Of a DNA stretch of 64,000 bases, positions 1 to 64,000 are shown one piece after another. Below the pieces are notes generated by a model. The model saw only the letters and a program-made list of their open reading frames with translations. It did not search any database and was not told the DNA's origin. The stretch lies in the NCBI GenBank assembly GCA_016873165.1, contig VGXV01000013.1, forward strand, positions 1 to 64,000, in the 5' to 3' direction. The position numbers and the translations under genes are program-made. Each line of letters begins with the position of its first letter. Positions within the stretch are counted from its first letter, which is position 1. Origin of the DNA: Planctomycetota bacterium. GTDB lineage: Bacteria > Planctomycetota > Brocadiia > Brocadiales > Brocadiaceae.

Positions 1-102
1 ACTGGTGCGGATTTCTATAATCCGTAACTAAAAAACCTGAAAATACGGGTGCGGTCAATGGAATGAATGCTTTTGGACATTATAATTTTTTCATTTAATA
101 AG

Positions 103-125
103 GCAAAAAATCTACGATTTTTTGC
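103..125. repeat. perfect 10-bp inverted repeat
   Basis: GCAAAAAATC and GATTTTTTGC form a perfect stem around a three-base loop. Because the stem itself carries A6/T6 runs, it could terminate transcription coming from left of the window, or be a protein site. No gene is visible at 1-183. Function unproven. Confidence 0.45.
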
Positions 126-183
126 TAGGGGAAATCTTTTTCGCTTGACAAAAGCCTTCTAATGGGTGACCCCATACCCAACT

Positions 184-228
184 CTCATAGCCCGGAGGCC
201 ACAGGTTCGAATCCTGTCCCCGCTACCA
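184..228 (+). pseudogene. 3' fragment of an initiator tRNA-Met (anticodon loop to CCA)
   Basis: From the anticodon loop (CTCATAG) to the encoded CCA this matches the complete initiator tRNA at 27058-27134 except for three bases. The 3' anticodon strand CCCGG, the T arm and the 3' acceptor strand CCCCGCT are all present. The bases before position 184 cannot form the 5' half of a tRNA, so the copy is truncated. Fragments starting in the anticodon loop are what tyrosine recombinases leave at an attachment site, so this could be an att scar of an element lying to the left. It is not expected to give a functional tRNA. Confidence 0.75.
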
Positions 229-233
229 ATAAA

Positions 234-266
234 AAAGGGATTGCAGTTCTTCTCTGCAATCCCTTT
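234..266 (-). terminator. hairpin terminator of the outer-membrane protein gene
   Basis: A perfect 13-bp stem (AAAGGGATTGCAG with CTGCAATCCCTTT) encloses a 7-base loop. Read on the minus strand it is followed by a T run, as expected for the end of the gene at 284-1615. The stem closely resembles the terminator behind the intact tRNA at 27143-27177, so the tRNA fragment and this hairpin probably belong to one duplicated unit. Confidence 0.7.
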
Positions 267-283
267 CGTCGTTATTATGTGAA

Positions 284-1615
284 TTAAAAACTTAATCCCA
301 ATCCCAGTGAAACGGTGTTTTTTGTTAAGTCTCCTGAACTAAAGGTATTGTCCAGTCGCTTGTATTTATAATCAAATTCGGCAAAACACCACTCTTTTAA
401 ATCATACTTTAAATTAAAGTCTACATTGAAACCGTCTACCCTTTCTGTGCCGCCCAGTTGTTCGTTCGATTCAAAAAAGTCCAGGTTGGAATATTGAAGA
501 TCAAGGAACCCTGTAAGACGTTTGAGTTCTCTCGTATACTTTATTCCGAATTTCGTGTTAAAGTAAGAATTGTTGTCCTCTTTACGTTCTTCTGTTACCC
601 CTCTTCCGCAGTATACGTCTATGGAAGAAAGGGGATTAATGTCATAGCGGTCCCCGAGCAATACCTCCCATCCTTCAAAATTTTCGTAACGGCTGTTTTT
701 CCTGTAGTCAGTGATTTTGTATTTTGTCGTTAAATATATTTCGTTTCTCTTATTTATATTCCATGTTACGCCAAATGGTATTTCCTGCAATGTGTTATCC
801 TTGTCTTTGGCAATATCATACCGAAGGATGGAATAATCAAACCCGGATGTGACTATAACGGGCATATAAGGACATTCATATTCAAAACTTGCGCCGACGG
901 TATCGCGATTAAAATCATTCTGCTTAAATTGGCTTCGCTGATAACTCACATCGCGGTTAAAATAATGGATTGAAAAATCAAGATATGAAAAAAAATCGGG
1001 GAGATCAATGTCAATTCTGGCAATATTGGCGGTAATGTCTCTTCGGTCTCTGAAGACGTTTATCCCCTGATCTTCTATGGGAACATCAAGATCTACAACA
1101 TCTTCGGAAAACCTTCTTTGATAACCGGGAGGGATTACATATCGGCGTATTTGATCCATTAACTTCAGATTAAAATCGTTGGCAAAGTTAAATTCAACGT
1201 TGCCCGATAACGACTGGTTAACGTGATCCCTCTCCTGCACATGCCCGTATTCATAAATATCGGTTTTATAATTGAGGTTTGTTTTTATAAAATCGTAAAA
1301 AGGCGTATCGAGTTCAATCTTCGCTTTATGCAATGTATAAAAATCTTCAACCTCGTCTTGAGGGGCGTCAAATGTGTTATCGTCAAAGATTTCAGTTGCC
1401 TGGTATGATGGTTTAATTGCTACCGGACTAACCCGGATATTATCATGCAAAGCAGAAACATCTTCCATGAAGTTTGCAATACCGGAGGCAAGGGAATGTT
1501 CTTCCTCGCTGCTTGTGATGGTTTCTGTAGTTGGTTCTTCGCAGAAACCTGGTAGAGATTGCAATAGCATCAGGCAGATTATTATTAGTGGAGAATATTG
1601 TGGGAAAAGTCGCAA
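284..1615 (-). CDS. outer-membrane beta-barrel protein, function unknown
   Basis: The 443-residue protein begins with a Sec signal peptide (hydrophobic residues 9-24, ending GFCEE). The rest is built of alternating short amphipathic strands such as 'NVEFNFANDFNLKL' and 'KNTVSLGLGLSF', and it ends in phenylalanine, the usual C-terminal signature of proteins inserted by the BAM complex. Residues 28-90 are acidic and probably a periplasmic N-terminal segment. It resembles the broad putative beta-barrel (BBP2-like) group. No substrate can be inferred. It is a single gene with its own terminator; upstream 1616-1824 shows no second gene. Confidence 0.7.
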   Translation of the reverse strand: MRLFPQYSPLIIICLMLLQSLPGFCEEPTTETITSSEEEHSLASGIANFMEDVSALHDNIRVSPVAIKPSYQATEIFDDNTFDAPQDEVEDFYTLHKAKIELDTPFYDFIKTNLNYKTDIYEYGHVQERDHVNQSLSGNVEFNFANDFNLKLMDQIRRYVIPPGYQRRFSEDVVDLDVPIEDQGINVFRDRRDITANIARIDIDLPDFFSYLDFSIHYFNRDVSYQRSQFKQNDFNRDTVGASFEYECPYMPVIVTSGFDYSILRYDIAKDKDNTLQEIPFGVTWNINKRNEIYLTTKYKITDYRKNSRYENFEGWEVLLGDRYDINPLSSIDVYCGRGVTEERKEDNNSYFNTKFGIKYTRELKRLTGFLDLQYSNLDFFESNEQLGGTERVDGFNVDFNLKYDLKEWCFAEFDYKYKRLDNTFSSGDLTKNTVSLGLGLSF

Positions 1616-1824
1616 GTAATTTCTCTCTCCGTTTCATGGTTTCTTATACAATAACAATTTCTCAGACAAATGTTGTTATGTAAGAAGAATTGTAAACTAA
1701 TACAAAATAATTTGCAATTATGAAATTTTAAAAGAGTTATGTAGTGCAATGACTGGTGATAAAATCGTGAAACGGGCAGTTTGTCTTGTTCTACCAACAG
1801 ATGGTCAAAACCTTATATTTGCGA

Positions 1825-2622
1825 TTAAATATCTTTCAGCATGTCCATTATTTCAAGTGCATTTCGCGCCGCTTGTCCCGCATGGCAGTTGTTAAACATT
1901 ACAATGGTAGCAGGTACGTAATGATCAATAAAGGTAATATCTGAAAGAAAAGCGCGTAATTCTTCGGGGGTGTAGAGATAATCGTATCTTTCTTCTAATG
2001 AAGCCTTAAACCAGTTGCTGTTTCTGCCATGAAATCTGAAATATCCAAGGTTTGTTGTTATCGTAGGATTATACGGCATAAGTCCCCTCAATTTTGGTTC
2101 ATCAACAATGCAGTATCCGATCCCATGTTCTTTTAAAAAAGAAAGGCTGTTTTTGCTGTGCCAGGAAAAATTCCTGAATTCTATCACAAGCGGGATATCC
2201 TTTGTTTTTTCCTTAAAGAATAAGAGATAGTCATAGTTTTCCTTTGTCGGGTGAAAACTATACGGAAATTGGGCGAGGATGGCGGACAGCCTCCCTTCTT
2301 TTTGTAAAGGTTTTATTGCAAAGAGGAAATGGTCAAAAGCATCGTTGTTGTTGATCAATTTTCTTGTTCTCTTGTCACGTATTTCATGAGTAAGAGATTT
2401 GTGTGCTTTGACGGTAAATTCAAAATCCGGCGAGGTTTTTCTTATCATGCCTTCAAATGATTTCTGAGATGGGATGGCGTAATAGGTGGCGTTTATCTCC
2501 GTTATTTTGAATCCCAGTTCTCTTTCGTAAAACGGAAGCATGTCTCCTTTGGTTATGTGAGAAGGATAGGCAGTGCCTATCCAGTCGGGAAATGAAAAAC
2601 CGGAGGTACCTATTTTAATCAT
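1825..2622 (-). CDS. DUF72 (YecE-like) family protein
   Basis: The protein opens with 'MIKIGTSGFSFPDW' and has the DUF72 pattern: an early GTSG motif, 'EINATYYAIPS', 'FTVKAHKSLTHE' and the late 'YFRFHGRNSNW'. The family folds as a TIM barrel and its biochemical role is not firmly established. Length is about 265 residues, usual for the family. The reading frame stays open to 2664, but the added residues (MYLESFFCFACRYK) are unlike the family, so I place the start at 2622. No strong ribosome-binding site is visible for either start. Confidence 0.85.
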   Translation of the reverse strand: MIKIGTSGFSFPDWIGTAYPSHITKGDMLPFYERELGFKITEINATYYAIPSQKSFEGMIRKTSPDFEFTVKAHKSLTHEIRDKRTRKLINNNDAFDHFLFAIKPLQKEGRLSAILAQFPYSFHPTKENYDYLLFFKEKTKDIPLVIEFRNFSWHSKNSLSFLKEHGIGYCIVDEPKLRGLMPYNPTITTNLGYFRFHGRNSNWFKASLEERYDYLYTPEELRAFLSDITFIDHYVPATIVMFNNCHAGQAARNALEIMDMLKDI

Positions 2623-2729
2623 TTTATAACGACAGGCGAAACAAAAAAACGATTCAAGATACATGATAGCACGATCCGTAATGCCTGATGCATATGATCT
2701 TTCCTGCTGACAGCAGAAAGTAATTTTAC

Positions 2730-2764
2730 ATCGTGTATCGTGTATCGTGTATCACGAATCGTGC
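2730..2764 (+). repeat. heptanucleotide tandem repeat
   Basis: Five units of period 7 lie between the DUF72 gene and the transketolase stop: ATCGTGT three times, then ATCACGA and ATCGTGC. It looks like a short slippage-prone tandem array. No function is visible. Confidence 0.6.
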
Positions 2765-2785
2765 ATCATAATTAATTATCCGTAC

Positions 2786-4798
2786 TTAAATTCCCCACTT
2801 TTTCTTTATTTCGGTTAAAATATTTTGTGTGGTGAATCCAAAGTGTTCCGCAAGGGTCTTTGCGGGCGCTGATGCGCCGAATTGATCAATTCCGATGATA
2901 AGACCGTCACGGCCCACAAATTCATACCAGCTTCCCTTTGCCGCAGCCTCGATGGCGACACGTTTGGCACACGATGAAGGGAGAATAGTGTTTTTGTATG
3001 ATTCTGAACTCTCCCTGAATAATTCAAAACAAGGAACGCTTACAAGACGGGCAGCGATGCCCTTTTCCTGTAATTTCAGTGTGGCTTCAAGCGCAATTGA
3101 TACCTCTGATCCCGATGCCATGAGAATTATGTCAGGAGCGCCTTTGGAATCCTTTAATGTGTAAGCGCCATGTTTTAATCCTTCTGAAGAAGAATATGCC
3201 GTACGATTAATTACCGGAAGGTTTTGCCGCGTAAGAATAAGGGCAGTCGGGCCGGTTTTGCGGTTGAGAGCCGCCACCCATGCCGATGCCGTTTCGGTTG
3301 CGTCCGATGGCCTTATTACCAGCAGGTTTGGAATGAGCCTTAGCGAAGGCACATGTTCAATTGGCTGATGGGTCGGGCCGTCTTCTCCGAGAAATATGCT
3401 GTCATGAGTAAATACATAAATTACCTGAAGTTTCATTAACGCGGCGAGCCTGATGGAAGGCCGCATATAATCCGAGAAGGTAAGGAATGTGGAGCCATGA
3501 GGAATAATGCCGCCATAAAGGACCATTCCGTTGAGTATGGCACCCATAGCGTGTTCCCTTATGCCGAAATGAATATTTTTCCCTTCAAATGAGTTTTTGC
3601 TGAGGGCAGGTGATCCCTTGATAAATGTTTTGGTGGAAGGATGAAGATCGGCAGAGCCTCCGATGAGAGAGGGCAATTGCTGCGCGATCACCTGCATCAT
3701 ATCCCCGGAGGCAGCCCTGGTTGCAATGGAATCTTTTTTAATCGTTTCAAGCAGTTTCGATTCCAGGTTGCCGGGGATTTCTTTCTTCATGTAAGCGTTC
3801 CACAGACTGGAAAAATTCTGATCTTCTTTTGAGCGGGTTTTAAAGGTATTTTGCCAATTATCATAAACCCCTTTCAGCTCTTTTACGCGTTCCGCGCAGA
3901 GTTTCTTTACTTCATCCGGAATGTAAAAAGGCGGATTTTTAGACCAACCGATATTTTCCCTGGTCAATTTAAGCTCTTTTTCTCCCAGGGGTTCTCCGTG
4001 AACACCCGCAGTGTCTTGTTTATTTGGGCTTCCTTTTCCAATGTGGGTTGTTGCGATAATAAGCGATGGTTTTTCTTTTTCATTCTGTGCGGCTTGTATG
4101 GCCTTTACAATTTCACTGTGATTATGCCCGTCAATTTTAAAAACCCTCCACGAGTACGCTTCAAATCGTTTTGCCACGTCTTCTGTAAAAGCAAGGGATG
4201 TGCTTCCTTCTATCGTGATATGATTGTTGTCGTAGATATAGATAATGTTAGAGAGTCCAAGGTGTCCTGCAATGGAAGCAGCCTCGGAGGAAATTCCCTC
4301 CATCAAATCGCCGTCGCTTACCACTCCGTAAATGGTGTGATCGATAATTTTGCTGCCATTTTTATTAAACCGTTCGGTGAATAACCTTTCTGCGATTGCC
4401 ATTCCCACACCATTTGCAAATCCTTGGCCCAAAGGGCCGGTGGTGACTTCCACACCGGCAGTATGGCCGTATTCAGGGTGTCCAGGAGTTTTGCTGTTCA
4501 TCTGCCTGAATTGTTTGATTTCATCCAGTGGCAGATCATACCCAAAGAGGTGAAGCAGGGAGTAGAGCAGCATCGAGCCGTGTCCTGCGGAGAGGATAAA
4601 CCGGTCCCGGTTAGGCCAATGCGGATCCTTTGGGTTAAATCGTAAAAACTGCATCCAGAGAACAAAAGCAACGTCCGCGAATCCCATTGGTAATCCGGGG
4701 TGTCCTGATTCTGCCTTTTCAACTGCATCGGCAGAAAGCATCTTTAATGTATTGACTGCAAGTTCAGCTTTTTCTTTTTCTATAGCGCTTATTTCCAT
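2786..4798 (-). CDS. tkt: transketolase
   Basis: Full-length (670 residues) thiamine-diphosphate enzyme that moves two-carbon ketol units in the non-oxidative pentose phosphate pathway. Visible motifs: '[15 protein letters not shown]' near residue 32, the cofactor motif 'GDGDLMEG' near 163, 'TGPLGQGF' near 120, and in the second half '[12 protein letters not shown]' with 'RPSDATET'. The start codon follows the proC stop directly (TAA at 4799-4801 on the minus strand), so the two are probably translated as one unit. Confidence 0.97.
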
Positions 4799-5614
4799 TT
4801 ATAACAGTTCTCCCAATTTTTTAGATTTTAATGCGGCGGATTCTACTGCGTTAATAATGGCAGCGCGCAATCCACCTTCTTCCAGTTTGCTTATTCCTTC
4901 AATAGTTGTTCCTCCTGGCGAGGCAACGGCATCTTTTAGCTGCGCGGGATGTTGTCCGGTTTCCAGCACCATTTTCGCTGCGCCCAATACCGTCTGCGCC
5001 GCAAGGGTAGTTGCTATTTCCCGTGGAAGCCCCATTTTTAGGCCTCCGTCAGATAAGGCTTCGATAAACATATATACATAGGCAGGCCCGCTCCCGCTCA
5101 GTCCTGTCACCGCATCCAGATATTTTTCCTCAAGCCGGAAAACCTTTCCAACGGCGTTAAATATGTTGTATGCCAGTTTCCCATCGTTTTCCGTCGCATG
5201 CTTTCCTAATGCGAAGGCAGTTGCCGAAGAGGCGATCAAACAGGGAGTGTTAGGCATGACTCTTATAATACGAACATTTTCCTGGAGTTTTGATTCTATA
5301 TAACGTAGAGGAATACCGGCTGCAATTGATATAACCAGGTGGCGGGGCATGATGTCTTTTTTCATATCATTAAGCGCTTCTCCAAGAATTTGCGGTTTTA
5401 CCGCAAGAATAATAATATCTGCAAAAGCAGTAACATCATGATTGTTTTGTGTGGTTTGTATGCCGGTTTCTTCTTTTAAAAGACGGCATCGTTCTGAGAG
5501 GACATCGCTTGCAATCATATTATTGCCATTGCTAAGGCCGGCTTTAATAATGCCTTTGCAAAGGGCCTCCGCCATTTTACCGCCGCCAATAAAACCGATC
5601 TTTTCTTTTAACAT
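4799..5614 (-). CDS. proC: pyrroline-5-carboxylate reductase
   Basis: NAD(P)H-dependent last step of proline synthesis. The N-terminal Rossmann motif 'IGFIGGGKMAEAL', 'RVMPNTPC' and the C-terminal 'SGSGPAYVYMFIEALSDGG' region are all present. I start it at 5614 because AGGAAA lies about eight bases upstream of that ATG. The frame is open to 5644, which would add ten residues before the conserved start. It is upstream of tkt with no gap. Confidence 0.95.
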   Translation of the reverse strand: MLKEKIGFIGGGKMAEALCKGIIKAGLSNGNNMIASDVLSERCRLLKEETGIQTTQNNHDVTAFADIIILAVKPQILGEALNDMKKDIMPRHLVISIAAGIPLRYIESKLQENVRIIRVMPNTPCLIASSATAFALGKHATENDGKLAYNIFNAVGKVFRLEEKYLDAVTGLSGSGPAYVYMFIEALSDGGLKMGLPREIATTLAAQTVLGAAKMVLETGQHPAQLKDAVASPGGTTIEGISKLEEGGLRAAIINAVESAALKSKKLGELL

Positions 5615-5971
5615 TGTGTATTTCCTGAATAGGTTGGTTTTCATTCATAATCTTTTGCTGGATTATATCTCAGAATAAAAAAAGATCAAGCATGGATTAT
5701 TGTATATTACGGAATAAAGAGGGAAGATATTTTCGAAACGAATCTTTCCCCTTGAAGGTGTTGATTCACCAAGATAGACAGTATTTATACGATAACGAAA
5801 TTATTTCGTTCGGCTTTCCTCGTTTGAGAGTAATTTCCGAAAAAATTTCAATACTCTTCTATTTCTTAAATGTTTTAAAGGAAATTTTAAAGGCATGAAT
5901 AAAAAATAATAAAGCCTTTAATTATTTAATAATGGATAGTTACGAAATATAATAAATTATTTACCATTATG
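5615..5971. other. intergenic, upstream of the protoglobin promoter
   Basis: AT-rich DNA between divergently transcribed proC and the protoglobin gene. A 68-codon open frame at 5692-5898 has no recognisable domain or ribosome-binding site and I do not call it a gene. The stretch may hold enhancer sites for the sigma-54-type promoter at 5972, but no clear repeated operator is visible. Confidence 0.5.
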
Positions 5972-5987
5972 TGGCACAATGGTTGCT
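5972..5987 (+). promoter_or_regulatory. sigma-54 (RpoN) -24/-12 promoter
   Basis: TGGCAC, five bases, then TTGCT. The invariant GG and GC are separated by exactly ten bases, as in the RpoN consensus. Transcription would start near 5998 and read into the protoglobin gene at 6144. RpoN promoters need an activating AAA+ enhancer-binding protein, so the gene is probably tightly controlled. Confidence 0.7.
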
Positions 5988-6045
5988 AATTACAAGAGCA
6001 ACGAAAATTAACAGTATAAAATTTTAGAAAAAAAAGGATGTAGGA

Positions 6046-6174
6046 ATGAAGAAAGGAGGTAAAAAACAGAATATAGTTGTCTGGCATTTTGAATTACCTA
6101 TTGGGAATAATTTTTTTGACTTATTAAGAAGGAGTGTTACTAAATGGCAACAGCAATGGCAGAAGCGTGGATGA
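6046..6174 (+). CDS. possible 42-residue leader peptide
   Basis: An ATG at 6046 opens a 42-codon frame beginning MKKGGKKQNIVVWHF. It lies wholly downstream of the predicted transcription start and ends inside the protoglobin coding sequence in another frame. 'GGATGTAGGA' precedes the ATG. It could be a translated leader or chance; nothing in the sequence identifies a function. Confidence 0.25.
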   Translation: MKKGGKKQNIVVWHFELPIGNNFFDLLRRSVTKWQQQWQKRG

Positions 6175-6803
6175 AGACTTTTCCGATGGAAGCAAAAACT
6201 AAAAAATCAACAGGGAAGCCAATCCCTATCCTGGATGTTCCGGCATTCAATAAAGCATGGAATATTTATCGGGATACCAGCATGGACATAATGAAGCGTT
6301 TTGAGTATATGTCGAATTGTCTGAATTTCACTGACAAAGATACGGCGGCAATTAAGCAATCGGTTGAGGAATTTGTAGCGCCAAATCTGGAGAAAATTCT
6401 TGATCATATCTACTGGGAAAAACTGATCAATGATCCATGGCTTTCACGATGGTTTATGGACGATACAGGCAAAATTTCCAATGAATATGTAAAGGTAAGA
6501 AGGGCCAGACAAAAGATATTTATCCTGAAAATTGTTGAATGCAAGTGGGACGAGGAATTCTGGAATTATGTGAGATGGGTCGGAGCTGTGCACGTTCCGA
6601 TTTTTGGAAATGAGGATTTGTATATTCCCATGAGGCTGAATATTGCGCTCTGGGGTTATATCCACCAATACTTGTTTAACCTTTTGGCAGAAGCATACAA
6701 GAACGAACCTGAAAAGTTGCAGAAATTTACGACTGCATGGACGAAGCTATTCTGGCTGATAATCGATGTGTATCACATTGATTATTTTGCACCCTGGATG
6801 TAA
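6144..6803 (+). CDS. protoglobin-family haem protein
   Basis: 219-residue single-domain globin of the protoglobin/sensor-globin type. The helical core runs from about residue 35 to 215. His150 in 'WVGAVHVPIFG' lies where the F8 proximal histidine of protoglobins sits, followed by the G-H helix region 'MRLNIALWGYIHQYLF'. No output domain is attached, so it is a stand-alone globin rather than a globin-coupled sensor. A strong AAGGAG site precedes the ATG. Binding of O2, NO or CO is known for the family. In an anammox cell, NO handling is an attractive guess only. It is expressed from a probable sigma-54 promoter and followed by a terminator at 6962. Confidence 0.8.
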   Translation: MATAMAEAWMKTFPMEAKTKKSTGKPIPILDVPAFNKAWNIYRDTSMDIMKRFEYMSNCLNFTDKDTAAIKQSVEEFVAPNLEKILDHIYWEKLINDPWLSRWFMDDTGKISNEYVKVRRARQKIFILKIVECKWDEEFWNYVRWVGAVHVPIFGNEDLYIPMRLNIALWGYIHQYLFNLLAEAYKNEPEKLQKFTTAWTKLFWLIIDVYHIDYFAPWM

Positions 6804-6961
6804 TGTGTGATGATCATCAGTGCAGGAGAAATGTGTGTATCATTCTATGCAGTGGGTTCTTTTGGGATTATTTCTTTGATAAATCTTGAAATTTCCTAAC
6901 CAAAAACTTGTTTTGTGCGTATACCAAAATGCGGCATCTTAGTTTTGGTTACTGATATAGT

Positions 6962-7012
6962 GACATACCATTTGCGATCTGTTTCGGTTGCAAATGGTAT
7001 GTCCGTTTCTTT
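6962..7012 (+). terminator. probable rho-independent terminator after the protoglobin gene
   Basis: GACATACCATTTGC and GCAAATGGTATGTC form a perfect 14-bp stem with a 14-base loop, followed by CGTTTCTTT. It lies about 160 bases beyond the protoglobin stop. The interval 6804-6961 holds no gene. Confidence 0.65.
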
Positions 7013-7064
7013 ATACACAATTATTGATACATACCCCATGCTTAACTCGTTCCAACTAATCTGA

Positions 7065-7091
7065 GGAAAGCAGGAAATTCAGGAAGATCGG
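7065..7091 (+). repeat. 27-bp dispersed repeat, copy 1
   Basis: GGAAAGCAGGAAATTCAGGA and the seven following bases recur in the same orientation, with a few mismatches, at 9561-9587. The two copies bracket the accessory block 7.1-9.6 kb. The second copy lies right beside the RAYT element. Confidence 0.6.
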
Positions 7092-7150
7092 GTTTTTAAT
7101 TTCCTGTGATTCTTGCCTTCCTAATGCATCCGATATCATCCATTACAGGT

Positions 7151-7774
7151 CTAAGATTTCAGTGACTTTATTTTATCTCTCAATAATGCAGCCTTTTCAT
7201 AGTCTTCGTTACTTATGGCATTTTTTAGCTCGAGCTCAAGTTCTTCAATAGAAAGGTTCGAACTTTTGAAAATATCCATAATTTTAGCGGTAGGTTCGCT
7301 GCTGTATTTCCTGCATTCATTGATAAAATCGGGAAAATGTTTCTTTAAAAATTCTATAAATCTTTTGTAAGTAAAATAACCAAAAATCAAAACATCCAAA
7401 CTTTCTTTTGTATCAAAAAGATCAGTATTTATTGATTTGCCCTGTTCAAAAAAATCTTTCAACCCGGCTTCAATTAAATCGTATTTATTGTCGCACCTAA
7501 TGCTTGATTGAAAAAAAAATTTACCATTTAAACGCACATTATCAGGTAAATATTCCAGACATTTCTCATATGTAACTCTTTTATTGTATCTGATTTCTAA
7601 AATATATTCACCCTTGGAAAAGATTAAATTATCATAGGTCAGCCAGCTTTTGAAATCTACTTCATAGTGTTCAAAATTTCCTTCCCATTTGAAGACTTCG
7701 AATTGTTTATCAAAGCTTGTCCTGGCTTTAATATTGCTATCAATCACAGAAATTGCATTTGTTTTTTTATTCAT
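7151..7774 (-). CDS. protein with C-terminal UVR domain
   Basis: 207 residues. The last 35 form a UVR (UvrB/UvrC interaction) motif: 'ISNEDYEKAALLRDKIKSLK', preceded by an acidic helix. The first 170 residues are not recognised; they are mostly charged beta/alpha sequence without membrane segments. UVR motifs occur outside repair proteins as well (Clp and McsA partners, for example), so excision repair is not implied. Its ATG overlaps the stop of a small upstream frame at 7771. Confidence 0.6.
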   Translation of the reverse strand: MNKKTNAISVIDSNIKARTSFDKQFEVFKWEGNFEHYEVDFKSWLTYDNLIFSKGEYILEIRYNKRVTYEKCLEYLPDNVRLNGKFFFQSSIRCDNKYDLIEAGLKDFFEQGKSINTDLFDTKESLDVLIFGYFTYKRFIEFLKKHFPDFINECRKYSSEPTAKIMDIFKSSNLSIEELELELKNAISNEDYEKAALLRDKIKSLKS

Positions 7775-7953
7775 ATATAGAAGATATACCTTTCCTTCAG
7801 TTTTTCGCGTAGGCTTTTAGTAAATTTTCTAAAACCATAAAAAAAGTCAGGGTTAACATTTATTTTTCCTTCGAAAATATAAATCCAAAAGCGTATGTAG
7901 GGCATGGCGCTGCCTGCCGGATAAAACACATTCCGTTTCATACAATCATACAT
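7771..7953 (-). CDS. small hypothetical protein
   Basis: A 60-codon frame whose TGA overlaps the ATG of the UVR-domain gene, the usual sign of translational coupling. The sequence is basic and aromatic (for example 'RFWIYIFEGKINVNPDFFYG'). An inner ATG gives a start at MKRNVFY. No domain is recognised. It is kept because of the stop/start overlap alone. Confidence 0.35.
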   Translation of the reverse strand: MYDCMKRNVFYPAGSAMPYIRFWIYIFEGKINVNPDFFYGFRKFTKSLREKLKERYIFYI

Positions 7954-8069
7954 TCCAATTACTTCCGGATTCTCAAACAGTCACGGATACCTGCCTGACG
8001 ACAAATATGGAGGTTGTCAATTGAAATATGAAGGCCTGGCCCCCTGCTTTCTGTTGCCCCCCCTGCTTT

Positions 8070-8306
8070 TTACCTGGTTGGTTTTACGGTCAGTTCAGGA
8101 ACGTGATCGTCTTCGTATTTTTCAATCAATACGCCAATTACTTCCATCAACGATGCCAAAGGATGATTTTCATCCTCACCTACTACGTCGATCAATGTAT
8201 CAAGCAGGGCGACAAGCCGTTGGTACTCTGGCTCGCTATGAGGGACAAACACCACAGGCGCCAACATCGGCCAGATATCCTCAGCAGTTTTAATTTCCGT
8301 TACCAT
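8070..8306 (-). CDS. HigA-like antitoxin, short form
   Basis: 78 residues, starting 'MVTEIKTAEDIW' and containing 'YQRLVALLDTLID', 'EDENHPLASLMEVIGVLI' and 'KYEDDHVPEL', the N-terminal half of COG5499/HigA-type antitoxins. The DNA-binding helix-turn-helix half normal for longer members is absent: the frame stops after VKPTR. A clear AAGGAG site lies inside the end of the broken toxin gene, four bases from the next codon block, so the antitoxin can still be translated. The cognate toxin frame (8310-8597) is destroyed. Confidence 0.65.
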   Translation of the reverse strand: MVTEIKTAEDIWPMLAPVVFVPHSEPEYQRLVALLDTLIDVVGEDENHPLASLMEVIGVLIEKYEDDHVPELTVKPTR

Positions 8307-8309
8307 GAT

Positions 8310-8597
8310 TTACTCCTTCCATTTGCCCTTGCCATACGCTTCGTGGGTCAATACCGCACGAATGTAGACCTTCTGTCGGTATAATGAACGGCGGCAATCA
8401 AACGCACCTTACCGCCACCAATATTGAAAACGGTCAATTTGCCCACTTGGTCAGCGCAGGGAAAAGTCGTACGCAATTTATAACAAAGGACGAAACTTTC
8501 CCGTTTTCATCAATCTCTACCAGTGATGAAGCGCCGCTTGGGCATTCGGATGCTTCTCCGCAAACTCATTCAACCGTTTCCGCGTAATAATGTGCAT
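8310..8597 (-). pseudogene. decayed HigB-type mRNA interferase toxin
   Basis: Translation from the ATG at 8597 gives 'MHIITRKRLNEFAEKHP', the canonical HigB start, then an in-frame TAG after HHW. The middle continues in another frame ('ADQVGKLTVFNIGGGKVRL', the family core), and the original frame resumes with 'QKVYIRAVLTHEAYGKGKW'. One nonsense mutation plus two compensating indels therefore kill the toxin. Total length still equals an intact HigB gene (95 codons). It directly precedes the antitoxin, the usual higBA order. Confidence 0.8.
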
Positions 8598-8631
8598 TAG
8601 CCATCCCCACTTAGTTCAAAGAATGTCGGGT

Positions 8632-8680
8632 TTCGCTTCGAGCGTACCTCAATCCAACCTGGCTTAATATTTAAGATGCG
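8632..8680 (+). repeat. degenerate dispersed palindromic repeat
   Basis: GTCGGGTTTCGCTTC... CAATCCAACCT resembles, imperfectly, the sequence at 54246-54285 (GTTGAGTTTCACTTTCGTTC ... AATCCAACCT). Both look like worn members of a REP-like hairpin family with GGTTGG/AAACC arms. No function is evident. Confidence 0.4.
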
Positions 8681-8798
8681 ACCCCAAGTCCTCTCTCCTT
8701 ACTATTGCGCTCGCCACTGCAAAACTGCTGTGGAAAGTCCCTTCCAACCGAAAAACGAAAGAACCTGCCTTTTCAAAGAAACGTATCTGTATCTTTTT

Positions 8799-9266
8799 TC
8801 ATGGGTTTTCCCCTTTTGATTTAAATTTTATGAGTCTTTCTGCGTCTTTTATATCCAATTCTCTTCCAGCGGCCATTTTGTTTTTAATTAGCTGTTCTTT
8901 CCCTATAAAAAAAACAGGGATTTCCGAACTTCCCAAAACATCATTAATTTTATTTTCCCAGATTTCTTTCCATTCTACTCCGGTAACAGAGGTTAGTATG
9001 TCTATTCTGTTTGGTTCATAACCAAGCTGTATCACAAATCCTGTTTTACAAAAATCTTCAACTTTTAATTTTAACGAATCAAATCCGAAATCCGTTAATG
9101 CTGCAACAATCTTTTTGGCGTTTTCTTTTGAAGCTTCAATTAAAACATCAAGGTCTCCTGTCGATCTTGGTCTTGAATGTGCAGTTACTGCATGAGCGCC
9201 AACTATTACATATTTAACTTTGTGATAATTTAGTAATTCTAAGAACTCTTTGAAGTCTTTGTTCAT
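8799..9266 (-). CDS. minimal nucleotidyltransferase (DUF6036-like)
   Basis: 155 residues with the polymerase-beta-type signature: 'YVIVGAHAVTAHSRPRSTGDLDVLIEAS', in which the G-x-D-x-D pair supplies metal ligands, then 'FVIQLGYEPNRIDILTSVTG' and the third-carboxylate region. Members of this group are often paired with a small acidic partner and behave like toxin-antitoxin or AbiE-related systems. Here the start lies inside the end of the 68-residue gene at 9214-9420, which supports a two-gene module. The target is unknown. Confidence 0.75.
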   Translation of the reverse strand: MNKDFKEFLELLNYHKVKYVIVGAHAVTAHSRPRSTGDLDVLIEASKENAKKIVAALTDFGFDSLKLKVEDFCKTGFVIQLGYEPNRIDILTSVTGVEWKEIWENKINDVLGSSEIPVFFIGKEQLIKNKMAAGRELDIKDAERLIKFKSKGENP

Positions 9267-9420
9267 AGAGATTCGGCCCTTTCAATTCATAATAGTTTTT
9301 TATTATTTGTTCCATAGCGTCTATCTTTTCTTTTATTGATTTTGTTGCCCAATATTCCAGCGAATCTTCTTCCTGCTTTTCAACATCTTCCAAGCGATAC
9401 TTTTTAATTATTTTTTCCAT
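9214..9420 (-). CDS. small partner protein of the nucleotidyltransferase
   Basis: 68 residues, highly charged and helical: 'EDSLEYWATKSIKEKIDAME' and, near the C-terminus, 'QRLQRVLRITK'. This arrangement (Y-W in the middle, RLQRV at the end) is typical of the small protein encoded just upstream of DUF6036-type nucleotidyltransferases. It overlaps that gene by 53 bases. It is a probable antitoxin or chaperone; the assignment rests on context. Confidence 0.6.
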   Translation of the reverse strand: MEKIIKKYRLEDVEKQEEDSLEYWATKSIKEKIDAMEQIIKNYYELKGPNLYEQRLQRVLRITKLSQS

Positions 9421-9560
9421 CTGTTTTCAAACCTTCCTTTCTTTTCTGTAACTAATCCCGATTGCATTTTTGGTGATAACTGCTTTACTTTTACATAGAC
9501 AACTTTTCATCCCCCTGCTTCGGTCTCTTTTGCCATATTGAGATTAAATTTTTTACCTTA

Positions 9561-9587
9561 GGAAAGCAGGAAGTTCAGGAAAATCAG
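9561..9587 (+). repeat. 27-bp dispersed repeat, copy 2
   Basis: GGAAAGCAGGAAGTTCAGGA and the following bases match the copy at 7065-7091 with a few changes. It ends 15 bases outside the left terminus of the RAYT element. Confidence 0.6.
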
Positions 9588-9591
9588 TTTT

Positions 9592-10596
9592 TTATAAAAA
9601 AAGGGGGCAAATCTTTATTATTGACATATTTGCTTCAACTCTTTCAATAATCTGAGAAATACGTTTGTCATCTTTCAGTTTTTCTCGTAATCGTTTTCTC
9701 CCCTGGCTTACAGTACTATAGTCTACCCCCATCATTTTTCCTATCTCAGTGCCGCTTAGTCCGCCAACCCGATATAACAAGTCCATAGCTATTTGCCTTA
9801 TTACGCCTCGCTCCTTCTTTATTTCATCAAAACTTTTCTTCGTCTCTCTGCAAAGCACATCAATGATTTTATCTTTTGTGGTATATTTTTTCAAACGCTG
9901 CACCGCAGGAATCTCACGTGACGTTAAAGGTAAAAATTTGTCTTTCGCCCATTTGATAAACGTATCACTTCCCAGTATGCTTCCACCGACAATCTTTTCT
10001 TTTATATCAATACCTGCCGATAAATCGTTACTAATACTTTCCCAATACAATTTTCTCCCTTTTTCATTGTCCCCTCCGTATGATTCAAGTATCCTGGCAT
10101 AATCAATCATACCACTCCTTCTGGACCCTTTGATATATCCCAAAAGGCTGCTCCACGAGTAAGTTTTTAAATATTTCACCTTTTCTAACAGAAGCAGTTT
10201 TTCTTCTTGCTTAGTTTTCACCGGGTTTAAATGGATATATCGGGATAAAATATGCAGATAACTTTTCTTTTCCACGAGAATACTCTTGTATCTTCCCTGA
10301 TACAGATGGCCAGTTCTTTTATGCCTTCTATTATAATAATGAGATGTGTAGGTAATGTTAAACCATCTCATAAATTTACCGAGATTCGCAAGGGGTGTTT
10401 CTAAAAGCAGATGAAAATGATTATCCATGAGGACGTAACAATACAGAATGACGTTATACGTTTTCAGCCCATCATCCAACAACTTAAGAAAGACGTTCTT
10501 ATCGTAGTCGTCCCTGAATATTGCCTTCCGTTCGTTGCCACAACAGGCTACATGGTATAAAGCGCCTTCGTATTGTATTCGTAATGGTCTTGCCAT
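9592..10596 (-). CDS. REP-associated tyrosine transposase (RAYT, Y1/IS200-like)
   Basis: 334 residues. The N-terminal Y1 transposase domain (about 1-190) has 'MARPLRIQYEGALYHV', the HUH-type metal site in 'YVLMDNHFHLLLETP', and 'TGHLYQGRYKSILVE'. The C-terminal part holds a DnaA/TrpR-like helix-turn-helix ('GTEIGKMMGVDYSTVSQGRKR'), frequent in this subgroup. The common 'HVMNRGN' segment reads 'HVACCGN' here. The gene spans both terminal repeats of its element: the stop codon lies outside the left inverted repeat, and the ATG follows a -10 box by only seven bases, implying a leaderless transcript. Confidence 0.9.
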   Translation of the reverse strand: MARPLRIQYEGALYHVACCGNERKAIFRDDYDKNVFLKLLDDGLKTYNVILYCYVLMDNHFHLLLETPLANLGKFMRWFNITYTSHYYNRRHKRTGHLYQGRYKSILVEKKSYLHILSRYIHLNPVKTKQEEKLLLLEKVKYLKTYSWSSLLGYIKGSRRSGMIDYARILESYGGDNEKGRKLYWESISNDLSAGIDIKEKIVGGSILGSDTFIKWAKDKFLPLTSREIPAVQRLKKYTTKDKIIDVLCRETKKSFDEIKKERGVIRQIAMDLLYRVGGLSGTEIGKMMGVDYSTVSQGRKRLREKLKDDKRISQIIERVEANMSIIKICPLFL

Positions 10597-10649
10597 TCCA
10601 AAATCATATCAGACACAAACTATTTGTCAATTGTAAAGATTTGACCCCC
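9603..10649 (-). mobile_element. RAYT transposon with imperfect terminal inverted repeats
   Basis: The left end reads GGGGGCAAATCTTTA at 9603 then TTATTGACATAT. The right end, on the minus strand from 10649, reads GGGGGTCAAATCTTTA then CAATTGACAAAT. These are imperfect inverted repeats of about 27 bp facing inward. The transposase gene fills the interval. Outside the right end the sequence GACCCCCACGACTCC occurs twice (10643-10657 and 10659-10673). Classical IS200/IS605 elements use hairpins instead of inverted repeats, so the terminal structure is worth noting. Confidence 0.65.
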
Positions 10650-10912
10650 ACGACTCCCGACCCCCACGACTCCTTAATCTCTATTTTTTTAGCAACGGGT
10701 ATCAGGTCTTCCGCCCTGTGTACGAGGCAGCCGTCGTGTACTTCCACCGAGTGATTTGGCGCAAATTCGCCGAGGCAGTCATTAATAAAATCCTCAGAAA
10801 TGGAGATTTCACCTTCGGTGAGCTTTTTGATTTCTTTTGTTATCCAGTCTGTGATCTTTTCGGTATTTAGTAATGTAGTTTTTACTTTGCTGATCGTTTC
10901 CTTAATACTCAT
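10604..10912 (-). CDS. hypothetical protein, 3' end altered by the RAYT element
   Basis: 102 codons. Residues 1-80 are a charged helical sequence ('KVKTTLLNTEKITDWITKE'). The last 20 residues are encoded by the direct repeat and terminal repeat of the neighbouring RAYT element, so the original C-terminus was probably lost or replaced at insertion. It follows the HTH-membrane gene at 10946 by 33 bases and has a good AAAGGAG site. No family recognised. Confidence 0.5.
   Translation of the reverse strand: MSIKETISKVKTTLLNTEKITDWITKEIKKLTEGEISISEDFINDCLGEFAPNHSVEVHDGCLVHRAEDLIPVAKKIEIKESWGSGVVGVKSLQLTNSLCLI
10605..10632 (-). promoter_or_regulatory. promoter of the RAYT transposase
   Basis: On the minus strand TTGACA, a 16-base spacer and TATGAT precede the transposase ATG by seven bases. 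The -35 box is part of the terminal inverted repeat. The spacing implies that transcription starts at or near the ATG. Confidence 0.65.
10643..10673 (-). repeat. 16-bp period tandem duplication at the RAYT end
   Basis: GACCCCCACGACTCC is present twice, one base apart, at 10643-10657 and 10659-10673. It abuts the right terminus of the RAYT element and may be part of its end or a remnant of repeated insertion. Confidence 0.7.
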
Positions 10913-10945
10913 GGGAATTGCTCCTTTCAGAATTATTATTAAGGG

Positions 10946-11317
10946 TTATTCCTTTTTATTCTTCTTAAAAAGGTTTAAAAGACCATGTACCGTTTTGTTT
11001 CTGCCAATAAACGAGGAAATGGCGGCGCCTAAGGGGTTGGAAATCGATACTCCGGCGGCTATCGCAATGGCGATAACCCCGCCGATGCCCATGAGGGTGA
11101 GCATTTTTTTCAGCTTTTTCCTGTCTATTTCAACCTCCTTGCTCTCGATCAACTGTTTTAGCGCAAGCAACTGTTCCTCCTGCGTATCATCAGGATGCGC
11201 CAGGTCGTTTTCCCACCTGCTTATGGTTGAAAAACTGATCCCCAGCGCCTTTGCAAATTCCCCCTGAGTCGCTCCCAGCTTTTCGCGGAGTTCTCTGATT
11301 TCTTTTGCGGTTATCAT
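10946..11317 (-). CDS. XRE-family HTH protein with membrane segment
   Basis: About 123 residues from the ATG at 11317. The N-terminal helix-turn-helix is of the XRE/Cro type ('LREKLGATQGEFAKALGISF' and 'ISRWENDLAHP'), followed by a linker and one glycine/alanine-rich transmembrane stretch ('LMGIGGVIAIAIAAGVSI'), ending in a basic tail. The frame is open to 11503, but the extra 62 residues look like non-coding AT-rich DNA. A DNA-binding domain tethered to the membrane is uncommon. Target unknown. Confidence 0.7.
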   Translation of the reverse strand: MITAKEIRELREKLGATQGEFAKALGISFSTISRWENDLAHPDDTQEEQLLALKQLIESKEVEIDRKKLKKMLTLMGIGGVIAIAIAAGVSISNPLGAAISSFIGRNKTVHGLLNLFKKNKKE

Positions 11318-11568
11318 ACTATTCTGCGAAAGAGATTGTGCTTTTATGAAATTAAATACTTCAGGAATCAGAAAATAATATACCCTGAAAAAATTACATT
11401 GCAAGAAAATAATTTGCATATGCAAATCATAATATAATTTATTGGGAACAAGAATGATGGATTTGTAAAAATTTGGGAATGTTCCACGTTTGACACCTCC
11501 CATTTTTTTCTTTACAATATCGCATGGAAATTGTTTTGTTTGCTCCCTCAGAATAAAAGTGGGAATAT

Positions 11569-11913
11569 ATGTTCAAAAAGTCAATTATAATTATCATAAT
11601 GATACCTGTTTTCATAGCGATCGGTTTTTTTGTGGCAAGATCGGTTCAAAAAGCAAACGAATCCAGGCTTCTGGGTGTCGGCGGGGGAAAGATAAAGATA
11701 ACGAAGGAAGAAATATATCTGTGGGAAAATTATATAGACGGTAAACTTTCCGGTGTGACAGGAAAAGCACATCATGGGGAAAAAATAGAATTTATCAATA
11801 AAATGGATAATGTGGCGTTAGTAAAAACCGCAAAAGGGCAGGTTGGCTGGGTATATACCGGAAACATTAAAGAAATAAAACATAGTGGAATTTTTATCAT
11901 CTTTACGAAATAA
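11569..11913 (+). CDS. membrane-anchored SH3-like protein
   Basis: 114 residues with one N-terminal transmembrane helix ('SIIIIIMIPVFIAIGFFVA') and a small beta-rich extracytoplasmic domain resembling bacterial SH3 folds ('GEKIEFINKMDNVALVKTAKGQVGWVYTGNI', cited in part). It may bind cell-envelope polymers, but this is inferred from the fold alone. GTGGGA precedes the ATG. It is a single gene, divergent from the HTH gene. Confidence 0.55.
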   Translation: MFKKSIIIIIMIPVFIAIGFFVARSVQKANESRLLGVGGGKIKITKEEIYLWENYIDGKLSGVTGKAHHGEKIEFINKMDNVALVKTAKGQVGWVYTGNIKEIKHSGIFIIFTK

Positions 11914-11949
11914 TCAGGCGTATAATTTTTATTCAAATAATAATTAATC

Positions 11950-11977
11950 TTGACTCTTTTTAAAATAGTTATAATAT
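11950..11977 (+). promoter_or_regulatory. sigma-70-type promoter for the superoxide reductase gene
   Basis: TTGACT, a 16-base AT-rich spacer and TAATAT lie about 70 bases before the ATG at 12044. A GAAGGAGG ribosome-binding site follows. Confidence 0.5.
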
Positions 11978-12043
11978 GTAATAATTATTTGTTAGCAATC
12001 ATATGTTTCTTATTTAATATATTTTTGTTTTGAAGGAGGCATT

Positions 12044-12508
12044 ATGCGAAATTTTAACAGAAGGAAGTTTTTAAAGACTATCGGTATTTCTTCTCTTGCA
12101 GTGGGGATGGCTCCGGTTATCGGTTCTTTGAAGGTTTCAAAAGCTGCCGAAGAGATTGATTGGTTTCAGAATATTAACCGGGTAAAAGATCCTCCGACAA
12201 GCATGACTCCAAAAGAAAAAGGACATGCCCCCAGTGTGCAATTGCCCGGTGCGATAAAGGCTGGAGAGCCTTTTACGCTGAATATTCAGGTGGGAGAAAC
12301 ATTGCATCCCATGACGCCAACCCATTATATTCAATGGGTTGAGGTGTATCTTGGAGTTGAATTAATTTCACGTATAGAATTTTCCCCTCTTTGCCCGCAG
12401 GCAAAAGTGACTATTCCTGTTTCTGTAGACAAAACATCTACATTGAGGGTTATGTCCCGTTGCAATCTGCATGGTATATGGGAAAGCACAAAAGAAGTGA
12501 AGGTTTAA
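12044..12508 (+). CDS. Tat-exported superoxide reductase (neelaredoxin type)
   Basis: 154 residues. The N-terminus 'NRRKFLKTIGISSLAVGMAP' is a twin-arginine signal, so the folded iron protein is exported across a membrane. The mature part has all five ligands of the superoxide reductase Fe(His)4Cys centre: His61, His88 and His94 ('LHPMTPTHYIQW'), Cys140 and His143 ('CNLHGIW'). There is no N-terminal desulforedoxin domain, so it is the one-iron class. It reduces superoxide to peroxide without making O2, suited to an anaerobe. The metallophosphoesterase follows nine bases downstream, probably co-transcribed. Confidence 0.92.
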   Translation: MRNFNRRKFLKTIGISSLAVGMAPVIGSLKVSKAAEEIDWFQNINRVKDPPTSMTPKEKGHAPSVQLPGAIKAGEPFTLNIQVGETLHPMTPTHYIQWVEVYLGVELISRIEFSPLCPQAKVTIPVSVDKTSTLRVMSRCNLHGIWESTKEVKV

Positions 12509-12517
12509 TGGTAAAAT

Positions 12518-13756
12518 ATGAATATCCATAAAAAAACATCTCTCTCCATAATAATCATCTTTTGTATCCATCTTTCTCTTTTTCAGCAATTGCATGCGGA
12601 GGCGTTGCATTTCATTGCGTATGGGGATACGAGGGGAAACATTGATACCATGGAAAAACCACAGATAAAGCACGACACAATCGCGAAAGTTATACGCGGG
12701 AGAACGCCGGATATTATATTGTTCAGCGGGGATATGGTTTACTACAATGAATTTGAAAAATTCACGGAGGTTGTCAGAAATAATTATACAAAGGACAAAC
12801 CAATCCCTTTTTATCCCGTTATCGGCAACCATGAACTGATTTTTGGCAATAAAATCGATGCTCTGATGAAAGAGTTGCTGTCAAAGATAAAAAATCATGA
12901 GGAAAACACCAAAAGCGCCCATTCTTCTCACACCGAGACCCCTCCTGTATCTTTGGAAATGGAAAAAATCCGGGATGAAATTTTTAATGAAATTTATTCC
13001 ATCCCGGAAGAAAAATTAAAAGAAAGAAGCCGCCAGGTGCTGGAGAGAGAATTTATGGATAAATTAGCCCCTGAATATCCGGGGTATTTAAAAGAGACCT
13101 TCAAAAGTGCCACGAGGCATCAGTCGTGGTATTCGTTTATCAAAGAAACGGACGGACATAAAATAAAATTCATTGCTTTAAATTCATCATTACCAGATGA
13201 CACGGAACAATATCAGTGGTTTTTGCGGGAATTGAAGGAATTTAACGGTCCGAAAATTGTCTGTACACATTACCCGCCGTATACTATTGGTTTTCATGGC
13301 TGCTCTGATATTTTAGACAAAACCTCTCCCCTTGCCAGGTTTCGGAATCGTTACGCAAAGGTCTTTAACGAACCTTCCAATAATATAATTATGGTTATAA
13401 GCGGACATGACCACAATTACCAGCGCATTTGCAAGACGGATACAAAGGGAAATGTGCAATTGCCCGTCTATATCATTTCCGGCGGCGGGGGCGCTCATTT
13501 ATCGGGAAGGGGCGAATGCGATATCACGCAAATTCCGTTAGACGATTTTAAATGCGCTATTTTTGAAACGGCGTATCAGTTTTTTGATGTTACGGTACTG
13601 GCAGAAAATGAAAAAAGCCTGATTTTTAATTGTGCTGTTTTGGGAATAAAATGTGACCTCACCAAAGAATTGCCCGACGATGCATCCTTTAAAACATTAT
13701 TTGTGAAGGAGAAACTGCAGGTAATCGATCGTTTTTCAATTGCATGGCAAAAATAA
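12518..13756 (+). CDS. secreted metallophosphoesterase
   Basis: 412 residues. A signal peptide (about 1-27, ending LHAEA) leads into a calcineurin-like phosphoesterase domain with the expected metal-binding blocks: 'YGDTRGN', 'FSGDMVYYNEFE', 'VIGNHEL', 'CTHYPPYTIG' and 'SGHDHNYQR'. It resembles purple-acid-phosphatase-like periplasmic hydrolases. An insert of roughly 90 residues (about 120-205, acidic and helical) separates the GNHE and downstream histidine motifs. The substrate is unknown. It sits directly behind superoxide reductase and converges on recQ 18 bases away. Confidence 0.85.
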   Translation: MNIHKKTSLSIIIIFCIHLSLFQQLHAEALHFIAYGDTRGNIDTMEKPQIKHDTIAKVIRGRTPDIILFSGDMVYYNEFEKFTEVVRNNYTKDKPIPFYPVIGNHELIFGNKIDALMKELLSKIKNHEENTKSAHSSHTETPPVSLEMEKIRDEIFNEIYSIPEEKLKERSRQVLEREFMDKLAPEYPGYLKETFKSATRHQSWYSFIKETDGHKIKFIALNSSLPDDTEQYQWFLRELKEFNGPKIVCTHYPPYTIGFHGCSDILDKTSPLARFRNRYAKVFNEPSNNIIMVISGHDHNYQRICKTDTKGNVQLPVYIISGGGGAHLSGRGECDITQIPLDDFKCAIFETAYQFFDVTVLAENEKSLIFNCAVLGIKCDLTKELPDDASFKTLFVKEKLQVIDRFSIAWQK

Positions 13757-13774
13757 CATAGCGGTGTGTCTCGG

Positions 13775-15940
13775 TTATTCTGCATTCTTCATCGCAGAAT
13801 ACATCATCTCTGCCCTTACGAGTTTTATTTCATCGTAGGAATATCCTTCCCCTAATGCTTCTTTCACAGGGCTTAACGCCTCCATGCCTGATTTTTCAAT
13901 TGCCGCCCGGATGTGTTGCCGCTTTCCCGGATCAACAAATTTATCGAGGGAAACATTCTCTCCTGCGAGAATAAGTTTTTCAAGGTGCGTGGAGATTGTT
14001 GATGTTGCGAGCCCTCTTTTTCTGGCTATTTCCAGAAGTGAAAGATTGTTTTTACAAAGTTCCAGTGTTGTGTAAATGGTAGGCGCTCTGGTTTGTTTCT
14101 CTGCAAATGCCTGTTTCCCGAAAATCTCCTGTTTTGGGGCTATTGCATACTGTCTGCAATAATCACTTATTTCTTTGAGAAAAAGAGCGCCATATTTTCT
14201 TAATTTCAGTTCTCCCACGCCGCTGATTTTTTCTAAATCAGACGCCGTTTGCGGATACCGCGTTGACATTTCCTTTAAACTCGTATCATGGAAAATAATA
14301 TACGGCGGCATAGATTCCCGGTCTGCAACCGTCTTTCTTAATTCCCGCAAACGTTCAAACAACGCCTGATCATAATTTGCATCTTCTTTGGATGCAGAGA
14401 ACGAAGGTTTTTCCTCCGGTTTTGTCAAAAAAACTTTCTTTCTGCCCAGCAATACTTCACGGCTCTGTTTGCTCAATTTTAATACCGGATATTCTCCCTC
14501 CAGAGACAGATAGCCCGACTGAATTAATTCCCGTGAAAACGCCAGCCATTGCGGTTTTGAATATTCCTTTCCGATACCATACGTTGTGAGGGTCGTGTGT
14601 CCGTTCTGCAGCACTTTCTGATTTTTCGAACCCAGCAGAACGTCGATAACGTAGTGCATGCCAAAACACTCGCCCACCCGGTAAACACAGGATAACAGTT
14701 TTTGCGCAACAACAGTCCCGTCAAATTGTTCTTTTGGGTTAAGGCAGAGATCGCAATTTCTGCAATTATTTTCTGAGAATTTCTCGCCGAAATAATCCAG
14801 CAATATCCTTCTCCTGCAAACGTTACTTTCGCAGTACGACACAAGCTCCCGCAACTGTTTATATGCAACCTCTTTTTCTTTTTCATCCTCCTTCCGGCGG
14901 ATAAAATATTCGATCTTCATCTTGTCGGCATAACTGAAGAGCAGGATGCAATCGCTCTTGAGCCCGTCCCTGCCGGCACGTCCGGTTTCCTGATAATACC
15001 CTTCAATGCTTTTCGGCAAATCGTGATGAATCACATAACGTATGTTCGGTTTATCGATGCCCATGCCAAACGCAATCGTTGCCACGATAATTTCTACGTC
15101 TTCGCGAATAAAACGTTCCTGATTTTCCGTTCTCATTTCAGCGGATAGCCCGGCATGATAGGGAAGGGCGCGATACCCGTCCTCCTGTAAACTCTCTGCC
15201 AGGTGTTCAACCGTTTTCCGACCCTGACAATAGATAATGCCTGATTCCTTTTTTCGTTCTTTTAAAAAACAAAGAATCTGGTGGTAGGGGTTGTCTTTGG
15301 GCATGATTTGATAATAAAGATTCTTCCTGTTAAAACTGGCAGTGAAGACGCGGTAATCAGTCAGTTTTAACTGCTCGATAATGTCTTTCTGCACAGAAGG
15401 TGTGGCGGTAGCCGTCAATCCCATAATCGGAGTATTTGGAAATTTCTCTTTCAGCATACTCAACTGCCGGTATTCCGGCCTGAAATCGTGTCCCCATTCG
15501 GAAATGCAATGCGATTCGTCAATCGCAAAGAGAGAAACATTCAACTTCTGCAGAAATCCGAGAAATTCTGACATAGCAAGCCGTTCAGGGGCAATGTAAA
15601 GAATCTTTATTTTCCCTTCCGAAAGCTCCCTTTTTCTTGTGACAATCTCGTCGGAACGCAAAGAGCTGTTGATAAACGTCGCAGGAATGCCGTTCTCCGT
15701 CAGCCCATCCACCTGATCTTTCATCAAGGCAATTAAAGGAGAGACAACTACCGTTATGCCATCGAAAAGAAGGGCTGGCAATTGATAACACAACGACTTG
15801 CCGCCCCCTGTTGGCATAAGGACAAAGAGGTCTTTTCGTTCTAACACCCACCTGATAATATCTTCCTGAAGGGGATAGAACGTTGAATAGCCGAAATATT
15901 TATGCAAGGTTGAATAGATGATATCCTTTTTATTCTCCAT
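13775..15940 (-). CDS. recQ: ATP-dependent DNA helicase RecQ
   Basis: 721 residues, domains in order: SF2 helicase core (Walker A 'TGGGKSLCYQ', motif II 'AIDESHCISEWGHDFRPEY', motif VI 'QETGRAGRDG'), the zinc-binding RQC domain with four cysteines ('CESNVCRRR' and 'CRNCDLC'), an HRDC domain around 530-600, and a C-terminal helix-turn-helix extension. Motif II reads DESH where E. coli RecQ has DEAH. It acts in 3'-5' unwinding during recombination and fork repair. Monocistronic. Confidence 0.95.
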   Translation of the reverse strand: MENKKDIIYSTLHKYFGYSTFYPLQEDIIRWVLERKDLFVLMPTGGGKSLCYQLPALLFDGITVVVSPLIALMKDQVDGLTENGIPATFINSSLRSDEIVTRKRELSEGKIKILYIAPERLAMSEFLGFLQKLNVSLFAIDESHCISEWGHDFRPEYRQLSMLKEKFPNTPIMGLTATATPSVQKDIIEQLKLTDYRVFTASFNRKNLYYQIMPKDNPYHQILCFLKERKKESGIIYCQGRKTVEHLAESLQEDGYRALPYHAGLSAEMRTENQERFIREDVEIIVATIAFGMGIDKPNIRYVIHHDLPKSIEGYYQETGRAGRDGLKSDCILLFSYADKMKIEYFIRRKEDEKEKEVAYKQLRELVSYCESNVCRRRILLDYFGEKFSENNCRNCDLCLNPKEQFDGTVVAQKLLSCVYRVGECFGMHYVIDVLLGSKNQKVLQNGHTTLTTYGIGKEYSKPQWLAFSRELIQSGYLSLEGEYPVLKLSKQSREVLLGRKKVFLTKPEEKPSFSASKEDANYDQALFERLRELRKTVADRESMPPYIIFHDTSLKEMSTRYPQTASDLEKISGVGELKLRKYGALFLKEISDYCRQYAIAPKQEIFGKQAFAEKQTRAPTIYTTLELCKNNLSLLEIARKRGLATSTISTHLEKLILAGENVSLDKFVDPGKRQHIRAAIEKSGMEALSPVKEALGEGYSYDEIKLVRAEMMYSAMKNAE

Positions 15941-16127
15941 AGATCATATTCCGGCTGTATATTGTATCACAAACATCCTGCTTGTGTGCTGCCTGACAAT
16001 TAGGAGGTTTAGGCTTCGCTGTGAACTTAGCCGAGTGGTTTCGCGGCATAGTATTATTTAGTTAGTATGGTAAAAATTTAAAGAGAGGCGGAAATATCTA
16101 ATCTTATCTGGATTAGGACAACCAGCT

Positions 16128-16555
16128 TCAGGTTTCTTTTATTAAATCAGAAGTAAATCGAGTCATAGGTCTTACATAATGTTTCATGCCAGGATGATCT
16201 TTTGTTGTTAGATACCGTTCGCTGTTATCCGGCAGATAAAGGATTGCCCTATGGCTCCCCATTTCCGTGATTTTGTCATCTGATAAATCGCGGTCATAGG
16301 TGATTAAGCGCCATAATGCTCCCGACCAATACTGGCATCTTCTTCCTGAAAATGCAAAGTCAATTTTAGATTTTTCTTTGGACTTTGCGTTATTTCCAGA
16401 AAGAAGGAAAACTCATCGTCTTCTTTTGAAACCATATATAATCGGTCGTCAACAGGAAAAGAAGGGGCATACATTTTTCTTTCTAAAACACTATCACCTT
16501 CAATGATATGTTTTGGTAAAGCAAGGAGGTAATCTGCCTGTTGCTGGGTAATCAT
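16128..16555 (-). pseudogene. frameshifted hypothetical gene (DUF6978-like)
   Basis: The frame from the ATG at 16555 (MITQQQADYLLALPKHI) runs 83 codons to a TAA near 16304, then coding continues in another frame as 'SGALWRLITYDRDLSDDKIT' and onward to a TGA at 16128-16130. Restoring the frame gives about 140 residues. The break lies around 16305-16330. The family assignment is from memory of similar N-termini and is weak; the frameshift itself is directly visible. Confidence 0.55.
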
Positions 16556-16605
16556 AATATAATTCCGCCGTTTCGACTTTTTTACAAAAGTAAATTTATC
16601 ATATT

Positions 16606-16818
16606 CTAGCTTATCAATGATAGTCTGTTCAAGTTCGGACTCACGAAATTTGGGAACTGGTATGCCTTTACCATGACAAAATTAACAGTACGATAAGAGT
16701 TCTGTCTTCCAGTATGGAGTATTTCGGCAATGTTCCGATGAGACTTACTTTGCAATGCAGTCTGTGAAATCTCATATTCTTTAACTACCGATTTCTTTAA
16801 ACGCTTGCTATGTGTCAT
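16606..16818 (-). pseudogene. fragment of a DUF1016 (YhcG-like) nuclease gene
   Basis: The first 50 residues, especially 'GRQNSYRTVNFVMVKAY', match the DUF1016 N-terminal domain. The expected 'WxIGRxIVExE' continuation is missing and the frame runs into unrelated residues. In another frame just downstream, 'ESELEQTIIDKL' resembles the start of the DUF1016 C-terminal nuclease domain. An internal deletion of about 200 codons would explain both. Non-functional remnant. Confidence 0.55.
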
Positions 16819-16833
16819 TTTTTGGTTTATCTC

Positions 16834-17979
16834 CTACTTAAATAAATTCAAATATTGCTCAAAGAGGAAAAGGCGATAGCGGGTCTTGCCGCTTACCTCT
16901 TTCAAAATGCCATGTTGTACAAATAGATTAACCAGTCCATTAGCGGCTTTTGTGCTTAGGTTGCATATTTCCTCTGCTTGCTTTACATGAATAAAAGGAG
17001 CACCAAACAGATGCGTGAGCAAGACGAGCGCTGTATTGGCGCGTCTGCCTGCTGTATTACGTAAGGTGTTTTCAACATTTTCTTTTAATTTTAATATTTC
17101 CGAAAGGGTGTTGGACGCCTGTCGGGCTGTTTCATCCACACCTGTCAAAAAATACTTTAACCAGTGCATCAGGTCATTTTTTTCCCGCACACGGGTCAGG
17201 TTGTCGTAATACAGACTTTTATTTTTCTCAAAAAATACCGAGAGATAAAGAAGGGGCTGTTGCAATATTTTTTTGCTTACCAAATAGAGAGTGATCAGTA
17301 ATCGGCCTATTCGCCCATTCCCATCGGGAAAAGGGTGTATAGTCTCAAACTGATAATGAGCTATACCAATACGGATAAGTGCGGGTACATGTATGTCTTT
17401 GTTGTGTAAAAAATTTTCGAGGTCACCCATTAATTCATTGACGTAAGTATGTGCCGGCGGAATAAATACCGCATCATTCAAACTTGCTCCCCCAATCCAG
17501 TTTTGACTTTTGCGAAATTCACCTGGCATTTTATGTTTTCCTCTCACTCCGGAGAGGAGTCTTTCGTGGGTTTTACAGAGCAATCTTGATGAAAGCGGGA
17601 GTTTTTCCATCTCTTTTATTGCATGTTTCATGGCCTCCGAATAGTTGCGTACTTCCAGCCAATCGTTCCGCCTTTCGGGGTTTATTTCCTCTTCCGGCAA
17701 TAAAGCCTCGTCTATATTGGTTTGTGTGCCTTCGATCCGGCTTGAAATAACGGCCTCTTTGGTGACGTGTAACTGAATAAACAAATCAATATTAGGCACT
17801 AACCGTGCAAAAGAGTTAAGTTCGCCTAAGCTAATGGATGCTTTTTCCAGTAAGGTGCTGAGTTGGGCATCCTTCCACTGCCATTGATTATTGACAGGCT
17901 CTGGTACAAAATAGCTATAACCGGTATCTTTCTCAAAATGGCCTGCTCTGAAGGATTCTATATCGAGTGTCTTTTTCAT
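16834..17979 (-). CDS. Fic family protein (probable AMP transferase)
   Basis: About 381 residues. An N-terminal Fic_N domain contains 'SSRIEGTQ', matching the (S/T)xxxE(G/N) inhibitory motif of class II Fic enzymes. The catalytic loop 'HPFPDGNGRIGRLL' near residue 215 is complete, so the enzyme is probably active but autoinhibited. The C-terminal 80 residues form a winged helix ('IHVKQAEEICNLSTKAANGLV'), suggesting self-regulation. A GTG start three codons earlier (17985) is possible, and AGGTG sits just before the ATG. A 13-bp palindrome lies 32 bases upstream. Confidence 0.9.
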   Translation of the reverse strand: MKKTLDIESFRAGHFEKDTGYSYFVPEPVNNQWQWKDAQLSTLLEKASISLGELNSFARLVPNIDLFIQLHVTKEAVISSRIEGTQTNIDEALLPEEEINPERRNDWLEVRNYSEAMKHAIKEMEKLPLSSRLLCKTHERLLSGVRGKHKMPGEFRKSQNWIGGASLNDAVFIPPAHTYVNELMGDLENFLHNKDIHVPALIRIGIAHYQFETIHPFPDGNGRIGRLLITLYLVSKKILQQPLLYLSVFFEKNKSLYYDNLTRVREKNDLMHWLKYFLTGVDETARQASNTLSEILKLKENVENTLRNTAGRRANTALVLLTHLFGAPFIHVKQAEEICNLSTKAANGLVNLFVQHGILKEVSGKTRYRLFLFEQYLNLFK

Positions 17980-18010
17980 TATCACCTAACGAAAGTAAAT
18001 TTATTTTCAA

Positions 18011-18044
18011 ATAAGTTTACTTTAGCCAAAAAAAGTAAACTTAT
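18011..18044. promoter_or_regulatory. palindromic operator upstream of the Fic gene
   Basis: ATAAGTTTACTTT and AAAGTAAACTTAT are exact inverted copies separated by eight bases. A third half-site-like AAAGTAAATTTA is at 17993. This fits autoregulation by the winged-helix domain of the Fic protein, which is inference. Confidence 0.55.
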
Positions 18045-18264
18045 CAATATTTAAGTTTCCTTTCCTTCCGGTAGTTTTATTCTGGATAAGTTGTTTTTTA
18101 TCAAAGCATTAAGTGTGATTTCCTCCGCAATTTGTTTTCCAATTCGGCTTTTAAGGCAACAAACCTTATCTGAGAGAGGATACTCGAGATTTACAAGATA
18201 TTAGAGGAGGAGATGAATTAGAAATACACGCTATCCTGAAGTTGTCTTTTCTTACGGCATATTT

Positions 18265-19329
18265 TTACACGCGGAGTTTTACGTACTCTATGTCTTTCAT
18301 ATCAAAATTGCCTAATCCCTTTTTCCCTGCGTTTGAGATATGTTTCGCTTTTTGAAAGACAGGGTTTAAATGATTTTCTCTGCGTTTTGCGTCTATTATA
18401 TCAAGTCCGATCCGGTCTATTGCCACAGGATCTGTGCCAAAAAACAATTGATCCTCATTCCATATTGCGTTAGCCGCTTTTGGTCTTGGGCCTCCCGAAA
18501 AGCAGGCTTGTAATGCATCTACGATATGCAAACGCAATTTATCCTTAATGGCAGGATGGGAGCAAACGTCCGCCGAGGCAGGATCGCAATAATGAGGTTC
18601 CGGATGAAAACGCGGGGTATTGTTTATGACTCCAAATCCGATGTTTTTAAGACACAAGGTCACTCCGGCAATGCCATGGTCTTTCATTACCGGCACATTA
18701 ATGATTGCGGTTGTCTGCTGAGTAACAATTTTGCTGAAAAGAGACCTTGGGCCGTCATCCTGGCGCAATTTCTGGTCATCATCATGCGATTCATAGTAAA
18801 CATTCCTGTCATACCCTGTGGTGTGTTCCGTGCCGTAATACCGGACGCCGCGGGTTCCTTTATTTAATCCGTAGCCCGCGCTGACTAAATGTTCTTCGAA
18901 ACGGTCCCATACGATTATGTTATTTTCCTTTACTCCTGCGGCAATCAGGCAGAGTATGATGGCGTTAACCACCTCTGGCCTTGTGGAAAGCATTTTTCCA
19001 CCTATGGGATTAATCTTGATGCCCACAATATCCTCTGGCGTAAAAAAGCAGCGCCATGCGTCCTTTGTAGTTTTTTTGCCGGTAAGAGCGAACATCCCAT
19101 CATCCACCATTTTTTGTACCCGTTTTTGATCAGGAGTTCCTTTGCTTATAATCCCGTGATCCTTTACGGCGACTACCGTGCTTTTTCTTTTAACATCAGG
19201 AACCGGATCTGCGCCAAGGACATTTTTCAGTCCGTTAATTCCCGCAGAGCCAATTCCAAGTCCAACGGCGCCTATAGTGGTATGTTTTAAAAAATCCCTG
19301 CGAGAAAAATGATTATTGGTAAAATCCAT
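18265..19329 (-). CDS. Tat-exported DUF362 protein
   Basis: 354 residues. A twin-arginine signal ('FSRRDFLKHTTIGAVGLGIG') is followed by a DUF362 domain: 'VGIKINPIGG', 'NNIIVWDRFEEHL', 'INVPVMKDHGIAGVTLCLKN' and 'GTDPVAIDRIGLDII'. No ferredoxin-type cysteine clusters are present, unlike some DUF362 members. Function is unknown; family members are often associated with redox processes. It lies 13 bases downstream of the racemase homologue in the same direction, so the two probably share a transcript. Confidence 0.85.
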   Translation of the reverse strand: MDFTNNHFSRRDFLKHTTIGAVGLGIGSAGINGLKNVLGADPVPDVKRKSTVVAVKDHGIISKGTPDQKRVQKMVDDGMFALTGKKTTKDAWRCFFTPEDIVGIKINPIGGKMLSTRPEVVNAIILCLIAAGVKENNIIVWDRFEEHLVSAGYGLNKGTRGVRYYGTEHTTGYDRNVYYESHDDDQKLRQDDGPRSLFSKIVTQQTTAIINVPVMKDHGIAGVTLCLKNIGFGVINNTPRFHPEPHYCDPASADVCSHPAIKDKLRLHIVDALQACFSGGPRPKAANAIWNEDQLFFGTDPVAIDRIGLDIIDAKRRENHLNPVFQKAKHISNAGKKGLGNFDMKDIEYVKLRV

Positions 19330-19342
19330 AGTATTCTCCTTA

Positions 19343-20149
19343 TTAAAAATCCAGGCATATCTCCCGTATTTCTTCCTGAATCCCCAGTTTTCTTATTATA
19401 GTTTCGAGCGATTGTTTTTCCTGAGACACCAATATTTCCAGAGTTCCTTTTTGTGTTGTATTCTGAAAATTTCCTTCCAATAATTTTGTTACTTTTTTAG
19501 CAACGATCTTTGCCGGATCAATTAAATGAAGCGCCGGTTTCATCGTAGTAAAATACTCATTTAAAAAAGGAAGGTGCGTGCTTGAAAGGGTAATTGTATC
19601 GACAAGGCTGTCAATCTCATCCAATCTTGAAAATTCTTCGGAGATTACCTGACGGCTCTTTTCCTTATTTGACAAAAAATCTCCCGTTTCCACAAGCTCG
19701 ACCATTCCTGATGCATTGAATTTTGTAATTTTTACGGTAGAAGGAACCTTCTGCGATTGTATGTACTCTTCAAGCTCTACACTTTTTACCGTGTTTTGTG
19801 TTGCCAAAATAGCGATATGCCCTGTTTTTGAAGCTGTTATTGCCTCGCCTATCGGTGGAAAAACTCCAACAATTTCGGCATCGGTTTTTTCGATTTCATG
19901 AAGTACCTGAATAGAGGGAGTATTGGATGCAAGCACTATGAGCTTTGGTTTGAAATTTTCAGAAAGATAGTCAATAGTGTTTTGAACAATGCGTAATAAT
20001 TCGGTATGTGTTTTTTTCCCGTAAGGAAAGTGTTTCTTATCCGCAAGATAGATGTAATTCTCTCGTGGCAAGGCATTTCGTATTTCCTTTATTATGGAAA
20101 GGCTTCCCACTCCTGAATCAAATATTGCTATTGGGTTTTCGCTGTTCAT
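19343..20149 (-). CDS. glutamate racemase homologue lacking both catalytic cysteines
   Basis: 268 residues with the aspartate/glutamate racemase fold: 'IAIFDSGVGSLSIIKEI', 'YLADKKHFPYGKK', 'GVFPPIGEA' and 'SSTHLPFL'. In MurI the two acid/base cysteines lie in ACNTAS and GCTHYP. Here the first reads ASNTPS (Ser75, codon TCC) and the second SSTHLP (Ser190, codon AGC). Length and the rest of the fold are normal. It may be inactive as a racemase, use a different chemistry, or regulate. Whether another MurI exists elsewhere cannot be seen. Confidence 0.8.
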   Translation of the reverse strand: MNSENPIAIFDSGVGSLSIIKEIRNALPRENYIYLADKKHFPYGKKTHTELLRIVQNTIDYLSENFKPKLIVLASNTPSIQVLHEIEKTDAEIVGVFPPIGEAITASKTGHIAILATQNTVKSVELEEYIQSQKVPSTVKITKFNASGMVELVETGDFLSNKEKSRQVISEEFSRLDEIDSLVDTITLSSTHLPFLNEYFTTMKPALHLIDPAKIVAKKVTKLLEGNFQNTTQKGTLEILVSQEKQSLETIIRKLGIQEEIREICLDF

Positions 20150-20809
20150 ACTCTACTCGCACTGTTGGTTTTAATTTCAGCCGATACGGGAATCGTATTG
20201 TGTCATTAATTGATGAAGCATTCCGGATTCAATTCCATTTTACCTGCATAGAAACGTTTATGCAAAAAAATACTCTATACATAACAAATTTCTTCGCAAT
20301 AAAATCCGATCCGGTATTTTCATCTGATTTCATGAAAGAAGAATTTGCGCATTTCAGCCATTTTTTGCCTATGCACTTTAATGTAAAATCGTATCATCTT
20401 ATTTCACAATTACTTAAGTTTGCATCGTTGTTTTGGTATAAAAAGTGCTCCGATAGGTGTTTCGGAGGTAACCGCAAAAATGTTTGTTACTAAAAAACAT
20501 TAAAAACAAAACCAAACAACTTTCACCGAAAAAAATTCGCAGCTTTTTTGTTTTACATTGTGAATTTCCGCATTTTTTTCGTTTACTGGTATTCACGAAT
20601 ATTTTTCAAAAAATGATCAAATATGCTGCAAATATAACTATAGATTTTATAAAGAGTTACGATATTCGTTAAATTTGATTTATTTATTCGGAATAAAGTT
20701 TGCATTCATCAGGAAAGGGGGTGAAATATGTAATATTGAATATAAATTGATGATGTCGGAAGATAGAACGGTTTGTATTTCAATATAATTTGTTGGGAGG
20801 GGCACCCAC
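20150..20809. other. intergenic region before the chemoreceptor gene
   Basis: 660 AT-rich bases without a convincing gene. An ORF entering from 20008 is mostly antisense to the racemase gene. A small hairpin (CTCCGA/TCGGAG, 20448-20467) is visible but matches no riboswitch I know. A good GGGAGG ribosome-binding site precedes the ATG at 20810. No strong promoter is evident. Confidence 0.5.
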
Positions 20810-23800
20810 ATGAAGATGTCTTTGACGGCGAAAATAATTTTGTTGTTTGTTCTTGCAGGTGTAATACCCCTAATCGCTATAGGTGTATTAAGCTATATAA
20901 ATTCCAGTAGGGCATTGGAGAGACAGGCATTTAATCAGCTACAGGGACTTCGAGAAATTAAGAAGGCGCAAATAGAACAGTTTTTCAAAGAGCGCGAAGG
21001 AGATATGGGGGTGCTTGTTGATACCGTCGGAACATTGCGTAAGGAGGCTTTTGAAAAACTTGTGGCAATTCGTGAAGTAAAGAAAGCCGAGGTGGAACGG
21101 TACTTTCAAACAATAAGTGATCAGGTTGTTTCCTTTTCTGAGGATAAGATGATCGTCGATGCCATGCGACAGTTTAAAGAGTCTTTCCGGAATGTTCGTA
21201 CTGAAAACATGTTACATTCTGAAACCTTTGGACATATGAAAAATGAGTTGCTTTCATATTATACAGGAGAATTTACTACAGAATATAAAAATAAAAACCA
21301 TGGGAAATTACCCGATGCAAATAACTACTTTGCAATGCTGGATGAAGATTCCATAGCGCTTCAATACTATTATATCCGTGACAATAAAAATCCCCTTGGT
21401 TCAAAACATTTGCTCGACAAGGCAAATGATGCGTCTCAATACAGTAAATTACACGAAACATTACATCCGATACTGAGAAATTATTTGGAAAGGTTTGGGT
21501 ATTACGATATTTTTCTCGTGGACTCAGAGACGGGCGATATTGTTTATTCGGTTTTTAAGGAATTGGATTTCAGCACCTCTCTTATTGATGGCCCGAATGC
21601 CAAAACCAATTTCGGAGAGGCATTTAGGCGGGCAAATGCAGCGGCAACTAAGGATGCAGTGGTGCTGATAGATTATGCATCATACACCCCCTCATACGAG
21701 GCTCCGGCAAGTTTCATTGCCTCTCCCATATTTGACGAAAACAATAAAAAAATCGGGGTAGCTATGTTCCAGATGCCTATAGATCGTCTGAATGCCATCA
21801 TGAGCGAACGATCAGGATTGGGAAAAACGGGAGAAACCTATCTGGTAGGTCCGGACAAACTTATGAGATCAGACTCATATCTTGATCCGGAAAATCATAC
21901 GGTAATAGCGTCGTTTAGGAATCCCGCAAAAGGCAAAGTGGATACGGACGCTTCAAACTCAGCCATTTCCGGCAGGCAGGAGCCGAGGTAATAAAGGATT
22001 ACAACGGCAATCCGGTGCTTTCCGCCTATACGCCGGTAAAGGTGGGAGATTTGACATGGGCGCTCCTTGCAGAGATAGACGTGGCAGAGGCATTCTGTCC
22101 GGTGGATAATGACGGCAAATACTTCTTTGCCAAATATATAGAAAAATACGGATATTATGATCTGTTCCTCATGAACCCCGACGGATATGTATTTTATACG
22201 GTATGCAAAGAACCTGACTTCCAGACCAACATGGTGGACGGGAAATACAGCAGTTCCAATCTGGGGAAAATCACACGGAAGGTTTTGGAAACAAAACAGT
22301 TCCAGTTAGCCGACTTTGCTCCTTATGCCCCGAGTAACGGAACCCCGGCATCCTTTATAGCACAGCCCGTGGTAAACAATGGCAAGGTAGAGGCAATCGT
22401 AGCGCTCCAGATCTCCCTTGACGCAATAAACGGCATCATGAAACAGCGGGAAGGTATGGGAGAGACGGGAGAAACATATCTTGTTGGCCCTGATAAGCTT
22501 ATGAGATCGGATTCCTATCTTGATCCCACGAATCACTCGGTAAAGGCATCCTTTGCCAACCCGGAAAAGGGAAAGGTCGATACGGAAGAGAGCAGGGAAG
22601 CCCTTGCGGGAAATACCAGTTCAAAACTTTTAATTGATTATCTCGGCAATCCGGTGCTGTCAACCTATACACCGCTGAAGGTTGGAGACGTAACATGGGC
22701 GCTGATTGCAAAGATTAACAAGGCGGAGGCATTTACATCGGTAAACAGGCTTGGCACATGGATGATCATCATCGGCGCATTATCCGGCGGGTTTGTGGCA
22801 GGGTTGGGAATCGTCGTGATTAAACTTACGAACAAGATATCGAGCCTGTTCAGGAACCTTCTTGCGGAATTAACGGGAAGCGCCACACAGCTTGCGTCCG
22901 CTTCGGAAGAGATATCGGCATCGAGTCAGAGCCTTTCTGAGGCATCCACCCAGCAGGCGGCGTCCATAGAGGAGACGTCTTCAACGATGGAAGAAATGTC
23001 ATCGATGACGAAACAAAATGCGGACAATGCGAAGGAGGCAGCATCCCTTGCAAAACAGTGCAACGATTCAGTGGAGAGGGGAAGCCATACGGTAGTAGGC
23101 ACGGTGGAAAACGGAAACAGCGCCGTGATAGAGATGGCGGGGGCAATGAATGAGATATCGGAAAGCAGCGGAAAGATTGCGGATATTATAAAGATTATCG
23201 AGGGAATAGCATTCCAGACAAATCTGCTTGCGTTAAACGCAGCGGTAGAGGCAGCAAGGGCCGGGGAACACGGGAGAGGTTTTGCGGTGGTGGCGGAAGA
23301 GGTGAGGAATCTTGCCCATAAGAGTTCAACGGCGGCGAAGGATATAACGACATTGATAACGGACAGTGTGAAGAAGGCGGAGACGGGGAAGGAGTTGGTG
23401 GATAAGACAAAGTCGGTATTATCGAGCGCGGTAAAGCAGGTGAAGGAGGTATTTTCCGGGGTAGTGGAGCAGGTGCAGAGGGTGGTGCACCTGGTGAATG
23501 AGATATCGACCGCTTCGGAGGAACAGGCAAACGGGATAGATCAGATAGGGAAGACGGTGCAGCAGATGGATCAGGTGACGCAGCAGAATGCGGCAACGGC
23601 GGAGGAGACAGCGGCTGCAAGCGAAGAGCTTACGGCACAGGCACAGTCGTTAAATGATCTGGTAGAGAAGATAGGGAGAGAGGTTAACTCTGGAAGCGAG
23701 GGAACAATTGCAGAGGAAACAAAGCCAATGGCATCTCCCTCTCCGGGAAAGAGACAGGCAATGCCTGCTGCGAAAATAGCGGCAACGGTAACGAAAAAAC

Positions 23801-23895
23801 CGGAGCACAAAAGAAACGGCAGGGAAGCCACACAGACAAAAACAAACCCGCGAAGTATAATTCCTTTGGAAGAAGGCGAGTTTAATGATTTCTAA
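20810..23895 (+). pseudogene. methyl-accepting chemotaxis protein, interrupted by a -1 frameshift
   Basis: Two adjacent frames (20810-21991 and 22015-23895) make one receptor of about 1028 residues. TM1 is at 6-28, then two helical repeats ('LREIKKAQIEQFFKERE' and 'IREVKKAEVERYFQTIS'), two tandem Cache-like sensor modules sharing '[20 protein letters not shown]', TM2 ('[20 protein letters not shown]') and a full signalling domain with hairpin '[20 protein letters not shown]'. At about 21973 the sequence GGCAGGCAGG lacks one base: restoring it joins 'NSAISG' to '[15 protein letters not shown]'. As written, the first product stops before TM2. It may be a real mutation or a sequence error. Confidence 0.85.
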
Positions 23896-23937
23896 AGGAA
23901 TTTTTGAGAGAAAGTAAAGATTGCTTAGCTGATTGAA

Positions 23938-23977
23938 ATCCCGTCTGCGCCTTTCAGAATGCTGGTGCAGACGGGAT
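23938..23977 (+). terminator. stem-loop after the chemoreceptor gene
   Basis: ATCCCGTCTGC and GCAGACGGGAT form a perfect 11-bp stem with an 18-base loop, 43 bases past the stop. No T tract follows, so intrinsic termination is uncertain. Confidence 0.5.
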
Positions 23978-24023
23978 AAAATCAAGGCCGGTGTAAAATT
24001 TTTAGACTAATTATAATCAGGTA

Positions 24024-24410
24024 ATGATGGTAAAACCAAAATTGTTGTTAGTAGATGATGACAAAAATGCTCTCGATGGTCTGAAAAAAATCCTGACGCG
24101 TTCCGGATATGCTGTTTCCGGTGTTATTTCAGGCGATACAGCGTTGGATATCTTATTGCGTAAAAAATTTGATATTATTATAACAGATTTGAATTTACCG
24201 GGAATGGGAGGTCTGACGTTAATTCAGGAAATAAGAAAAAGGAAATTGCCGGTATCAATTATTGTCATCACAGCGTATGATGCGGATATTGCGTTAAATA
24301 CGAAAAAATATGGAGTGGATGATTATCTTGCAAAACCGGTAAATGTTGATGAACTGGAATTGGTGCTTGAAAAATTGTGGGAAAATCAAAAACCGGTTGA
24401 TACGTTTTAA
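24024..24410 (+). CDS. single-domain response regulator
   Basis: 128 residues comprising a receiver domain only: the acidic pocket 'DDDKNALDG', phospho-acceptor Asp55 in 'IITDLNLPGMGG', Thr in 'VITAY' and Lys in 'LAKPVNVDELE'. There is no output domain, so it acts by protein contact, CheY-like. Its position just behind the chemoreceptor supports a role in the same signalling path. No histidine kinase is present in the window. Confidence 0.9.
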   Translation: MMVKPKLLLVDDDKNALDGLKKILTRSGYAVSGVISGDTALDILLRKKFDIIITDLNLPGMGGLTLIQEIRKRKLPVSIIVITAYDADIALNTKKYGVDDYLAKPVNVDELELVLEKLWENQKPVDTF

Positions 24411-24610
24411 TCACCTGTCAATCGAATCCTCGTAGTTTTTCCCAATAATCTGGAAAATATACAAATCTTAACATATCACGCTTTATCATAATTAATGCTT
24501 GCACTCAACAGATAAAATTTGTATCTATTATCCATAAATTTTTTTTGGAAAGCGCCGCATGGCGAAGATTCATTTTCTACGATTTGTATCTATCCCTATA
24601 AAACATACAA

Positions 24611-25516
24611 ATGAATTTTGAATTACAGAAGGTAGACACACTTATTCAACTTGCAATCCATGAGGATATTGGACCGGGTGACATTACAACGGAAAGCATT
24701 TTTCTTCCTCACTTAATGGGTGAAGGGGAATTCATCGCAAAAGAAGACGGGGTTATCGCGGGATTGCCTGTCGTTGAGTACTTTTTTTCAAAAATTGGCA
24801 AAAGTGTTCTGTTAAGGTCATTCATATCGGAGGGAACACGTGTCAAAAAAGGAGAAGTATTTGCTACCATCAATGGTAGTGTTCACACGTTGCTTTCGGG
24901 GGAAAGGATTGCGCTTAACTTTCTTCAACGGCTTTCCGGTATTGCAACTTTTACGGCGCAATTTGTCGAAAAGGTAAAACCTCTTAAAGTGGCAATTATG
25001 GATACAAGAAAAACAGTTCCCGGCTGGAGGTATCTGGAAAAGTATGCAGTCGCTATGGGGGGAGGAATGAATCACAGAATGGGTCTTTATGATCAGGTAC
25101 TCGTAAAAGACAACCACCTGGATTTTATGAAAAAGGAGTTATCAGCGGAGGAACTGGCGAGGACAAGTGTTATTGAAAAAACAGTTGCAAAGGTAAGAAA
25201 AAAAATCGGAGGCCGCATGGCAATCGAAGTGGAAACCCGCACGTTAACCGAAGTGGAAGATGCAATCAATGCAGGTGTTGATATTATATTGTTTGATAAC
25301 ATGAGTCTTCCAAAGATAAAGGAAGCAGTTTCACTGGTCAAGAACCGGAAGTATGACAAGGGAATGCATCAGCCGTTTACCGAGGCCTCCGGAAATATCA
25401 CTTTAGATAATGTGAAATCAATTGCAGAGACGGGCGTTGACCGGATTTCCATAGGAGCGCTTACCCATTCAGCGAAAGCGCTGGATATATCATTAAAAAT
25501 ATCCCGGCAATCATAA
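24611..25516 (+). CDS. nadC: nicotinate-nucleotide pyrophosphorylase (quinolinate phosphoribosyltransferase)
   Basis: 301 residues, usual length is near 280. It converts quinolinate and PRPP to nicotinate mononucleotide in de novo NAD synthesis. Family blocks: 'EDIGPGDITTES', 'GERIALNFLQRLSGIAT', 'DTRKTVPGWRYLEKYAV', 'VKDNHLDF', 'EVETRTLTEVEDA' and 'DNMS' followed by 'ITLDNVKSIAETGVDRIS'. The gene has a weak ribosome-binding site. It converges on purD with 12 bases between stops. The upstream gap 24411-24610 shows no gene. Confidence 0.95.
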   Translation: MNFELQKVDTLIQLAIHEDIGPGDITTESIFLPHLMGEGEFIAKEDGVIAGLPVVEYFFSKIGKSVLLRSFISEGTRVKKGEVFATINGSVHTLLSGERIALNFLQRLSGIATFTAQFVEKVKPLKVAIMDTRKTVPGWRYLEKYAVAMGGGMNHRMGLYDQVLVKDNHLDFMKKELSAEELARTSVIEKTVAKVRKKIGGRMAIEVETRTLTEVEDAINAGVDIILFDNMSLPKIKEAVSLVKNRKYDKGMHQPFTEASGNITLDNVKSIAETGVDRISIGALTHSAKALDISLKISRQS

Positions 25517-25528
25517 CCATCTTCCACA

Positions 25529-26794
25529 TCAAGCAGCATCGATTCCAATATCTTTTCTGTAATACATCCCCTCAAACGATAACTTGTTAATTGCGTCATA
25601 CGCAATAGTTCTTGCCTCCTTCACATCATTTCCCATAGTAGTTACTCCCAGAACACGCCCGCCGTTTGTCACGATATTGCCGTTGTCTTTAGTGGTTCCT
25701 GCGTGAAACACATGTACGTTTTTCAATGATTTCACGTTTTGTAATCCGAAAATAGGCAACCCTTTTTTGTATCTGTCAGGATATCCCTTTGACGCCAATA
25801 CCACGCAAATGGAATGGCTGTCATACCATTCTATTTCAGCCTTATCCAGTGTGTTGTTAATCGCGGCTATGAGGATCGGCACCAAATCACTCTTCATCCT
25901 GACCAGAAGGGCCTGCGTTTCAGGATCTCCGAATCTCGCGTTGAATTCGAGCACCTTTGGTCCTGCGTTTGTAAGCATCAGTCCGGCATAAATAATACCA
26001 TTGTATGGGCGATTTTCCCTTTTCATGGCATGGATGATAGGCACCAGTACGTTTTCTTCTATATAGAATTGCAGGTCATTTGTAATGAAAGGAGAGGGGG
26101 AATATGCTCCCATGCCCCCTGTGTTGGGACCTTTATTGCCATCATAAATAGCCTTATGATCTCTCGCGGAGGCAAGTGGGATAATGGTCTGTCCGTCTGT
26201 AATAGCAAGAATGGATACTTCTTCGCCCTGGAGGCATTCCTCTATCACCACCTTATTTCCTGCGGCGCCGAATATTTTTTCCTCCATAATTTCGTGCAAA
26301 TGTTCCTGTGCCTCTTCAATGGTTTTGCAGACAAACACGCCCTTTCCCTTCGCCAACCCGTCTGCTTTGATCACAATGGGAGCGGAGCAGTTCTCCAGAT
26401 ATTTTTCCGCCTTTTTTATGTCTTCAAACACACGAAAGTCAGCAGTAGGGATGCCGTGTTTTTTCATAATGTTCTTTGCAAAAACCTTGCTTCCTTCAAT
26501 AATAGACGCCCTTTTGCTTGGACCGAAAATATTGAGATTCCCCTCCTTGAATTTATCAACAATGCCGGCCAGCAACGGGTCTTCAGGGCCGACAATGGTC
26601 AAATCGATTTTCTGTTTCGAAGCAAAATTGAAAAGGTCTTCTATATTGTTGACATCGATATCCACACATTCGGCTATTTCTGCTATTCCGGGATTTCCGG
26701 GAGCGCAAAATATTTTTTTTACTTTCGGTGATTGTGCTATCTTCCATGCAATAGCATGTTCTCTTCCTCCGTTTCCGATAATTAATATTTTCAT
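25529..26794 (-). CDS. purD: phosphoribosylamine-glycine ligase
   Basis: 421 residues, the GARS step of purine synthesis. It has 'MKILIIGNGGREHAIAWK', 'VGPEDPLLAGI', the ATP-grasp core with 'VIKADGLAKGKGVFVC', 'EECLQGEEVSILAITDG', 'GPNTGGMGAYSP' and 'LEFNARFGDPETQ'. Full length. The long open frames on the opposite strand here are antisense shadows. Confidence 0.97.
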   Translation of the reverse strand: MKILIIGNGGREHAIAWKIAQSPKVKKIFCAPGNPGIAEIAECVDIDVNNIEDLFNFASKQKIDLTIVGPEDPLLAGIVDKFKEGNLNIFGPSKRASIIEGSKVFAKNIMKKHGIPTADFRVFEDIKKAEKYLENCSAPIVIKADGLAKGKGVFVCKTIEEAQEHLHEIMEEKIFGAAGNKVVIEECLQGEEVSILAITDGQTIIPLASARDHKAIYDGNKGPNTGGMGAYSPSPFITNDLQFYIEENVLVPIIHAMKRENRPYNGIIYAGLMLTNAGPKVLEFNARFGDPETQALLVRMKSDLVPILIAAINNTLDKAEIEWYDSHSICVVLASKGYPDRYKKGLPIFGLQNVKSLKNVHVFHAGTTKDNGNIVTNGGRVLGVTTMGNDVKEARTIAYDAINKLSFEGMYYRKDIGIDAA

Positions 26795-26975
26795 GTATAG
26801 TGTTTACCTCATAGTACTTAAACAATGTTCAGAATATTGCAGATAAAGTGCGGTTTATTTTCTCATGTAAATACTTCAAAACTTTCTGTTTGGTTTGCAA
26901 CCATGCATATGCAATGTTACAGAGACCGGAACATTGTATCAGAATAAGGAGAAAAAAGGGAAAGTTTTTTTGCCC

Positions 26976-27003
26976 TTGACAGTTTTGCAATGGCTGATAT
27001 ACT
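26976..27003 (+). promoter_or_regulatory. promoter of the initiator tRNA
   Basis: TTGACA, a 16-base spacer and TATACT. Transcription would start near 27010, about 48 bases before the tRNA, leaving a short leader for processing. Confidence 0.7.
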
Positions 27004-27057
27004 GAACCTTAGTATTTCGTATTAAAAATCTTTACTATATTACTTATATTTTGGCAA

Positions 27058-27134
<77 letters not shown>

Positions 27135-27142
27135 AATAATTC

Positions 27143-27177
27143 AAGGGATTGCGGCAAAGCCGCAATCCCTTTTTTTT
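27143..27177 (+). terminator. rho-independent terminator of the tRNA
   Basis: AAGGGATTGCGGC and GCCGCAATCCCTT form a 13-bp stem with a three-base loop followed by a run of T. Its stem is nearly the same as that at 234-266. Confidence 0.9.
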
Positions 27178-27528
27178 CCGCTGTACTAAGAATTATACTA
27201 GCTTTTTCAGCCAAGAGGGAACATTCCGCATTGTTTATAATCGCGGTGGTCTCCCCTTTCCAGTTTTAATCCCTAATGAGACAACTTAAAAACCCTGGGG
27301 AAAAGTAGCCGGGGCGAAGATATTCATCCATTTTTTCTACCATGAGGTCACGATCCCGGAGGATTTGAGATTTATTACAATACCCCTTTTGATCTGACTG
27401 GTTTGTTTATAAATAACAGTTTTTCTTTATACTGATTTAAAAAAACAGTGTTTACATGGTTGCCTATACCTACACAGGCATATCTGTGTTTTTCAGTATC
27501 AAATCATGGTTTTCAGGGTTAAATGTTA
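27178..27528. other. intergenic; possible short coding remnant
   Basis: No gene is supported. On the minus strand around 27270-27365 a short frame reads 'LRDRDLMVEKMDEYLRPGYF' and onwards without a start codon. It looks more like a gene remnant than random sequence, but I cannot name it. Confidence 0.3.
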
Positions 27529-28953
27529 TTATTGCAACCCCAATAATCCTGTTGCGGTGATCTTTTGGGAATAGATATCCCAATAACTTTTATCTGTGTC
27601 ACGGCCATCTTGCCATACGACAATTGTGCCGCCATTTCCATCGTCCACAATTGCGGAATAGCATTGTGTTTCATATGCAGTGCTTACCGGATTGCCGTTA
27701 TTATTCCATAATGAAGCGCCGGTTGAATCAATTCTTTGCGCATAAATATCAAATAATGAGGCGCGGTTATCATTCCATACTAAAATAGCGCCGCCTGCGC
27801 CATCTGCAATGATTGACACATAATTTTGAATACCCTCTTCAACACAGACTGGCAATCCATTCTCCTTCCACAAAGTATTTCCCGTGAGATCAACACGCTG
27901 GGCATAGACATCGTATTTGCCGCTGCGTAAATCCCACCATGCAATAATTGCGCCACCTGCTCCATCGGTTGCCATCACCGGATAGTCTTGTTTTCCATTT
28001 GCAATAGAAACAGGGATTCCGTCTGCTTCCCATAATATGTCGCCATTGCCATCAATTTGTTGCACAAAAATATCGTTATTATCGTTGCGCATATCCATCC
28101 ATGCTACGATTACTCCTTCAGCGCCATTACTAATAATAACAGGATAGCTTTCGTGTCCACGGGCGCCGCACACATTTACTCCTGCTTTATCCCATACAAT
28201 ATTGCCGCTGCCATCAATCCTCTGTGCATAAATATCTGCATAACTTTTTCTGAAATCCAACCAAACCACAATTGCGCCGCCATGTCCATCATCTATCGCA
28301 ATGGGAGCGCTTTGGGATCCGAAAACCCAGCAAACGGGAACTCCATTTTTTTTCCACAACAATTCTCCATTGCCATTGACCCTCTGGGCAAACAGATCAT
28401 CATAATTCGTCCTGGTATCCTGCCAGATAATAATAGCGCCGCCTGCTCCATCAGTAACAATACATGGGCTGTCCTGTTCGTTAATTTCATCGCATACCGG
28501 AATCCCATCCGCCTTCCACATGGGATTTCCGTTTGCATCGATTCTTTGGGCGTAAATATCCGCATTGGTAATCCCGCCGCGCAAATCATGCCAGGTGATA
28601 ACCACACCGCCGGCGCCATCGCTGACAATTTTTGGCAGTTTCTGGTTTTCTTCCGCAAGGCACACGGGCACCCCGTTTTCCTTCCATACAACATTTCCTT
28701 TTGCATCGATTCGCTGAGCAAAAATATCAAAATGAACATTGCGTGTATCTTCCCATACAATAATGGCGCCTCCCGCACCGTCACTTATTGTCTGAATTGC
28801 GCTTTGTTGGCCTGTAGCATTGCAAATTAACGTATTTTCCTGAGGACTGGCCAACCATGCCGCTATTGCATGTTTCTGCAAAAACATTATGAATGCAAAC
28901 ATTATAACAACACATGCCGTCAGATAAGTGTGCAGTTTTACTGATGTATACAT
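27529..28953 (-). CDS. secreted eight-repeat beta-propeller-like protein
   Basis: 474 residues. A hydrophobic N-terminus ('TACVVIMFAFIMFLQ', ending AIAAW) is a signal peptide or anchor. The remainder is eight repeats of about 52 residues, each with the core 'DGAGGAIIVWxDxR', 'DIYAQRID', 'GNxxWxxxGxPVC'. Such repeats probably build a beta-propeller. I start at 28953 because AAAGGA lies at correct distance; an in-frame TTG at 28968 adds five residues. Repeated GC-rich codons favour recombination between units. Ligand unknown. Confidence 0.75.
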   Translation of the reverse strand: MYTSVKLHTYLTACVVIMFAFIMFLQKHAIAAWLASPQENTLICNATGQQSAIQTISDGAGGAIIVWEDTRNVHFDIFAQRIDAKGNVVWKENGVPVCLAEENQKLPKIVSDGAGGVVITWHDLRGGITNADIYAQRIDANGNPMWKADGIPVCDEINEQDSPCIVTDGAGGAIIIWQDTRTNYDDLFAQRVNGNGELLWKKNGVPVCWVFGSQSAPIAIDDGHGGAIVVWLDFRKSYADIYAQRIDGSGNIVWDKAGVNVCGARGHESYPVIISNGAEGVIVAWMDMRNDNNDIFVQQIDGNGDILWEADGIPVSIANGKQDYPVMATDGAGGAIIAWWDLRSGKYDVYAQRVDLTGNTLWKENGLPVCVEEGIQNYVSIIADGAGGAILVWNDNRASLFDIYAQRIDSTGASLWNNNGNPVSTAYETQCYSAIVDDGNGGTIVVWQDGRDTDKSYWDIYSQKITATGLLGLQ

Positions 28954-29044
28954 TTGAATTCCTTTCAACTAACTTCAGCGATTACGTTTCCAAAAACAGT
29001 ACGCGGTATACCGCAATACCTATTAAAAAACAAACTATTATGTT

Positions 29045-30385
29045 TTATTCTTTGCCCTGTGCATCCGTTACGATACCTTCGGACCAATCAATTATAGAAT
29101 GAATATTCACCGGTTCTCCCCCTACGGTCATTTTGCGCTGTCTGCCCTCCAGCAACTTTTTCTCCTCTCCTTCCAGCAGCAATGTGGCTTCACCCTTTAC
29201 CGCCGTGACAATGGTAACGTACTCCGTTATCTGCATATTAAAAATACCGTCATTTGCCACAATCTTTCCGTTCGGGGTAAATATTTCCAGGTTTTTTTTC
29301 AGCTTTTCCAGGGAGATAAACAGTTGTCCTTTTTTAATAGTAATCTTCCACGGACTAACAAAACACATCTCTGTATCCGAATCCAGATTTATACCCATCC
29401 CCTTTTTTGTTGAAAAAGATGCCTTTTCTCCATTGCCTGTTTTGAGAATAACGCCGCTCTGTAAGCTGTGAACCGTTGATATATTTTTCCACTTTTGATC
29501 ATCGGTCTTCTGAAATTGAACATTTCCATAGGTATGGGAAATATCTATCCTGCCGCGCTTATGGGTAAAATAAAAATACGCTCCCGCCAGGGCGATAATG
29601 CTGCTCCCAACAATCACGCCAAGCAGGATAAATCCTTTTCTTGTTGGTTTTGCTATAAGTATTCCCAGTTCATACAGCAGAATCATTGGGGCTGCGGTCA
29701 TAGTCTGGGTAAAAGGATCCGGGGGGGTTACTATAGCGGCAATGATAAAAATCACAAGAATTGAATATTTTCTCCACTTGATAAATTTGTCGGCTGTCAC
29801 AAATCGTATCTTTGATAATAGCAGCATTACGAGGGGGAGCTGAAACACTAAACCAAGCGCAATCGTAAGCAGGAAAACAAACGACACGTATTGTTGCATC
29901 GTAATGATGGGTTGGACATCATGTCCCAGTATGCTTATTAAAAATTGCAAACCAAAGGGAATCAACAAATAATATCCAAAAAGCCCCCCCATGACGAATG
30001 CAATGTAGGAAGCCGGAAAAAAAACGAGGATGTACCTTTTTTCCTTTGAATATAACCCCGCGCTGACGAATTTCCATGCCTGATATATAATAACGGGATA
30101 CACCAGGAAAAGAGAACTGATGAGACACAACTTCATGTATGCGTAAAAACCTTCCTGATAGCTCAATACCTGCAATCCGGTGGAAAGTCCTAATTTACGC
30201 ATGGCTATTCCATGAGGCCGTTTCACTATATCCATAATATGCATCTTAAATACCCAGCACATTATGAAGCACAAAATGACTGCAATGACGGAATAAAAAA
30301 CTCTGCGCCGCAATTCTTCCAGATGCGAACCCAGCGGCATCCTGGCTTCTTCGATTTTGTTGTATTCTTCCTCTGCTATATCCAC
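29045..30385 (-). CDS. tatC: TatC translocase fused to a FecR-like domain
   Basis: About 446 residues. Residues about 15-265 are TatC: 'MPLGSHLEELRRRVFYSVI', the 'YQEGFYAYMKL' loop and six membrane helices, ending 'TPPDPFTQTMTAAPMILLYE'. A seventh helix ('FILLGVIVGSSIIALAGAYF') then carries a 150-residue beta-rich domain resembling FecR ('SGVILKTGNGEKASFSTKKG', 'GKIVANDGIFNMQI', 'VTAVKGEATLLLEGE'). By topology this tail lies on the opposite side from the normal TatC C-terminus, i.e. periplasmic or equivalent. I start at the GTG at 30385 (AGGG seven bases upstream); the frame is open to 30421. No tatA/B is nearby. Confidence 0.85.
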   Translation of the reverse strand: MDIAEEEYNKIEEARMPLGSHLEELRRRVFYSVIAVILCFIMCWVFKMHIMDIVKRPHGIAMRKLGLSTGLQVLSYQEGFYAYMKLCLISSLFLVYPVIIYQAWKFVSAGLYSKEKRYILVFFPASYIAFVMGGLFGYYLLIPFGLQFLISILGHDVQPIITMQQYVSFVFLLTIALGLVFQLPLVMLLLSKIRFVTADKFIKWRKYSILVIFIIAAIVTPPDPFTQTMTAAPMILLYELGILIAKPTRKGFILLGVIVGSSIIALAGAYFYFTHKRGRIDISHTYGNVQFQKTDDQKWKNISTVHSLQSGVILKTGNGEKASFSTKKGMGINLDSDTEMCFVSPWKITIKKGQLFISLEKLKKNLEIFTPNGKIVANDGIFNMQITEYVTIVTAVKGEATLLLEGEEKKLLEGRQRKMTVGGEPVNIHSIIDWSEGIVTDAQGKE

Positions 30386-30533
30386 GCAAAACCCTATAAA
30401 TATCCGCTGCAACACAACCACATTTTTCTGATAAAAAAGAGGGTTTTAATGATACAACGATAATTCCGAAATTACAAGAAACAATTAACATCGCCATGAG
30501 TTCAAAGTGAGAATTCAGGCAAAAGGAAAAGCC

Positions 30534-30562
30534 TTGAAAGATTTTTTTGGATATGTTATTAT
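30534..30562 (+). promoter_or_regulatory. sigma-70-type promoter for the ribH operon
   Basis: TTGAAA, 17 bases, TATTAT, ending 85 bases before the ribH ATG. No FMN riboswitch is visible in the leader. Confidence 0.6.
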
Positions 30563-30647
30563 TTGACTTTCGAAATTACGGTTCTTCAGTTTTGGCTTTT
30601 ATCTCAATATTAATTCATATTCCGGCAAATTCAAAAGGACTCATATT

Positions 30648-31112
30648 ATGGGCGCTGAATATAGTGGAAAACTGATTGCTACGGGCAAGTCTTTTGGAAT
30701 TATCGTAAGCCGATATAATAGTTTCATCACAAAACGTTTACTGGAAGGCGCAATTGATGGGCTTGTAAGGCATGGTGTAAAAGAAGATGACATTGCTGTA
30801 TTTTGGGTGCCCGGCGCTTATGAGATTCCCATTGCAGCCCAAAAGGTTATACAAACAGGAAAATATGACGCAATTATTTGCCTTGGGGCAATTATTCGCG
30901 GAGAAACGCCCCATTTTGATTTTGTTGCCAGCGAATCCGCGAAAGGCATTACGCAGATTGGTTTGTCGTCCGGAGTGCCAACCATCTATGGCATTATTAC
31001 AACAGAAACATTAGAACAAGCAATTGACCGTGCTGGTGCAAAAACAGGAAATAAAGGCACAGAGGCAGCTTTATCGGCTATAGAAATGGTAAACCTCTTT
31101 GATCAAATATAA
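30648..31112 (+). CDS. ribH: 6,7-dimethyl-8-ribityllumazine synthase
   Basis: 154 residues, the icosahedral capsid-forming riboflavin enzyme. Motifs: '[19 protein letters not shown]', '[15 protein letters not shown]', '[17 protein letters not shown]', the catalytic histidine in 'PHFDF', and '[17 protein letters not shown]'. It is followed by the NusB fusion gene, matching the common ribH-nusB gene order. A weak inverted repeat (GGTGTAA/TTACACC) lies just behind the stop. Confidence 0.97.
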
Positions 31113-31261
31113 CCCGGTGTAAAAACCAGTAACAAACATTACACGTTACACCTTTTCAACACTTCTCCCGCCAGACGCCTCAATGTAATAAAAACAACAG
31201 AATTAAAGATCGTACTTTTTACCCAATTGAAAATTTTTAAATTTTAGACTAAAAATATTCC

Positions 31262-32530
31262 ATGCGCAACAGAACGATTGCCCGCGAACTTGCCCTACAG
31301 GCATTATACCAGCTCGATTTGCGCGGAGACGAAACGGAAAATGAAATGGAAGAATTCTGCAGGCAGAGCTCTGAAAAACCTGATATATATAAGTTCGCCA
31401 TGTCGCTTATCAAGGGATGCAGATCTCACGTAAAAGAAATCGATGAGAAAATTTCACTTTCTGCGGAAAACTGGGATTTGCACCGGATGGCCATTATTGA
31501 CAAAAATATTCTGCGGCTGGGCATATATGAGCTGTTATACAGGGATGATATTCCCCCGAAGGTTTCCATTAATGAAGCAATAGAACTTGCCAAAAAATTC
31601 AGCACCAAAGATTCCGGAATGTTTGTTAATGGTGTTTTGGATAAAGTATATAATTGGCTGAAAAATGAAAAAGCAAAAGACGCAAGAAAAGAGGAATCCG
31701 AACCCATTTTCGGCATTTCCGACTTACATATACACACAAATTATTCTGACGGCACAACAACTCCGGAAGAGGTCGTTGATGAATCCATACGATTGGGTTT
31801 GTCCGCAATCGCCATCACCGATCATGATACGATTCAGGGATTTCTGAGGGCAGACGAATACAGGAACGGGAAAAAACTTCATATCATTCCCGGTATAGAA
31901 ATTTCTTCATTTCTTGACCCTTCGGAGATACATATTTTAGGGTATTTTATCGACATCCATAATGACGCATTAAACGCCGTAATAAAAAAAGCGCACAAAG
32001 ACAGAGTGGAGCGTATTTATACAATGGCGGAAAAACTCCGCAACCTTCAGGTCAACATAAATCCAGGAGAAGTATTAAACCTTGCGGGAGAAGGAACCCC
32101 GGGACGCATGCATGTGGCAGAAGTGATCTGGCGCAACGGATACACCGCGACATTGCTGGAATCATTTTATAAATACATCGGCGATAAGGCGCCCGCATAT
32201 GTTCCTAAAAAAACATTAACCCCGCAGGAGGCCATTGAACTGATACGAAATGCGAAAGGAGTGCCGGTACTGGCTCATCCCGGACTTACACAGCGGGATA
32301 ATATTATTGAAGATCTTGTAAAATACGGCTTGCAGGGGATAGAGGTATACTATCCCTCCCATACAAAAGCAACCGTAGAAAAATACCTCAAATTGGCAAA
32401 AAAATATAATCTTGTGGTAACCGGCGGCTCCGATTTTCACGGAGAAAGAAAGAGTGACAATCCGATAGCAAAAGTTACTATATCCGGCAACCTTGTGAAA
32501 CAACTGAAGCAAAGATGCAACATTAATTGA
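31262..32530 (+). CDS. nusB: NusB fused to a PHP-domain (TrpH/RNase AM-like) phosphoesterase
   Basis: 422 residues with two complete domains. Residues 1-137 are NusB: 'RTIARELALQALYQLDLRGD', 'DLHRMAIIDKNILRLGIYEL', 'VSINEAIELAKKFSTKDSG', 'FVNGVLDKV'. After a charged linker, residues 149-422 are a PHP domain of the TrpH/YciV type: 'DLHIHTNYSDGTTTPEEVV', 'AITDHDTIQGF', 'PGIEISS', 'LAHPGL' and 'GSDFHG', providing the metal-binding His/Asp set. NusB works in rRNA transcription antitermination, and E. coli RNase AM trims rRNA 5' ends, so the fusion makes functional sense. No stop or frameshift separates the halves. Confidence 0.9.
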   Translation: MRNRTIARELALQALYQLDLRGDETENEMEEFCRQSSEKPDIYKFAMSLIKGCRSHVKEIDEKISLSAENWDLHRMAIIDKNILRLGIYELLYRDDIPPKVSINEAIELAKKFSTKDSGMFVNGVLDKVYNWLKNEKAKDARKEESEPIFGISDLHIHTNYSDGTTTPEEVVDESIRLGLSAIAITDHDTIQGFLRADEYRNGKKLHIIPGIEISSFLDPSEIHILGYFIDIHNDALNAVIKKAHKDRVERIYTMAEKLRNLQVNINPGEVLNLAGEGTPGRMHVAEVIWRNGYTATLLESFYKYIGDKAPAYVPKKTLTPQEAIELIRNAKGVPVLAHPGLTQRDNIIEDLVKYGLQGIEVYYPSHTKATVEKYLKLAKKYNLVVTGGSDFHGERKSDNPIAKVTISGNLVKQLKQRCNIN

Positions 32531-32591
32531 GTTTTTTAATTTTTATACTATTCCATTGATATCGCAAGAACAGAAATAAAGGTAAAAATAC

Positions 32592-33824
32592 ATGGGAAAA
32601 ACAGAAAAGACCGAAATGAAGGACGATACCCAAAAAACCAAAAAAAGCCTTTGGTATCGCATTAAAAACTTTACATTTGAACCAAAGAAAACAGTTGTTA
32701 TAGAAGATGGCACAATACGCCTCGTGCCCATTGATCAGGCGCCTGTTGTTCTCAAAGAAAAAGTGGCGGAAAGGCATGTTCCGCCTGAAGCGGTTGTTAT
32801 AGAAAAAGCGCCTCCGGAAAAACCCGTCATCGTTCCGAAAGAAAAACCGGTTATTGAAGAAATAAAAGAAAAGCCCGTTGTAAAAGAAAAAATAATTAAG
32901 AAAGAACCCGTTGTTGTACCGAATAAGTTAAAAAAAGGGCTTGAAAAGACGAGGGGACGCTTTTGGTCGCGTTTAAAAGATTTCCTGTCATTCAGAAAAG
33001 GCATCGACGAATCGGTGCTTGAAGAATTGGAAGACATCCTCATCGGAGCGGATATGGGTGCGCGTCCCGTGCAAAAACTTATCGAAGAAATACATGGGGC
33101 ATGGAAAGAAAAAATAATTACCGAAACATCTCAGATAAATAATTTTATAAAAGGGCGACTGAAGGAGGACTTACACCAGTGGAAAACCGACATCCAATAT
33201 GCAAATAAGCCGCCTACGGTCATTATGGTAGTCGGCGTTAACGGCGTAGGCAAAACAACCTCCATAGCAAAGCTCGCAAGTTCCCTGATTAAGGAAGGTA
33301 AAAAAGTGATGCTTGCCGCAAGCGATACTTTCCGGGCAGCGGCAGTAGACCAACTGGACATCTGGTGTAAACGCATCGGGGCTGATATCGTAAAACATCA
33401 GACAGGTTCCGATCCCGCTGCTGTGGCGTATGATGCCCTTGAAGCAAGCATTGCAAGGGGCATGGATGTTTTAATCGTGGACACCGCAGGACGACTTCAT
33501 ACCCATGACAATCTGATGAAAGAACTCACGAAAATAAAACGCGTTATTTCGAAGAGAATTCCCGATGCGCCGCATGAGGTAATAATGGTGCTTGATGCCA
33601 CTACCGGGCAGAATGCGATCTCACAGGCTAAAATGTTCAAGGAAGCAGTGGACGTAACGGGAATATTTCTTGCAAAACTGGACGGTACGGCAAAAGGCGG
33701 CATAGTGCTTGGCATGTGCAATGAAACAAAAATCCCTGTCAAATTTGTCGGGCTTGGTGAACAGGCGGATGATATTGAGAAATTTAACCCTGACTCGTTT
33801 GTGGACACCCTGTTAGAACAATGA
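32592..33824 (+). CDS. ftsY: signal recognition particle receptor FtsY
   Basis: 410 residues. The first 115 are charged and carry proline-rich near-repeats ('EKPVIVPKEKPVIEEIKEKP'). The NG GTPase domain follows: 'GVNGVGKTTSIAKLASSL', 'AASDTFRAAAVDQL', 'DTAGRLHTHDNLM' and 'LDGTAKGGIVLG'. It docks SRP-ribosome complexes at the membrane. Its stop overlaps the ATG of the iron-sulfur subunit gene by four bases (ATGA). Confidence 0.97.
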   Translation: MGKTEKTEMKDDTQKTKKSLWYRIKNFTFEPKKTVVIEDGTIRLVPIDQAPVVLKEKVAERHVPPEAVVIEKAPPEKPVIVPKEKPVIEEIKEKPVVKEKIIKKEPVVVPNKLKKGLEKTRGRFWSRLKDFLSFRKGIDESVLEELEDILIGADMGARPVQKLIEEIHGAWKEKIITETSQINNFIKGRLKEDLHQWKTDIQYANKPPTVIMVVGVNGVGKTTSIAKLASSLIKEGKKVMLAASDTFRAAAVDQLDIWCKRIGADIVKHQTGSDPAAVAYDALEASIARGMDVLIVDTAGRLHTHDNLMKELTKIKRVISKRIPDAPHEVIMVLDATTGQNAISQAKMFKEAVDVTGIFLAKLDGTAKGGIVLGMCNETKIPVKFVGLGEQADDIEKFNPDSFVDTLLEQ

Positions 33825-34543
33825 CGAACGATACCGTTAACTTTCATGTCTTCCGGTTTAATCCGGCCAGCGATAAGGAAGCGTATATTCAAACATACGA
33901 AATACCCCTTACGAGAAAAGACCTTACGGTGCTGGAAGGTCTGATATACATCCAGCAGCGTTTGGATCACTCACTTGCATTCCGTTCATCGTGCAGGGCG
34001 GCAGTTTGCGGCTCCTGCGCCATGCATATTAATGGAAAATACCGCCTCGCCTGCAATACCCTGATTTCAAAACTGAACACAAAGACCGTTACCATCCGTC
34101 CCCTCGCCCATATGGAAATACAGAAAGACCTCTTTGTCAATATGAGGCCGTTTTGGGAAAAATATGAACAGATCAAGCCATACCTCATGCCGGGAAAGCC
34201 ATCGCCTCCGGAAAGAGAAAGAATACAGAGCACGGATGAAAGAACGAAACTGGATGGATTAATTGACTGCATATTGTGCGCCTGCTGCCATTCCTCATGC
34301 CCTGTGACGGCAACGCGTGAAGACTACCTTGGCCCGATGTCTTTTCTCAACATCGACAGATTTGTTTCCGACAGCCGCGACGGCGCAAGGGAGGAACGTT
34401 TGGCGCTTGTGAACAGCGAGAAAGGAGTATGGCGCTGCCATTCGGTATTTAACTGCCAGGAAGTATGTCCGAAAGACCTGAATCCGACAGGCTCCATTAC
34501 CCATCTGAAAAGAGAAATTATAAAAAAGAACGCAAAACGCTGA
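33821..34543 (+). CDS. sdhB: succinate dehydrogenase/fumarate reductase-type iron-sulfur subunit
   Basis: 240 residues. The N-terminal plant-type ferredoxin domain has 'SCRAAVCGSCAMHINGK' plus 'LACNTLI' for a [2Fe-2S] cluster. The C-terminal domain has 'CILCACCHSSCP' and 'CHSVFNCQEVCPKDLNP' for the [4Fe-4S] and [3Fe-4S] clusters. All twelve-odd cysteines appear in place. It is the electron-transfer subunit between flavoprotein and membrane anchor. Neither partner subunit is in the window, and it is translationally coupled to ftsY, an unusual setting. Confidence 0.92.
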   Translation: MTNDTVNFHVFRFNPASDKEAYIQTYEIPLTRKDLTVLEGLIYIQQRLDHSLAFRSSCRAAVCGSCAMHINGKYRLACNTLISKLNTKTVTIRPLAHMEIQKDLFVNMRPFWEKYEQIKPYLMPGKPSPPERERIQSTDERTKLDGLIDCILCACCHSSCPVTATREDYLGPMSFLNIDRFVSDSRDGAREERLALVNSEKGVWRCHSVFNCQEVCPKDLNPTGSITHLKREIIKKNAKR

Positions 34544-34594
34544 ACAACTAAGAAAGCACAAGGAGACTTATTCTCAGCAAACAAAGTACTACAA

Positions 34595-35197
34595 ATGGAA
34601 AATAACACTTCATTGAAACGCATTTGCGTATTTTGCGGATCAAGCATTGGTAACCGTCCTGCTTACAAGGATGCGGCAATAAAATTGGGAAAAGCTTTGG
34701 TTTCTCACGGCATAGGGCTTGTGTATGGCGGCGGAGGAGTTGGCCTTATGGGGATCATCGCGGAAACCGTTATGAAGGAAAAGGGAGAAGTAATAGGAGT
34801 CATACCAAAATCGCTCTTTGCCAGAGAAATTGTTCTTCGTGAGATAACGGAACTTCACGAAGTCGGAAGTATGCACGAACGCAAGGCGCTGATGGCGCAA
34901 TTATCCGACGCCTTCATCGCGATGCCGGGGGGATACGGAACACTGGACGAATTTTTTGAGATCGTCACCTGGTCCCAGTTAGGATTGCATGCAAAACCAA
35001 TCGGCATACTCAATGTAGACGGATATTTCGACCTGTTACTGGAATTCGTAGACCATGCCATCCGTGAATGCTTTGTAAAGCCGGAACACGGGCAATTAAT
35101 TCTGCGGTCTGACAATCCCGATGAACTATTGCAAACACTCATTCGTAAAAAACCCATTCAACCTGCTGTTAAATTGATTGACTGGCAGGAAAGTTAA
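34595..35197 (+). CDS. LOG-family (TIGR00730) protein, cytokinin-type phosphoribohydrolase
   Basis: 200 residues with the LOG signature pair 'MHERKALM' and 'PGGYGTLDEFFEIVTW', after 'CVFCGSSIGNRPAYKDAA' and 'GLVYGGGGVGLMG'. Bacterial LOG proteins hydrolyse nucleoside 5'-monophosphates such as AMP to base and ribose 5-phosphate; older annotations call them lysine decarboxylases. Last gene of the ribH-ftsY run. Confidence 0.9.
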   Translation: MENNTSLKRICVFCGSSIGNRPAYKDAAIKLGKALVSHGIGLVYGGGGVGLMGIIAETVMKEKGEVIGVIPKSLFAREIVLREITELHEVGSMHERKALMAQLSDAFIAMPGGYGTLDEFFEIVTWSQLGLHAKPIGILNVDGYFDLLLEFVDHAIRECFVKPEHGQLILRSDNPDELLQTLIRKKPIQPAVKLIDWQES

Positions 35198-35321
35198 ATC
35201 GGGATTAATTTCTGAGAACAAATCCATCCTTTTTCATTAAGCAGCGTAGGTTAACCCGACCTTCGCAATTCGAGGGGCAGGTAAACCGCTGAGCCAGTAA
35301 AATCAAAGGGTCATGTAAAAA

Positions 35322-35632
35322 GGTCGGCACTACAGACCGACCTGGCCTGATGCATAAACCTTTGGTGAAGGTTGTTCAGGAAGCACCAGTCCCAGTTGTG
35401 CCAAAAGGAGAGCAACATCGTCCGAATCCACCCCGCACGTTGGTTGTCATTGAGTTCTCCCAAATAGAGTATTTGTCACTGTACCACCCTTCCCCCGCTG
35501 ACCCGGTGGTTCTCCACAACACTCCAATACCGGTGTGTTTTCCCGTCTTTCGTCCGTCTCTTTTCTCGTAAGAACATGCGGACATTTTCTCACGCCCACG
35601 TGAAGCCGTCAACAGGGTGGGTCGGCACTACA
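35322..35632. repeat. 13-bp direct repeats flanking an IS remnant
   Basis: GGTCGGCACTACA is present at 35322-35334 and again at 35620-35632 in the same orientation, bracketing the transposase fragment. The left copy also forms a short hairpin with the following GACCGACC. Confidence 0.55.
35395..35577 (-). pseudogene. N-terminal fragment of an IS1634/IS4-type transposase
   Basis: From the ATG at 35577 the frame reads 'MFLREKRRTKDGKTHRYWSV' then 'ENHRVSGGRVVQ', a TGA, and 'QILYLGELNDNQRAGWIR', which is the usual N-terminus of a common DDE transposase group. The remaining several hundred codons are missing. Flanking 35198-35394 and 35578-35727 show no other gene. Confidence 0.6.
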
Positions 35633-35732
35633 AGCCGTTTTGAAAATCTAACCCCTTGATTATCAATGGTTTCCAGGTGATTTATTCCCAAAAATAACCG
35701 TTTTTCGGCGCGAATTGTGAGAGTAGGGATAA

Positions 35733-35843
35733 GCAGCAGCGCAGGGTCATAGGCTTAGAAAAGGCCAAGAATCCATAAAAAATGGCAAAGGTATTTCCAG
35801 CGAGGAAGCCAAAGTTCGACTTTCAAAATGGATTATAAAATAA
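35733..35843 (+). pseudogene. C-terminal remnant of an antitoxin
   Basis: An open stretch without a start codon encodes 'GQESIKNGKGISSEEAKVRL' and 'SKWIIK' before TAA at 35841-35843, overlapping the toxin ATG by 16 bases. The sequence is like the C-termini of RelB/ParD-type antitoxins encoded just before ParE/RelE toxins. The N-terminal half is gone. Confidence 0.5.
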
Positions 35844-36123
35844 TTTGGTCATCTGACGCTTTAGAAGATATAGAGGCCATTGGGAAGTTTATCGCGAGAG
35901 ATTCTGAATTTTATGCCGAATCTACAATTCAAAAAATATTTGAAACCCCTCAGTCACTAATCCAACACCCCAAAATAGGGGGGCCGTGCCAGAGGTTGGC
36001 GATGAATCTGTTCGGGAATTATTTGTTTTCCAATATCGTATCATTTATGAAATCAAAGCAAATGAAATTCATATTCTTACCGTAATACATGGAAAACGTA
36101 TATTTGATAAAGAAAAAATTTAA
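35828..36123 (+). pseudogene. ParE/RelE-type toxin gene with frameshift in a G run
   Basis: The first 52 codons ('MDYKIIWSSDALEDIEAIGK', 'HPKIGG') match ParE/RelE toxins. The G6 run at 35978-35983 then shifts the frame. In the correct frame coding continues 'AVPEVGDESVRELFVFQYRI' and 'EIHILTVIHGKRIFDKEKI' to TAA at 36121-36123. One base is missing in the run. As written the product is an 85-residue chimera without the catalytic C-terminal strand. It could be phase-variable, a true mutation or a sequence error. Confidence 0.75.
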
Positions 36124-36201
36124 CAAGACGCAAAGAAATTCTCAATATCGAGAAGTATTTTTTTATCAATAGTTATCAGATTGTTAAATCATTAACGAAA
36201 A

Positions 36202-37314
36202 TTACGATTGCGGAGGGGTGCTTGAGACGCCTTCCGCTTCTTCCAATTTCCCTTCCGAAATTTCTTCCTCAAGTTTTACTACTTCGCGGAAAGCAATGCC
36301 CTCCTTCCAGAGAAATAAAAACCCCATGATAGTTGAGGGGAAAATGGATATTGCCCATAAAATAATAGCGTAACTTTGAGCCAACGTGGTATCAATGCCA
36401 AAGATGTGCAGCGATTTCAGAACGGCAATGTGAAAAACGCCGATATAGCCGGGCGCCTGGGGCAATGCTACCGCAAGGGCAATGCAAACAGCGACAAGGC
36501 ATGCGCCGACGAAAGGAAGCTGCAGGTGGAAGGCAAAACTCAGAATATAGATTTCTATCCCTCCTATAAGCCATACGATGAGAGATAAAATGAGTATCCA
36601 TACCGTCTTCAGTTTATTCTCCAGTATTCTTAACCCAAACACAAAAGAATCATACAGGCTGAAAATCTTGTCTTTAAGTTTATGAGGAAGAAAGGAACAG
36701 AGTGTGGAGAGGATATTTTTAAAAAAATGCGGTTTCTCTACGATTAAAAAAAGCGAAATGATGGTAATGCCCCCAAAAGCCGCAAAGACCCCTGTCCATT
36801 TTTTTAATGAGGGAATTACCGATTGCCCTGCAGTTATTGTCTCATGAGATAATGCTGCGAAAGAAGGACTATGGGAGGCAGAATCAGGATTGGGAAGCAA
36901 GAACAAAGTTGCAACCGCAAAAATAATGAGCCCCAGCATGTCAAAAATTCTCTCAACAACAACCGTCGCAAAAGAGGTGGAGAATTTAATATTTTCTTTT
37001 TTGTACAAAAGAAACGGACGCAAGACTTCTCCGACCCTTGCGGGAAGTATGTTATTTGCCATGAAACTGATGGAGGTAATTGATAACAGGCTCAGTGCAG
37101 AAATCGGTTTTATGTGCGATAATAAACCCTGCCACCGGAACGCCCGCACAACATAAAGGAAAATAGCCAATACTATTGCGGGAATTATGAACCAGTAATT
37201 CGCTTCGGTTAACGCATTCTTCAAAGATGACCATTCTATAGTTTTTATGAACAGCCACGAACAACCCAAACTTATGATGATACTCACAATAAATATAATA
37301 TTCTTCTTGCTCAA
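36202..37314 (-). CDS. LPG synthase/UPF0104-type flippase-like membrane protein
   Basis: About 370 residues, eight or so transmembrane helices, with family marks 'RAFRWQGLLSHI', 'FMANNILPARVGEVLRPFLL' and 'VVVERIFDMLGLII', then late 'PQAPGYIGVFHIAVLKSL'. These match the membrane half of MprF/AglD-type proteins (DUF2156-less), often linked to glycolipid or glycosyl carrier transport. The frame is open to 37428, overlapping uvrA by 76 bases; I prefer a TTG at 37314 with AAGGC just upstream. It lies directly behind uvrA. Confidence 0.8.
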   Translation of the reverse strand: MSKKNIIFIVSIIISLGCSWLFIKTIEWSSLKNALTEANYWFIIPAIVLAIFLYVVRAFRWQGLLSHIKPISALSLLSITSISFMANNILPARVGEVLRPFLLYKKENIKFSTSFATVVVERIFDMLGLIIFAVATLFLLPNPDSASHSPSFAALSHETITAGQSVIPSLKKWTGVFAAFGGITIISLFLIVEKPHFFKNILSTLCSFLPHKLKDKIFSLYDSFVFGLRILENKLKTVWILILSLIVWLIGGIEIYILSFAFHLQLPFVGACLVAVCIALAVALPQAPGYIGVFHIAVLKSLHIFGIDTTLAQSYAIILWAISIFPSTIMGFLFLWKEGIAFREVVKLEEEISEGKLEEAEGVSSTPPQS

Positions 37315-37352
37315 AATTGCCTTTGCCTTTCTGAAAATGTGTTTTTTGGCGC

Positions 37353-40178
37353 TCAGGTAAAGTAGGGTTTTAAATATGTACCCGTATAACTGGCGTTTAT
37401 TTTGGAAATTTTTTCCGGCGTTCCGCACCCGACGACATATCCTCCCTCACTGCCTCCTTCCGGACCAAGATCAATAATATAATCGGCGGATTTAATAATA
37501 TCAAGATTATGTTCCACTACTATTAAGGAATGTCCCGAATCGATCATTCTTTGAAAACAGTTCAGTAATTTTTGAATATCGTCCATGTGCAGACCAATGG
37601 TCGGTTCATCAAAGATAAAGAGCATTGATTCCGTAGTTTCCTGAGACATATAGGTAGATATCTTAAGACGCTGCGCTTCGCCTCCTGATAATGTTGTCGC
37701 CGGCTGACCGAGTTTCAAATAGCCGAGCCCGGTATCCTGCAGACATTTCAGGCCTTTTGTGATATTTGCGGATTCACGGAAAAATTCGACTGCTTCATCC
37801 ACCGTCATGTTCAGCGCCTCATGGATATTCTTATTTTTATATTTCACATCGAGCACTTTTTTATTGAACCGCTTCCCGTCACATTTTTCACAGGTGACAA
37901 AGATATCGGCAAGAAACTGCATATCAACCGTTACATATCCCGCTCCTTCACAAAACTCGCATCTTCCTCCGGGCACATTAAAGGAAAAGGAACCTGTGTT
38001 TAACTTGTGCGTTCTGGCCTCCCGCGTGGACGCAAAAAGTTTTCTTACTTCATCAAATATTTTTATATATGTTACGGGATTAGAACGCGGTGTGCGCCCT
38101 ATAGGGGATTGATCGACAAGAAGAACGTCGCTGATAAACCGTTCGCCCTCAATTTCCGTATGTTTTCCCACAAATCCGGAATACACTCCCAGCTTTTTTT
38201 TCAATGCACCGTAAAGGGTATCCTGTACAAGCGTGCTCTTTCCTGATCCTGAAACTCCGGTTACACAAACCAGCATATTCAGAGGAAATATTACATCGAT
38301 ATTTTTTAAATTATTTTGTGACGCGCCTTTTACAACAATAGCCCTCTTTGAAGGTTTTCTCCGTGAAGATGGTATTTTTATCGCCTTTTCTCCTTTTAAA
38401 TATTGTCCGGTAAGAGAGCAGTTATTTGCGGGCAGTTGTTCAAAAGCGCCGTAATATACAAGCTTGCCTCCGTTTTCACCTGCGCCGGGACCAAGATCGA
38501 TAATGATATCAGAAGTCTTTATGACTTCTGTATCATGTTCCACCACCACAACGGTATTTCCGATATCCTTTAACCGCCTCAGGATATTGATTAACCTGTC
38601 CGTATCTCTCGGATGAAGTCCGATGCTCGGTTCATCAAGTATGTAAAGAGTGTTTACCAGAGAAGACCCTAGCGATGTGGTAAGATTTACCCTCTGGGCT
38701 TCTCCTCCCGATAGCGTGCGCGTCATGCGGTCAAGGGTAAGGTATCCCAGACCGACTTTTATCATATAGTCGAGACGTTTTGTTATTTCCTGCAAAATTA
38801 AATGCGCAATATTTTTTTCATACGTGGAGAGTTGTAACTGCTGAAAAAACAGGTGTGCCTGTTCGATAGTCATACTGCAAACTTCCGCGATATTTTTTTG
38901 CTGAATGAGTATGTTGAGCGCCTGTTCCTTTAATCGTGTTCCGCTACAGGCGCGGCACACATTATATCCCCTGTATTTGCTCAGGAATACGCGCACATGT
39001 ATCTTGTATTTCCGGCTTTCCAGCCATTCGAAAAATCCGTTAATGCCGCAGAAATCCTCTGTGCCTTCAAGAAGCAGGGCTACCTGCTTTTTTGTCAATT
39101 CCCGGTAGGGAACGTTCAGGGGAATGTCATATTTTGATGCTGCCGATTCGAGTTCTTCATATAATTCCCGGTATGTGGGAGTGTTCCATGGAATGATCGC
39201 ACCCTGTTCAAGGGTTTTCTCTTTGTCGGGAACAACGGCATCCATATCGATATCTATCGTATGGCCAAATCCCTGGCATTTGGGGCATGCGCCTATCGGA
39301 TTATTAAAAGAAAATAACGCCGGAGATGGTTCAGAATATTCAATCGAGCAGTAACTGCAAAAAAACTTTTTGCTATATTTTAATTCAACCCATTGGGAGT
39401 CCTGTATGCAAACGGCAGAGCCTTTTGAAAAACTCGTTGCGTTATCGGTGGATTCCTGTTGGGTATAAAAAATACTTAAATGCCCTGAACCCATGCGGTA
39501 AGAAGTTTCCAGCGAATCGATAAGGCGGTCTTTTATCGTGTCTTTTACGACCAGCCGGTCGATAATTCCATACACTGTTTTTGCGGAGCGGATATCAAAA
39601 CCGTTCAATTCAACAGTAATGTCTACAATGGCGTTATCTGCCAGGATTCTTACTATTCCTCGTTCTTTCAGAAGGTTCACTTGTTCCTCTGAGGAAACAT
39701 TTTGACTAATATGAAGGGGGAATGTGACGAGAAATTTCGTGCCCTCCGGCAATGAAAGGGTGAAATCCACAATATGCGAAATGGTGTCAATCTTCACCAG
39801 CCGGTTGCAGTTTCTGCAATATGTCTTGCCAATGCGCGCATATAACAATCTCAGGTAATCATTGATTTCCGTTGCGGTGCCTACGGTTGAACGGCGGTTT
39901 TTTACAGGATTTTTTTGCTGAATGGCGATTGCAGGGAGGATACCTTCAATGTGATCTACATCGGGCTTGTCCATTCTCTCTAAAAACTGCCGGGCGTATG
40001 CGGAAAAAGATTCTATGTATCTCCTCTGTCCCTCCGCGAAAAGAGTATCAAATGCGAGGCTTGACTTGCCGGAACCGCTGACCCCCGTAATGATCACCAG
40101 TTTTTTATGCGGAATTTCGATATCAATATTTTTTAAATTATTTACCCGTATGCCGCGGGCAATAATGGATTTTTTCAT
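37353..40178 (-). CDS. uvrA: excinuclease ABC subunit A
   Basis: 941 residues, full length. It has two ABC modules, each with Walker A ('GVSGSGKSSLAFDT', 'GVSGSGKSTLVQDT'), signature 'LSGGEAQR' and Walker B ('ILDEPSIGLHPRD', 'IFDEPTIGLHMDD'). Zinc-binding cysteines are intact ('CSYCS' with 'CPKCQ', and 'CEFCEG' with 'CEKCDG'). It recognises damage in nucleotide excision repair with UvrB. uvrB and uvrC are not in the window. Confidence 0.98.
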   Translation of the reverse strand: MKKSIIARGIRVNNLKNIDIEIPHKKLVIITGVSGSGKSSLAFDTLFAEGQRRYIESFSAYARQFLERMDKPDVDHIEGILPAIAIQQKNPVKNRRSTVGTATEINDYLRLLYARIGKTYCRNCNRLVKIDTISHIVDFTLSLPEGTKFLVTFPLHISQNVSSEEQVNLLKERGIVRILADNAIVDITVELNGFDIRSAKTVYGIIDRLVVKDTIKDRLIDSLETSYRMGSGHLSIFYTQQESTDNATSFSKGSAVCIQDSQWVELKYSKKFFCSYCSIEYSEPSPALFSFNNPIGACPKCQGFGHTIDIDMDAVVPDKEKTLEQGAIIPWNTPTYRELYEELESAASKYDIPLNVPYRELTKKQVALLLEGTEDFCGINGFFEWLESRKYKIHVRVFLSKYRGYNVCRACSGTRLKEQALNILIQQKNIAEVCSMTIEQAHLFFQQLQLSTYEKNIAHLILQEITKRLDYMIKVGLGYLTLDRMTRTLSGGEAQRVNLTTSLGSSLVNTLYILDEPSIGLHPRDTDRLINILRRLKDIGNTVVVVEHDTEVIKTSDIIIDLGPGAGENGGKLVYYGAFEQLPANNCSLTGQYLKGEKAIKIPSSRRKPSKRAIVVKGASQNNLKNIDVIFPLNMLVCVTGVSGSGKSTLVQDTLYGALKKKLGVYSGFVGKHTEIEGERFISDVLLVDQSPIGRTPRSNPVTYIKIFDEVRKLFASTREARTHKLNTGSFSFNVPGGRCEFCEGAGYVTVDMQFLADIFVTCEKCDGKRFNKKVLDVKYKNKNIHEALNMTVDEAVEFFRESANITKGLKCLQDTGLGYLKLGQPATTLSGGEAQRLKISTYMSQETTESMLFIFDEPTIGLHMDDIQKLLNCFQRMIDSGHSLIVVEHNLDIIKSADYIIDLGPEGGSEGGYVVGCGTPEKISKINASYTGTYLKPYFT

Positions 40179-40256
40179 ATTTTGCTTCTTACGATATACA
40201 CGGCGTTTACTGGAAAATTATTTTAAGAAGATACATTGTTACTGATAAACGGAAAA

Positions 40257-40303
40257 GGGAGGAACATTCCCGATTTTTTTCAAAAACTCGGGAATGCTCC
40301 TCC
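40257..40303. repeat. 16-bp inverted repeat upstream of uvrA
   Basis: GGAGGAACATTCCCGA and TCGGGAATGCTCCTCC pair at 15 of 16 positions around a 14-base loop with T7. It may terminate transcription arriving from 40.5 kb before uvrA. The rest of 40179-40499 contains only the 42-bp repeat described next. Confidence 0.6.
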
Positions 40304-40342
40304 TGATTGCCTGATATGGGCAGTGTTTAGTATTCCTCGCTT

Positions 40343-40384
40343 TATTATAAGTACCCCTTAACCGTTTGTCTATTCTATCTTTAT
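40343..40384 (+). repeat. 42-bp direct repeat, left copy
   Basis: TATTATAAGTACCCC through CTTTAT. The same 42 bases, with four changes, recur at 41818-41859. The pair brackets the accessory insert between uvrA and rmlD. Confidence 0.75.
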
Positions 40385-40499
40385 CTGATTTCTTTCTTCT
40401 GTCAGGGTAAATATCAAATTAAATCTACGGTATATATCAAAGTTTTCTGATATTTTAAATTATTTTGAAATTTTAGAGCGAATATTCCTTTTTTCACAT

Positions 40500-40966
40500 T
40501 TATTCCCTTTCTGCTCTGTTTACAGCTTCGTCAATTCCGGGCCACTCCAATTCTATCAAACGATCCTGTATTTTTATTACTCTTTCTATTAATTTCGGAT
40601 CGTTTTCGCTATCAGCCCATCTGAGCAATTGTATTCTGGAAAAGGAGTTCTGGAATAAAAAGAGACCCGTCCAGTGGCGTCTTTTTTTAATTGATTTCTG
40701 GCATTGAAAAGCATATCTTGAGAGTCGGATAAACTCCACGCTCTACGGTAAGGATGGTTTTTCTTTGCCTGGATATAGAGCTTGTGTCCGTCTTTATAAT
40801 TAACAACAATATCTTCGACCAATATGCGTTCCTGCGTGTCTGGAGATGCAATGGCCTCCATTTGCACCCACTCCATATCATCCTCATAGAGGAGTCTCAC
40901 CACCCAATGGAGTGCAATGAGTCTTTGATATTCATCACCTTGATTGGAATATATAGCAGATTCCAT
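40500..40966 (-). pseudogene. remnant of a large protein with a DUF4297/Cap4-like nuclease N-terminus
   Basis: The first 100 codons read 'MESAIYSNQGDEYQRLIALH', 'EAIASPDTQERILVEDIVVN' and 'HKLYIQAKKNH'. The E...D...QxK arrangement is that of PD-(D/E)xK nucleases at the N-terminus of large defence-type proteins. After about 'FYSRTPFPEYN' the frame is broken; coding-like sequence continues in another frame ('LLRWADSENDPKLIERVIK' to 'AVNRAERE') to a stop at 40500. Most of the parent gene is missing. Family assignment is tentative. Confidence 0.5.
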
Positions 40967-41027
40967 TTTTATTTGTATTTTCCAGTTACGAAATATCGAT
41001 CAATGAAGATGATCTCATTAAAGAGAA

Positions 41028-41522
41028 TCAATTTCCTGTCTTTTTGTGTAATTGTTCAATGACAAGTTCCACAATTGTTCGGGTAACGAAAAGGCTGCTT
41101 ATGTCACAAAGATCACTTTTATACTGTTCTGCTTCAGCTAAGGAGATTCTACTGTCTTTGTACACCTTTATCACAATGCCAAGAGAGCCTACCGGCGTTA
41201 TTTGCAAAGATTTTGCTACAGCGCGAACGGCAAGATCGTCCGTCAATAAAATTGACTGATTTATTTGTCTGCACAGATACAGACATTCTCTCTCTCCGGA
41301 ATGTAATTTTTCTAATCCTGCTTTACGTGTAAATTCGATAATCTGTAATTCCGGTAAATTATGGTCGGCGATAGTTATTTCTTTTGATATGTTTTTACGG
41401 TGTTTGCTAATTTCGAACAATACCGTATGCGGAACGTGTATGATACCAAATAACTGCAGGAGTGCGATACCACCGATTTCGCTCAGGTGGATGAGGGGGC
41501 CCGCATCCGAAACAACGGCCAT
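41028..41522 (-). CDS. PIN-like toxin (DUF3368)
   Basis: 164 residues starting 'MAVVSDAGPLIHLSEIG', where the first acidic residue of the PIN site is visible, followed by 'SGERECLYL' and 'LLTDDLAVRAVAKSL' with the remaining acidic residues, and 'TPVGSLGIVIKVYK'. DUF3368 proteins are probable ribonuclease toxins. The start overlaps the antitoxin stop as TAATG, so the pair is translationally coupled. The frame extends six codons further upstream. Confidence 0.8.
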   Translation of the reverse strand: MAVVSDAGPLIHLSEIGGIALLQLFGIIHVPHTVLFEISKHRKNISKEITIADHNLPELQIIEFTRKAGLEKLHSGERECLYLCRQINQSILLTDDLAVRAVAKSLQITPVGSLGIVIKVYKDSRISLAEAEQYKSDLCDISSLFVTRTIVELVIEQLHKKTGN

Positions 41523-41770
41523 TATTTCTTCATCGCCCACGCCAAATCCTCTATTATGGCGTCACGCTGTTTTTCTGCTAATTCTACCCAATCAATCCCT
41601 ACGGTTTCCATAGCTTCGTCACGGGAAATTTCTCCCCGTAAATAACGGCCAAGAATGAGTTCCCGCATTAATTGGCGAATCCCGGTTTGTAATGCCAGAG
41701 CCATCACTTCCGTTTCAGATTTATGTGTTTCACGCACCAATGCTTCTAAATTTGCCATAATATTTTCCAT
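41522..41770 (-). CDS. UPF0175-family antitoxin
   Basis: 82 residues: 'MALALQTGIRQLMRELILG' and 'YLRGEISRDEAMETVGIDWVE' match UPF0175 proteins, small helical DNA-binding-like partners usually encoded just before DUF3368 PIN toxins. GGAGGG lies nine bases before the ATG at 41770. Complete and in frame. Confidence 0.78.
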   Translation of the reverse strand: MENIMANLEALVRETHKSETEVMALALQTGIRQLMRELILGRYLRGEISRDEAMETVGIDWVELAEKQRDAIIEDLAWAMKK

Positions 41771-41817
41771 GATTCTAAACCCTCCCGCTTTAGAACTATT
41801 TGAGTGTTTGTTCGCAT

Positions 41818-41859
41818 TATTATAAGTACCCCGTAACTGTTTGTCTATCGTATCTTTAT
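41818..41859 (+). repeat. 42-bp direct repeat, right copy
   Basis: Partner of 40343-40384, same orientation, 38 of 42 bases identical. It ends 18 bases from the rmlD stop. Confidence 0.75.
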
Positions 41860-41876
41860 TAACGAAGATTTCGGGT

Positions 41877-42743
41877 TCAATTAATAACAGAGTTTTTCAG
41901 ATACTCTTCCAGCGCTTCCTGCCAGGGTCTCATTTTGTGCCGGCTTGCCTGTACGAATTTTGCACAATTTAGCGCGGAATTTTGTGGCACTGTGGCGGCG
42001 CGTTTAAAGTCTTTTGCTTTTATCGGATGAAGTGTTATCTGATTATTTGTCAACTCAAAGATTTTTTTTGCCCACTCGTACCATGAGCAGATACCATCAT
42101 TTGCAATGTGATAAATACCGCGAAGGTCGCTTGAAAAAACATACCAGATTGCGTGGGCAAGGTCTGCGGCATAGGTAGGGCTTCCGAATTGATCTATTAC
42201 TGCGGATACGGAGCGTTTTTCAATTCCGATATTGAGTATTTTTGTTACGAAATTACTTCTCCGGGGGCCATAAAGCCGTGATGTTCTTACAATGGCATAG
42301 TTGCCGTTTATTTCCTGTACCGCTATTTCTCCTGCGAGTTTTGATTTGCCGTATACCGAAAGGGGCCGGGTTGGGTCGGTTTCGGTGTAAGGGGTATTTT
42401 TTTCACCGTCAAAGACATAATCAGTACTGATATGAATAACTTTGGCATTAATATTTTTCCCTGCCTGCGCTATGTTTTTTGCCCCGTCGGCATTAACGGA
42501 ATAGGCCTTATCGATATTTGTTTCACATGCGTCAACGTTTGTGTATGCGGCACAATTAATTATAATGTCGGGCATGTTTCGAACAATTACTTCAGAAGTA
42601 TTTGAGGCGTTTGTGATTTCAATGTGTGAATGAGCGGCGGCAATGACGGTGAGAGGTTGTCTTTCCGCTTCTGAAAGGCGTGGCAGCCGGTTCACGAGTT
42701 CCCAGCCGAGTATTCCGTCAGAACCGATAATGAGTATTTTCAT
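41877..42743 (-). CDS. rfbD: dTDP-4-dehydrorhamnose reductase
   Basis: 288-residue extended SDR: 'MKILIIGSDGILGWELV' for NADPH, 'INCAAYTNVDACE', 'VNADGAKNIAQAG', 'HISTDYVFDGEKNTPYTE' and the catalytic 'SVYGKSKLAGE'. It makes dTDP-L-rhamnose for surface polysaccharide or glycoprotein. The usual rfbABC partners are not adjacent. Its start overlaps the stop of the ABC exporter gene by four bases. Confidence 0.92.
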   Translation of the reverse strand: MKILIIGSDGILGWELVNRLPRLSEAERQPLTVIAAAHSHIEITNASNTSEVIVRNMPDIIINCAAYTNVDACETNIDKAYSVNADGAKNIAQAGKNINAKVIHISTDYVFDGEKNTPYTETDPTRPLSVYGKSKLAGEIAVQEINGNYAIVRTSRLYGPRRSNFVTKILNIGIEKRSVSAVIDQFGSPTYAADLAHAIWYVFSSDLRGIYHIANDGICSWYEWAKKIFELTNNQITLHPIKAKDFKRAATVPQNSALNCAKFVQASRHKMRPWQEALEEYLKNSVIN

Positions 42744-44635
42744 GTATTGAGGGTATTTAAATGCAACTGGTAGACTCGCTTGTATTCCCCGTCATCATGC
42801 AAGAGGGATTCGTGGCTACCTGTTTCAACGACTTGTCCGTTTTTCATTACAATGATTCTGTCGCAATGCTGAATGGTGGAAAGCCGGTGTGCGACTATGA
42901 TGGTGGTTTTTCCGGCAATGAGGTTGTTCAGCGCCTCCTGCACCAATTTTTCCGATTCATAGTCCAGAGAGGATGTCGCTTCGTCTAATAAGAGAATCGG
43001 GGCGTTTTTCAGAATAGCGCGTGCGATGGCTATTCTTTGACGCTGTCCTCCGGATAGTTTTATTCCCATTTCTCCTACGGGGGTATTATATTTTTCCGGC
43101 AGGGTTATGATAAATTCGTGAATATTTGCCGCCTTCGCTGCATTTTCTATTTCTTCCATTGTTGCGTTTGGCCTGCCATAAAGAATATTTTCATACAGGC
43201 TTCGGTTAAACAAGAAAGTCTGTTGTGTTACCAGTGCTATATTTGAAAGAAGCGACTCATGTTTTATTTTGCGGAGGTCTATGCCGTTTATAGTAATGGA
43301 CCCTTCGGTCGGGTCATAAAAACGGGGGATCAGATTTACGAGGGTCGATTTTCCCGCGCCGCTTTCTCCCACGATTGCAATTACCTCTCCCTTTTGAATG
43401 TTCAGGCATACATTTTTCAGCACGCATTCGCTTTTTCCTTCATAGAAAAAGCTCACATTGTTGAAGGAAATACCTTCCTCCATCTTTTCCAGTGGTATAG
43501 CGTCCGGGGAGTCTTTTATACTTGATTCTATACTGAATAATTCCAGTACCCTGTTTGCGCCGGCAAGGGATTCCTGCAAGCCTGTGTAACTCTTTGCTAT
43601 TTTTTTTACTGAAGTGATTACCATAAAACCGATTGCCGTAATAAATCCACCAAGTTCACCGGGGGTAATTTTTTGGGACATGATTACATAGCCGCCCAAT
43701 ATCACCATTACGGCAAGTCCTACTGCATAAATAAAGTCATTGGTGCTGTCGTTCAATGACTTTGCTTTTACCATTTTTAATGTTCTCCTGAGGAAACTTT
43801 CTCCGATGAAGTGAATTTCGCGGCGTTCTGCATCTTCCATCCTGAAAGATTTTACAATCCTGATGCCGGCAAAAATTTCGCGAAATGCATCCGTAAGATC
43901 GGAGAGATGCCGCAAGCTGCCTCTTCCGTGTTTCTTTACCTTTTTACCGATTAAAACTGCAGGGACGAAAACCGCAGGGAAGATAATGAGCGAAAATAAC
44001 GATAATTTCCAACTGAAATAAAATGCGAGGATAAGACCGCAAACTAGTTGCATAGGAAGAAATAGCACCTCGTCAAAGAGCACTTTGAGTCCGGTTTGCA
44101 TAACAGAGATGTCATTTGTCAGTCGTGAAAGGAGATCGCCGCTTTTTCTGTTCTCAAAAAAACTTAGCGATTGCGGCAACAAGTGGTCGCAGACTTTGTT
44201 TCGAATGTCAACAATAACCGCCCATCTGACGAAATTCCTGAAATATTGCTGAAAATAACTGGTGAGAAAAATAATCGGTGCGAGAATTCCTATCACGATG
44301 CCGATACTTGTGAATGAACGTGTCACCCGTTCCCGCAATTTCCCGATAAAAGAAAACTTGCCAAGGGTTGTTTTTTTTAATTTATGAAGCGGCGACAGGG
44401 TATTTTCTTTATGATCGGTTTGGGAATGGACTATATCGATGCGCGGCAGTTCTGTGGTTGTTGTATATTCCCCCGATACTAACTTGTCAATAACCGGTTT
44501 AATTAAAGAGATTTGAATGCCATTTGCCGTAGTATAAAGCACCATACAGCAGATAGCAAGCGCTAGTTGCTTCCAGTAGGGTTTCGCAAATGAAACAAGT
44601 TTTTTGCAATCGGAAAGAAGCGAATTATTTTTCAT
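42740..44635 (-). CDS. MsbA-type ABC exporter
   Basis: 631 residues, half-transporter with N-terminal six-helix membrane domain (first helix about 18-36; an inserted loop of about 50 residues between helices 1 and 2) and C-terminal ATPase: Walker A 'GESGAGKSTLVNLI', Q-loop 'LVTQQTFLFNRS', signature 'LSGGQRQR', Walker B 'ILLLDEATSSLD'. It resembles lipid A and lipid-linked oligosaccharide flippases. Coupled to rfbD, which fits surface glycan export. Confidence 0.9.
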   Translation of the reverse strand: MKNNSLLSDCKKLVSFAKPYWKQLALAICCMVLYTTANGIQISLIKPVIDKLVSGEYTTTTELPRIDIVHSQTDHKENTLSPLHKLKKTTLGKFSFIGKLRERVTRSFTSIGIVIGILAPIIFLTSYFQQYFRNFVRWAVIVDIRNKVCDHLLPQSLSFFENRKSGDLLSRLTNDISVMQTGLKVLFDEVLFLPMQLVCGLILAFYFSWKLSLFSLIIFPAVFVPAVLIGKKVKKHGRGSLRHLSDLTDAFREIFAGIRIVKSFRMEDAERREIHFIGESFLRRTLKMVKAKSLNDSTNDFIYAVGLAVMVILGGYVIMSQKITPGELGGFITAIGFMVITSVKKIAKSYTGLQESLAGANRVLELFSIESSIKDSPDAIPLEKMEEGISFNNVSFFYEGKSECVLKNVCLNIQKGEVIAIVGESGAGKSTLVNLIPRFYDPTEGSITINGIDLRKIKHESLLSNIALVTQQTFLFNRSLYENILYGRPNATMEEIENAAKAANIHEFIITLPEKYNTPVGEMGIKLSGGQRQRIAIARAILKNAPILLLDEATSSLDYESEKLVQEALNNLIAGKTTIIVAHRLSTIQHCDRIIVMKNGQVVETGSHESLLHDDGEYKRVYQLHLNTLNT

Positions 44636-44952
44636 TTTGAACTATGTACTAAGCGTAAAACATTAATAAAAAGATACGTAAGGTGAGATGCGTATAAATC
44701 TTGTCTATGTACTCTTGTGATATGAAAAACACATAAGAGTTAAAATAGTATCACATCACAAGATGCTTTTCAATAAAAAGATTATAACCCAAAAATACGG
44801 ATGAAGGGTATTCGGGCAATAATAAATGATGCAAAGGGATATTATTCGATTGCAGAATTTGAATAATAGTGTTATATTCGACTGGCTTTATCGAAATATT
44901 TCAAGAGAATTGTTTATACTTTTTATGACTGTTTAAAATAAGCAAAATATAT
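44636..44952. other. intergenic between divergent genes
   Basis: A 9-bp inverted repeat (TCTTGTGAT at 44713-44721, ATCACAAGA at 44755-44763) is the only clear structure. No gene and no strong promoter are visible before recJ. Confidence 0.45.
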
Positions 44953-46689
44953 ATGAGTAAAAGGTGGTTAATTGCGCCTATCAACAGAGAACTTCAAACT
45001 GAGATTGCAGGTAATCTCAGAATTTCAAACTTACTGGCTCAGATACTTATAAACCGTGGCATCACTGAGGTTTGTGCCGCTAAAAACTTTCTACAGCCAC
45101 AAATAGCAACATTAGCAGACCCTTCCAATCTTCCCGATATTGAAAAAGCTTCCGTCAGAATTAATGAAGCAATACGAAACGGAGAGAATATAGTCATTTA
45201 CGGCGACTATGATGTTGACGGGCTGACCGCCACCTCTCTTATGTACCGTTGTTTGAAAATGTTTGATGCAAAGGTAAGTTACTATATTCCCGAAAGGTTG
45301 GAAGAGGGGTATGGACTGAACGCGGATGCCATTACTCAACTGAAGGAAGAGGGAACGAATCTTATTTTAACGGTTGATTGCGGAATAAGCGCGTGCCGGG
45401 AGGCGGAGATCGCGCGGTCGTACGGCATAGAACTTATTATCACCGACCATCATCAGCCCTCTCAGGAGATTCCCGATGCATTCGCAATAATTAATCCGAA
45501 ATTAAAGGCAACGGAAAAAACCTTCAGGGATTTTTCCGGCGTTGGAATTGCTTTCATGCTGGCATGGTCGATTGGCCAGCATTATTTTCCCAATAAGAAG
45601 GTGTCAAAGGAGTTTAAGGATTTTCTGATTAGTTCCATGGGCTTGGTTGCGCTGGGCACCATTGCCGATGTTGTGCCGCTTGTGGGTGAAAATCGTATTC
45701 TGACGAAGTATGGTCTGGGGGCATTGCAGCAGACAACAATACCCGGCCTGCAGGCGCTTCTGGATATCTCCGCGCTGTCGAATATCAATCTTGACACTTC
45801 CCATGTGGGATACCGTTTAGGACCCCGTTTAAATGCGCCGGGACGCGTAGGCGACGCCGGGATAGTCGTTGAAATGTTAACAACGGCATGTAAAGAGAAG
45901 GCAAAAGAAATTGCCCTTTTCCTGGAAGAGGAAAATAAGAGGAGAAGGATAATGCAGCTTGATATTCTCTCCGCCGCAAGGGAAAAAATCCTGAATGAAA
46001 TAAACCTTGACGAAACGCTGGCGATTGTGCTGGCAGACCATGGCTGGCATCCCGGAATAGTGGGGATAATTGCAGCAAAGATCGCCGAAGAGTTTCACCG
46101 TCCTGCGGTAATGATTGCCGTTGCGGATGAAATTGGCCATGGGTCCGCGCGTTCCATACCATCATTCCACATGCTGGAGGCGTTAGAGTGCTGCAAAAAT
46201 ATGTTAATTTCCGTCGGCGGACACGCACAGGCAGCAGGGTTAAAGATTCATCCTGATAATATCAAAGATTTCCGCACAATGCTGAATCAGATGATGGCGC
46301 AAAGACTTATGAAAGAAGACCTTGTGCCTTTCCTGAATATTGATGCGGAGGTGGACCTTTCCCTGTTAAACAGAGGATTATTGATGGAATTGCGGCTCTT
46401 GTCTCCGCACGGAGAAGGGAATCACATTCCCCTGTTTGCCGCAAAAAATCTGCAGATTGTCGGCAAACCGCGCCGCATCGGATCAAATGGCCAGCACCTT
46501 AGTTTCTATGTAAAACAGGGCAATATTTCCATGAAGGCTATCGGATTTGGCATGGGCGAAAAAATTGACCGGCTTCAGCAGAATGGCAGAACGTGTTCAC
46601 TGGCAGTGGTCTTAAAGGAAAATACCTGGATGAACAACAGCAATATAGAACTTGAAGTGAGAGACATAAAATTCGATGATGAATGGTAA
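44953..46689 (+). CDS. recJ: single-stranded-DNA-specific 5'-3' exonuclease RecJ
   Basis: 578 residues. DHH phosphoesterase core: 'IYGDYDVDGLTATSLMY', 'LTVDCGISACREAEIA', 'IITDHHQPSQEIP', then the DHHA1 domain ('ADHGWHPGIVGIIAAKIAEE', 'GHGSARSIPSFHMLEAL', 'GGHAQAAGLKI') and a C-terminal OB fold. It digests single strands in recombination, mismatch and base-excision repair. The end overlaps the start of the kinase gene by seven bases. Confidence 0.96.
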   Translation: MSKRWLIAPINRELQTEIAGNLRISNLLAQILINRGITEVCAAKNFLQPQIATLADPSNLPDIEKASVRINEAIRNGENIVIYGDYDVDGLTATSLMYRCLKMFDAKVSYYIPERLEEGYGLNADAITQLKEEGTNLILTVDCGISACREAEIARSYGIELIITDHHQPSQEIPDAFAIINPKLKATEKTFRDFSGVGIAFMLAWSIGQHYFPNKKVSKEFKDFLISSMGLVALGTIADVVPLVGENRILTKYGLGALQQTTIPGLQALLDISALSNINLDTSHVGYRLGPRLNAPGRVGDAGIVVEMLTTACKEKAKEIALFLEEENKRRRIMQLDILSAAREKILNEINLDETLAIVLADHGWHPGIVGIIAAKIAEEFHRPAVMIAVADEIGHGSARSIPSFHMLEALECCKNMLISVGGHAQAAGLKIHPDNIKDFRTMLNQMMAQRLMKEDLVPFLNIDAEVDLSLLNRGLLMELRLLSPHGEGNHIPLFAAKNLQIVGKPRRIGSNGQHLSFYVKQGNISMKAIGFGMGEKIDRLQQNGRTCSLAVVLKENTWMNNSNIELEVRDIKFDDEW

Positions 46690-47768
46690 AAGAGAGTATT
46701 GACATCCCCAACGAATGGGAAACTGCCGCTGCCAGCCTAATACGGCAGGAAACCAGGACTTGTCTTATTATCGGCAAAGGGGGAAGCGGCAAAACTACCC
46801 TCTGTAAATTCCTCGTTCAGAAATTGACGGAAGCCCGTAAATGTGCCGGATATGTTGACAGTGACGTCGGCCAGTCGACATTCGGCCCCCCTGCCACCGT
46901 TGGCTTAAAAGTCTTTCATAGACCGGAAACGATATATGATCAGACAGTACCCACCGCAATACACTTCGTAGGAAATACCAATCCGCTGGGATTTTTATTG
47001 CAAACCCTTGCAGCGGTCAAAGCAATGGCAGAGGAATCGTACCGTCAGGGTGCGGAAATTACCATTGTTGATACAACGGGTTTTATTGATGGCCCTGTTG
47101 CCCGTGTCCTGAAATATCATAAAATGGAAATGCTGCAACCCCAGCGTATTATCGCGTTACAGGCGGAAGATGAAATAGAACATCTTTTAAAAGGGTATGA
47201 GAAAACAGGAGGGAAAATCCTGCGCCTGCCATGTTCGGCAAGGGCAAATAACCGTTCGCAAGCAGAAAGAAGAAAATACCGGCAGGAAAAATTCAAAGAG
47301 TATTTCAAAACAGCGGAAAAAGTGACGTGTTCGCTTGACAAACTGGTGTTTCCTTCCTGTATCATTGGCACGGGACAAAAAATTATCCCAGGTGAATTGC
47401 CGGATGACGATTGTCGTAGCAAATTAGACAAAATATATCTTGAAAAATGCGGAACGGAATTATTGGCGCTATCGGACTATTTTAATCATTCATTGCCAGT
47501 CGAGAGGTTGAAAACGTTTTTTGGCGTTTCATCCATTATTCATATTACACGACATGAATTAAAGAATCTTCTTGTCGGTCTAAGTGACAAAAACAACCGC
47601 ACGTTGGGAATAGGCGCCATAATTGATCTGGATATTTCAAAAAATCAGATTTCCTTTTTTACGCCGGTGAAAAATTGTGACACTTTATCAGTAGTTCATT
47701 TTGGCGCTTTAAAAATTGAACATGACGGGAGAGAATCGGAAAAACTGCGGGTAATTCGGTATATATAA
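46683..47768 (+). CDS. Clp1/Grc3-type polynucleotide 5'-kinase homologue
   Basis: 361 residues. Walker A 'GKGGSGKTTL' (31-40), then 'GYVDSDVGQSTFGPPATVGL', the D-x-D-x-GQ motif that marks Clp1/Grc3/Nol9 kinases, 'FVGNTNPLGFLLQTLAAV' and Walker B-like 'EITIVDTTGFIDGPVARVL'. The C-terminal 120 residues form a beta-rich domain, as in the eukaryotic enzymes. Family members phosphorylate RNA or DNA 5'-OH ends. The start codon lies within recJ, so the two proteins are made together. Bacterial members are scarcely studied; activity here is inferred from motifs. Confidence 0.75.
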   Translation: MVKESIDIPNEWETAAASLIRQETRTCLIIGKGGSGKTTLCKFLVQKLTEARKCAGYVDSDVGQSTFGPPATVGLKVFHRPETIYDQTVPTAIHFVGNTNPLGFLLQTLAAVKAMAEESYRQGAEITIVDTTGFIDGPVARVLKYHKMEMLQPQRIIALQAEDEIEHLLKGYEKTGGKILRLPCSARANNRSQAERRKYRQEKFKEYFKTAEKVTCSLDKLVFPSCIIGTGQKIIPGELPDDDCRSKLDKIYLEKCGTELLALSDYFNHSLPVERLKTFFGVSSIIHITRHELKNLLVGLSDKNNRTLGIGAIIDLDISKNQISFFTPVKNCDTLSVVHFGALKIEHDGRESEKLRVIRYI

Positions 47769-47819
47769 AAAATTATATGTTCTTCGCGGAAAACAATTTA
47801 ATAATTTATTGTCATTTGT

Positions 47820-47848
47820 CTTGACTGAAATAAATAAATTTGATATGA
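47820..47848 (+). promoter_or_regulatory. candidate sigma-70 promoter
   Basis: TTGACT, 17 bases, TATGAA, in the 322-bp gap before the cysteine-cluster gene. A second -10-like TATAAT is near 47984. The remainder of 47769-48090 shows no gene. Confidence 0.4.
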
Positions 47849-48090
47849 ATTCCTAAGTTTTTTTACAAAAAAATAATCTTTATTGGAAAACTAGCCATTT
47901 CTTGTTAAATTACACAGTTAAAATGGCATCATGTGGGTAAAAGCCATGTAAAATGCTCACTAACTGTTTAATTTATAGTATCTTATAATAGTTTTTAATG
48001 GGATAATTTCCCTATTTTGAGCAGAATGCAACATGTTCATATTCGTTTGTGACAACCGCTGTGTAAAATTGAAAAAGGGGATAAAAATTA

Positions 48091-48438
48091 GTGACCGAGC
48101 TCATTAGTAGGCTTGAAATAAAAAAGGTACATCAGATTATTCAAAAAGTTGATGTCTTTTGTTCAGCGCTTCTGCTGCAGGCATGGAGGCGCGTATATTA
48201 TATATTCAATAAGCAGGAAATACACGAGTCAATACAAGAACGGATGGGCGATTGTTTACGGTGCGGACGGTGCTGTCAGGCGTCAATCAGGTGTAAACAT
48301 CTTTGCTACGATGAAAAAGGGTTTTCCCTGTGTAAGGTATATGACCAAAAACCGCATTTATGTTCATTGTATCCCTACAATAAAAATGATTTCTTCTTTC
48401 ATCTCAGGGAAACATGCGGTTACCGGTACGATAATTAA
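48091..48438 (+). CDS. YkgJ-type cysteine-cluster protein
   Basis: 115 residues. The conserved cluster 'DCLRCGRCCQ' is followed by 'CKHLCYDEKGFSLCKVY' and 'HLCSLYPY', the CxxCxxCC pattern of the zinc- or iron-chelating UPF0153/YkgJ group. It starts with GTG; GGGG lies ten bases upstream. The first 50 residues are helical with no clear signal. Function unknown. Confidence 0.75.
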   Translation: MTELISRLEIKKVHQIIQKVDVFCSALLLQAWRRVYYIFNKQEIHESIQERMGDCLRCGRCCQASIRCKHLCYDEKGFSLCKVYDQKPHLCSLYPYNKNDFFFHLRETCGYRYDN

Positions 48439-48554
48439 AATATATAAAGCCTTCATCCTGCCGTAATGCTGCCTTTTGCATAATAATATTGACGCATAAC
48501 ACAGGGTATTTCTCTGAATTGTGGCATCAATTGCTATTTTACGGGTTTTTTGCG

Positions 48555-49655
48555 ATGAAAAGAACGCCACTGTACGAATCGCACCTGAAATACCATGCAA
48601 AAATGGTATCATACCATGACTATTCCATGCCCATCCAATACGACAGTATTATCAATGAACATCTGCTCGTCAGGAATAAAGCCGGCCTTTTCGATGTATC
48701 GCATATGGGAAAGGTTGAGATTTACGGCGATGACGCCCACTCTTTTGTGCAACAGGTCGTTACAAATGATGCGGCACAATTGTCAGACAAACAAGTGCTG
48801 TATTCTCCCCTCTGCAACGAAAAAGGCGGCATAATTGACGATATCCTCATTTACAAAATAGACACAAAGAAATTTCTCTTTATCATAAACTGTGCAAATA
48901 CCGAAAAAGATATTGCATGGCTGACGGAACAGGCAAAACCTTGCAAATCGCTGAAGATAAAAAATGTCGGCGATGATATGTCCATCATTGCGCTGCAAGG
49001 TCCGTCGTCCATGGAAATGCTTGAAAATACTTTTGGTCATAATAAAGGTATGCCTCCGAAGAGATTTTATCTCGATGAGTTTTTGTTTGATGATTCGCGC
49101 ATGATTGTTTCAAGCACGGGATATACCGGTGAGGATGGAGTGGAAATACTGATCGACGCAAAATATGCCCTCAAACTATGGAATCGTATTCTTGAAAAAA
49201 ATGAACCGGCGGGATTAAAGCCTATAGGGCTTGGGGCGAGGGATACACTCCGTCTTGAGGCATGTTATCTCCTGTACGGAAACGATATGGATGAGACAGT
49301 AACTCCTTTGGAAACACCAATAGATTGGACGGTGAAGTTCAGCAAAGATTCCTTCATCGGCAAGCATGCCCTTCTTGAACAGAGGAAAAAGGGCATCGAA
49401 CGGAAATTGATAGGATTCGTGATGGCGAATCAGGGCATCCCGCGCCACGATTATCCTGTGGTAAAAAATGGAGAGGTAATAGGAAAAGTCACCAGCGGGA
49501 CGTTTAACCCGACAACGAAAAAGGGCATCGGCCTTGCCAGAATCAATGTCCGGCATGCCCGTATCGGAGAAGATATACAAATACAAATCAGAGATAATTG
49601 TTGCGAAGCACGAATCGTAAAAATCCCATTTTATAAGAGGGAGTTGAAAAAATGA
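48555..49655 (+). CDS. gcvT: glycine cleavage system T protein (aminomethyltransferase)
   Basis: 366 residues from 'MKRTPLYESHLKYHAKMVSY'. Folate-binding and C-terminal blocks are present: 'LFDVSHMGKVEIYG', 'GGIIDDILIYK', 'ALQGPSSMEML', 'STGYTGEDGVEIL', 'LGARDTLRLEACYLLYGND' and 'GKVTSGTFNPTTKKGIGLA'. The frame is open upstream via TTG at 48489, but conservation begins at 48555. Stop overlaps the gcvH ATG (ATGA). Confidence 0.95.
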   Translation: MKRTPLYESHLKYHAKMVSYHDYSMPIQYDSIINEHLLVRNKAGLFDVSHMGKVEIYGDDAHSFVQQVVTNDAAQLSDKQVLYSPLCNEKGGIIDDILIYKIDTKKFLFIINCANTEKDIAWLTEQAKPCKSLKIKNVGDDMSIIALQGPSSMEMLENTFGHNKGMPPKRFYLDEFLFDDSRMIVSSTGYTGEDGVEILIDAKYALKLWNRILEKNEPAGLKPIGLGARDTLRLEACYLLYGNDMDETVTPLETPIDWTVKFSKDSFIGKHALLEQRKKGIERKLIGFVMANQGIPRHDYPVVKNGEVIGKVTSGTFNPTTKKGIGLARINVRHARIGEDIQIQIRDNCCEARIVKIPFYKRELKK

Positions 49656-50041
49656 ATGTGCCTGACGAACTGAAGTACACAAAAACACACGAGTGGGTAA
49701 AAAAGATAAACGGGAAGGAAGTGGTTGTTGGCATAACGGATCATGCCCAGGAGCAATTGAAAGACATAGTATATGTCGAATTGCCCCCTGTGGGCAGGGA
49801 ACTGAAGATGGGAGCTCCCTGCGCCGTTGTCGAGTCGGTAAAGGCCGCGTATGACATTTACGCGCCGATTTCCGGAAAAGTCATAAAAATGAATCAGGAA
49901 CTCAAGGAAAGTCCGCAGTTAGTAAACGAAGACCCTTACGGCAAAGGCTGGTTTCTGCATATTGAAATGTCCGATCCTGAGGAATTGAACCGTTTGTTGA
50001 TCGCATCGCAATACAAGGAAATTTGCGAAAAAGAAACATAG
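49652..50041 (+). CDS. gcvH: glycine cleavage system H protein
   Basis: 129 residues with the lipoylation region 'CAVVESVKAAYDIYAPISGK', where the lysine after VESV carries lipoate, and 'YTKTHEWVKKI'. It shuttles aminomethyl groups between P, T and L proteins. gcvPA/PB and lipoate genes are not in this window. Confidence 0.95.
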   Translation: MNVPDELKYTKTHEWVKKINGKEVVVGITDHAQEQLKDIVYVELPPVGRELKMGAPCAVVESVKAAYDIYAPISGKVIKMNQELKESPQLVNEDPYGKGWFLHIEMSDPEELNRLLIASQYKEICEKET

Positions 50042-50233
50042 CCATGAAAACCTTGTCCCACGCTGGCAGGGGCGCCTGGGGTGGAAAATAATATCTCAAT
50101 TAAAGTTTGAACATCTGATGAGTAAGGAATACTACGCTTGTTCGACATGCATATTCAAAATTCATGATTAAATGAGGTAACCACACAAAGCCACAAAGAA
50201 ACTGTGTCTGCCGCGTATTTATGGAGGAAAACA

Positions 50234-51826
50234 ATGATAATCCTTTTCACTTTTCATCGAATCCCTCTCTTTCTTCTCATATGTTCTTTTTTTTGGATTT
50301 CTCTTGCCTGTGCCTGCCCTGTCTATGCGCAATCATACGGGACTGAATGGAAGCCGCAAACTACTCCGGATCCGAAAATAATCACTGCTGCATCAAAAAG
50401 GCCGATATTGGGCAATCAGCGGCTTCGTCATGAAATGGCAGAACTTTTGGGGGAGAAGGTTGGGCCTGATGACTCCGGCGATGTGTATCATGCGGGAGGG
50501 TTGTCAAGCTACTATACCGGCCCTAAAATACTCTTTCCCGGAAAGGGGAAGCTCTGGGAACTATACAGATTCCTGCCGGTGGTGCGGTGGTACGATCCCG
50601 ATTATTATTTCAATCCAGAGTCATTCCATCCCGGCAGTTCCGTTACAGGGGAATATGAAAATGAACAGTGCGTCGTCTGTCATACTATAGAGAATCCTGG
50701 GATTGTCACCCAGTGGAAACAGAGCAGACACGGTACACCCCCCGAAGGAAAAGAAGTGGTCGGGTGCGACCGGTGTCATGGAAAGAATCATGAAAAATTA
50801 ATCATGCCCTCCTATGTTGTGTGCGGTGAGTGTCATGAAAAACAACTTAAGGGGCACCGTGAAGGTGGCAGGGGTTCGCATGCCCACGCCTATCACCTTG
50901 AATTGATTGATCAGGGCTGTCAGATGGAAAAACCTGCCGAAGAAACCACGGCGTGTCTTGCCTGTCATGCCATTGCGGAGAACAGGTGCGACGGATGCCA
51001 TACGCGCCACCGTTTTTCCGCCGCTGAGGCAAGGAAACCGACAAGCTGCGGGGTATGTCATTCCGGGCCGGAACAGTATGAATATGAAATGTACATGCAG
51101 TCGTTTCACGGGATGGTTTATCAGGGAGAAGGGCAGACATGGGATTGGTCAAAACCCCTCAATGCGAAAAACTATCCGGTACCCACCTGCGCGTATTGCC
51201 ATATGCCGGAAGGAAACCATAATGTGCTGGACATGTCAACGGTGTATACCTACATGGGTACTTCATTGGTTGACCGCGGGGCATACCGTTACAAAGAAAA
51301 GCGTGATGCATGGGTTGCCATCTGTAAAAATTGCCACTCTCCGAGATTTGCGCGTGACCATCTGGAAGCAATGGACGAAGCGGTAAAACTGAGTTTTGCG
51401 AAATATCGTGAAGCGATGGCGATCGTCACTACGCTCTATAAGTCCAACCTGATCGATCCCATGCCCAGCGACCTTGCGCCTGATTCAAGGGGACATAGCA
51501 TCTTCAGCCTTTTGCCTGGAAAGGGGGAAATGCGAAAGTATAATGTTTCCAACATCGAGAGACTTACCTATGAAATGCTGGTGGATATTATCGGCGCTAT
51601 TTATAAAGCAAAAGCCCACAACGCCTATTACAGCCCCATTTACGGATACTGGGAATGGGCGCAGGACAGGTGGTTGATACAGATAAAGGACGAAGCAAGC
51701 AAACTCAAACGGTTTGCTGAAATCGAAGAAAAACTGGGAATAAAACATACCGCTTATCCGTTCTGGAAACATGGCGAATATACGGACATGCTCCTGGGGC
51801 TAAAGAGGAAAGAATGGGGGAAATGA
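50234..51826 (+). CDS. octahaem hydroxylamine-oxidoreductase-like cytochrome c
   Basis: 530 residues with a Sec signal (about 1-33, ending YAQ) and eight CXXCH haem sites: 146 CVVCH, 178 CDRCH, 197 CGECH, 241 CLACH, 252 CDGCH, 272 CGVCH, 319 CAYCH, 364 CKNCH. Spacing and the helical C-terminal half ('YEMLVDIIGAIYKAKAHNAY', 'YGYWEWAQDRWL') match the HAO family, several of which occur in anammox bacteria as hydroxylamine or hydrazine oxidases or nitrite reductases. Whether the P460-crosslinking tyrosine exists needs alignment. Start chosen because GGAGG sits six bases before the ATG. Confidence 0.92.
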   Translation: MIILFTFHRIPLFLLICSFFWISLACACPVYAQSYGTEWKPQTTPDPKIITAASKRPILGNQRLRHEMAELLGEKVGPDDSGDVYHAGGLSSYYTGPKILFPGKGKLWELYRFLPVVRWYDPDYYFNPESFHPGSSVTGEYENEQCVVCHTIENPGIVTQWKQSRHGTPPEGKEVVGCDRCHGKNHEKLIMPSYVVCGECHEKQLKGHREGGRGSHAHAYHLELIDQGCQMEKPAEETTACLACHAIAENRCDGCHTRHRFSAAEARKPTSCGVCHSGPEQYEYEMYMQSFHGMVYQGEGQTWDWSKPLNAKNYPVPTCAYCHMPEGNHNVLDMSTVYTYMGTSLVDRGAYRYKEKRDAWVAICKNCHSPRFARDHLEAMDEAVKLSFAKYREAMAIVTTLYKSNLIDPMPSDLAPDSRGHSIFSLLPGKGEMRKYNVSNIERLTYEMLVDIIGAIYKAKAHNAYYSPIYGYWEWAQDRWLIQIKDEASKLKRFAEIEEKLGIKHTAYPFWKHGEYTDMLLGLKRKEWGK

Positions 51827-52430
51827 TATTGCTGGCGCAGGGGATGAAAGAAAACTCTGCGGATGCTGACGTTTGAAATAAAACAAAGTTATTTCAATGT
51901 ATTAAAATTAAGTGGATGTACCCAATAATTTGCTTCAACCGTTGGTTTGGATCTCTGGATGTTATTAACGGGTAAATAATAGGATTCAAGTTACAAATCT
52001 GATATTAATCATAATTGTAAGTCCTTGATATTTGGCCGGTTTCCTGCTTTTCCTTGGAAATTAAGGGGTTGTAGATATTACATCAATTCTATCCTTTTCA
52101 ATTCATTCTATCCTTTATGCTTTATTTTAGCGCAAAATTAGCACAAATTATGACACAAGAATTTGCAAAAATACATGCACCCGCATAACCGCCGCTTTAG
52201 TATATAAAGCGGCAGGGATATTGAGCATGAATACTTATCCTATTTCTTGATATTACTCAATTTGTAATGTTAAAAAGTTAGAAATATAGTGGTGAGAATT
52301 TTATATGTCAATATTTGTGTCAATTATACTTTGACTTATGCTTTACAATTTGTAGAATGACAGAAAACTTGTTAATAATATCGTTATGTTTAGTGAAAAA
52401 GCGAAACGAAAGATTGAATGAAGGAATAGA
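51827..52430. other. intergenic, no gene supported
   Basis: 604 AT-rich bases. Seen: a perfect 9-bp hairpin (GCCGCTTTA 52191-52199 with TAAAGCGGC 52205-52213), and ATTCTATCCTTT twice near 52086 and 52105. No strong promoter or ORF. Confidence 0.5.
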
Positions 52431-52784
52431 ATGAAATCATCCTCAAGTGCAACACAAAGGATAATAGAGGCGATTACGGCTCCTTTAGGTTTTTTTGTGC
52501 TAGCACTGTTAATTGTCGAAGCTTTTCTTGCAACAGTACTTGTTGGCGCTGGATTAACTGCTGTTGATAAGAATACAGGAATGTGGATTGGCGTTGGGTT
52601 GTTCGTGCTTGTAATCACAGCGGTATTTATATTGGTCTGGTTTAAACCACAGCATTTAACTTTTGATAAGGAAGCACATCTAATAGATTCCGGAAAAATT
52701 CCATTTGGTTCGGATGAGGAATCAATTGACCCAGATAAACGCTTTTCTTCCAAACGCACGAAAGCAAAAGGGGAAAAGCAATGA
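52431..52784 (+). CDS. small membrane protein, unknown
   Basis: 117 residues with two transmembrane helices ('TAPLGFFVLALLIVEAFLAT' and 'WIGVGLFVLVITAVFILVW') and a charged cytoplasmic-looking tail. AAGGAATAG precedes the ATG. Its stop overlaps the next ATG by four bases. No family recognised. With its neighbour it has the look of a gene cassette ending at an attC-like site. Confidence 0.6.
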   Translation: MKSSSSATQRIIEAITAPLGFFVLALLIVEAFLATVLVGAGLTAVDKNTGMWIGVGLFVLVITAVFILVWFKPQHLTFDKEAHLIDSGKIPFGSDEESIDPDKRFSSKRTKAKGEKQ

Positions 52785-53056
52785 AAATATATTTAATTAC
52801 CTATGATTATAAAGGCTCTGCCGATAACTATTCTGGGCTATTTACTAAGTTAAAGAAATTTACGGGGTGGTGGCATTATTTGAAGAATAGCTGGCTTGTT
52901 AAAACCGATAAAAATGCTAATCAAATAATGGAGTATCTCGAAAGTGAGCTTGATAATGATATTAATCTTCTAATAGTAGAAGTCGGGAAAGATTATCAGG
53001 GTTGGCTTTCAGAAAAAGCCTGGAAATGGATAGATAGAAATATTGATGAAGAATAA
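52781..53056 (+). CDS. SinR-like/Cas2-fold small protein
   Basis: 91 residues: 'MKIYLITYDYKGSADNYSGL', 'WWHYLKNSWLVKTDKNANQI' and 'LLIVEVGKDYQGWLSEKAW'. This matches a group of small proteins loosely named SinR-like that share the ferredoxin-like fold of Cas2 and VapD. It starts inside the stop of the membrane gene (ATGA). No Cas genes or CRISPR repeats are near. Biochemical role unknown. Confidence 0.6.
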   Translation: MKIYLITYDYKGSADNYSGLFTKLKKFTGWWHYLKNSWLVKTDKNANQIMEYLESELDNDINLLIVEVGKDYQGWLSEKAWKWIDRNIDEE

Positions 53057-53136
53057 ACCTAACAACTGCTTCAACAAGGACGCATAAAGCTATGCGTGCG
53101 TCACTTTATTTTGCCAGTTAAGCATGGCCGTTAACA
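53057..53136 (+). repeat. integron attC-like recombination site
   Basis: Directly after the stop comes ACCTAAC (fits R'' RYYYAAC), a short spacer, TGCTTCAAC (L''), a terminal hairpin ACGCATA-AAGC-TATGCGT, then GTTAAGCA (L') and GTTAACA (R'-like). L'' and L' pair with one extra base on the left strand, the extrahelical base expected of attC. R' deviates from GTTRRRY at one position. The 80-bp length is typical. Confidence 0.6.
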
Positions 53137-53148
53137 TAGGAGATTACA

Positions 53149-54105
53149 ATGCAATTTGGTAACATCAGCAATGTAGACTTGAAATCAATATGGCCTAGCG
53201 AGGCTACGGATTTTACGCCGTGGTTGTCGCAGAACATTAGCGTAATTTCCGATAAAATCGGTATGGAGCTTGAACTTCAAGAAGTCGAAGCTGATGCAGG
53301 AGGTTTTTCTGCGGATATAGTTGCACGCGATATTTCTACAAATAAAATAGTTATCATTGAAAACCAATTTGGCACTACAGACCACAAGCATCTCGGACAA
53401 ATTATTACCTATGCGTCTGTGCTCGGCGCATCAACAGTTATTTGGATTGCTGAAAGCTTAAGAAGTGAACATAAGGCAGCGATTGATTTTTTAAATCAAA
53501 ATCTGAAAGATACACTGAAATTTTTTGCTCTCGAAGTTTCTTTGATAAAAATAGACAATTCAAATCCGGCCTATATTTTTTCTGTTGTTTCCCAACCCCT
53601 TGATCATACCACTGCTTATGCGAAAACCGTCATTGATTCAAGTGAAACCATGGAAAAATATCGCGCATACTTTCAAGCGTTAATTGATGAACTCCGAAAT
53701 GTCCATAAATTCACAAACGCTAAGGTTGGACAACCTCAAAGTTGGTACACTTTTGCGTCTGAGAAATCAAAACTATATAAATATGCGGCGAGCTTTGCCA
53801 TGGGCGACAGGGTAAGGGCAGAGATTTATATAGATTCCGGTGTTAAAGAGCAAAATGAGTCGTTGTTTGACTTCCTTTTTAAAAAGAAAGAGCAGATAGA
53901 AAAATCATTCGGTTCCAGTCTTGAGTGGGAACGACTCGATACCAAAAGAGCCTGTCGAATAGCAAGATACCGTGATGGAAGCATAGATGAGGATACAGAG
54001 ACTATCGAAGACATAAGGAAATGGACAATTGAAAACCTCCTGAAATTTAAGACCGTGTTCCCCTCGATAATTAAAACATGGAAGCCAGAGGGAGTCACCT
54101 CATAG
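53149..54105 (+). CDS. DUF4268-type protein with PD-(D/E)xK-like core
   Basis: 318 residues. 'GGFSADIVARDISTNKIVII' and 'ENQFGTTDHKHLGQIITYAS' form a D...E-x-Q pattern typical of the nuclease-like N-terminal region found in many DUF4268 proteins. The C-terminal 120 residues ('RAEIYIDSGVKEQNESLFDF', 'ARYRDGSIDEDTETI') are DUF4268 itself. Function is not established; it often occurs in accessory DNA. The ATG follows the attC-like site by 12 bases. Confidence 0.7.
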   Translation: MQFGNISNVDLKSIWPSEATDFTPWLSQNISVISDKIGMELELQEVEADAGGFSADIVARDISTNKIVIIENQFGTTDHKHLGQIITYASVLGASTVIWIAESLRSEHKAAIDFLNQNLKDTLKFFALEVSLIKIDNSNPAYIFSVVSQPLDHTTAYAKTVIDSSETMEKYRAYFQALIDELRNVHKFTNAKVGQPQSWYTFASEKSKLYKYAASFAMGDRVRAEIYIDSGVKEQNESLFDFLFKKKEQIEKSFGSSLEWERLDTKRACRIARYRDGSIDEDTETIEDIRKWTIENLLKFKTVFPSIIKTWKPEGVTS

Positions 54106-54205
54106 AATGATTTTAACCTTTAACCTGCGCCTCGACAGCGACCGTTTTATATTTTTTCTGCTAATTGTGTTGACATTCTTTCCTAAGCACTCTTTATAAT
54201 TTCCC

Positions 54206-54242
54206 TTTTTACTATTACAATTATTACCTGTAATAGTAAAAA
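54206..54242. terminator. perfect 14-bp hairpin with T run
   Basis: TTTTTACTATTACA and TGTAATAGTAAAAA are exact inverted copies around a nine-base loop. A/T tracts at both ends would let it terminate either strand, for DUF4268 or rmuC. The rest of 54106-54463 holds only a worn REP-like repeat. Confidence 0.6.
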
Positions 54243-54245
54243 TTC

Positions 54246-54285
54246 TCGTTGAGTTTCACTTTCGTTCAATCCAACCTACAATACT
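54246..54285 (+). repeat. degenerate dispersed palindromic repeat
   Basis: GTTGAGTTTCACTTTCGTTC then AATCCAACCTACA; see the related sequence at 8632-8680. Confidence 0.4.
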
Positions 54286-54463
54286 GGATGCATTCCTGCA
54301 ATTCAACGAATACCAATTAATGTATAGTACCCGTAATAAATAAGTTTCCATGCAAGTGTCATTGCGAGGGCAATTTTATTCATAACCAGAGGGAGGCATC
54401 CGTTGAAGCAAGCGGAGTTCCTGGCAGGTTATTTTGTTCAAAAATAAAATACTTATTGTTAAA

Positions 54464-55825
54464 TCAGGAGCGCTGATCCTCCTTTTGTATTTCAGAAAGT
54501 TGTCGGGTGTTTTTCTCAAGCGGAGGGATAGTCTCTATTTCTTTTTTGCTTCCCGCCCCCAGTGTTTTGAATTTGCGCGCAGAGGGAAGCACACGCCCCT
54601 CAAAAGACGCAACCGCAGAGTTAAACGACTCCACCGCTTTCCCCAGTGAGTTGCCCATCCTTGTTAAATGTTCTGCCATGGTTGCTATCCGTTCATGAAG
54701 CTCCTGACCAAGATCACTGATTCGTTGTGAATTTTCTGCTAACTGTTCCTGCCTCCATCCGTAATGCACTGCGCGAAGGAGGGCTATTAATGTTGTTGGA
54801 GTGGCCAGAATAACCCGTTGCTGAACGCCTTCTTCTATCAACGCGGGATATTGTTCCGATGCAACACTGAAAAAGGTCTCCCCGGGCAGAAACAATATCA
54901 CAAATTCAGGGGTAGGCTGAAACTGATCCCAATACGATTTTGCGCTCAATTTCGTAATATGCGACCGGACAAGCCGCGCGTGGTCTCTGAGTTTTGACAA
55001 ACGATCTGCTTCATTTTCAGACTCAAGGGCGTTAAGATACGCCTGAAGAGGAACTTTGGCGTCTACAACGATATTTTTGCCTCCCGGCAACTTTATCAGC
55101 AGGTCGGGTCTCAGTCGTCCGTCATCGGTTGTTACCGACTGCTGTTCAAAAAAGTCGCAATATTCAAGCATTCCCGCTATCTCAACCACCCGTTTCAATT
55201 GTATTTCCCCCCAATGTCCCCGAACTGTTGGCATCCTCAATGCTTTGACTAAATTTCCCGTTTCGGACTGCAATTTCTCCTGTGTTGAGATCATTGACTT
55301 TATTTGCTCTGTCAGACTGCCGTATGCCTGCTGACGAACCTTTTCCAATTCTTTCATCTGCTCATCAACCTTTTCCATCGATTGTTTAATAGGAACAACC
55401 AGATTTTCCACTGCCTTCCGGCGCAGTTCAAGGTCGCCTTTCGCTTCAGCCTGAAATTTCTCCAATGTGGCTTTTGCCAGTTCAAGAAAGGATTGGTTAT
55501 TGCTCTTCAATGCCTCATTTGAAAGCGCGGAAAATGTATCACGCATCTTTGCAGTAGCATCGTTAAAAATAGCAATTTTTTCACTTGTTGCTTTTCGCTC
55601 ATATTCGATGGTTGTCTCTAAACGTATGAGCGATTGTTTAAGGTTCGAAATTTCTTCGCTCTTTTTCCCTATCTCAGACCTTGTAAGTATCAATTCCTGC
55701 ATGGCGGATTCCAACTGTTGTTTCGTTGCCGAAAACTTTTGTTTCCCTGCCAGCCATACAATTCCTCCGCCGGTAAAAATCCCGGCAAGAGCCACAACAA
55801 TTAGCCATACAATTTCATTATTCAT
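54464..55825 (-). CDS. rmuC: RmuC-family protein
   Basis: 453 residues. A short membrane helix ('[20 protein letters not shown]') is followed by about 170 residues of coiled coil, then the RmuC nuclease-like domain: '[19 protein letters not shown]', '[20 protein letters not shown]', '[14 protein letters not shown]' and '[15 protein letters not shown]'. RmuC limits inversion and recombination between short repeats in E. coli. It lies 18 bases behind the TPR-glycosyltransferase gene. Confidence 0.92.
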
Positions 55826-55843
55826 AAGAAATAGGGAAAAAAA

Positions 55844-57988
55844 TTATTCGTTATGTGTCTGTATTTTAATAAGACCCAGTTGCTCTGCGATTTGAAAAAT
55901 ACCGGGTTCTTTAATGCTGTTTACATCATGCTTCAAGAGTTGCAGAATATGTTCTCTTGCCTGTTGTTTTTCCCCCTGTTGAAAATAAATGACCCCCAGA
56001 TTCTTATGCGCCCCTATATTTTTAGGATTTGTCCTTATCGCGTTTAAAAATTCCATTTTTGCTAAATCCCATAACTCCTGTCTGCAATACAGAGCCCCTA
56101 AATTATTGTGCGCGTTGGAGTGATCTGGTTGTAATCTCAGGGCTTCTTTTAACTCATTCAGCGCCTTTTCCGGCTGATTTGTTTCCGTATAAACAAAACC
56201 TAAATTGCTGCGGGCTTCGGCATAACCGGGGTAAATAGACAAGGCCTTTTGATACTGAACGATAGCGGCGGCCATATCTCCCTTTTTTAGATAAGCGCTC
56301 CCTAAATTATTAAAGACCTGTGGTTTATTTATATTGAGGCTGATTGCTTTATTAAAAAACACGATGCTTTCATCTAACATGTTTTTGTCGAAATACGCAT
56401 TTCCCAAATTATAATATGCATAAGAAGACGCCGGATCATATTTTATTGCCAGAGAAAACTCGGAAATTGCTTTGTCCAAAAGTCCTTTATCAATATACAT
56501 TGTGCCCAAACTATTGTGTCCCTCAGGATAATTGTTCTTTAAGCGAACGGACTTTTCCAGTTCCCAAATTGCCCGGTCTAAATTCCCCTGCTTGTAATAA
56601 AATACCCCCATGTTGTTATGCGCGTCGTGGTTGTTTGGCTGTTCTTCAGCAATCTTCGACCAAAATGTATATTCATCTCGCCAATCGTTATTTCTTATCG
56701 CCGTTCTTACTGAAAATAAAGTAAATAGCATTAAAAGAATAGTGGTTCCTCCATAAGCATACTTCGCAATGGTTTTACTTCTGCTTCCGGCAAAAACCCT
56801 TTGTTTTTCAACAAAAACTTTATTGCCGTTTCGGCAGCCCGCAACATAACCTATCACGCCACAAAACCCGGCAACCGGAAAATAGAGATATCTTTCCGCC
56901 ATGATATGTCCAATGGGAATAATATTCATCACAGGCAGCAACGCTATAAAAAAGCTCAGGGCAAAAATACCCTGTATTTTAGAATGCTTAAAAATTTTAA
57001 AAATGATTACTCCTGTAGCTGCAAGGAAAAGAAGGCTTATGAGAAATGACATATCAACGAGAGACCGAACCGGAATCACTTTATAATCGGCATTCAGATA
57101 AATGGGCAAAAACATCTGTTTTATATAGTATGCCAATACTTTGATCGTTGTCATACCGCTTATCCAAAAACTCTTTTCGTAATAAGCAACGGAAACAAGC
57201 TTTGGGTTTTTTAGCACAACAAAACGCACGAAAAGAAAGAAAAGAGTCATGAATACGTACCCTGTAAGAGCTTTTGCGAAACGCATTTTCAGGCCGTTCT
57301 GCCGCTGTATGCTTTTTGTTAAGGCCGCCGGAACAGAATGTTTTTGCATGCAAAACGCCATGTACAAAATAATAAGCAATGGCAAAACTATTGCACTTTC
57401 CTTAGAAAACAAAGCAAACATATAAAAGAGAAGCGAACATGCATAGAAAACCCATTTTCTGAAATCTGTGCCGCCATCTGTTTGCAATGCATCCCGCTTT
57501 GTTGAGGAGCTATTGGCTGACATCATAAGGAAGATACATGACAGGAAGGAAAAACATACAACAAGTAAATCTTCTCTGTAGCTGATCGAATTAACCGCTT
57601 CGGTAACACAGGGATGAACGGAAAACAATATCGCTGAAAACAGAGCAATCAAGCGTGATTTCAAAATATACCGCAACAATAGATAGAAAAGGACGGTATT
57701 GAATGCATGTATTATGATATTTGATACGTGGTAACCGAAAGGATTGATGCCCCAGGCAGCATAATCAGTGAAATAGATAAATGTGACAAAGGGACGATAA
57801 CTCAGTTCATTTGCGAGTTGAAAATATTCGCTACTAAAGATTTTCGGAAAATTATGGAATGATTTTATAAAATAGTTTTCTTCAATAACGCTGATATCAT
57901 CATAGACAAAACCGTTGGGTATGGCGTTGAGAAAAACACAGAAGGTTAAAAATAAGAGAAAGATGCAGAATATCTTTGATTTTGGCAT
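55844..57988 (-). CDS. polytopic glycosyltransferase-like protein with TPR domain
   Basis: About 714 residues. Ten or so membrane helices occupy 1-430, with loop motifs 'NGFVYDDISVIEENYF', 'SYRPFVTFIYFTDYAAWG' and 'HVSNIIIHAFN' like GT-C enzymes and TMTC proteins (the DD pair sits in the first loop). Residues about 450-700 form seven to eight TPR units ('AHNNMGVFYYKQGNLDRAIW' type). TMTC-like proteins are O-mannosyltransferases in animals; here the role is unproven. The start at 57988 is preceded by TATAAT within 15 bases, so the transcript may be nearly leaderless. Confidence 0.75.
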   Translation of the reverse strand: MPKSKIFCIFLLFLTFCVFLNAIPNGFVYDDISVIEENYFIKSFHNFPKIFSSEYFQLANELSYRPFVTFIYFTDYAAWGINPFGYHVSNIIIHAFNTVLFYLLLRYILKSRLIALFSAILFSVHPCVTEAVNSISYREDLLVVCFSFLSCIFLMMSANSSSTKRDALQTDGGTDFRKWVFYACSLLFYMFALFSKESAIVLPLLIILYMAFCMQKHSVPAALTKSIQRQNGLKMRFAKALTGYVFMTLFFLFVRFVVLKNPKLVSVAYYEKSFWISGMTTIKVLAYYIKQMFLPIYLNADYKVIPVRSLVDMSFLISLLFLAATGVIIFKIFKHSKIQGIFALSFFIALLPVMNIIPIGHIMAERYLYFPVAGFCGVIGYVAGCRNGNKVFVEKQRVFAGSRSKTIAKYAYGGTTILLMLFTLFSVRTAIRNNDWRDEYTFWSKIAEEQPNNHDAHNNMGVFYYKQGNLDRAIWELEKSVRLKNNYPEGHNSLGTMYIDKGLLDKAISEFSLAIKYDPASSYAYYNLGNAYFDKNMLDESIVFFNKAISLNINKPQVFNNLGSAYLKKGDMAAAIVQYQKALSIYPGYAEARSNLGFVYTETNQPEKALNELKEALRLQPDHSNAHNNLGALYCRQELWDLAKMEFLNAIRTNPKNIGAHKNLGVIYFQQGEKQQAREHILQLLKHDVNSIKEPGIFQIAEQLGLIKIQTHNE

Positions 57989-58088
57989 GTTTGCCGCATT
58001 ATACAAAAATAGAAATATATTTACTTTTTCAGAAAAAATTTAAGGTTAACAAGCGCCTGTCAGGAATAATTGCACATCTGAATATATA

Positions 58089-58400
58089 TCAGGAAACTTT
58101 ACTCATTCTGAATAATTCTTCAGTGCGTTCGGAAATGATAACTCTTTCGCCCAACCCCTCTAATTCTTCCAATGTGTTTATTCTACTTAAACATTCTTTT
58201 ATATTTGGTTGTAATCTGCCCCATTTTCTCTCTATCAGGCGAATTAATAATAATCTTTCTCCTTCAATCTTTCCTTCAATTTTCCCTTTTTCTATTAACT
58301 TAGCTGCTATTGTCATGCTTAATCTCCCTCCTTCTTCTGATATTTCTCTTACTGTTGTCTCTATTACCCGTTCCTTATTCCAAACATAGTTTTAAGAAAG
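58089..58400 (-). pseudogene. C-terminal remnant of an Rpn/DUF4351-type nuclease gene
   Basis: Coding sequence without a start (from about 58380) reads 'ERVIETTVREISEEGGRLS', then 'MTIAAKLIEKGKIEGKIEGE' and 'LLLIRLIERKWGRLQPNI', ending at 58089. The C-terminal domain is that of DUF4351, found at the tails of recombination-promoting nuclease (PD-(D/E)xK transposase-like) proteins. The nuclease domain is missing. Confidence 0.6.
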
Positions 58401-58565
58401 CCTTTTTATGATTCTTTTTGCTAACCCTTCTCCTATTTCATTATGTCTTGGGATGGGTTGATACTTTCCATTTTTTGGATTTTTGTACCAATCATGATTG
58501 CCGCCATGACGAACAAAAATGCAACCAATTGATTCAATTTTCTTTATTAAATCTTTTCTTTTCAA
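58392..58565 (-). CDS. hicA: HicA-type mRNA interferase toxin
   Basis: 57 residues, too short for most ORF scans. It reads L(M)KRKDLIKKIESIGCIFV, then 'RHGGNHDWYKNPKNGKYQ' and 'PIPRHNEIGEGLAKRI', the full HicA double-stranded RNA-binding-like fold with the catalytic histidine in RHGGNHD. The start is a TTG that overlaps the hicB stop (TTGA), so the toxin is translated only by coupling. Confidence 0.85.
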   Translation of the reverse strand: MKRKDLIKKIESIGCIFVRHGGNHDWYKNPKNGKYQPIPRHNEIGEGLAKRIIKRLS

Positions 58566-58753
58566 ATGATCAATTCCAATACTTTTGATGGTGTTATATC
58601 TGGAACTAATCCTTTTTGAATATCTTTGTATATATCCAATAAATTCTCTTTTAATTCATCTAAATTTTCTCCTTGGCTTTCAAATTCTGGATACTCTTGT
58701 ATGTGTCCAACATACCACCCATTCTCTTCTTTATAAATAATGCTTATTTTCAT
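58562..58753 (-). CDS. hicB: HicB-type antitoxin
   Basis: 63 residues: 'MKISIIYKEENGWYVGHIQE', 'PEFESQGENLDELKENLLD' and 'IYKDIQKG', the partial RNase H-like HicB fold. It lacks a C-terminal DNA-binding domain, as in short HicB forms. GAGGT lies six bases before the ATG at 58753; an ATG at 58759 is too close to it. Gene order hicB-hicA, reversed from the E. coli order. Confidence 0.85.
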   Translation of the reverse strand: MKISIIYKEENGWYVGHIQEYPEFESQGENLDELKENLLDIYKDIQKGLVPDITPSKVLELII

Positions 58754-58914
58754 ACACATACCTCGATTAAGTGGAAGAAATTTTCGCTTAATTTTTTTTC
58801 TTTTAATAAATATTGTTTGATATGTTGCATATAGTATGCAGTCGTTATTTTACGTCAATGGTTATCTTTTACTATGAGGGTTATTTTTCTAATTTGGAAT
58901 GCTTCGGTGGTATT

Positions 58915-59586
58915 TTAAGATTCACTCATGCCATATTTCCGGTGTTTAACGACTTTGCCTTTCACAATATAAACTACTTCCTCCGCTATATTGGTGGAGT
59001 GATCGGCAATTCTTTCCAGATGGCGTGAAATAAACATCAAATGCACCGCCCGTGTGATGTTTCCGGGTTCTTCCATCATATAGGTCAACAGTTCACGAAA
59101 TATCTGATCATTAAGCGCGTCTACTGTAGAATCACGTTGATATACCGACTGGGCAAGCGCAGTGTCTCTGTTTACAAATGCGTCTATGCTGTCTTTTACC
59201 ATAGTTTGCGCAATATTCGCCATCATTGGAATGTCAATGAGCGGTTTTAGCTGCGGCTCCTGATTCAGCGGAATCACACGTTCTGCAATGTTTACCGCAA
59301 GGTCTCCCATTCTTTCGAGATTATTAGTGATTTTCATCGCTGAGGTGATAAATCGAAGATCAACTGCCATAGGTTGTTGTAGCGCAAGCAGGTCAACGCA
59401 TTGCTTATCGATCTCCAGCTCTAATTCATCCACTTGTTCATCATGCGCCATCACGGAGCGTGCCAAATCGCTGTTTCTTTCCGTTAACGATTTAACCGCG
59501 TTCGAAATAGCCGTTTCTACGACAGAAGCCATCTGAATGAGATTTTTCCGGAGAACCCCTAATTGTTGTTCAAAATGTCTTTCCAT
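58915..59586 (-). CDS. phoU: PhoU-family protein
   Basis: 223 residues from 'MERHFEQQLGVLRKNLIQMA'. Two PhoU three-helix repeats carry the metal-binding signatures 'EQVDELELEIDKQCVDL' and 'RHLERIADHSTNIAEEVV'. PhoU normally restrains phosphate uptake via PhoR and PstSCAB. Here it is the last gene of a molybdate-type ABC operon rather than of pst genes, so it may act on this transporter. Open upstream to 59628. Confidence 0.92.
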   Translation of the reverse strand: MERHFEQQLGVLRKNLIQMASVVETAISNAVKSLTERNSDLARSVMAHDEQVDELELEIDKQCVDLLALQQPMAVDLRFITSAMKITNNLERMGDLAVNIAERVIPLNQEPQLKPLIDIPMMANIAQTMVKDSIDAFVNRDTALAQSVYQRDSTVDALNDQIFRELLTYMMEEPGNITRAVHLMFISRHLERIADHSTNIAEEVVYIVKGKVVKHRKYGMSES

Positions 59587-59652
59587 AATGGCAACATTAT
59601 ACCCATTCTTTTCACAACTTGAAAACAATAAATTAATGTCCGCAGAGAGTAT

Positions 59653-60435
59653 CTATTTCCAATCAAATGGCACTTTTTTCAACAATACCCGTGCACAATA
59701 CAACATCCCAAGACCTATTCCGATAAGTATGAAAATCAAGATTACGGTTTTTTCGATATCTGCATTGGAAAGACTCATAAATATCGCTATCGGGATTGTT
59801 TCTGTTTTCATAGCCATTGAACCCGCGATGGTAATAGTTGCCCCAAATTCTCCTAACGCCTTGGCCCATGTAAGAATCGCGCCGGCGATAATCCCTTTCC
59901 TGCTGAGAGGAAGTGTTATGGTAAAAAATGCCTTTACTGGGGAAGCCCCTAAAGAACAAGCAACATCCTCATACTTGCGGGGAATTTCATCCATGGACGC
60001 CTTTATCAATCGTGTCGCAATACCGGCGGTAGTTACAAACTGCGCAACGATAATGCCCGGTGGTGCGAAAACAATCTGAAAACTATGATCCTGCATCCAC
60101 CTTCCTATTGGGTTGCTGAAAAATATTAAAAGAACCGCTCCGAGCGCGGCAGGAGAAACAATCATAGGGATTTCCAGAACCAGATCGACAATGCTTTTCC
60201 CCTTAAAATTATAACGGGAAAGGGCGAATGCTGAAGGAATTGCGATAAACAACGAAAATACCGTTGTTATTGTAGCGGCGGTCAAACTGAGACAAATCGA
60301 AAAGAGGGTTCTTTCGTACAACAAGGTTTCCAGAAAGAGGGAGCCTTCAAAGAAATAAAAAAGCGACAGGAAAAGGCCGGCATAAAGCGAAAAAATGCAA
60401 ATTGCAAAGAGTGTACAGATTTTTCTAAACATCAT
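59653..60435 (-). CDS. modB: molybdate/tungstate-type ABC transporter permease
   Basis: About 260 residues with five or six membrane helices and the EAA loop for ATPase contact ('YEDVACSLGASPVKAFFTIT', 'LSRKGIIAGAILTWAKALGE', 'FGATITIAGSM'). The F-G-A-T-I stretch is typical of ModB/TupB. Its ATG overlaps the stop of the binding-protein gene (ATGA). Confidence 0.85.
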   Translation of the reverse strand: MMFRKICTLFAICIFSLYAGLFLSLFYFFEGSLFLETLLYERTLFSICLSLTAATITTVFSLFIAIPSAFALSRYNFKGKSIVDLVLEIPMIVSPAALGAVLLIFFSNPIGRWMQDHSFQIVFAPPGIIVAQFVTTAGIATRLIKASMDEIPRKYEDVACSLGASPVKAFFTITLPLSRKGIIAGAILTWAKALGEFGATITIAGSMAMKTETIPIAIFMSLSNADIEKTVILIFILIGIGLGMLYCARVLLKKVPFDWK

Positions 60436-61286
60436 TTTTGTACCCACTCATGAGGAACCAAATATTCACCGCCAACAGGCTTTGACCCGACCTGTTCGAA
60501 TATATCTTTTTTTGATGTAAAATAATGGCGCTTTTTAAAAACGGCCCGGGCTTCTTCTGAAATAATAAAATCTATGAATTTCATGGCAAGGTCTTTGTTC
60601 TTCGTAAATTTTGAAATAGCAATAGGAATGTAACCTACACGAATAATTTCAGCATTTTTCAAGGGAATAGTTTCTATTCTTTTCTCATCCCAATGCTGAA
60701 ACACACTCCACCCGATTACTGCATCTACCGTCCTCAGGGATATTGCAGCCGCTGTATTATCACAACTTGCCGTGTAATTCAATATATTTTCCCTGAATTT
60801 TCGCTTTTCTTCGGGAGAAAACCACTTTTCAATAAGTTCCACAGCATATACACCAACACAGACACCTTCCGGATTTGCAATTGCCACCTTAATATCGTCA
60901 CGTATGAGATCCTTTAACCCTTTTATCTGCTTCGGATTTCCCTTTTGTACATTTATTGCAGGCACGAGATAAACAACAATTTTTTCTGTTTCAGGAAATA
61001 CATAGCCTTCCCTTTTTGCCTTTTCCATATAATCCGAAGAACCGGGAAAGTAGATGTCTCCTGTTTGTGAAAATATCATTTGGGAGAGGACATATCCGGA
61101 ACCACCAAAGGTGACATCAACCTCTATTCCTGTTTTCTCCTCAAATAATTTTACAATTTCTTCGGTGGGAGGTTTGCTTGCGGCGCCAACAAAAAGAAAG
61201 AGTCTTTCACCGGAATAAATATAGGAAGCTATAAAAATATTAAAAATCATTGAGGTTATAAAAATAATAATCAGTCTATTTTTCAC
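60432..61286 (-). CDS. modA: molybdate/tungstate-type substrate-binding protein
   Basis: 284 residues with a signal peptide (about 1-24). ModA-like fold: 'LFVGAASKPPTEEIVKLFEE', 'VTFGGSGYVLSQM', 'GDIYFPGSSDYMEKAKREG' and 'SCDNTAAAISLRTVDAVIGW'. It captures oxyanions outside the inner membrane. GTG start with a strong AAAGGAG site. Molybdate versus tungstate specificity cannot be read from sequence. Confidence 0.85.
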   Translation of the reverse strand: MKNRLIIIFITSMIFNIFIASYIYSGERLFLFVGAASKPPTEEIVKLFEEKTGIEVDVTFGGSGYVLSQMIFSQTGDIYFPGSSDYMEKAKREGYVFPETEKIVVYLVPAINVQKGNPKQIKGLKDLIRDDIKVAIANPEGVCVGVYAVELIEKWFSPEEKRKFRENILNYTASCDNTAAAISLRTVDAVIGWSVFQHWDEKRIETIPLKNAEIIRVGYIPIAISKFTKNKDLAMKFIDFIISEEARAVFKKRHYFTSKKDIFEQVGSKPVGGEYLVPHEWVQK

Positions 61287-61302
61287 AGAAACGTCTCCTT
61301 TG

Positions 61303-62751
61303 TCAAAAAATTAATTGATATTGCAGCCTGAATCTGTTTTCATTTTTATCCGTATCCCCGGTATCTGTTGTATAGTGAGCTATATCGGTCTGTATTTTTG
61401 AACGATGACCGCGCATGTAATAATTGATGCCTGCCGAATATTCCTTTTGAACGTCATCCGTCAGATCATTGTCGGGATCAAACATTGAGAAACGGACTGC
61501 AAGTTCCAGTTTTTTGGGCAACACAAAACATCCTCCCTGGGTATAAAAACCATCTGAAGTTATTGAATCGTCATTGTCCTCAGGGTCTTTCTCCCTTATA
61601 TAATATTCACTATCCCACGTGAACCCCCGGTATCTCATGCCAAGGTCGATGTTGCCAATTACGGAGTCGGTATTTTCCAGTTTTTTATCTTTTTCCTTTG
61701 CATTATAGACTGCCGATGCTCCTATTACAGCCTTAAAGCCCTCTTCATCTTTTAAACTGGATTCATCCCAACCCGTTGCTATATTATAAGAATTGTACCA
61801 TCCAAAGGGATAATACCGCGTGGTAAACACATACATGAGTTTATTGTCAGTGTTTTCATCACTTCCGAATACCTTTGAGGGATTCTGGCCGGCGCCGCGG
61901 AAAACGGCTGCATGGTATTCCATATGACCATAAAACGGTTTTCCAAAGATATCCAAGCCATAATCACGGTCCTGTTTAAATGCATCGCTGGCAATAGACC
62001 TGTCCTGAAGTAAAAGCTTAAAACCCGATGAATTCCATTGACGGTTGGCCGGCACCTTAAAATATCCAGCTCTTACACCGAATGTTTCCCCGGCTGCCGC
62101 AGGCGTCCACCAGATATAATAATCTCTCAGATTTACCTCAAAACTGTCTGCGTCAATTTCCACGTTATAAAACAGATCCTTGCTATAGATGTTGCCACCA
62201 AAACAAAGCCTTGCCCTGCGCACATCAATATCAGTTATATCAGCTTCATCAAAATCCTCATCTTTGTCCTTGTAGGTAATGCGTGTCTGGAATCTGAAAC
62301 CAATGTTTAAAGAATAGTTTCCATCCCGTGTTTGAAAACCTATTGAGGCTTTTTCTTTGTCAGGCAGATAGTAGCCGTTAACAGGCTCATATTTGCCGGA
62401 CAAACCTAACCCCAATATTTCCCGCGCCTCATCCGACGCAAGGTAGTTCCCTGCATCATGCTTTACCTCTTCTTTAATATCTTCTTTTGCAATTGTCACC
62501 GGTTTTTCACTCATAGTCTCGATACGGTTTTTCAAGTCTTTGATTTGCTCTTGTTGGTTTAATACAAATGTCTCCATCTGCTTCATCATTTTTTGCTGCG
62601 CTAAAAACGCCTCTTCCATTTGCTTTAACTGTTCTTTTAATTCATCCAATTCTCCCCCATATGCCGTGCAAGGCCGCATTGTACCGATTACAAGGATACT
62701 GCAAACTGTCAATAAAGGCAAAAGAACATGCCTGAATTTCCAACCAAACAT
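61303..62751 (-). CDS. OprO/OprP-type outer-membrane porin
   Basis: 482 residues: a signal peptide ending AYG, an N-terminal coiled coil (about 32-75) with 'LKEQLKQMEEAFLAQQKMMK', then a barrel with 'YSLNIGFRFQTRITY', 'DIDVRRARLCFGGNIYSKD', 'RAGYFKVPANRQW' and a final 'RFRLQYQLIF'. This is the anion-selective phosphate/pyrophosphate porin family. Lying between the ATPase and binding-protein genes it probably provides outer-membrane passage for the same oxyanion. Confidence 0.85.
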   Translation of the reverse strand: MFGWKFRHVLLPLLTVCSILVIGTMRPCTAYGGELDELKEQLKQMEEAFLAQQKMMKQMETFVLNQQEQIKDLKNRIETMSEKPVTIAKEDIKEEVKHDAGNYLASDEAREILGLGLSGKYEPVNGYYLPDKEKASIGFQTRDGNYSLNIGFRFQTRITYKDKDEDFDEADITDIDVRRARLCFGGNIYSKDLFYNVEIDADSFEVNLRDYYIWWTPAAAGETFGVRAGYFKVPANRQWNSSGFKLLLQDRSIASDAFKQDRDYGLDIFGKPFYGHMEYHAAVFRGAGQNPSKVFGSDENTDNKLMYVFTTRYYPFGWYNSYNIATGWDESSLKDEEGFKAVIGASAVYNAKEKDKKLENTDSVIGNIDLGMRYRGFTWDSEYYIREKDPEDNDDSITSDGFYTQGGCFVLPKKLELAVRFSMFDPDNDLTDDVQKEYSAGINYYMRGHRSKIQTDIAHYTTDTGDTDKNENRFRLQYQLIF

Positions 62752-62808
62752 AAAAAATTTCCTTTCCGGAATTCGCTATATCGTATTAGACATAACGAAT
62801 GAAAAAAT

Positions 62809-63690
62809 TTATACCATTGATAGCGCCTTGAATAAAACCACGTCTGAAGATTTTGCTCCAATGACAACATCGTCACCAATTTTTAAATTCAATCTTTGCA
62901 CCTCGTCGGTATCTATGAGGGTTTTAAAATATTGTTCCGCATGCAGAACGGTCACTATTGCCATAATAGAGTCATATTCAATGGCAACTACTTTGCCTGC
63001 CAGTTGTATCCGGGTGCTTAACCTTTTTCCTAAAAATACATCTTCGGGTGTGCCCTGTTTTACAATCTTTCCTGATTGCAACACAACCACTTTGTCCGCT
63101 AATTTGTACACCTCTGCAACATCATGCGTTACATAAAGCGTTGTCACCCCAAAACTCCGTATAATGCGCTTTAAATCTTCCTGCAGTTGCCTCCGCGTCT
63201 CCCAGTCTACCGCGGAAAGCGGCTCATCCATCAGCAGGAGATCGGGTTTTTTGGCAAGCGCCCTTATCAAGGCGACTCGTTGTTTTTGACCGCCGGACAA
63301 TTGCGAAGGATAGTAGTTTTCATATCCCGACAAACCAACAAGCGATAAAAGTTTTTCCACCTCGTTTTTCTTATTTTTCTTTTCATCGATTCCATATGAT
63401 ACATTCTGTTCAATGGTCATATGGGGAAACAATGCATAATCCTGAAAAACAAATCCTATCGATCTCTGCTGGGGGGAAAGATGAATATTTCGCTCATTAT
63501 CAAACCATGTTGCATTATCATAACAAATCATTCCATCGTCGGCTCTTTCCAGTCCGGAAATAAAACGCAATATGCTGGACTTGCCCGCGCCGGAGGGGCC
63601 AAACAATGTGGTAATTTTTCCTTTTGGTATTGCAAAGTCTACGTCCAGATGAAAGGCATTCCATGTTTTTTTCAATACAATGCTCAGCAA
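62809..63690 (-). CDS. modC: molybdate-type ABC transporter ATPase
   Basis: 293 residues. Walker A 'GPSGAGKSSILRFI', Q-loop 'FVFQDYALFPHMTIEQN', signature 'LSGGQKQR', Walker B 'LLLMDEPLSAVD', then a C-terminal TOBE domain ('STRIQLAGKVVAIEYDSIMA', 'IGDDVVIGAKSSDVVLFK'), as in ModC. The apparent start is TTG at 63690, seven bases after a GGGGGG stretch. Confidence 0.88.
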   Translation of the reverse strand: MLSIVLKKTWNAFHLDVDFAIPKGKITTLFGPSGAGKSSILRFISGLERADDGMICYDNATWFDNERNIHLSPQQRSIGFVFQDYALFPHMTIEQNVSYGIDEKKNKKNEVEKLLSLVGLSGYENYYPSQLSGGQKQRVALIRALAKKPDLLLMDEPLSAVDWETRRQLQEDLKRIIRSFGVTTLYVTHDVAEVYKLADKVVVLQSGKIVKQGTPEDVFLGKRLSTRIQLAGKVVAIEYDSIMAIVTVLHAEQYFKTLIDTDEVQRLNLKIGDDVVIGAKSSDVVLFKALSMV

Positions 63691-63715
63691 TTGTGAACCC
63701 CCCTGTTTCTCCTGT

Positions 63716-64000
63716 TCATTCGTCTTCGCCTTTCATCAATATTAACTCTGTAGATTTTACAATGGCCGTCACGATATCTCCCTCTTTTATATCCATCTCT
63801 TTCAATGACATATTGGTAATAATTGCATAAAGCAAATCACCCTGGGATTCAACGGACACCTTTGACAATACATCGCCGTGAACAATGTGCTTCACTACGC
63901 CTTCCACCCTGTTCCTTGCGCTCAGCTTCCCTGAAAAAGATTTTGCCAGCATAACATCAGTGCCTTTGATCAGGACGTAAAGAGAATCTCCTTCTCTGAG
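63716..64000 (-). CDS. TOBE (Mop-like) domain protein, 5' end outside window
   Basis: The frame is open to the right edge: it reads 'EGDSLYVLIKGTDVMLAKSF' before a possible ATG at 63952, so at least 95 residues and probably two TOBE units or a ModE-like protein. The C-terminal TOBE reads 'SARNRVEGVVKHIVHGDVLS' and 'MDIKEGDIVTAIVKSTELIL'. Such domains bind molybdate or tungstate. It is the first visible gene of the operon, 25 bases before modC. Confidence 0.75.
   Translation of the reverse strand, partial: LREGDSLYVLIKGTDVMLAKSFSGKLSARNRVEGVVKHIVHGDVLSKVSVESQGDLLYAIITNMSLKEMDIKEGDIVTAIVKSTELILMKGEDE

Follow-up and report, generated by a model that had tools for sequence, protein, structure and literature searches.

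A NusB protein fused in one frame to a PHP phosphoesterase of the RNase AM / nucleoside-bisphosphatase group in an anammox planctomycete and its relatives

An anammox planctomycete with a genome of 4.0 Mb encodes a NusB protein that carries, within the same polypeptide, a C-terminal phosphoesterase of the PHP type. The fused gene occupies positions 31262..32530 (+) of the window, that is, of the whole stretch of 64,000 nucleotides analysed, where it starts with ATG and runs through 422 amino acids with zero internal stops, so that the single uninterrupted 422-codon frame originally predicted from the DNA was confirmed. Ordinary NusB is a stand-alone protein of ~140 amino acids that grips newly made rRNA. 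Each of the two domains is of a known kind and the combination is what appears to be new; a literature search, thin on subscription papers, found no published description of a NusB-PHP fusion, and the single paper that mentions both NusB and a PHP domain deals with a different subject. It is proposed here, with a probability of about 55%, that the protein is a bifunctional NusB that would tether a 5'-3' exonuclease of the RNase AM type to nascent rRNA.

The NusB domain, residues 1-137 (31262..31672, +), is complete, as the original prediction had it. It scores 146.3 bits against the TIGR01951 nusB model (cut-off 88.35), covering model positions 2-129 of 131, and Pfam places NusB at residues 6-130 (E 5.5e-38). 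In the AlphaFold2 model this half superposes on the NusB-NusE-boxA structure 3r2c with Z 20.8 and rmsd 1.7 over 136 residues, and the values against the NusB-NusE structures 3r2c and 3imq taken together are Z about 20 and rmsd 1.7-2.3. The domain thus resembles known NusB proteins (TIGR01951/PF01029; those of A. aeolicus, as in 3r2c, and E. coli) in completeness, score and fold, and shares with E. coli NusB both a lumazine-synthase gene placed ahead of nusB and a boxA in the host rRNA leader; unlike them, it bears a C-terminal enzyme domain. A search of the genome for a separate NusB, suggested as a check on the prediction, found none, the only other NusB-domain match being a 477-amino acid frame of RsmB size. 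The fused protein is the only NusB of this genome, apart from the NusB domain of that RsmB-type protein.

Between the two halves lies a linker of about residues 138-153 (31673..31720, +), predicted to be disordered. The AlphaFold2 model, built from nine sequences (mean pLDDT 77.4, pTM 0.56), has both domains well formed, residues 138-153 at pLDDT < 50 and a relative placement of the domains that is not reliable. Across relatives, the distance from the last NusB motif to the start of the PHP domain ranges from 18 to 76 residues and the intervening sequence is poorly conserved between families, as expected for a tether.

The PHP phosphoesterase, which belongs to the RNase AM / nucleoside-bisphosphatase group, extends over about residues 151-420, with residues 154-422 encoded at 31721..32527 (+). 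Pfam recognizes PHP (PF02811) at residues 154-254 (E 6.4e-15; 56 bits against a cut-off of 26.4), and the NCBIfam models for RNase RNM and the nucleoside bisphosphatases match residues 152-401. The fold of this half matches 3o0f (Z 31.2), RNase AM of V. cholerae (9etk, Z 28.3) and CV1693 (2yb1, Z 27.0). It also agrees with the broad group of COG0613-type PHP phosphoesterases in having the fold with its insertion domain and similarity along the full length, with 272 residues aligned to 3o0f.

The catalytic and 5'-phosphate-pocket residues are intact. In E. coli RNase AM three Mn ions are bound by His13, Glu72, Asp255, His83, His198, Asp20, His45 and His257, and a 5'-phosphate cavity is formed by Arg107, Arg110 and Arg141, where Phe161 stacks against the base (PMC9410882). 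The metal-binding equivalents in the window are, in the same order, H156, E213, D391, H224, H339, D163, H188 and H393, and those of the pocket are R248, R251, R282 and F302; all eight and all four are identical to the E. coli residues in 29 out of 29 sampled fused proteins. A complete PHP domain with its metal-ligand motifs had been predicted, and the full-length homology and intact metal site bear this out. The residue through which E. coli RNase AM touches the phosphate position, Arg201, is not conserved, being Leu342 in the window and L, V, T or A in the fused proteins (27 of 29 rows, those whose state was printed).

The subfamily is less sharply defined. The PHP half reaches 162.1 bits with the RNase RNM model NF047791, below its cut-off of 375 (E. 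coli RNase AM itself scores 505.9), and 163.9 bits with the 3',5'-nucleoside bisphosphate phosphatase model NF041577, below its cut-off of 400. An unfused, clustered relative likewise falls far below the curated cut-offs, with no subfamily decision. Judged by sequence, the PHP half is equally near to RNase AM and to the 3',5'-bisphosphate phosphatases, and the curated models cannot decide between them. The original label of an RNase AM-like PHP holds for fold, metal site and pocket, and is weakened by the tied models (162 of 375 and 164 of 400 bits) and the loss of Arg201. With RNase AM (Rnm, YciV; E. coli and V. cholerae; NF047791; 7ug9, 9etk) the domain shares homology over the full length, the insertion region included, together with every metal-binding residue and the 5'-phosphate pocket; it differs in having ~30% identity, a score below the curated cut-off, a replaced Arg201 and a NusB joined to it, whereas rnm of E. 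coli stands as a gene of its own near trp. With the 3',5'-nucleoside bisphosphate phosphatase CV1693 (NF041577; 2yb1) it shares fold, catalytic residues and an equal model score, but stays below the NF041577 cut-off and is joined to NusB. The nearest solved structure by both sequence and fold is the BAD_1165 phosphoesterase of Bifidobacterium adolescentis (3e0f/3o0f), which in the alignment is likewise without Arg at the Arg201 position and, unlike the fused protein, stands alone.

The main rival explanation makes the PHP half a phosphatase of nucleotides or short RNAs that has only the operon in common with nusB. It would be a 3',5'-nucleoside bisphosphate phosphatase or a nanoRNase that clears pAp and RNAs of 2-5 nt, and it would have been fused through shared expression rather than through work on rRNA in place. 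We consider this rather unlikely. The best curated model is, narrowly, that of the bisphosphate phosphatase, CV1693 with AMP and phosphate is among the nearest solved folds, and Arg201 is not conserved; yet neither curated cut-off is reached, the 5'-phosphate pocket is common to both activities (PMC9410882), and scavenging does not account for a repeated coupling to nusB specifically.

No second PHP of the same group was found in the genome, where the other PHP matches are a 1157-amino acid frame (the size of DNA polymerase III alpha), PolX and a PRK06361-type protein; the fused protein is the genome's only PHP of the RNase AM / nucleoside-bisphosphatase group. In family f9 (L141 and L142), genomes with the fusion also have a second, stand-alone PHP of this group, 35-37% identical to the fused query and apart from it in the tree. 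At locus L133 (3992-5692, -; family f12) the C-terminus of a 566-amino acid frame is likewise a PHP of this group; the frame's N-terminal ~295 residues may represent another fusion or an overlong frame.

The two-domain architecture, which the original prediction proposed to look for in other planctomycetes, is widespread. When 75 genomes of the class were searched for a match across both halves, the fusion was found in one frame in 63, with one continuous match spanning both halves in 58 and both halves within one longer frame in five more. In four other genomes nusB and php adjoin as separate genes, one of them having a stop after nusB followed by about 200 bases before php; one genome has the halves at unlinked loci (ribH-nusB and php-ftsY), and in another the locus is broken off by the contig end. 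Six of the 75, mostly incomplete or highly fragmented assemblies, gave no strong match. The fusion is kept down to about 41% identity. A sequencing or assembly error, or a frameshift, as the cause of the fusion is ruled out, since the same stop-free architecture recurs in these 63 of the 75 class genomes, dozens of them independent. Among the observations named beforehand as able to overturn the original prediction, neither a stop or frameshift, nor a second NusB, nor a dead metal site was found.

In the window the fused gene is preceded by ribH, for lumazine synthase (30648..31112, +; PF00885, 194 bits), and followed by ftsY, for the SRP receptor GTPase (32592..33824, +; PF00448, 260 bits), an order kept in relatives. 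At the N-terminus of FtsY lies a long extension (32592-32960, +; KPVIVPKEKPVIEEIKEKPVVKEK) in which P, K, V and E abound, and its length differs widely among relatives. Farther upstream, tatC (29045-30421, -; 218 bits) encodes a C-terminal extension weakly similar to FecR (22.3 bits, cut-off 24) and may thus be a TatC-FecR fusion. The frame at 27529-28968 (-) encodes a probably secreted protein of 479 amino acids with many DIYAQRIDGNGNxLW..GVPV-type repeats, for which Pfam offers only a doubtful DUF1491.

Outside the class, ribH, nusB, php and ftsY occur in this order as four separate genes at seven loci from several planctomycete families, and at an eighth (L044) ribH-nusB-php can be followed as far as the contig end. 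The nusB stop and the php start overlap as ATGA at three loci (L055, L128 and L130) and as TGATG at L044. In another set of 19 loci, ftsY directly follows nusB without php between them in 17, and the remaining two, both of family f18, have php with ftsY on another contig and ribH-nusB apart. In many planctomycetes this PHP is encoded at a distance from nusB, or nusB-ftsY lacks an intervening php. Part of the phylum thus has php placed between nusB and ftsY and, because the ribH-nusB-php-ftsY cluster exists in other planctomycetes, the fusion arose from a conserved cluster. This nusB-php neighbourhood in other planctomycetes is the strongest argument that the two are functionally linked; the unlinked genes in family f18, and in the one class genome with its halves apart, indicate that tethering is not essential.

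In the PHP tree, fused forms fall together with some of the clustered forms (36 rows, SH-aLRT 83%), and an unfused family (f5) lies beside the fused families f1, f2 and f4. A single clade of all fused rows, and with it one origin for all fusions, was mildly rejected (p-AU 0.028, from a quick tree search and for a group chosen after the tree was seen). Either recurrent fusion or one fusion with later splits is likely, and the fusion perhaps arose more than once. These data also bear on whether the fusion is functionally neutral, the stop having been lost harmlessly between translationally coupled genes whose products still act independently. Several lineages have unfused genes that share a few bases, which makes fusion easy, the linker differs in length and sequence, and related genomes have the genes unfused or unlinked; against neutrality, the fusion is kept in 63 of the 75 genomes down to that same low identity, the sampled proteins have lost none of their catalytic residues, and the mild rejection of a single fused clade makes recurrent fusion possible. 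Neutrality is accordingly judged improbable, more so than a phosphatase role.

The rRNA genes of the host offer a target for an ordinary NusB. Its single rrn operon has the order 16S-tRNA-tRNA-23S-5S, with the boxA TGTTCTTT about 106 nt before 16S and a boxA-like TGCTCATTGAAAA, read by eye, before 23S. After the boxA a strand (AGAAGTC, TGCGTGCGAG, GTAAAACC) is complementary in blocks to the 16S trailer, also as read by eye. The leader-trailer helix was called from these visible blocks rather than from the duplex energy, which at -43.6 is not clearly beyond that of shuffled sequences (mean -31.9, sd 4.8, lowest -49). Across the order, 15 of 20 leaders carry a boxA of the form TGYTCTTT at -90 to -155 of 16S, where 500 simulations gave a mean of 0.16. 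The boxA in these leaders and in the host operon means that the target for an ordinary NusB is present.

RNase E/G is present in the host. For RNase J (TIGR00649) there was no match over the cut-off in 292 planctomycete genomes, while nine control genomes were all over it, implying that 5'-3' RNA decay in the sampled planctomycetes must use something else. The lack of RNase J matches makes the PHP domain a candidate for the 5'-3' exoribonuclease. In E. coli, the enzymes listed as processing the 23S precursor include RNase AM (PMC10250234), and a role in rRNA folding and maturation has been proposed for the antitermination complex (PMC6614801). It is very improbable that the PHP domain instead strips nascent transcripts of non-canonical caps such as FAD, reaching the RNA 5' ends by way of NusB: E. 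coli RNase AM does have deFADding activity (PMC9410882) and the fused protein has the same metal-binding residues, but rRNA transcripts are where boxA and NusB are best known, and no finding of this analysis points to caps.

In the mechanism proposed for the tethered RNase AM-type exonuclease, the N-terminal NusB would act as an ordinary antitermination factor, binding boxA together with NusE/S10, both in the leader and in the spacer of the one rrn operon, and remaining on RNA polymerase. The C-terminal PHP domain, on its flexible tether, would be a three-metal, 5'-phosphate-dependent phosphodiesterase. Cutting of the precursor by RNase E/G and by RNase III, which is assumed, would create 5'-monophosphate ends, and the tethered domain would trim these nucleotide by nucleotide, so that 5' maturation would take place near the polymerase as it transcribes. 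Four elements of this scheme are inferred: the binding to NusE and boxA, the activity as an RNase, rRNA as the substrate and the co-transcriptional timing. Delivery to nascent rRNA is drawn from the domain fusion and the gene order. The fusion, the repeated adjacency and the intact catalytic residues support a functional link. The original proposal of a 5' trimming nuclease delivered to nascent rRNA was upheld in part: the complete halves, the intact metal site, the lack of a separate NusB match, the conserved architecture and the boxA-bearing operon are all consistent with it, and the trimming and the delivery stay conditional.

In a broader form, the chances of which we regard as evenly balanced, an rRNA antitermination complex with a covalent 5'-3' exonuclease may couple transcription to 5' maturation in anammox bacteria and their relatives, and the unfused planctomycetes may do likewise through translationally coupled nusB and php. 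If true, RNA trimming would be brought to the transcribing polymerase in these organisms. The existence of a natural NusB-nuclease-type fusion, together with the clustered form in relatives, makes the link directly testable. The finding suggests how bacteria without RNase J could mature their rRNA 5' ends, and it would extend the role of RNase AM-type enzymes far outside the Proteobacteria.
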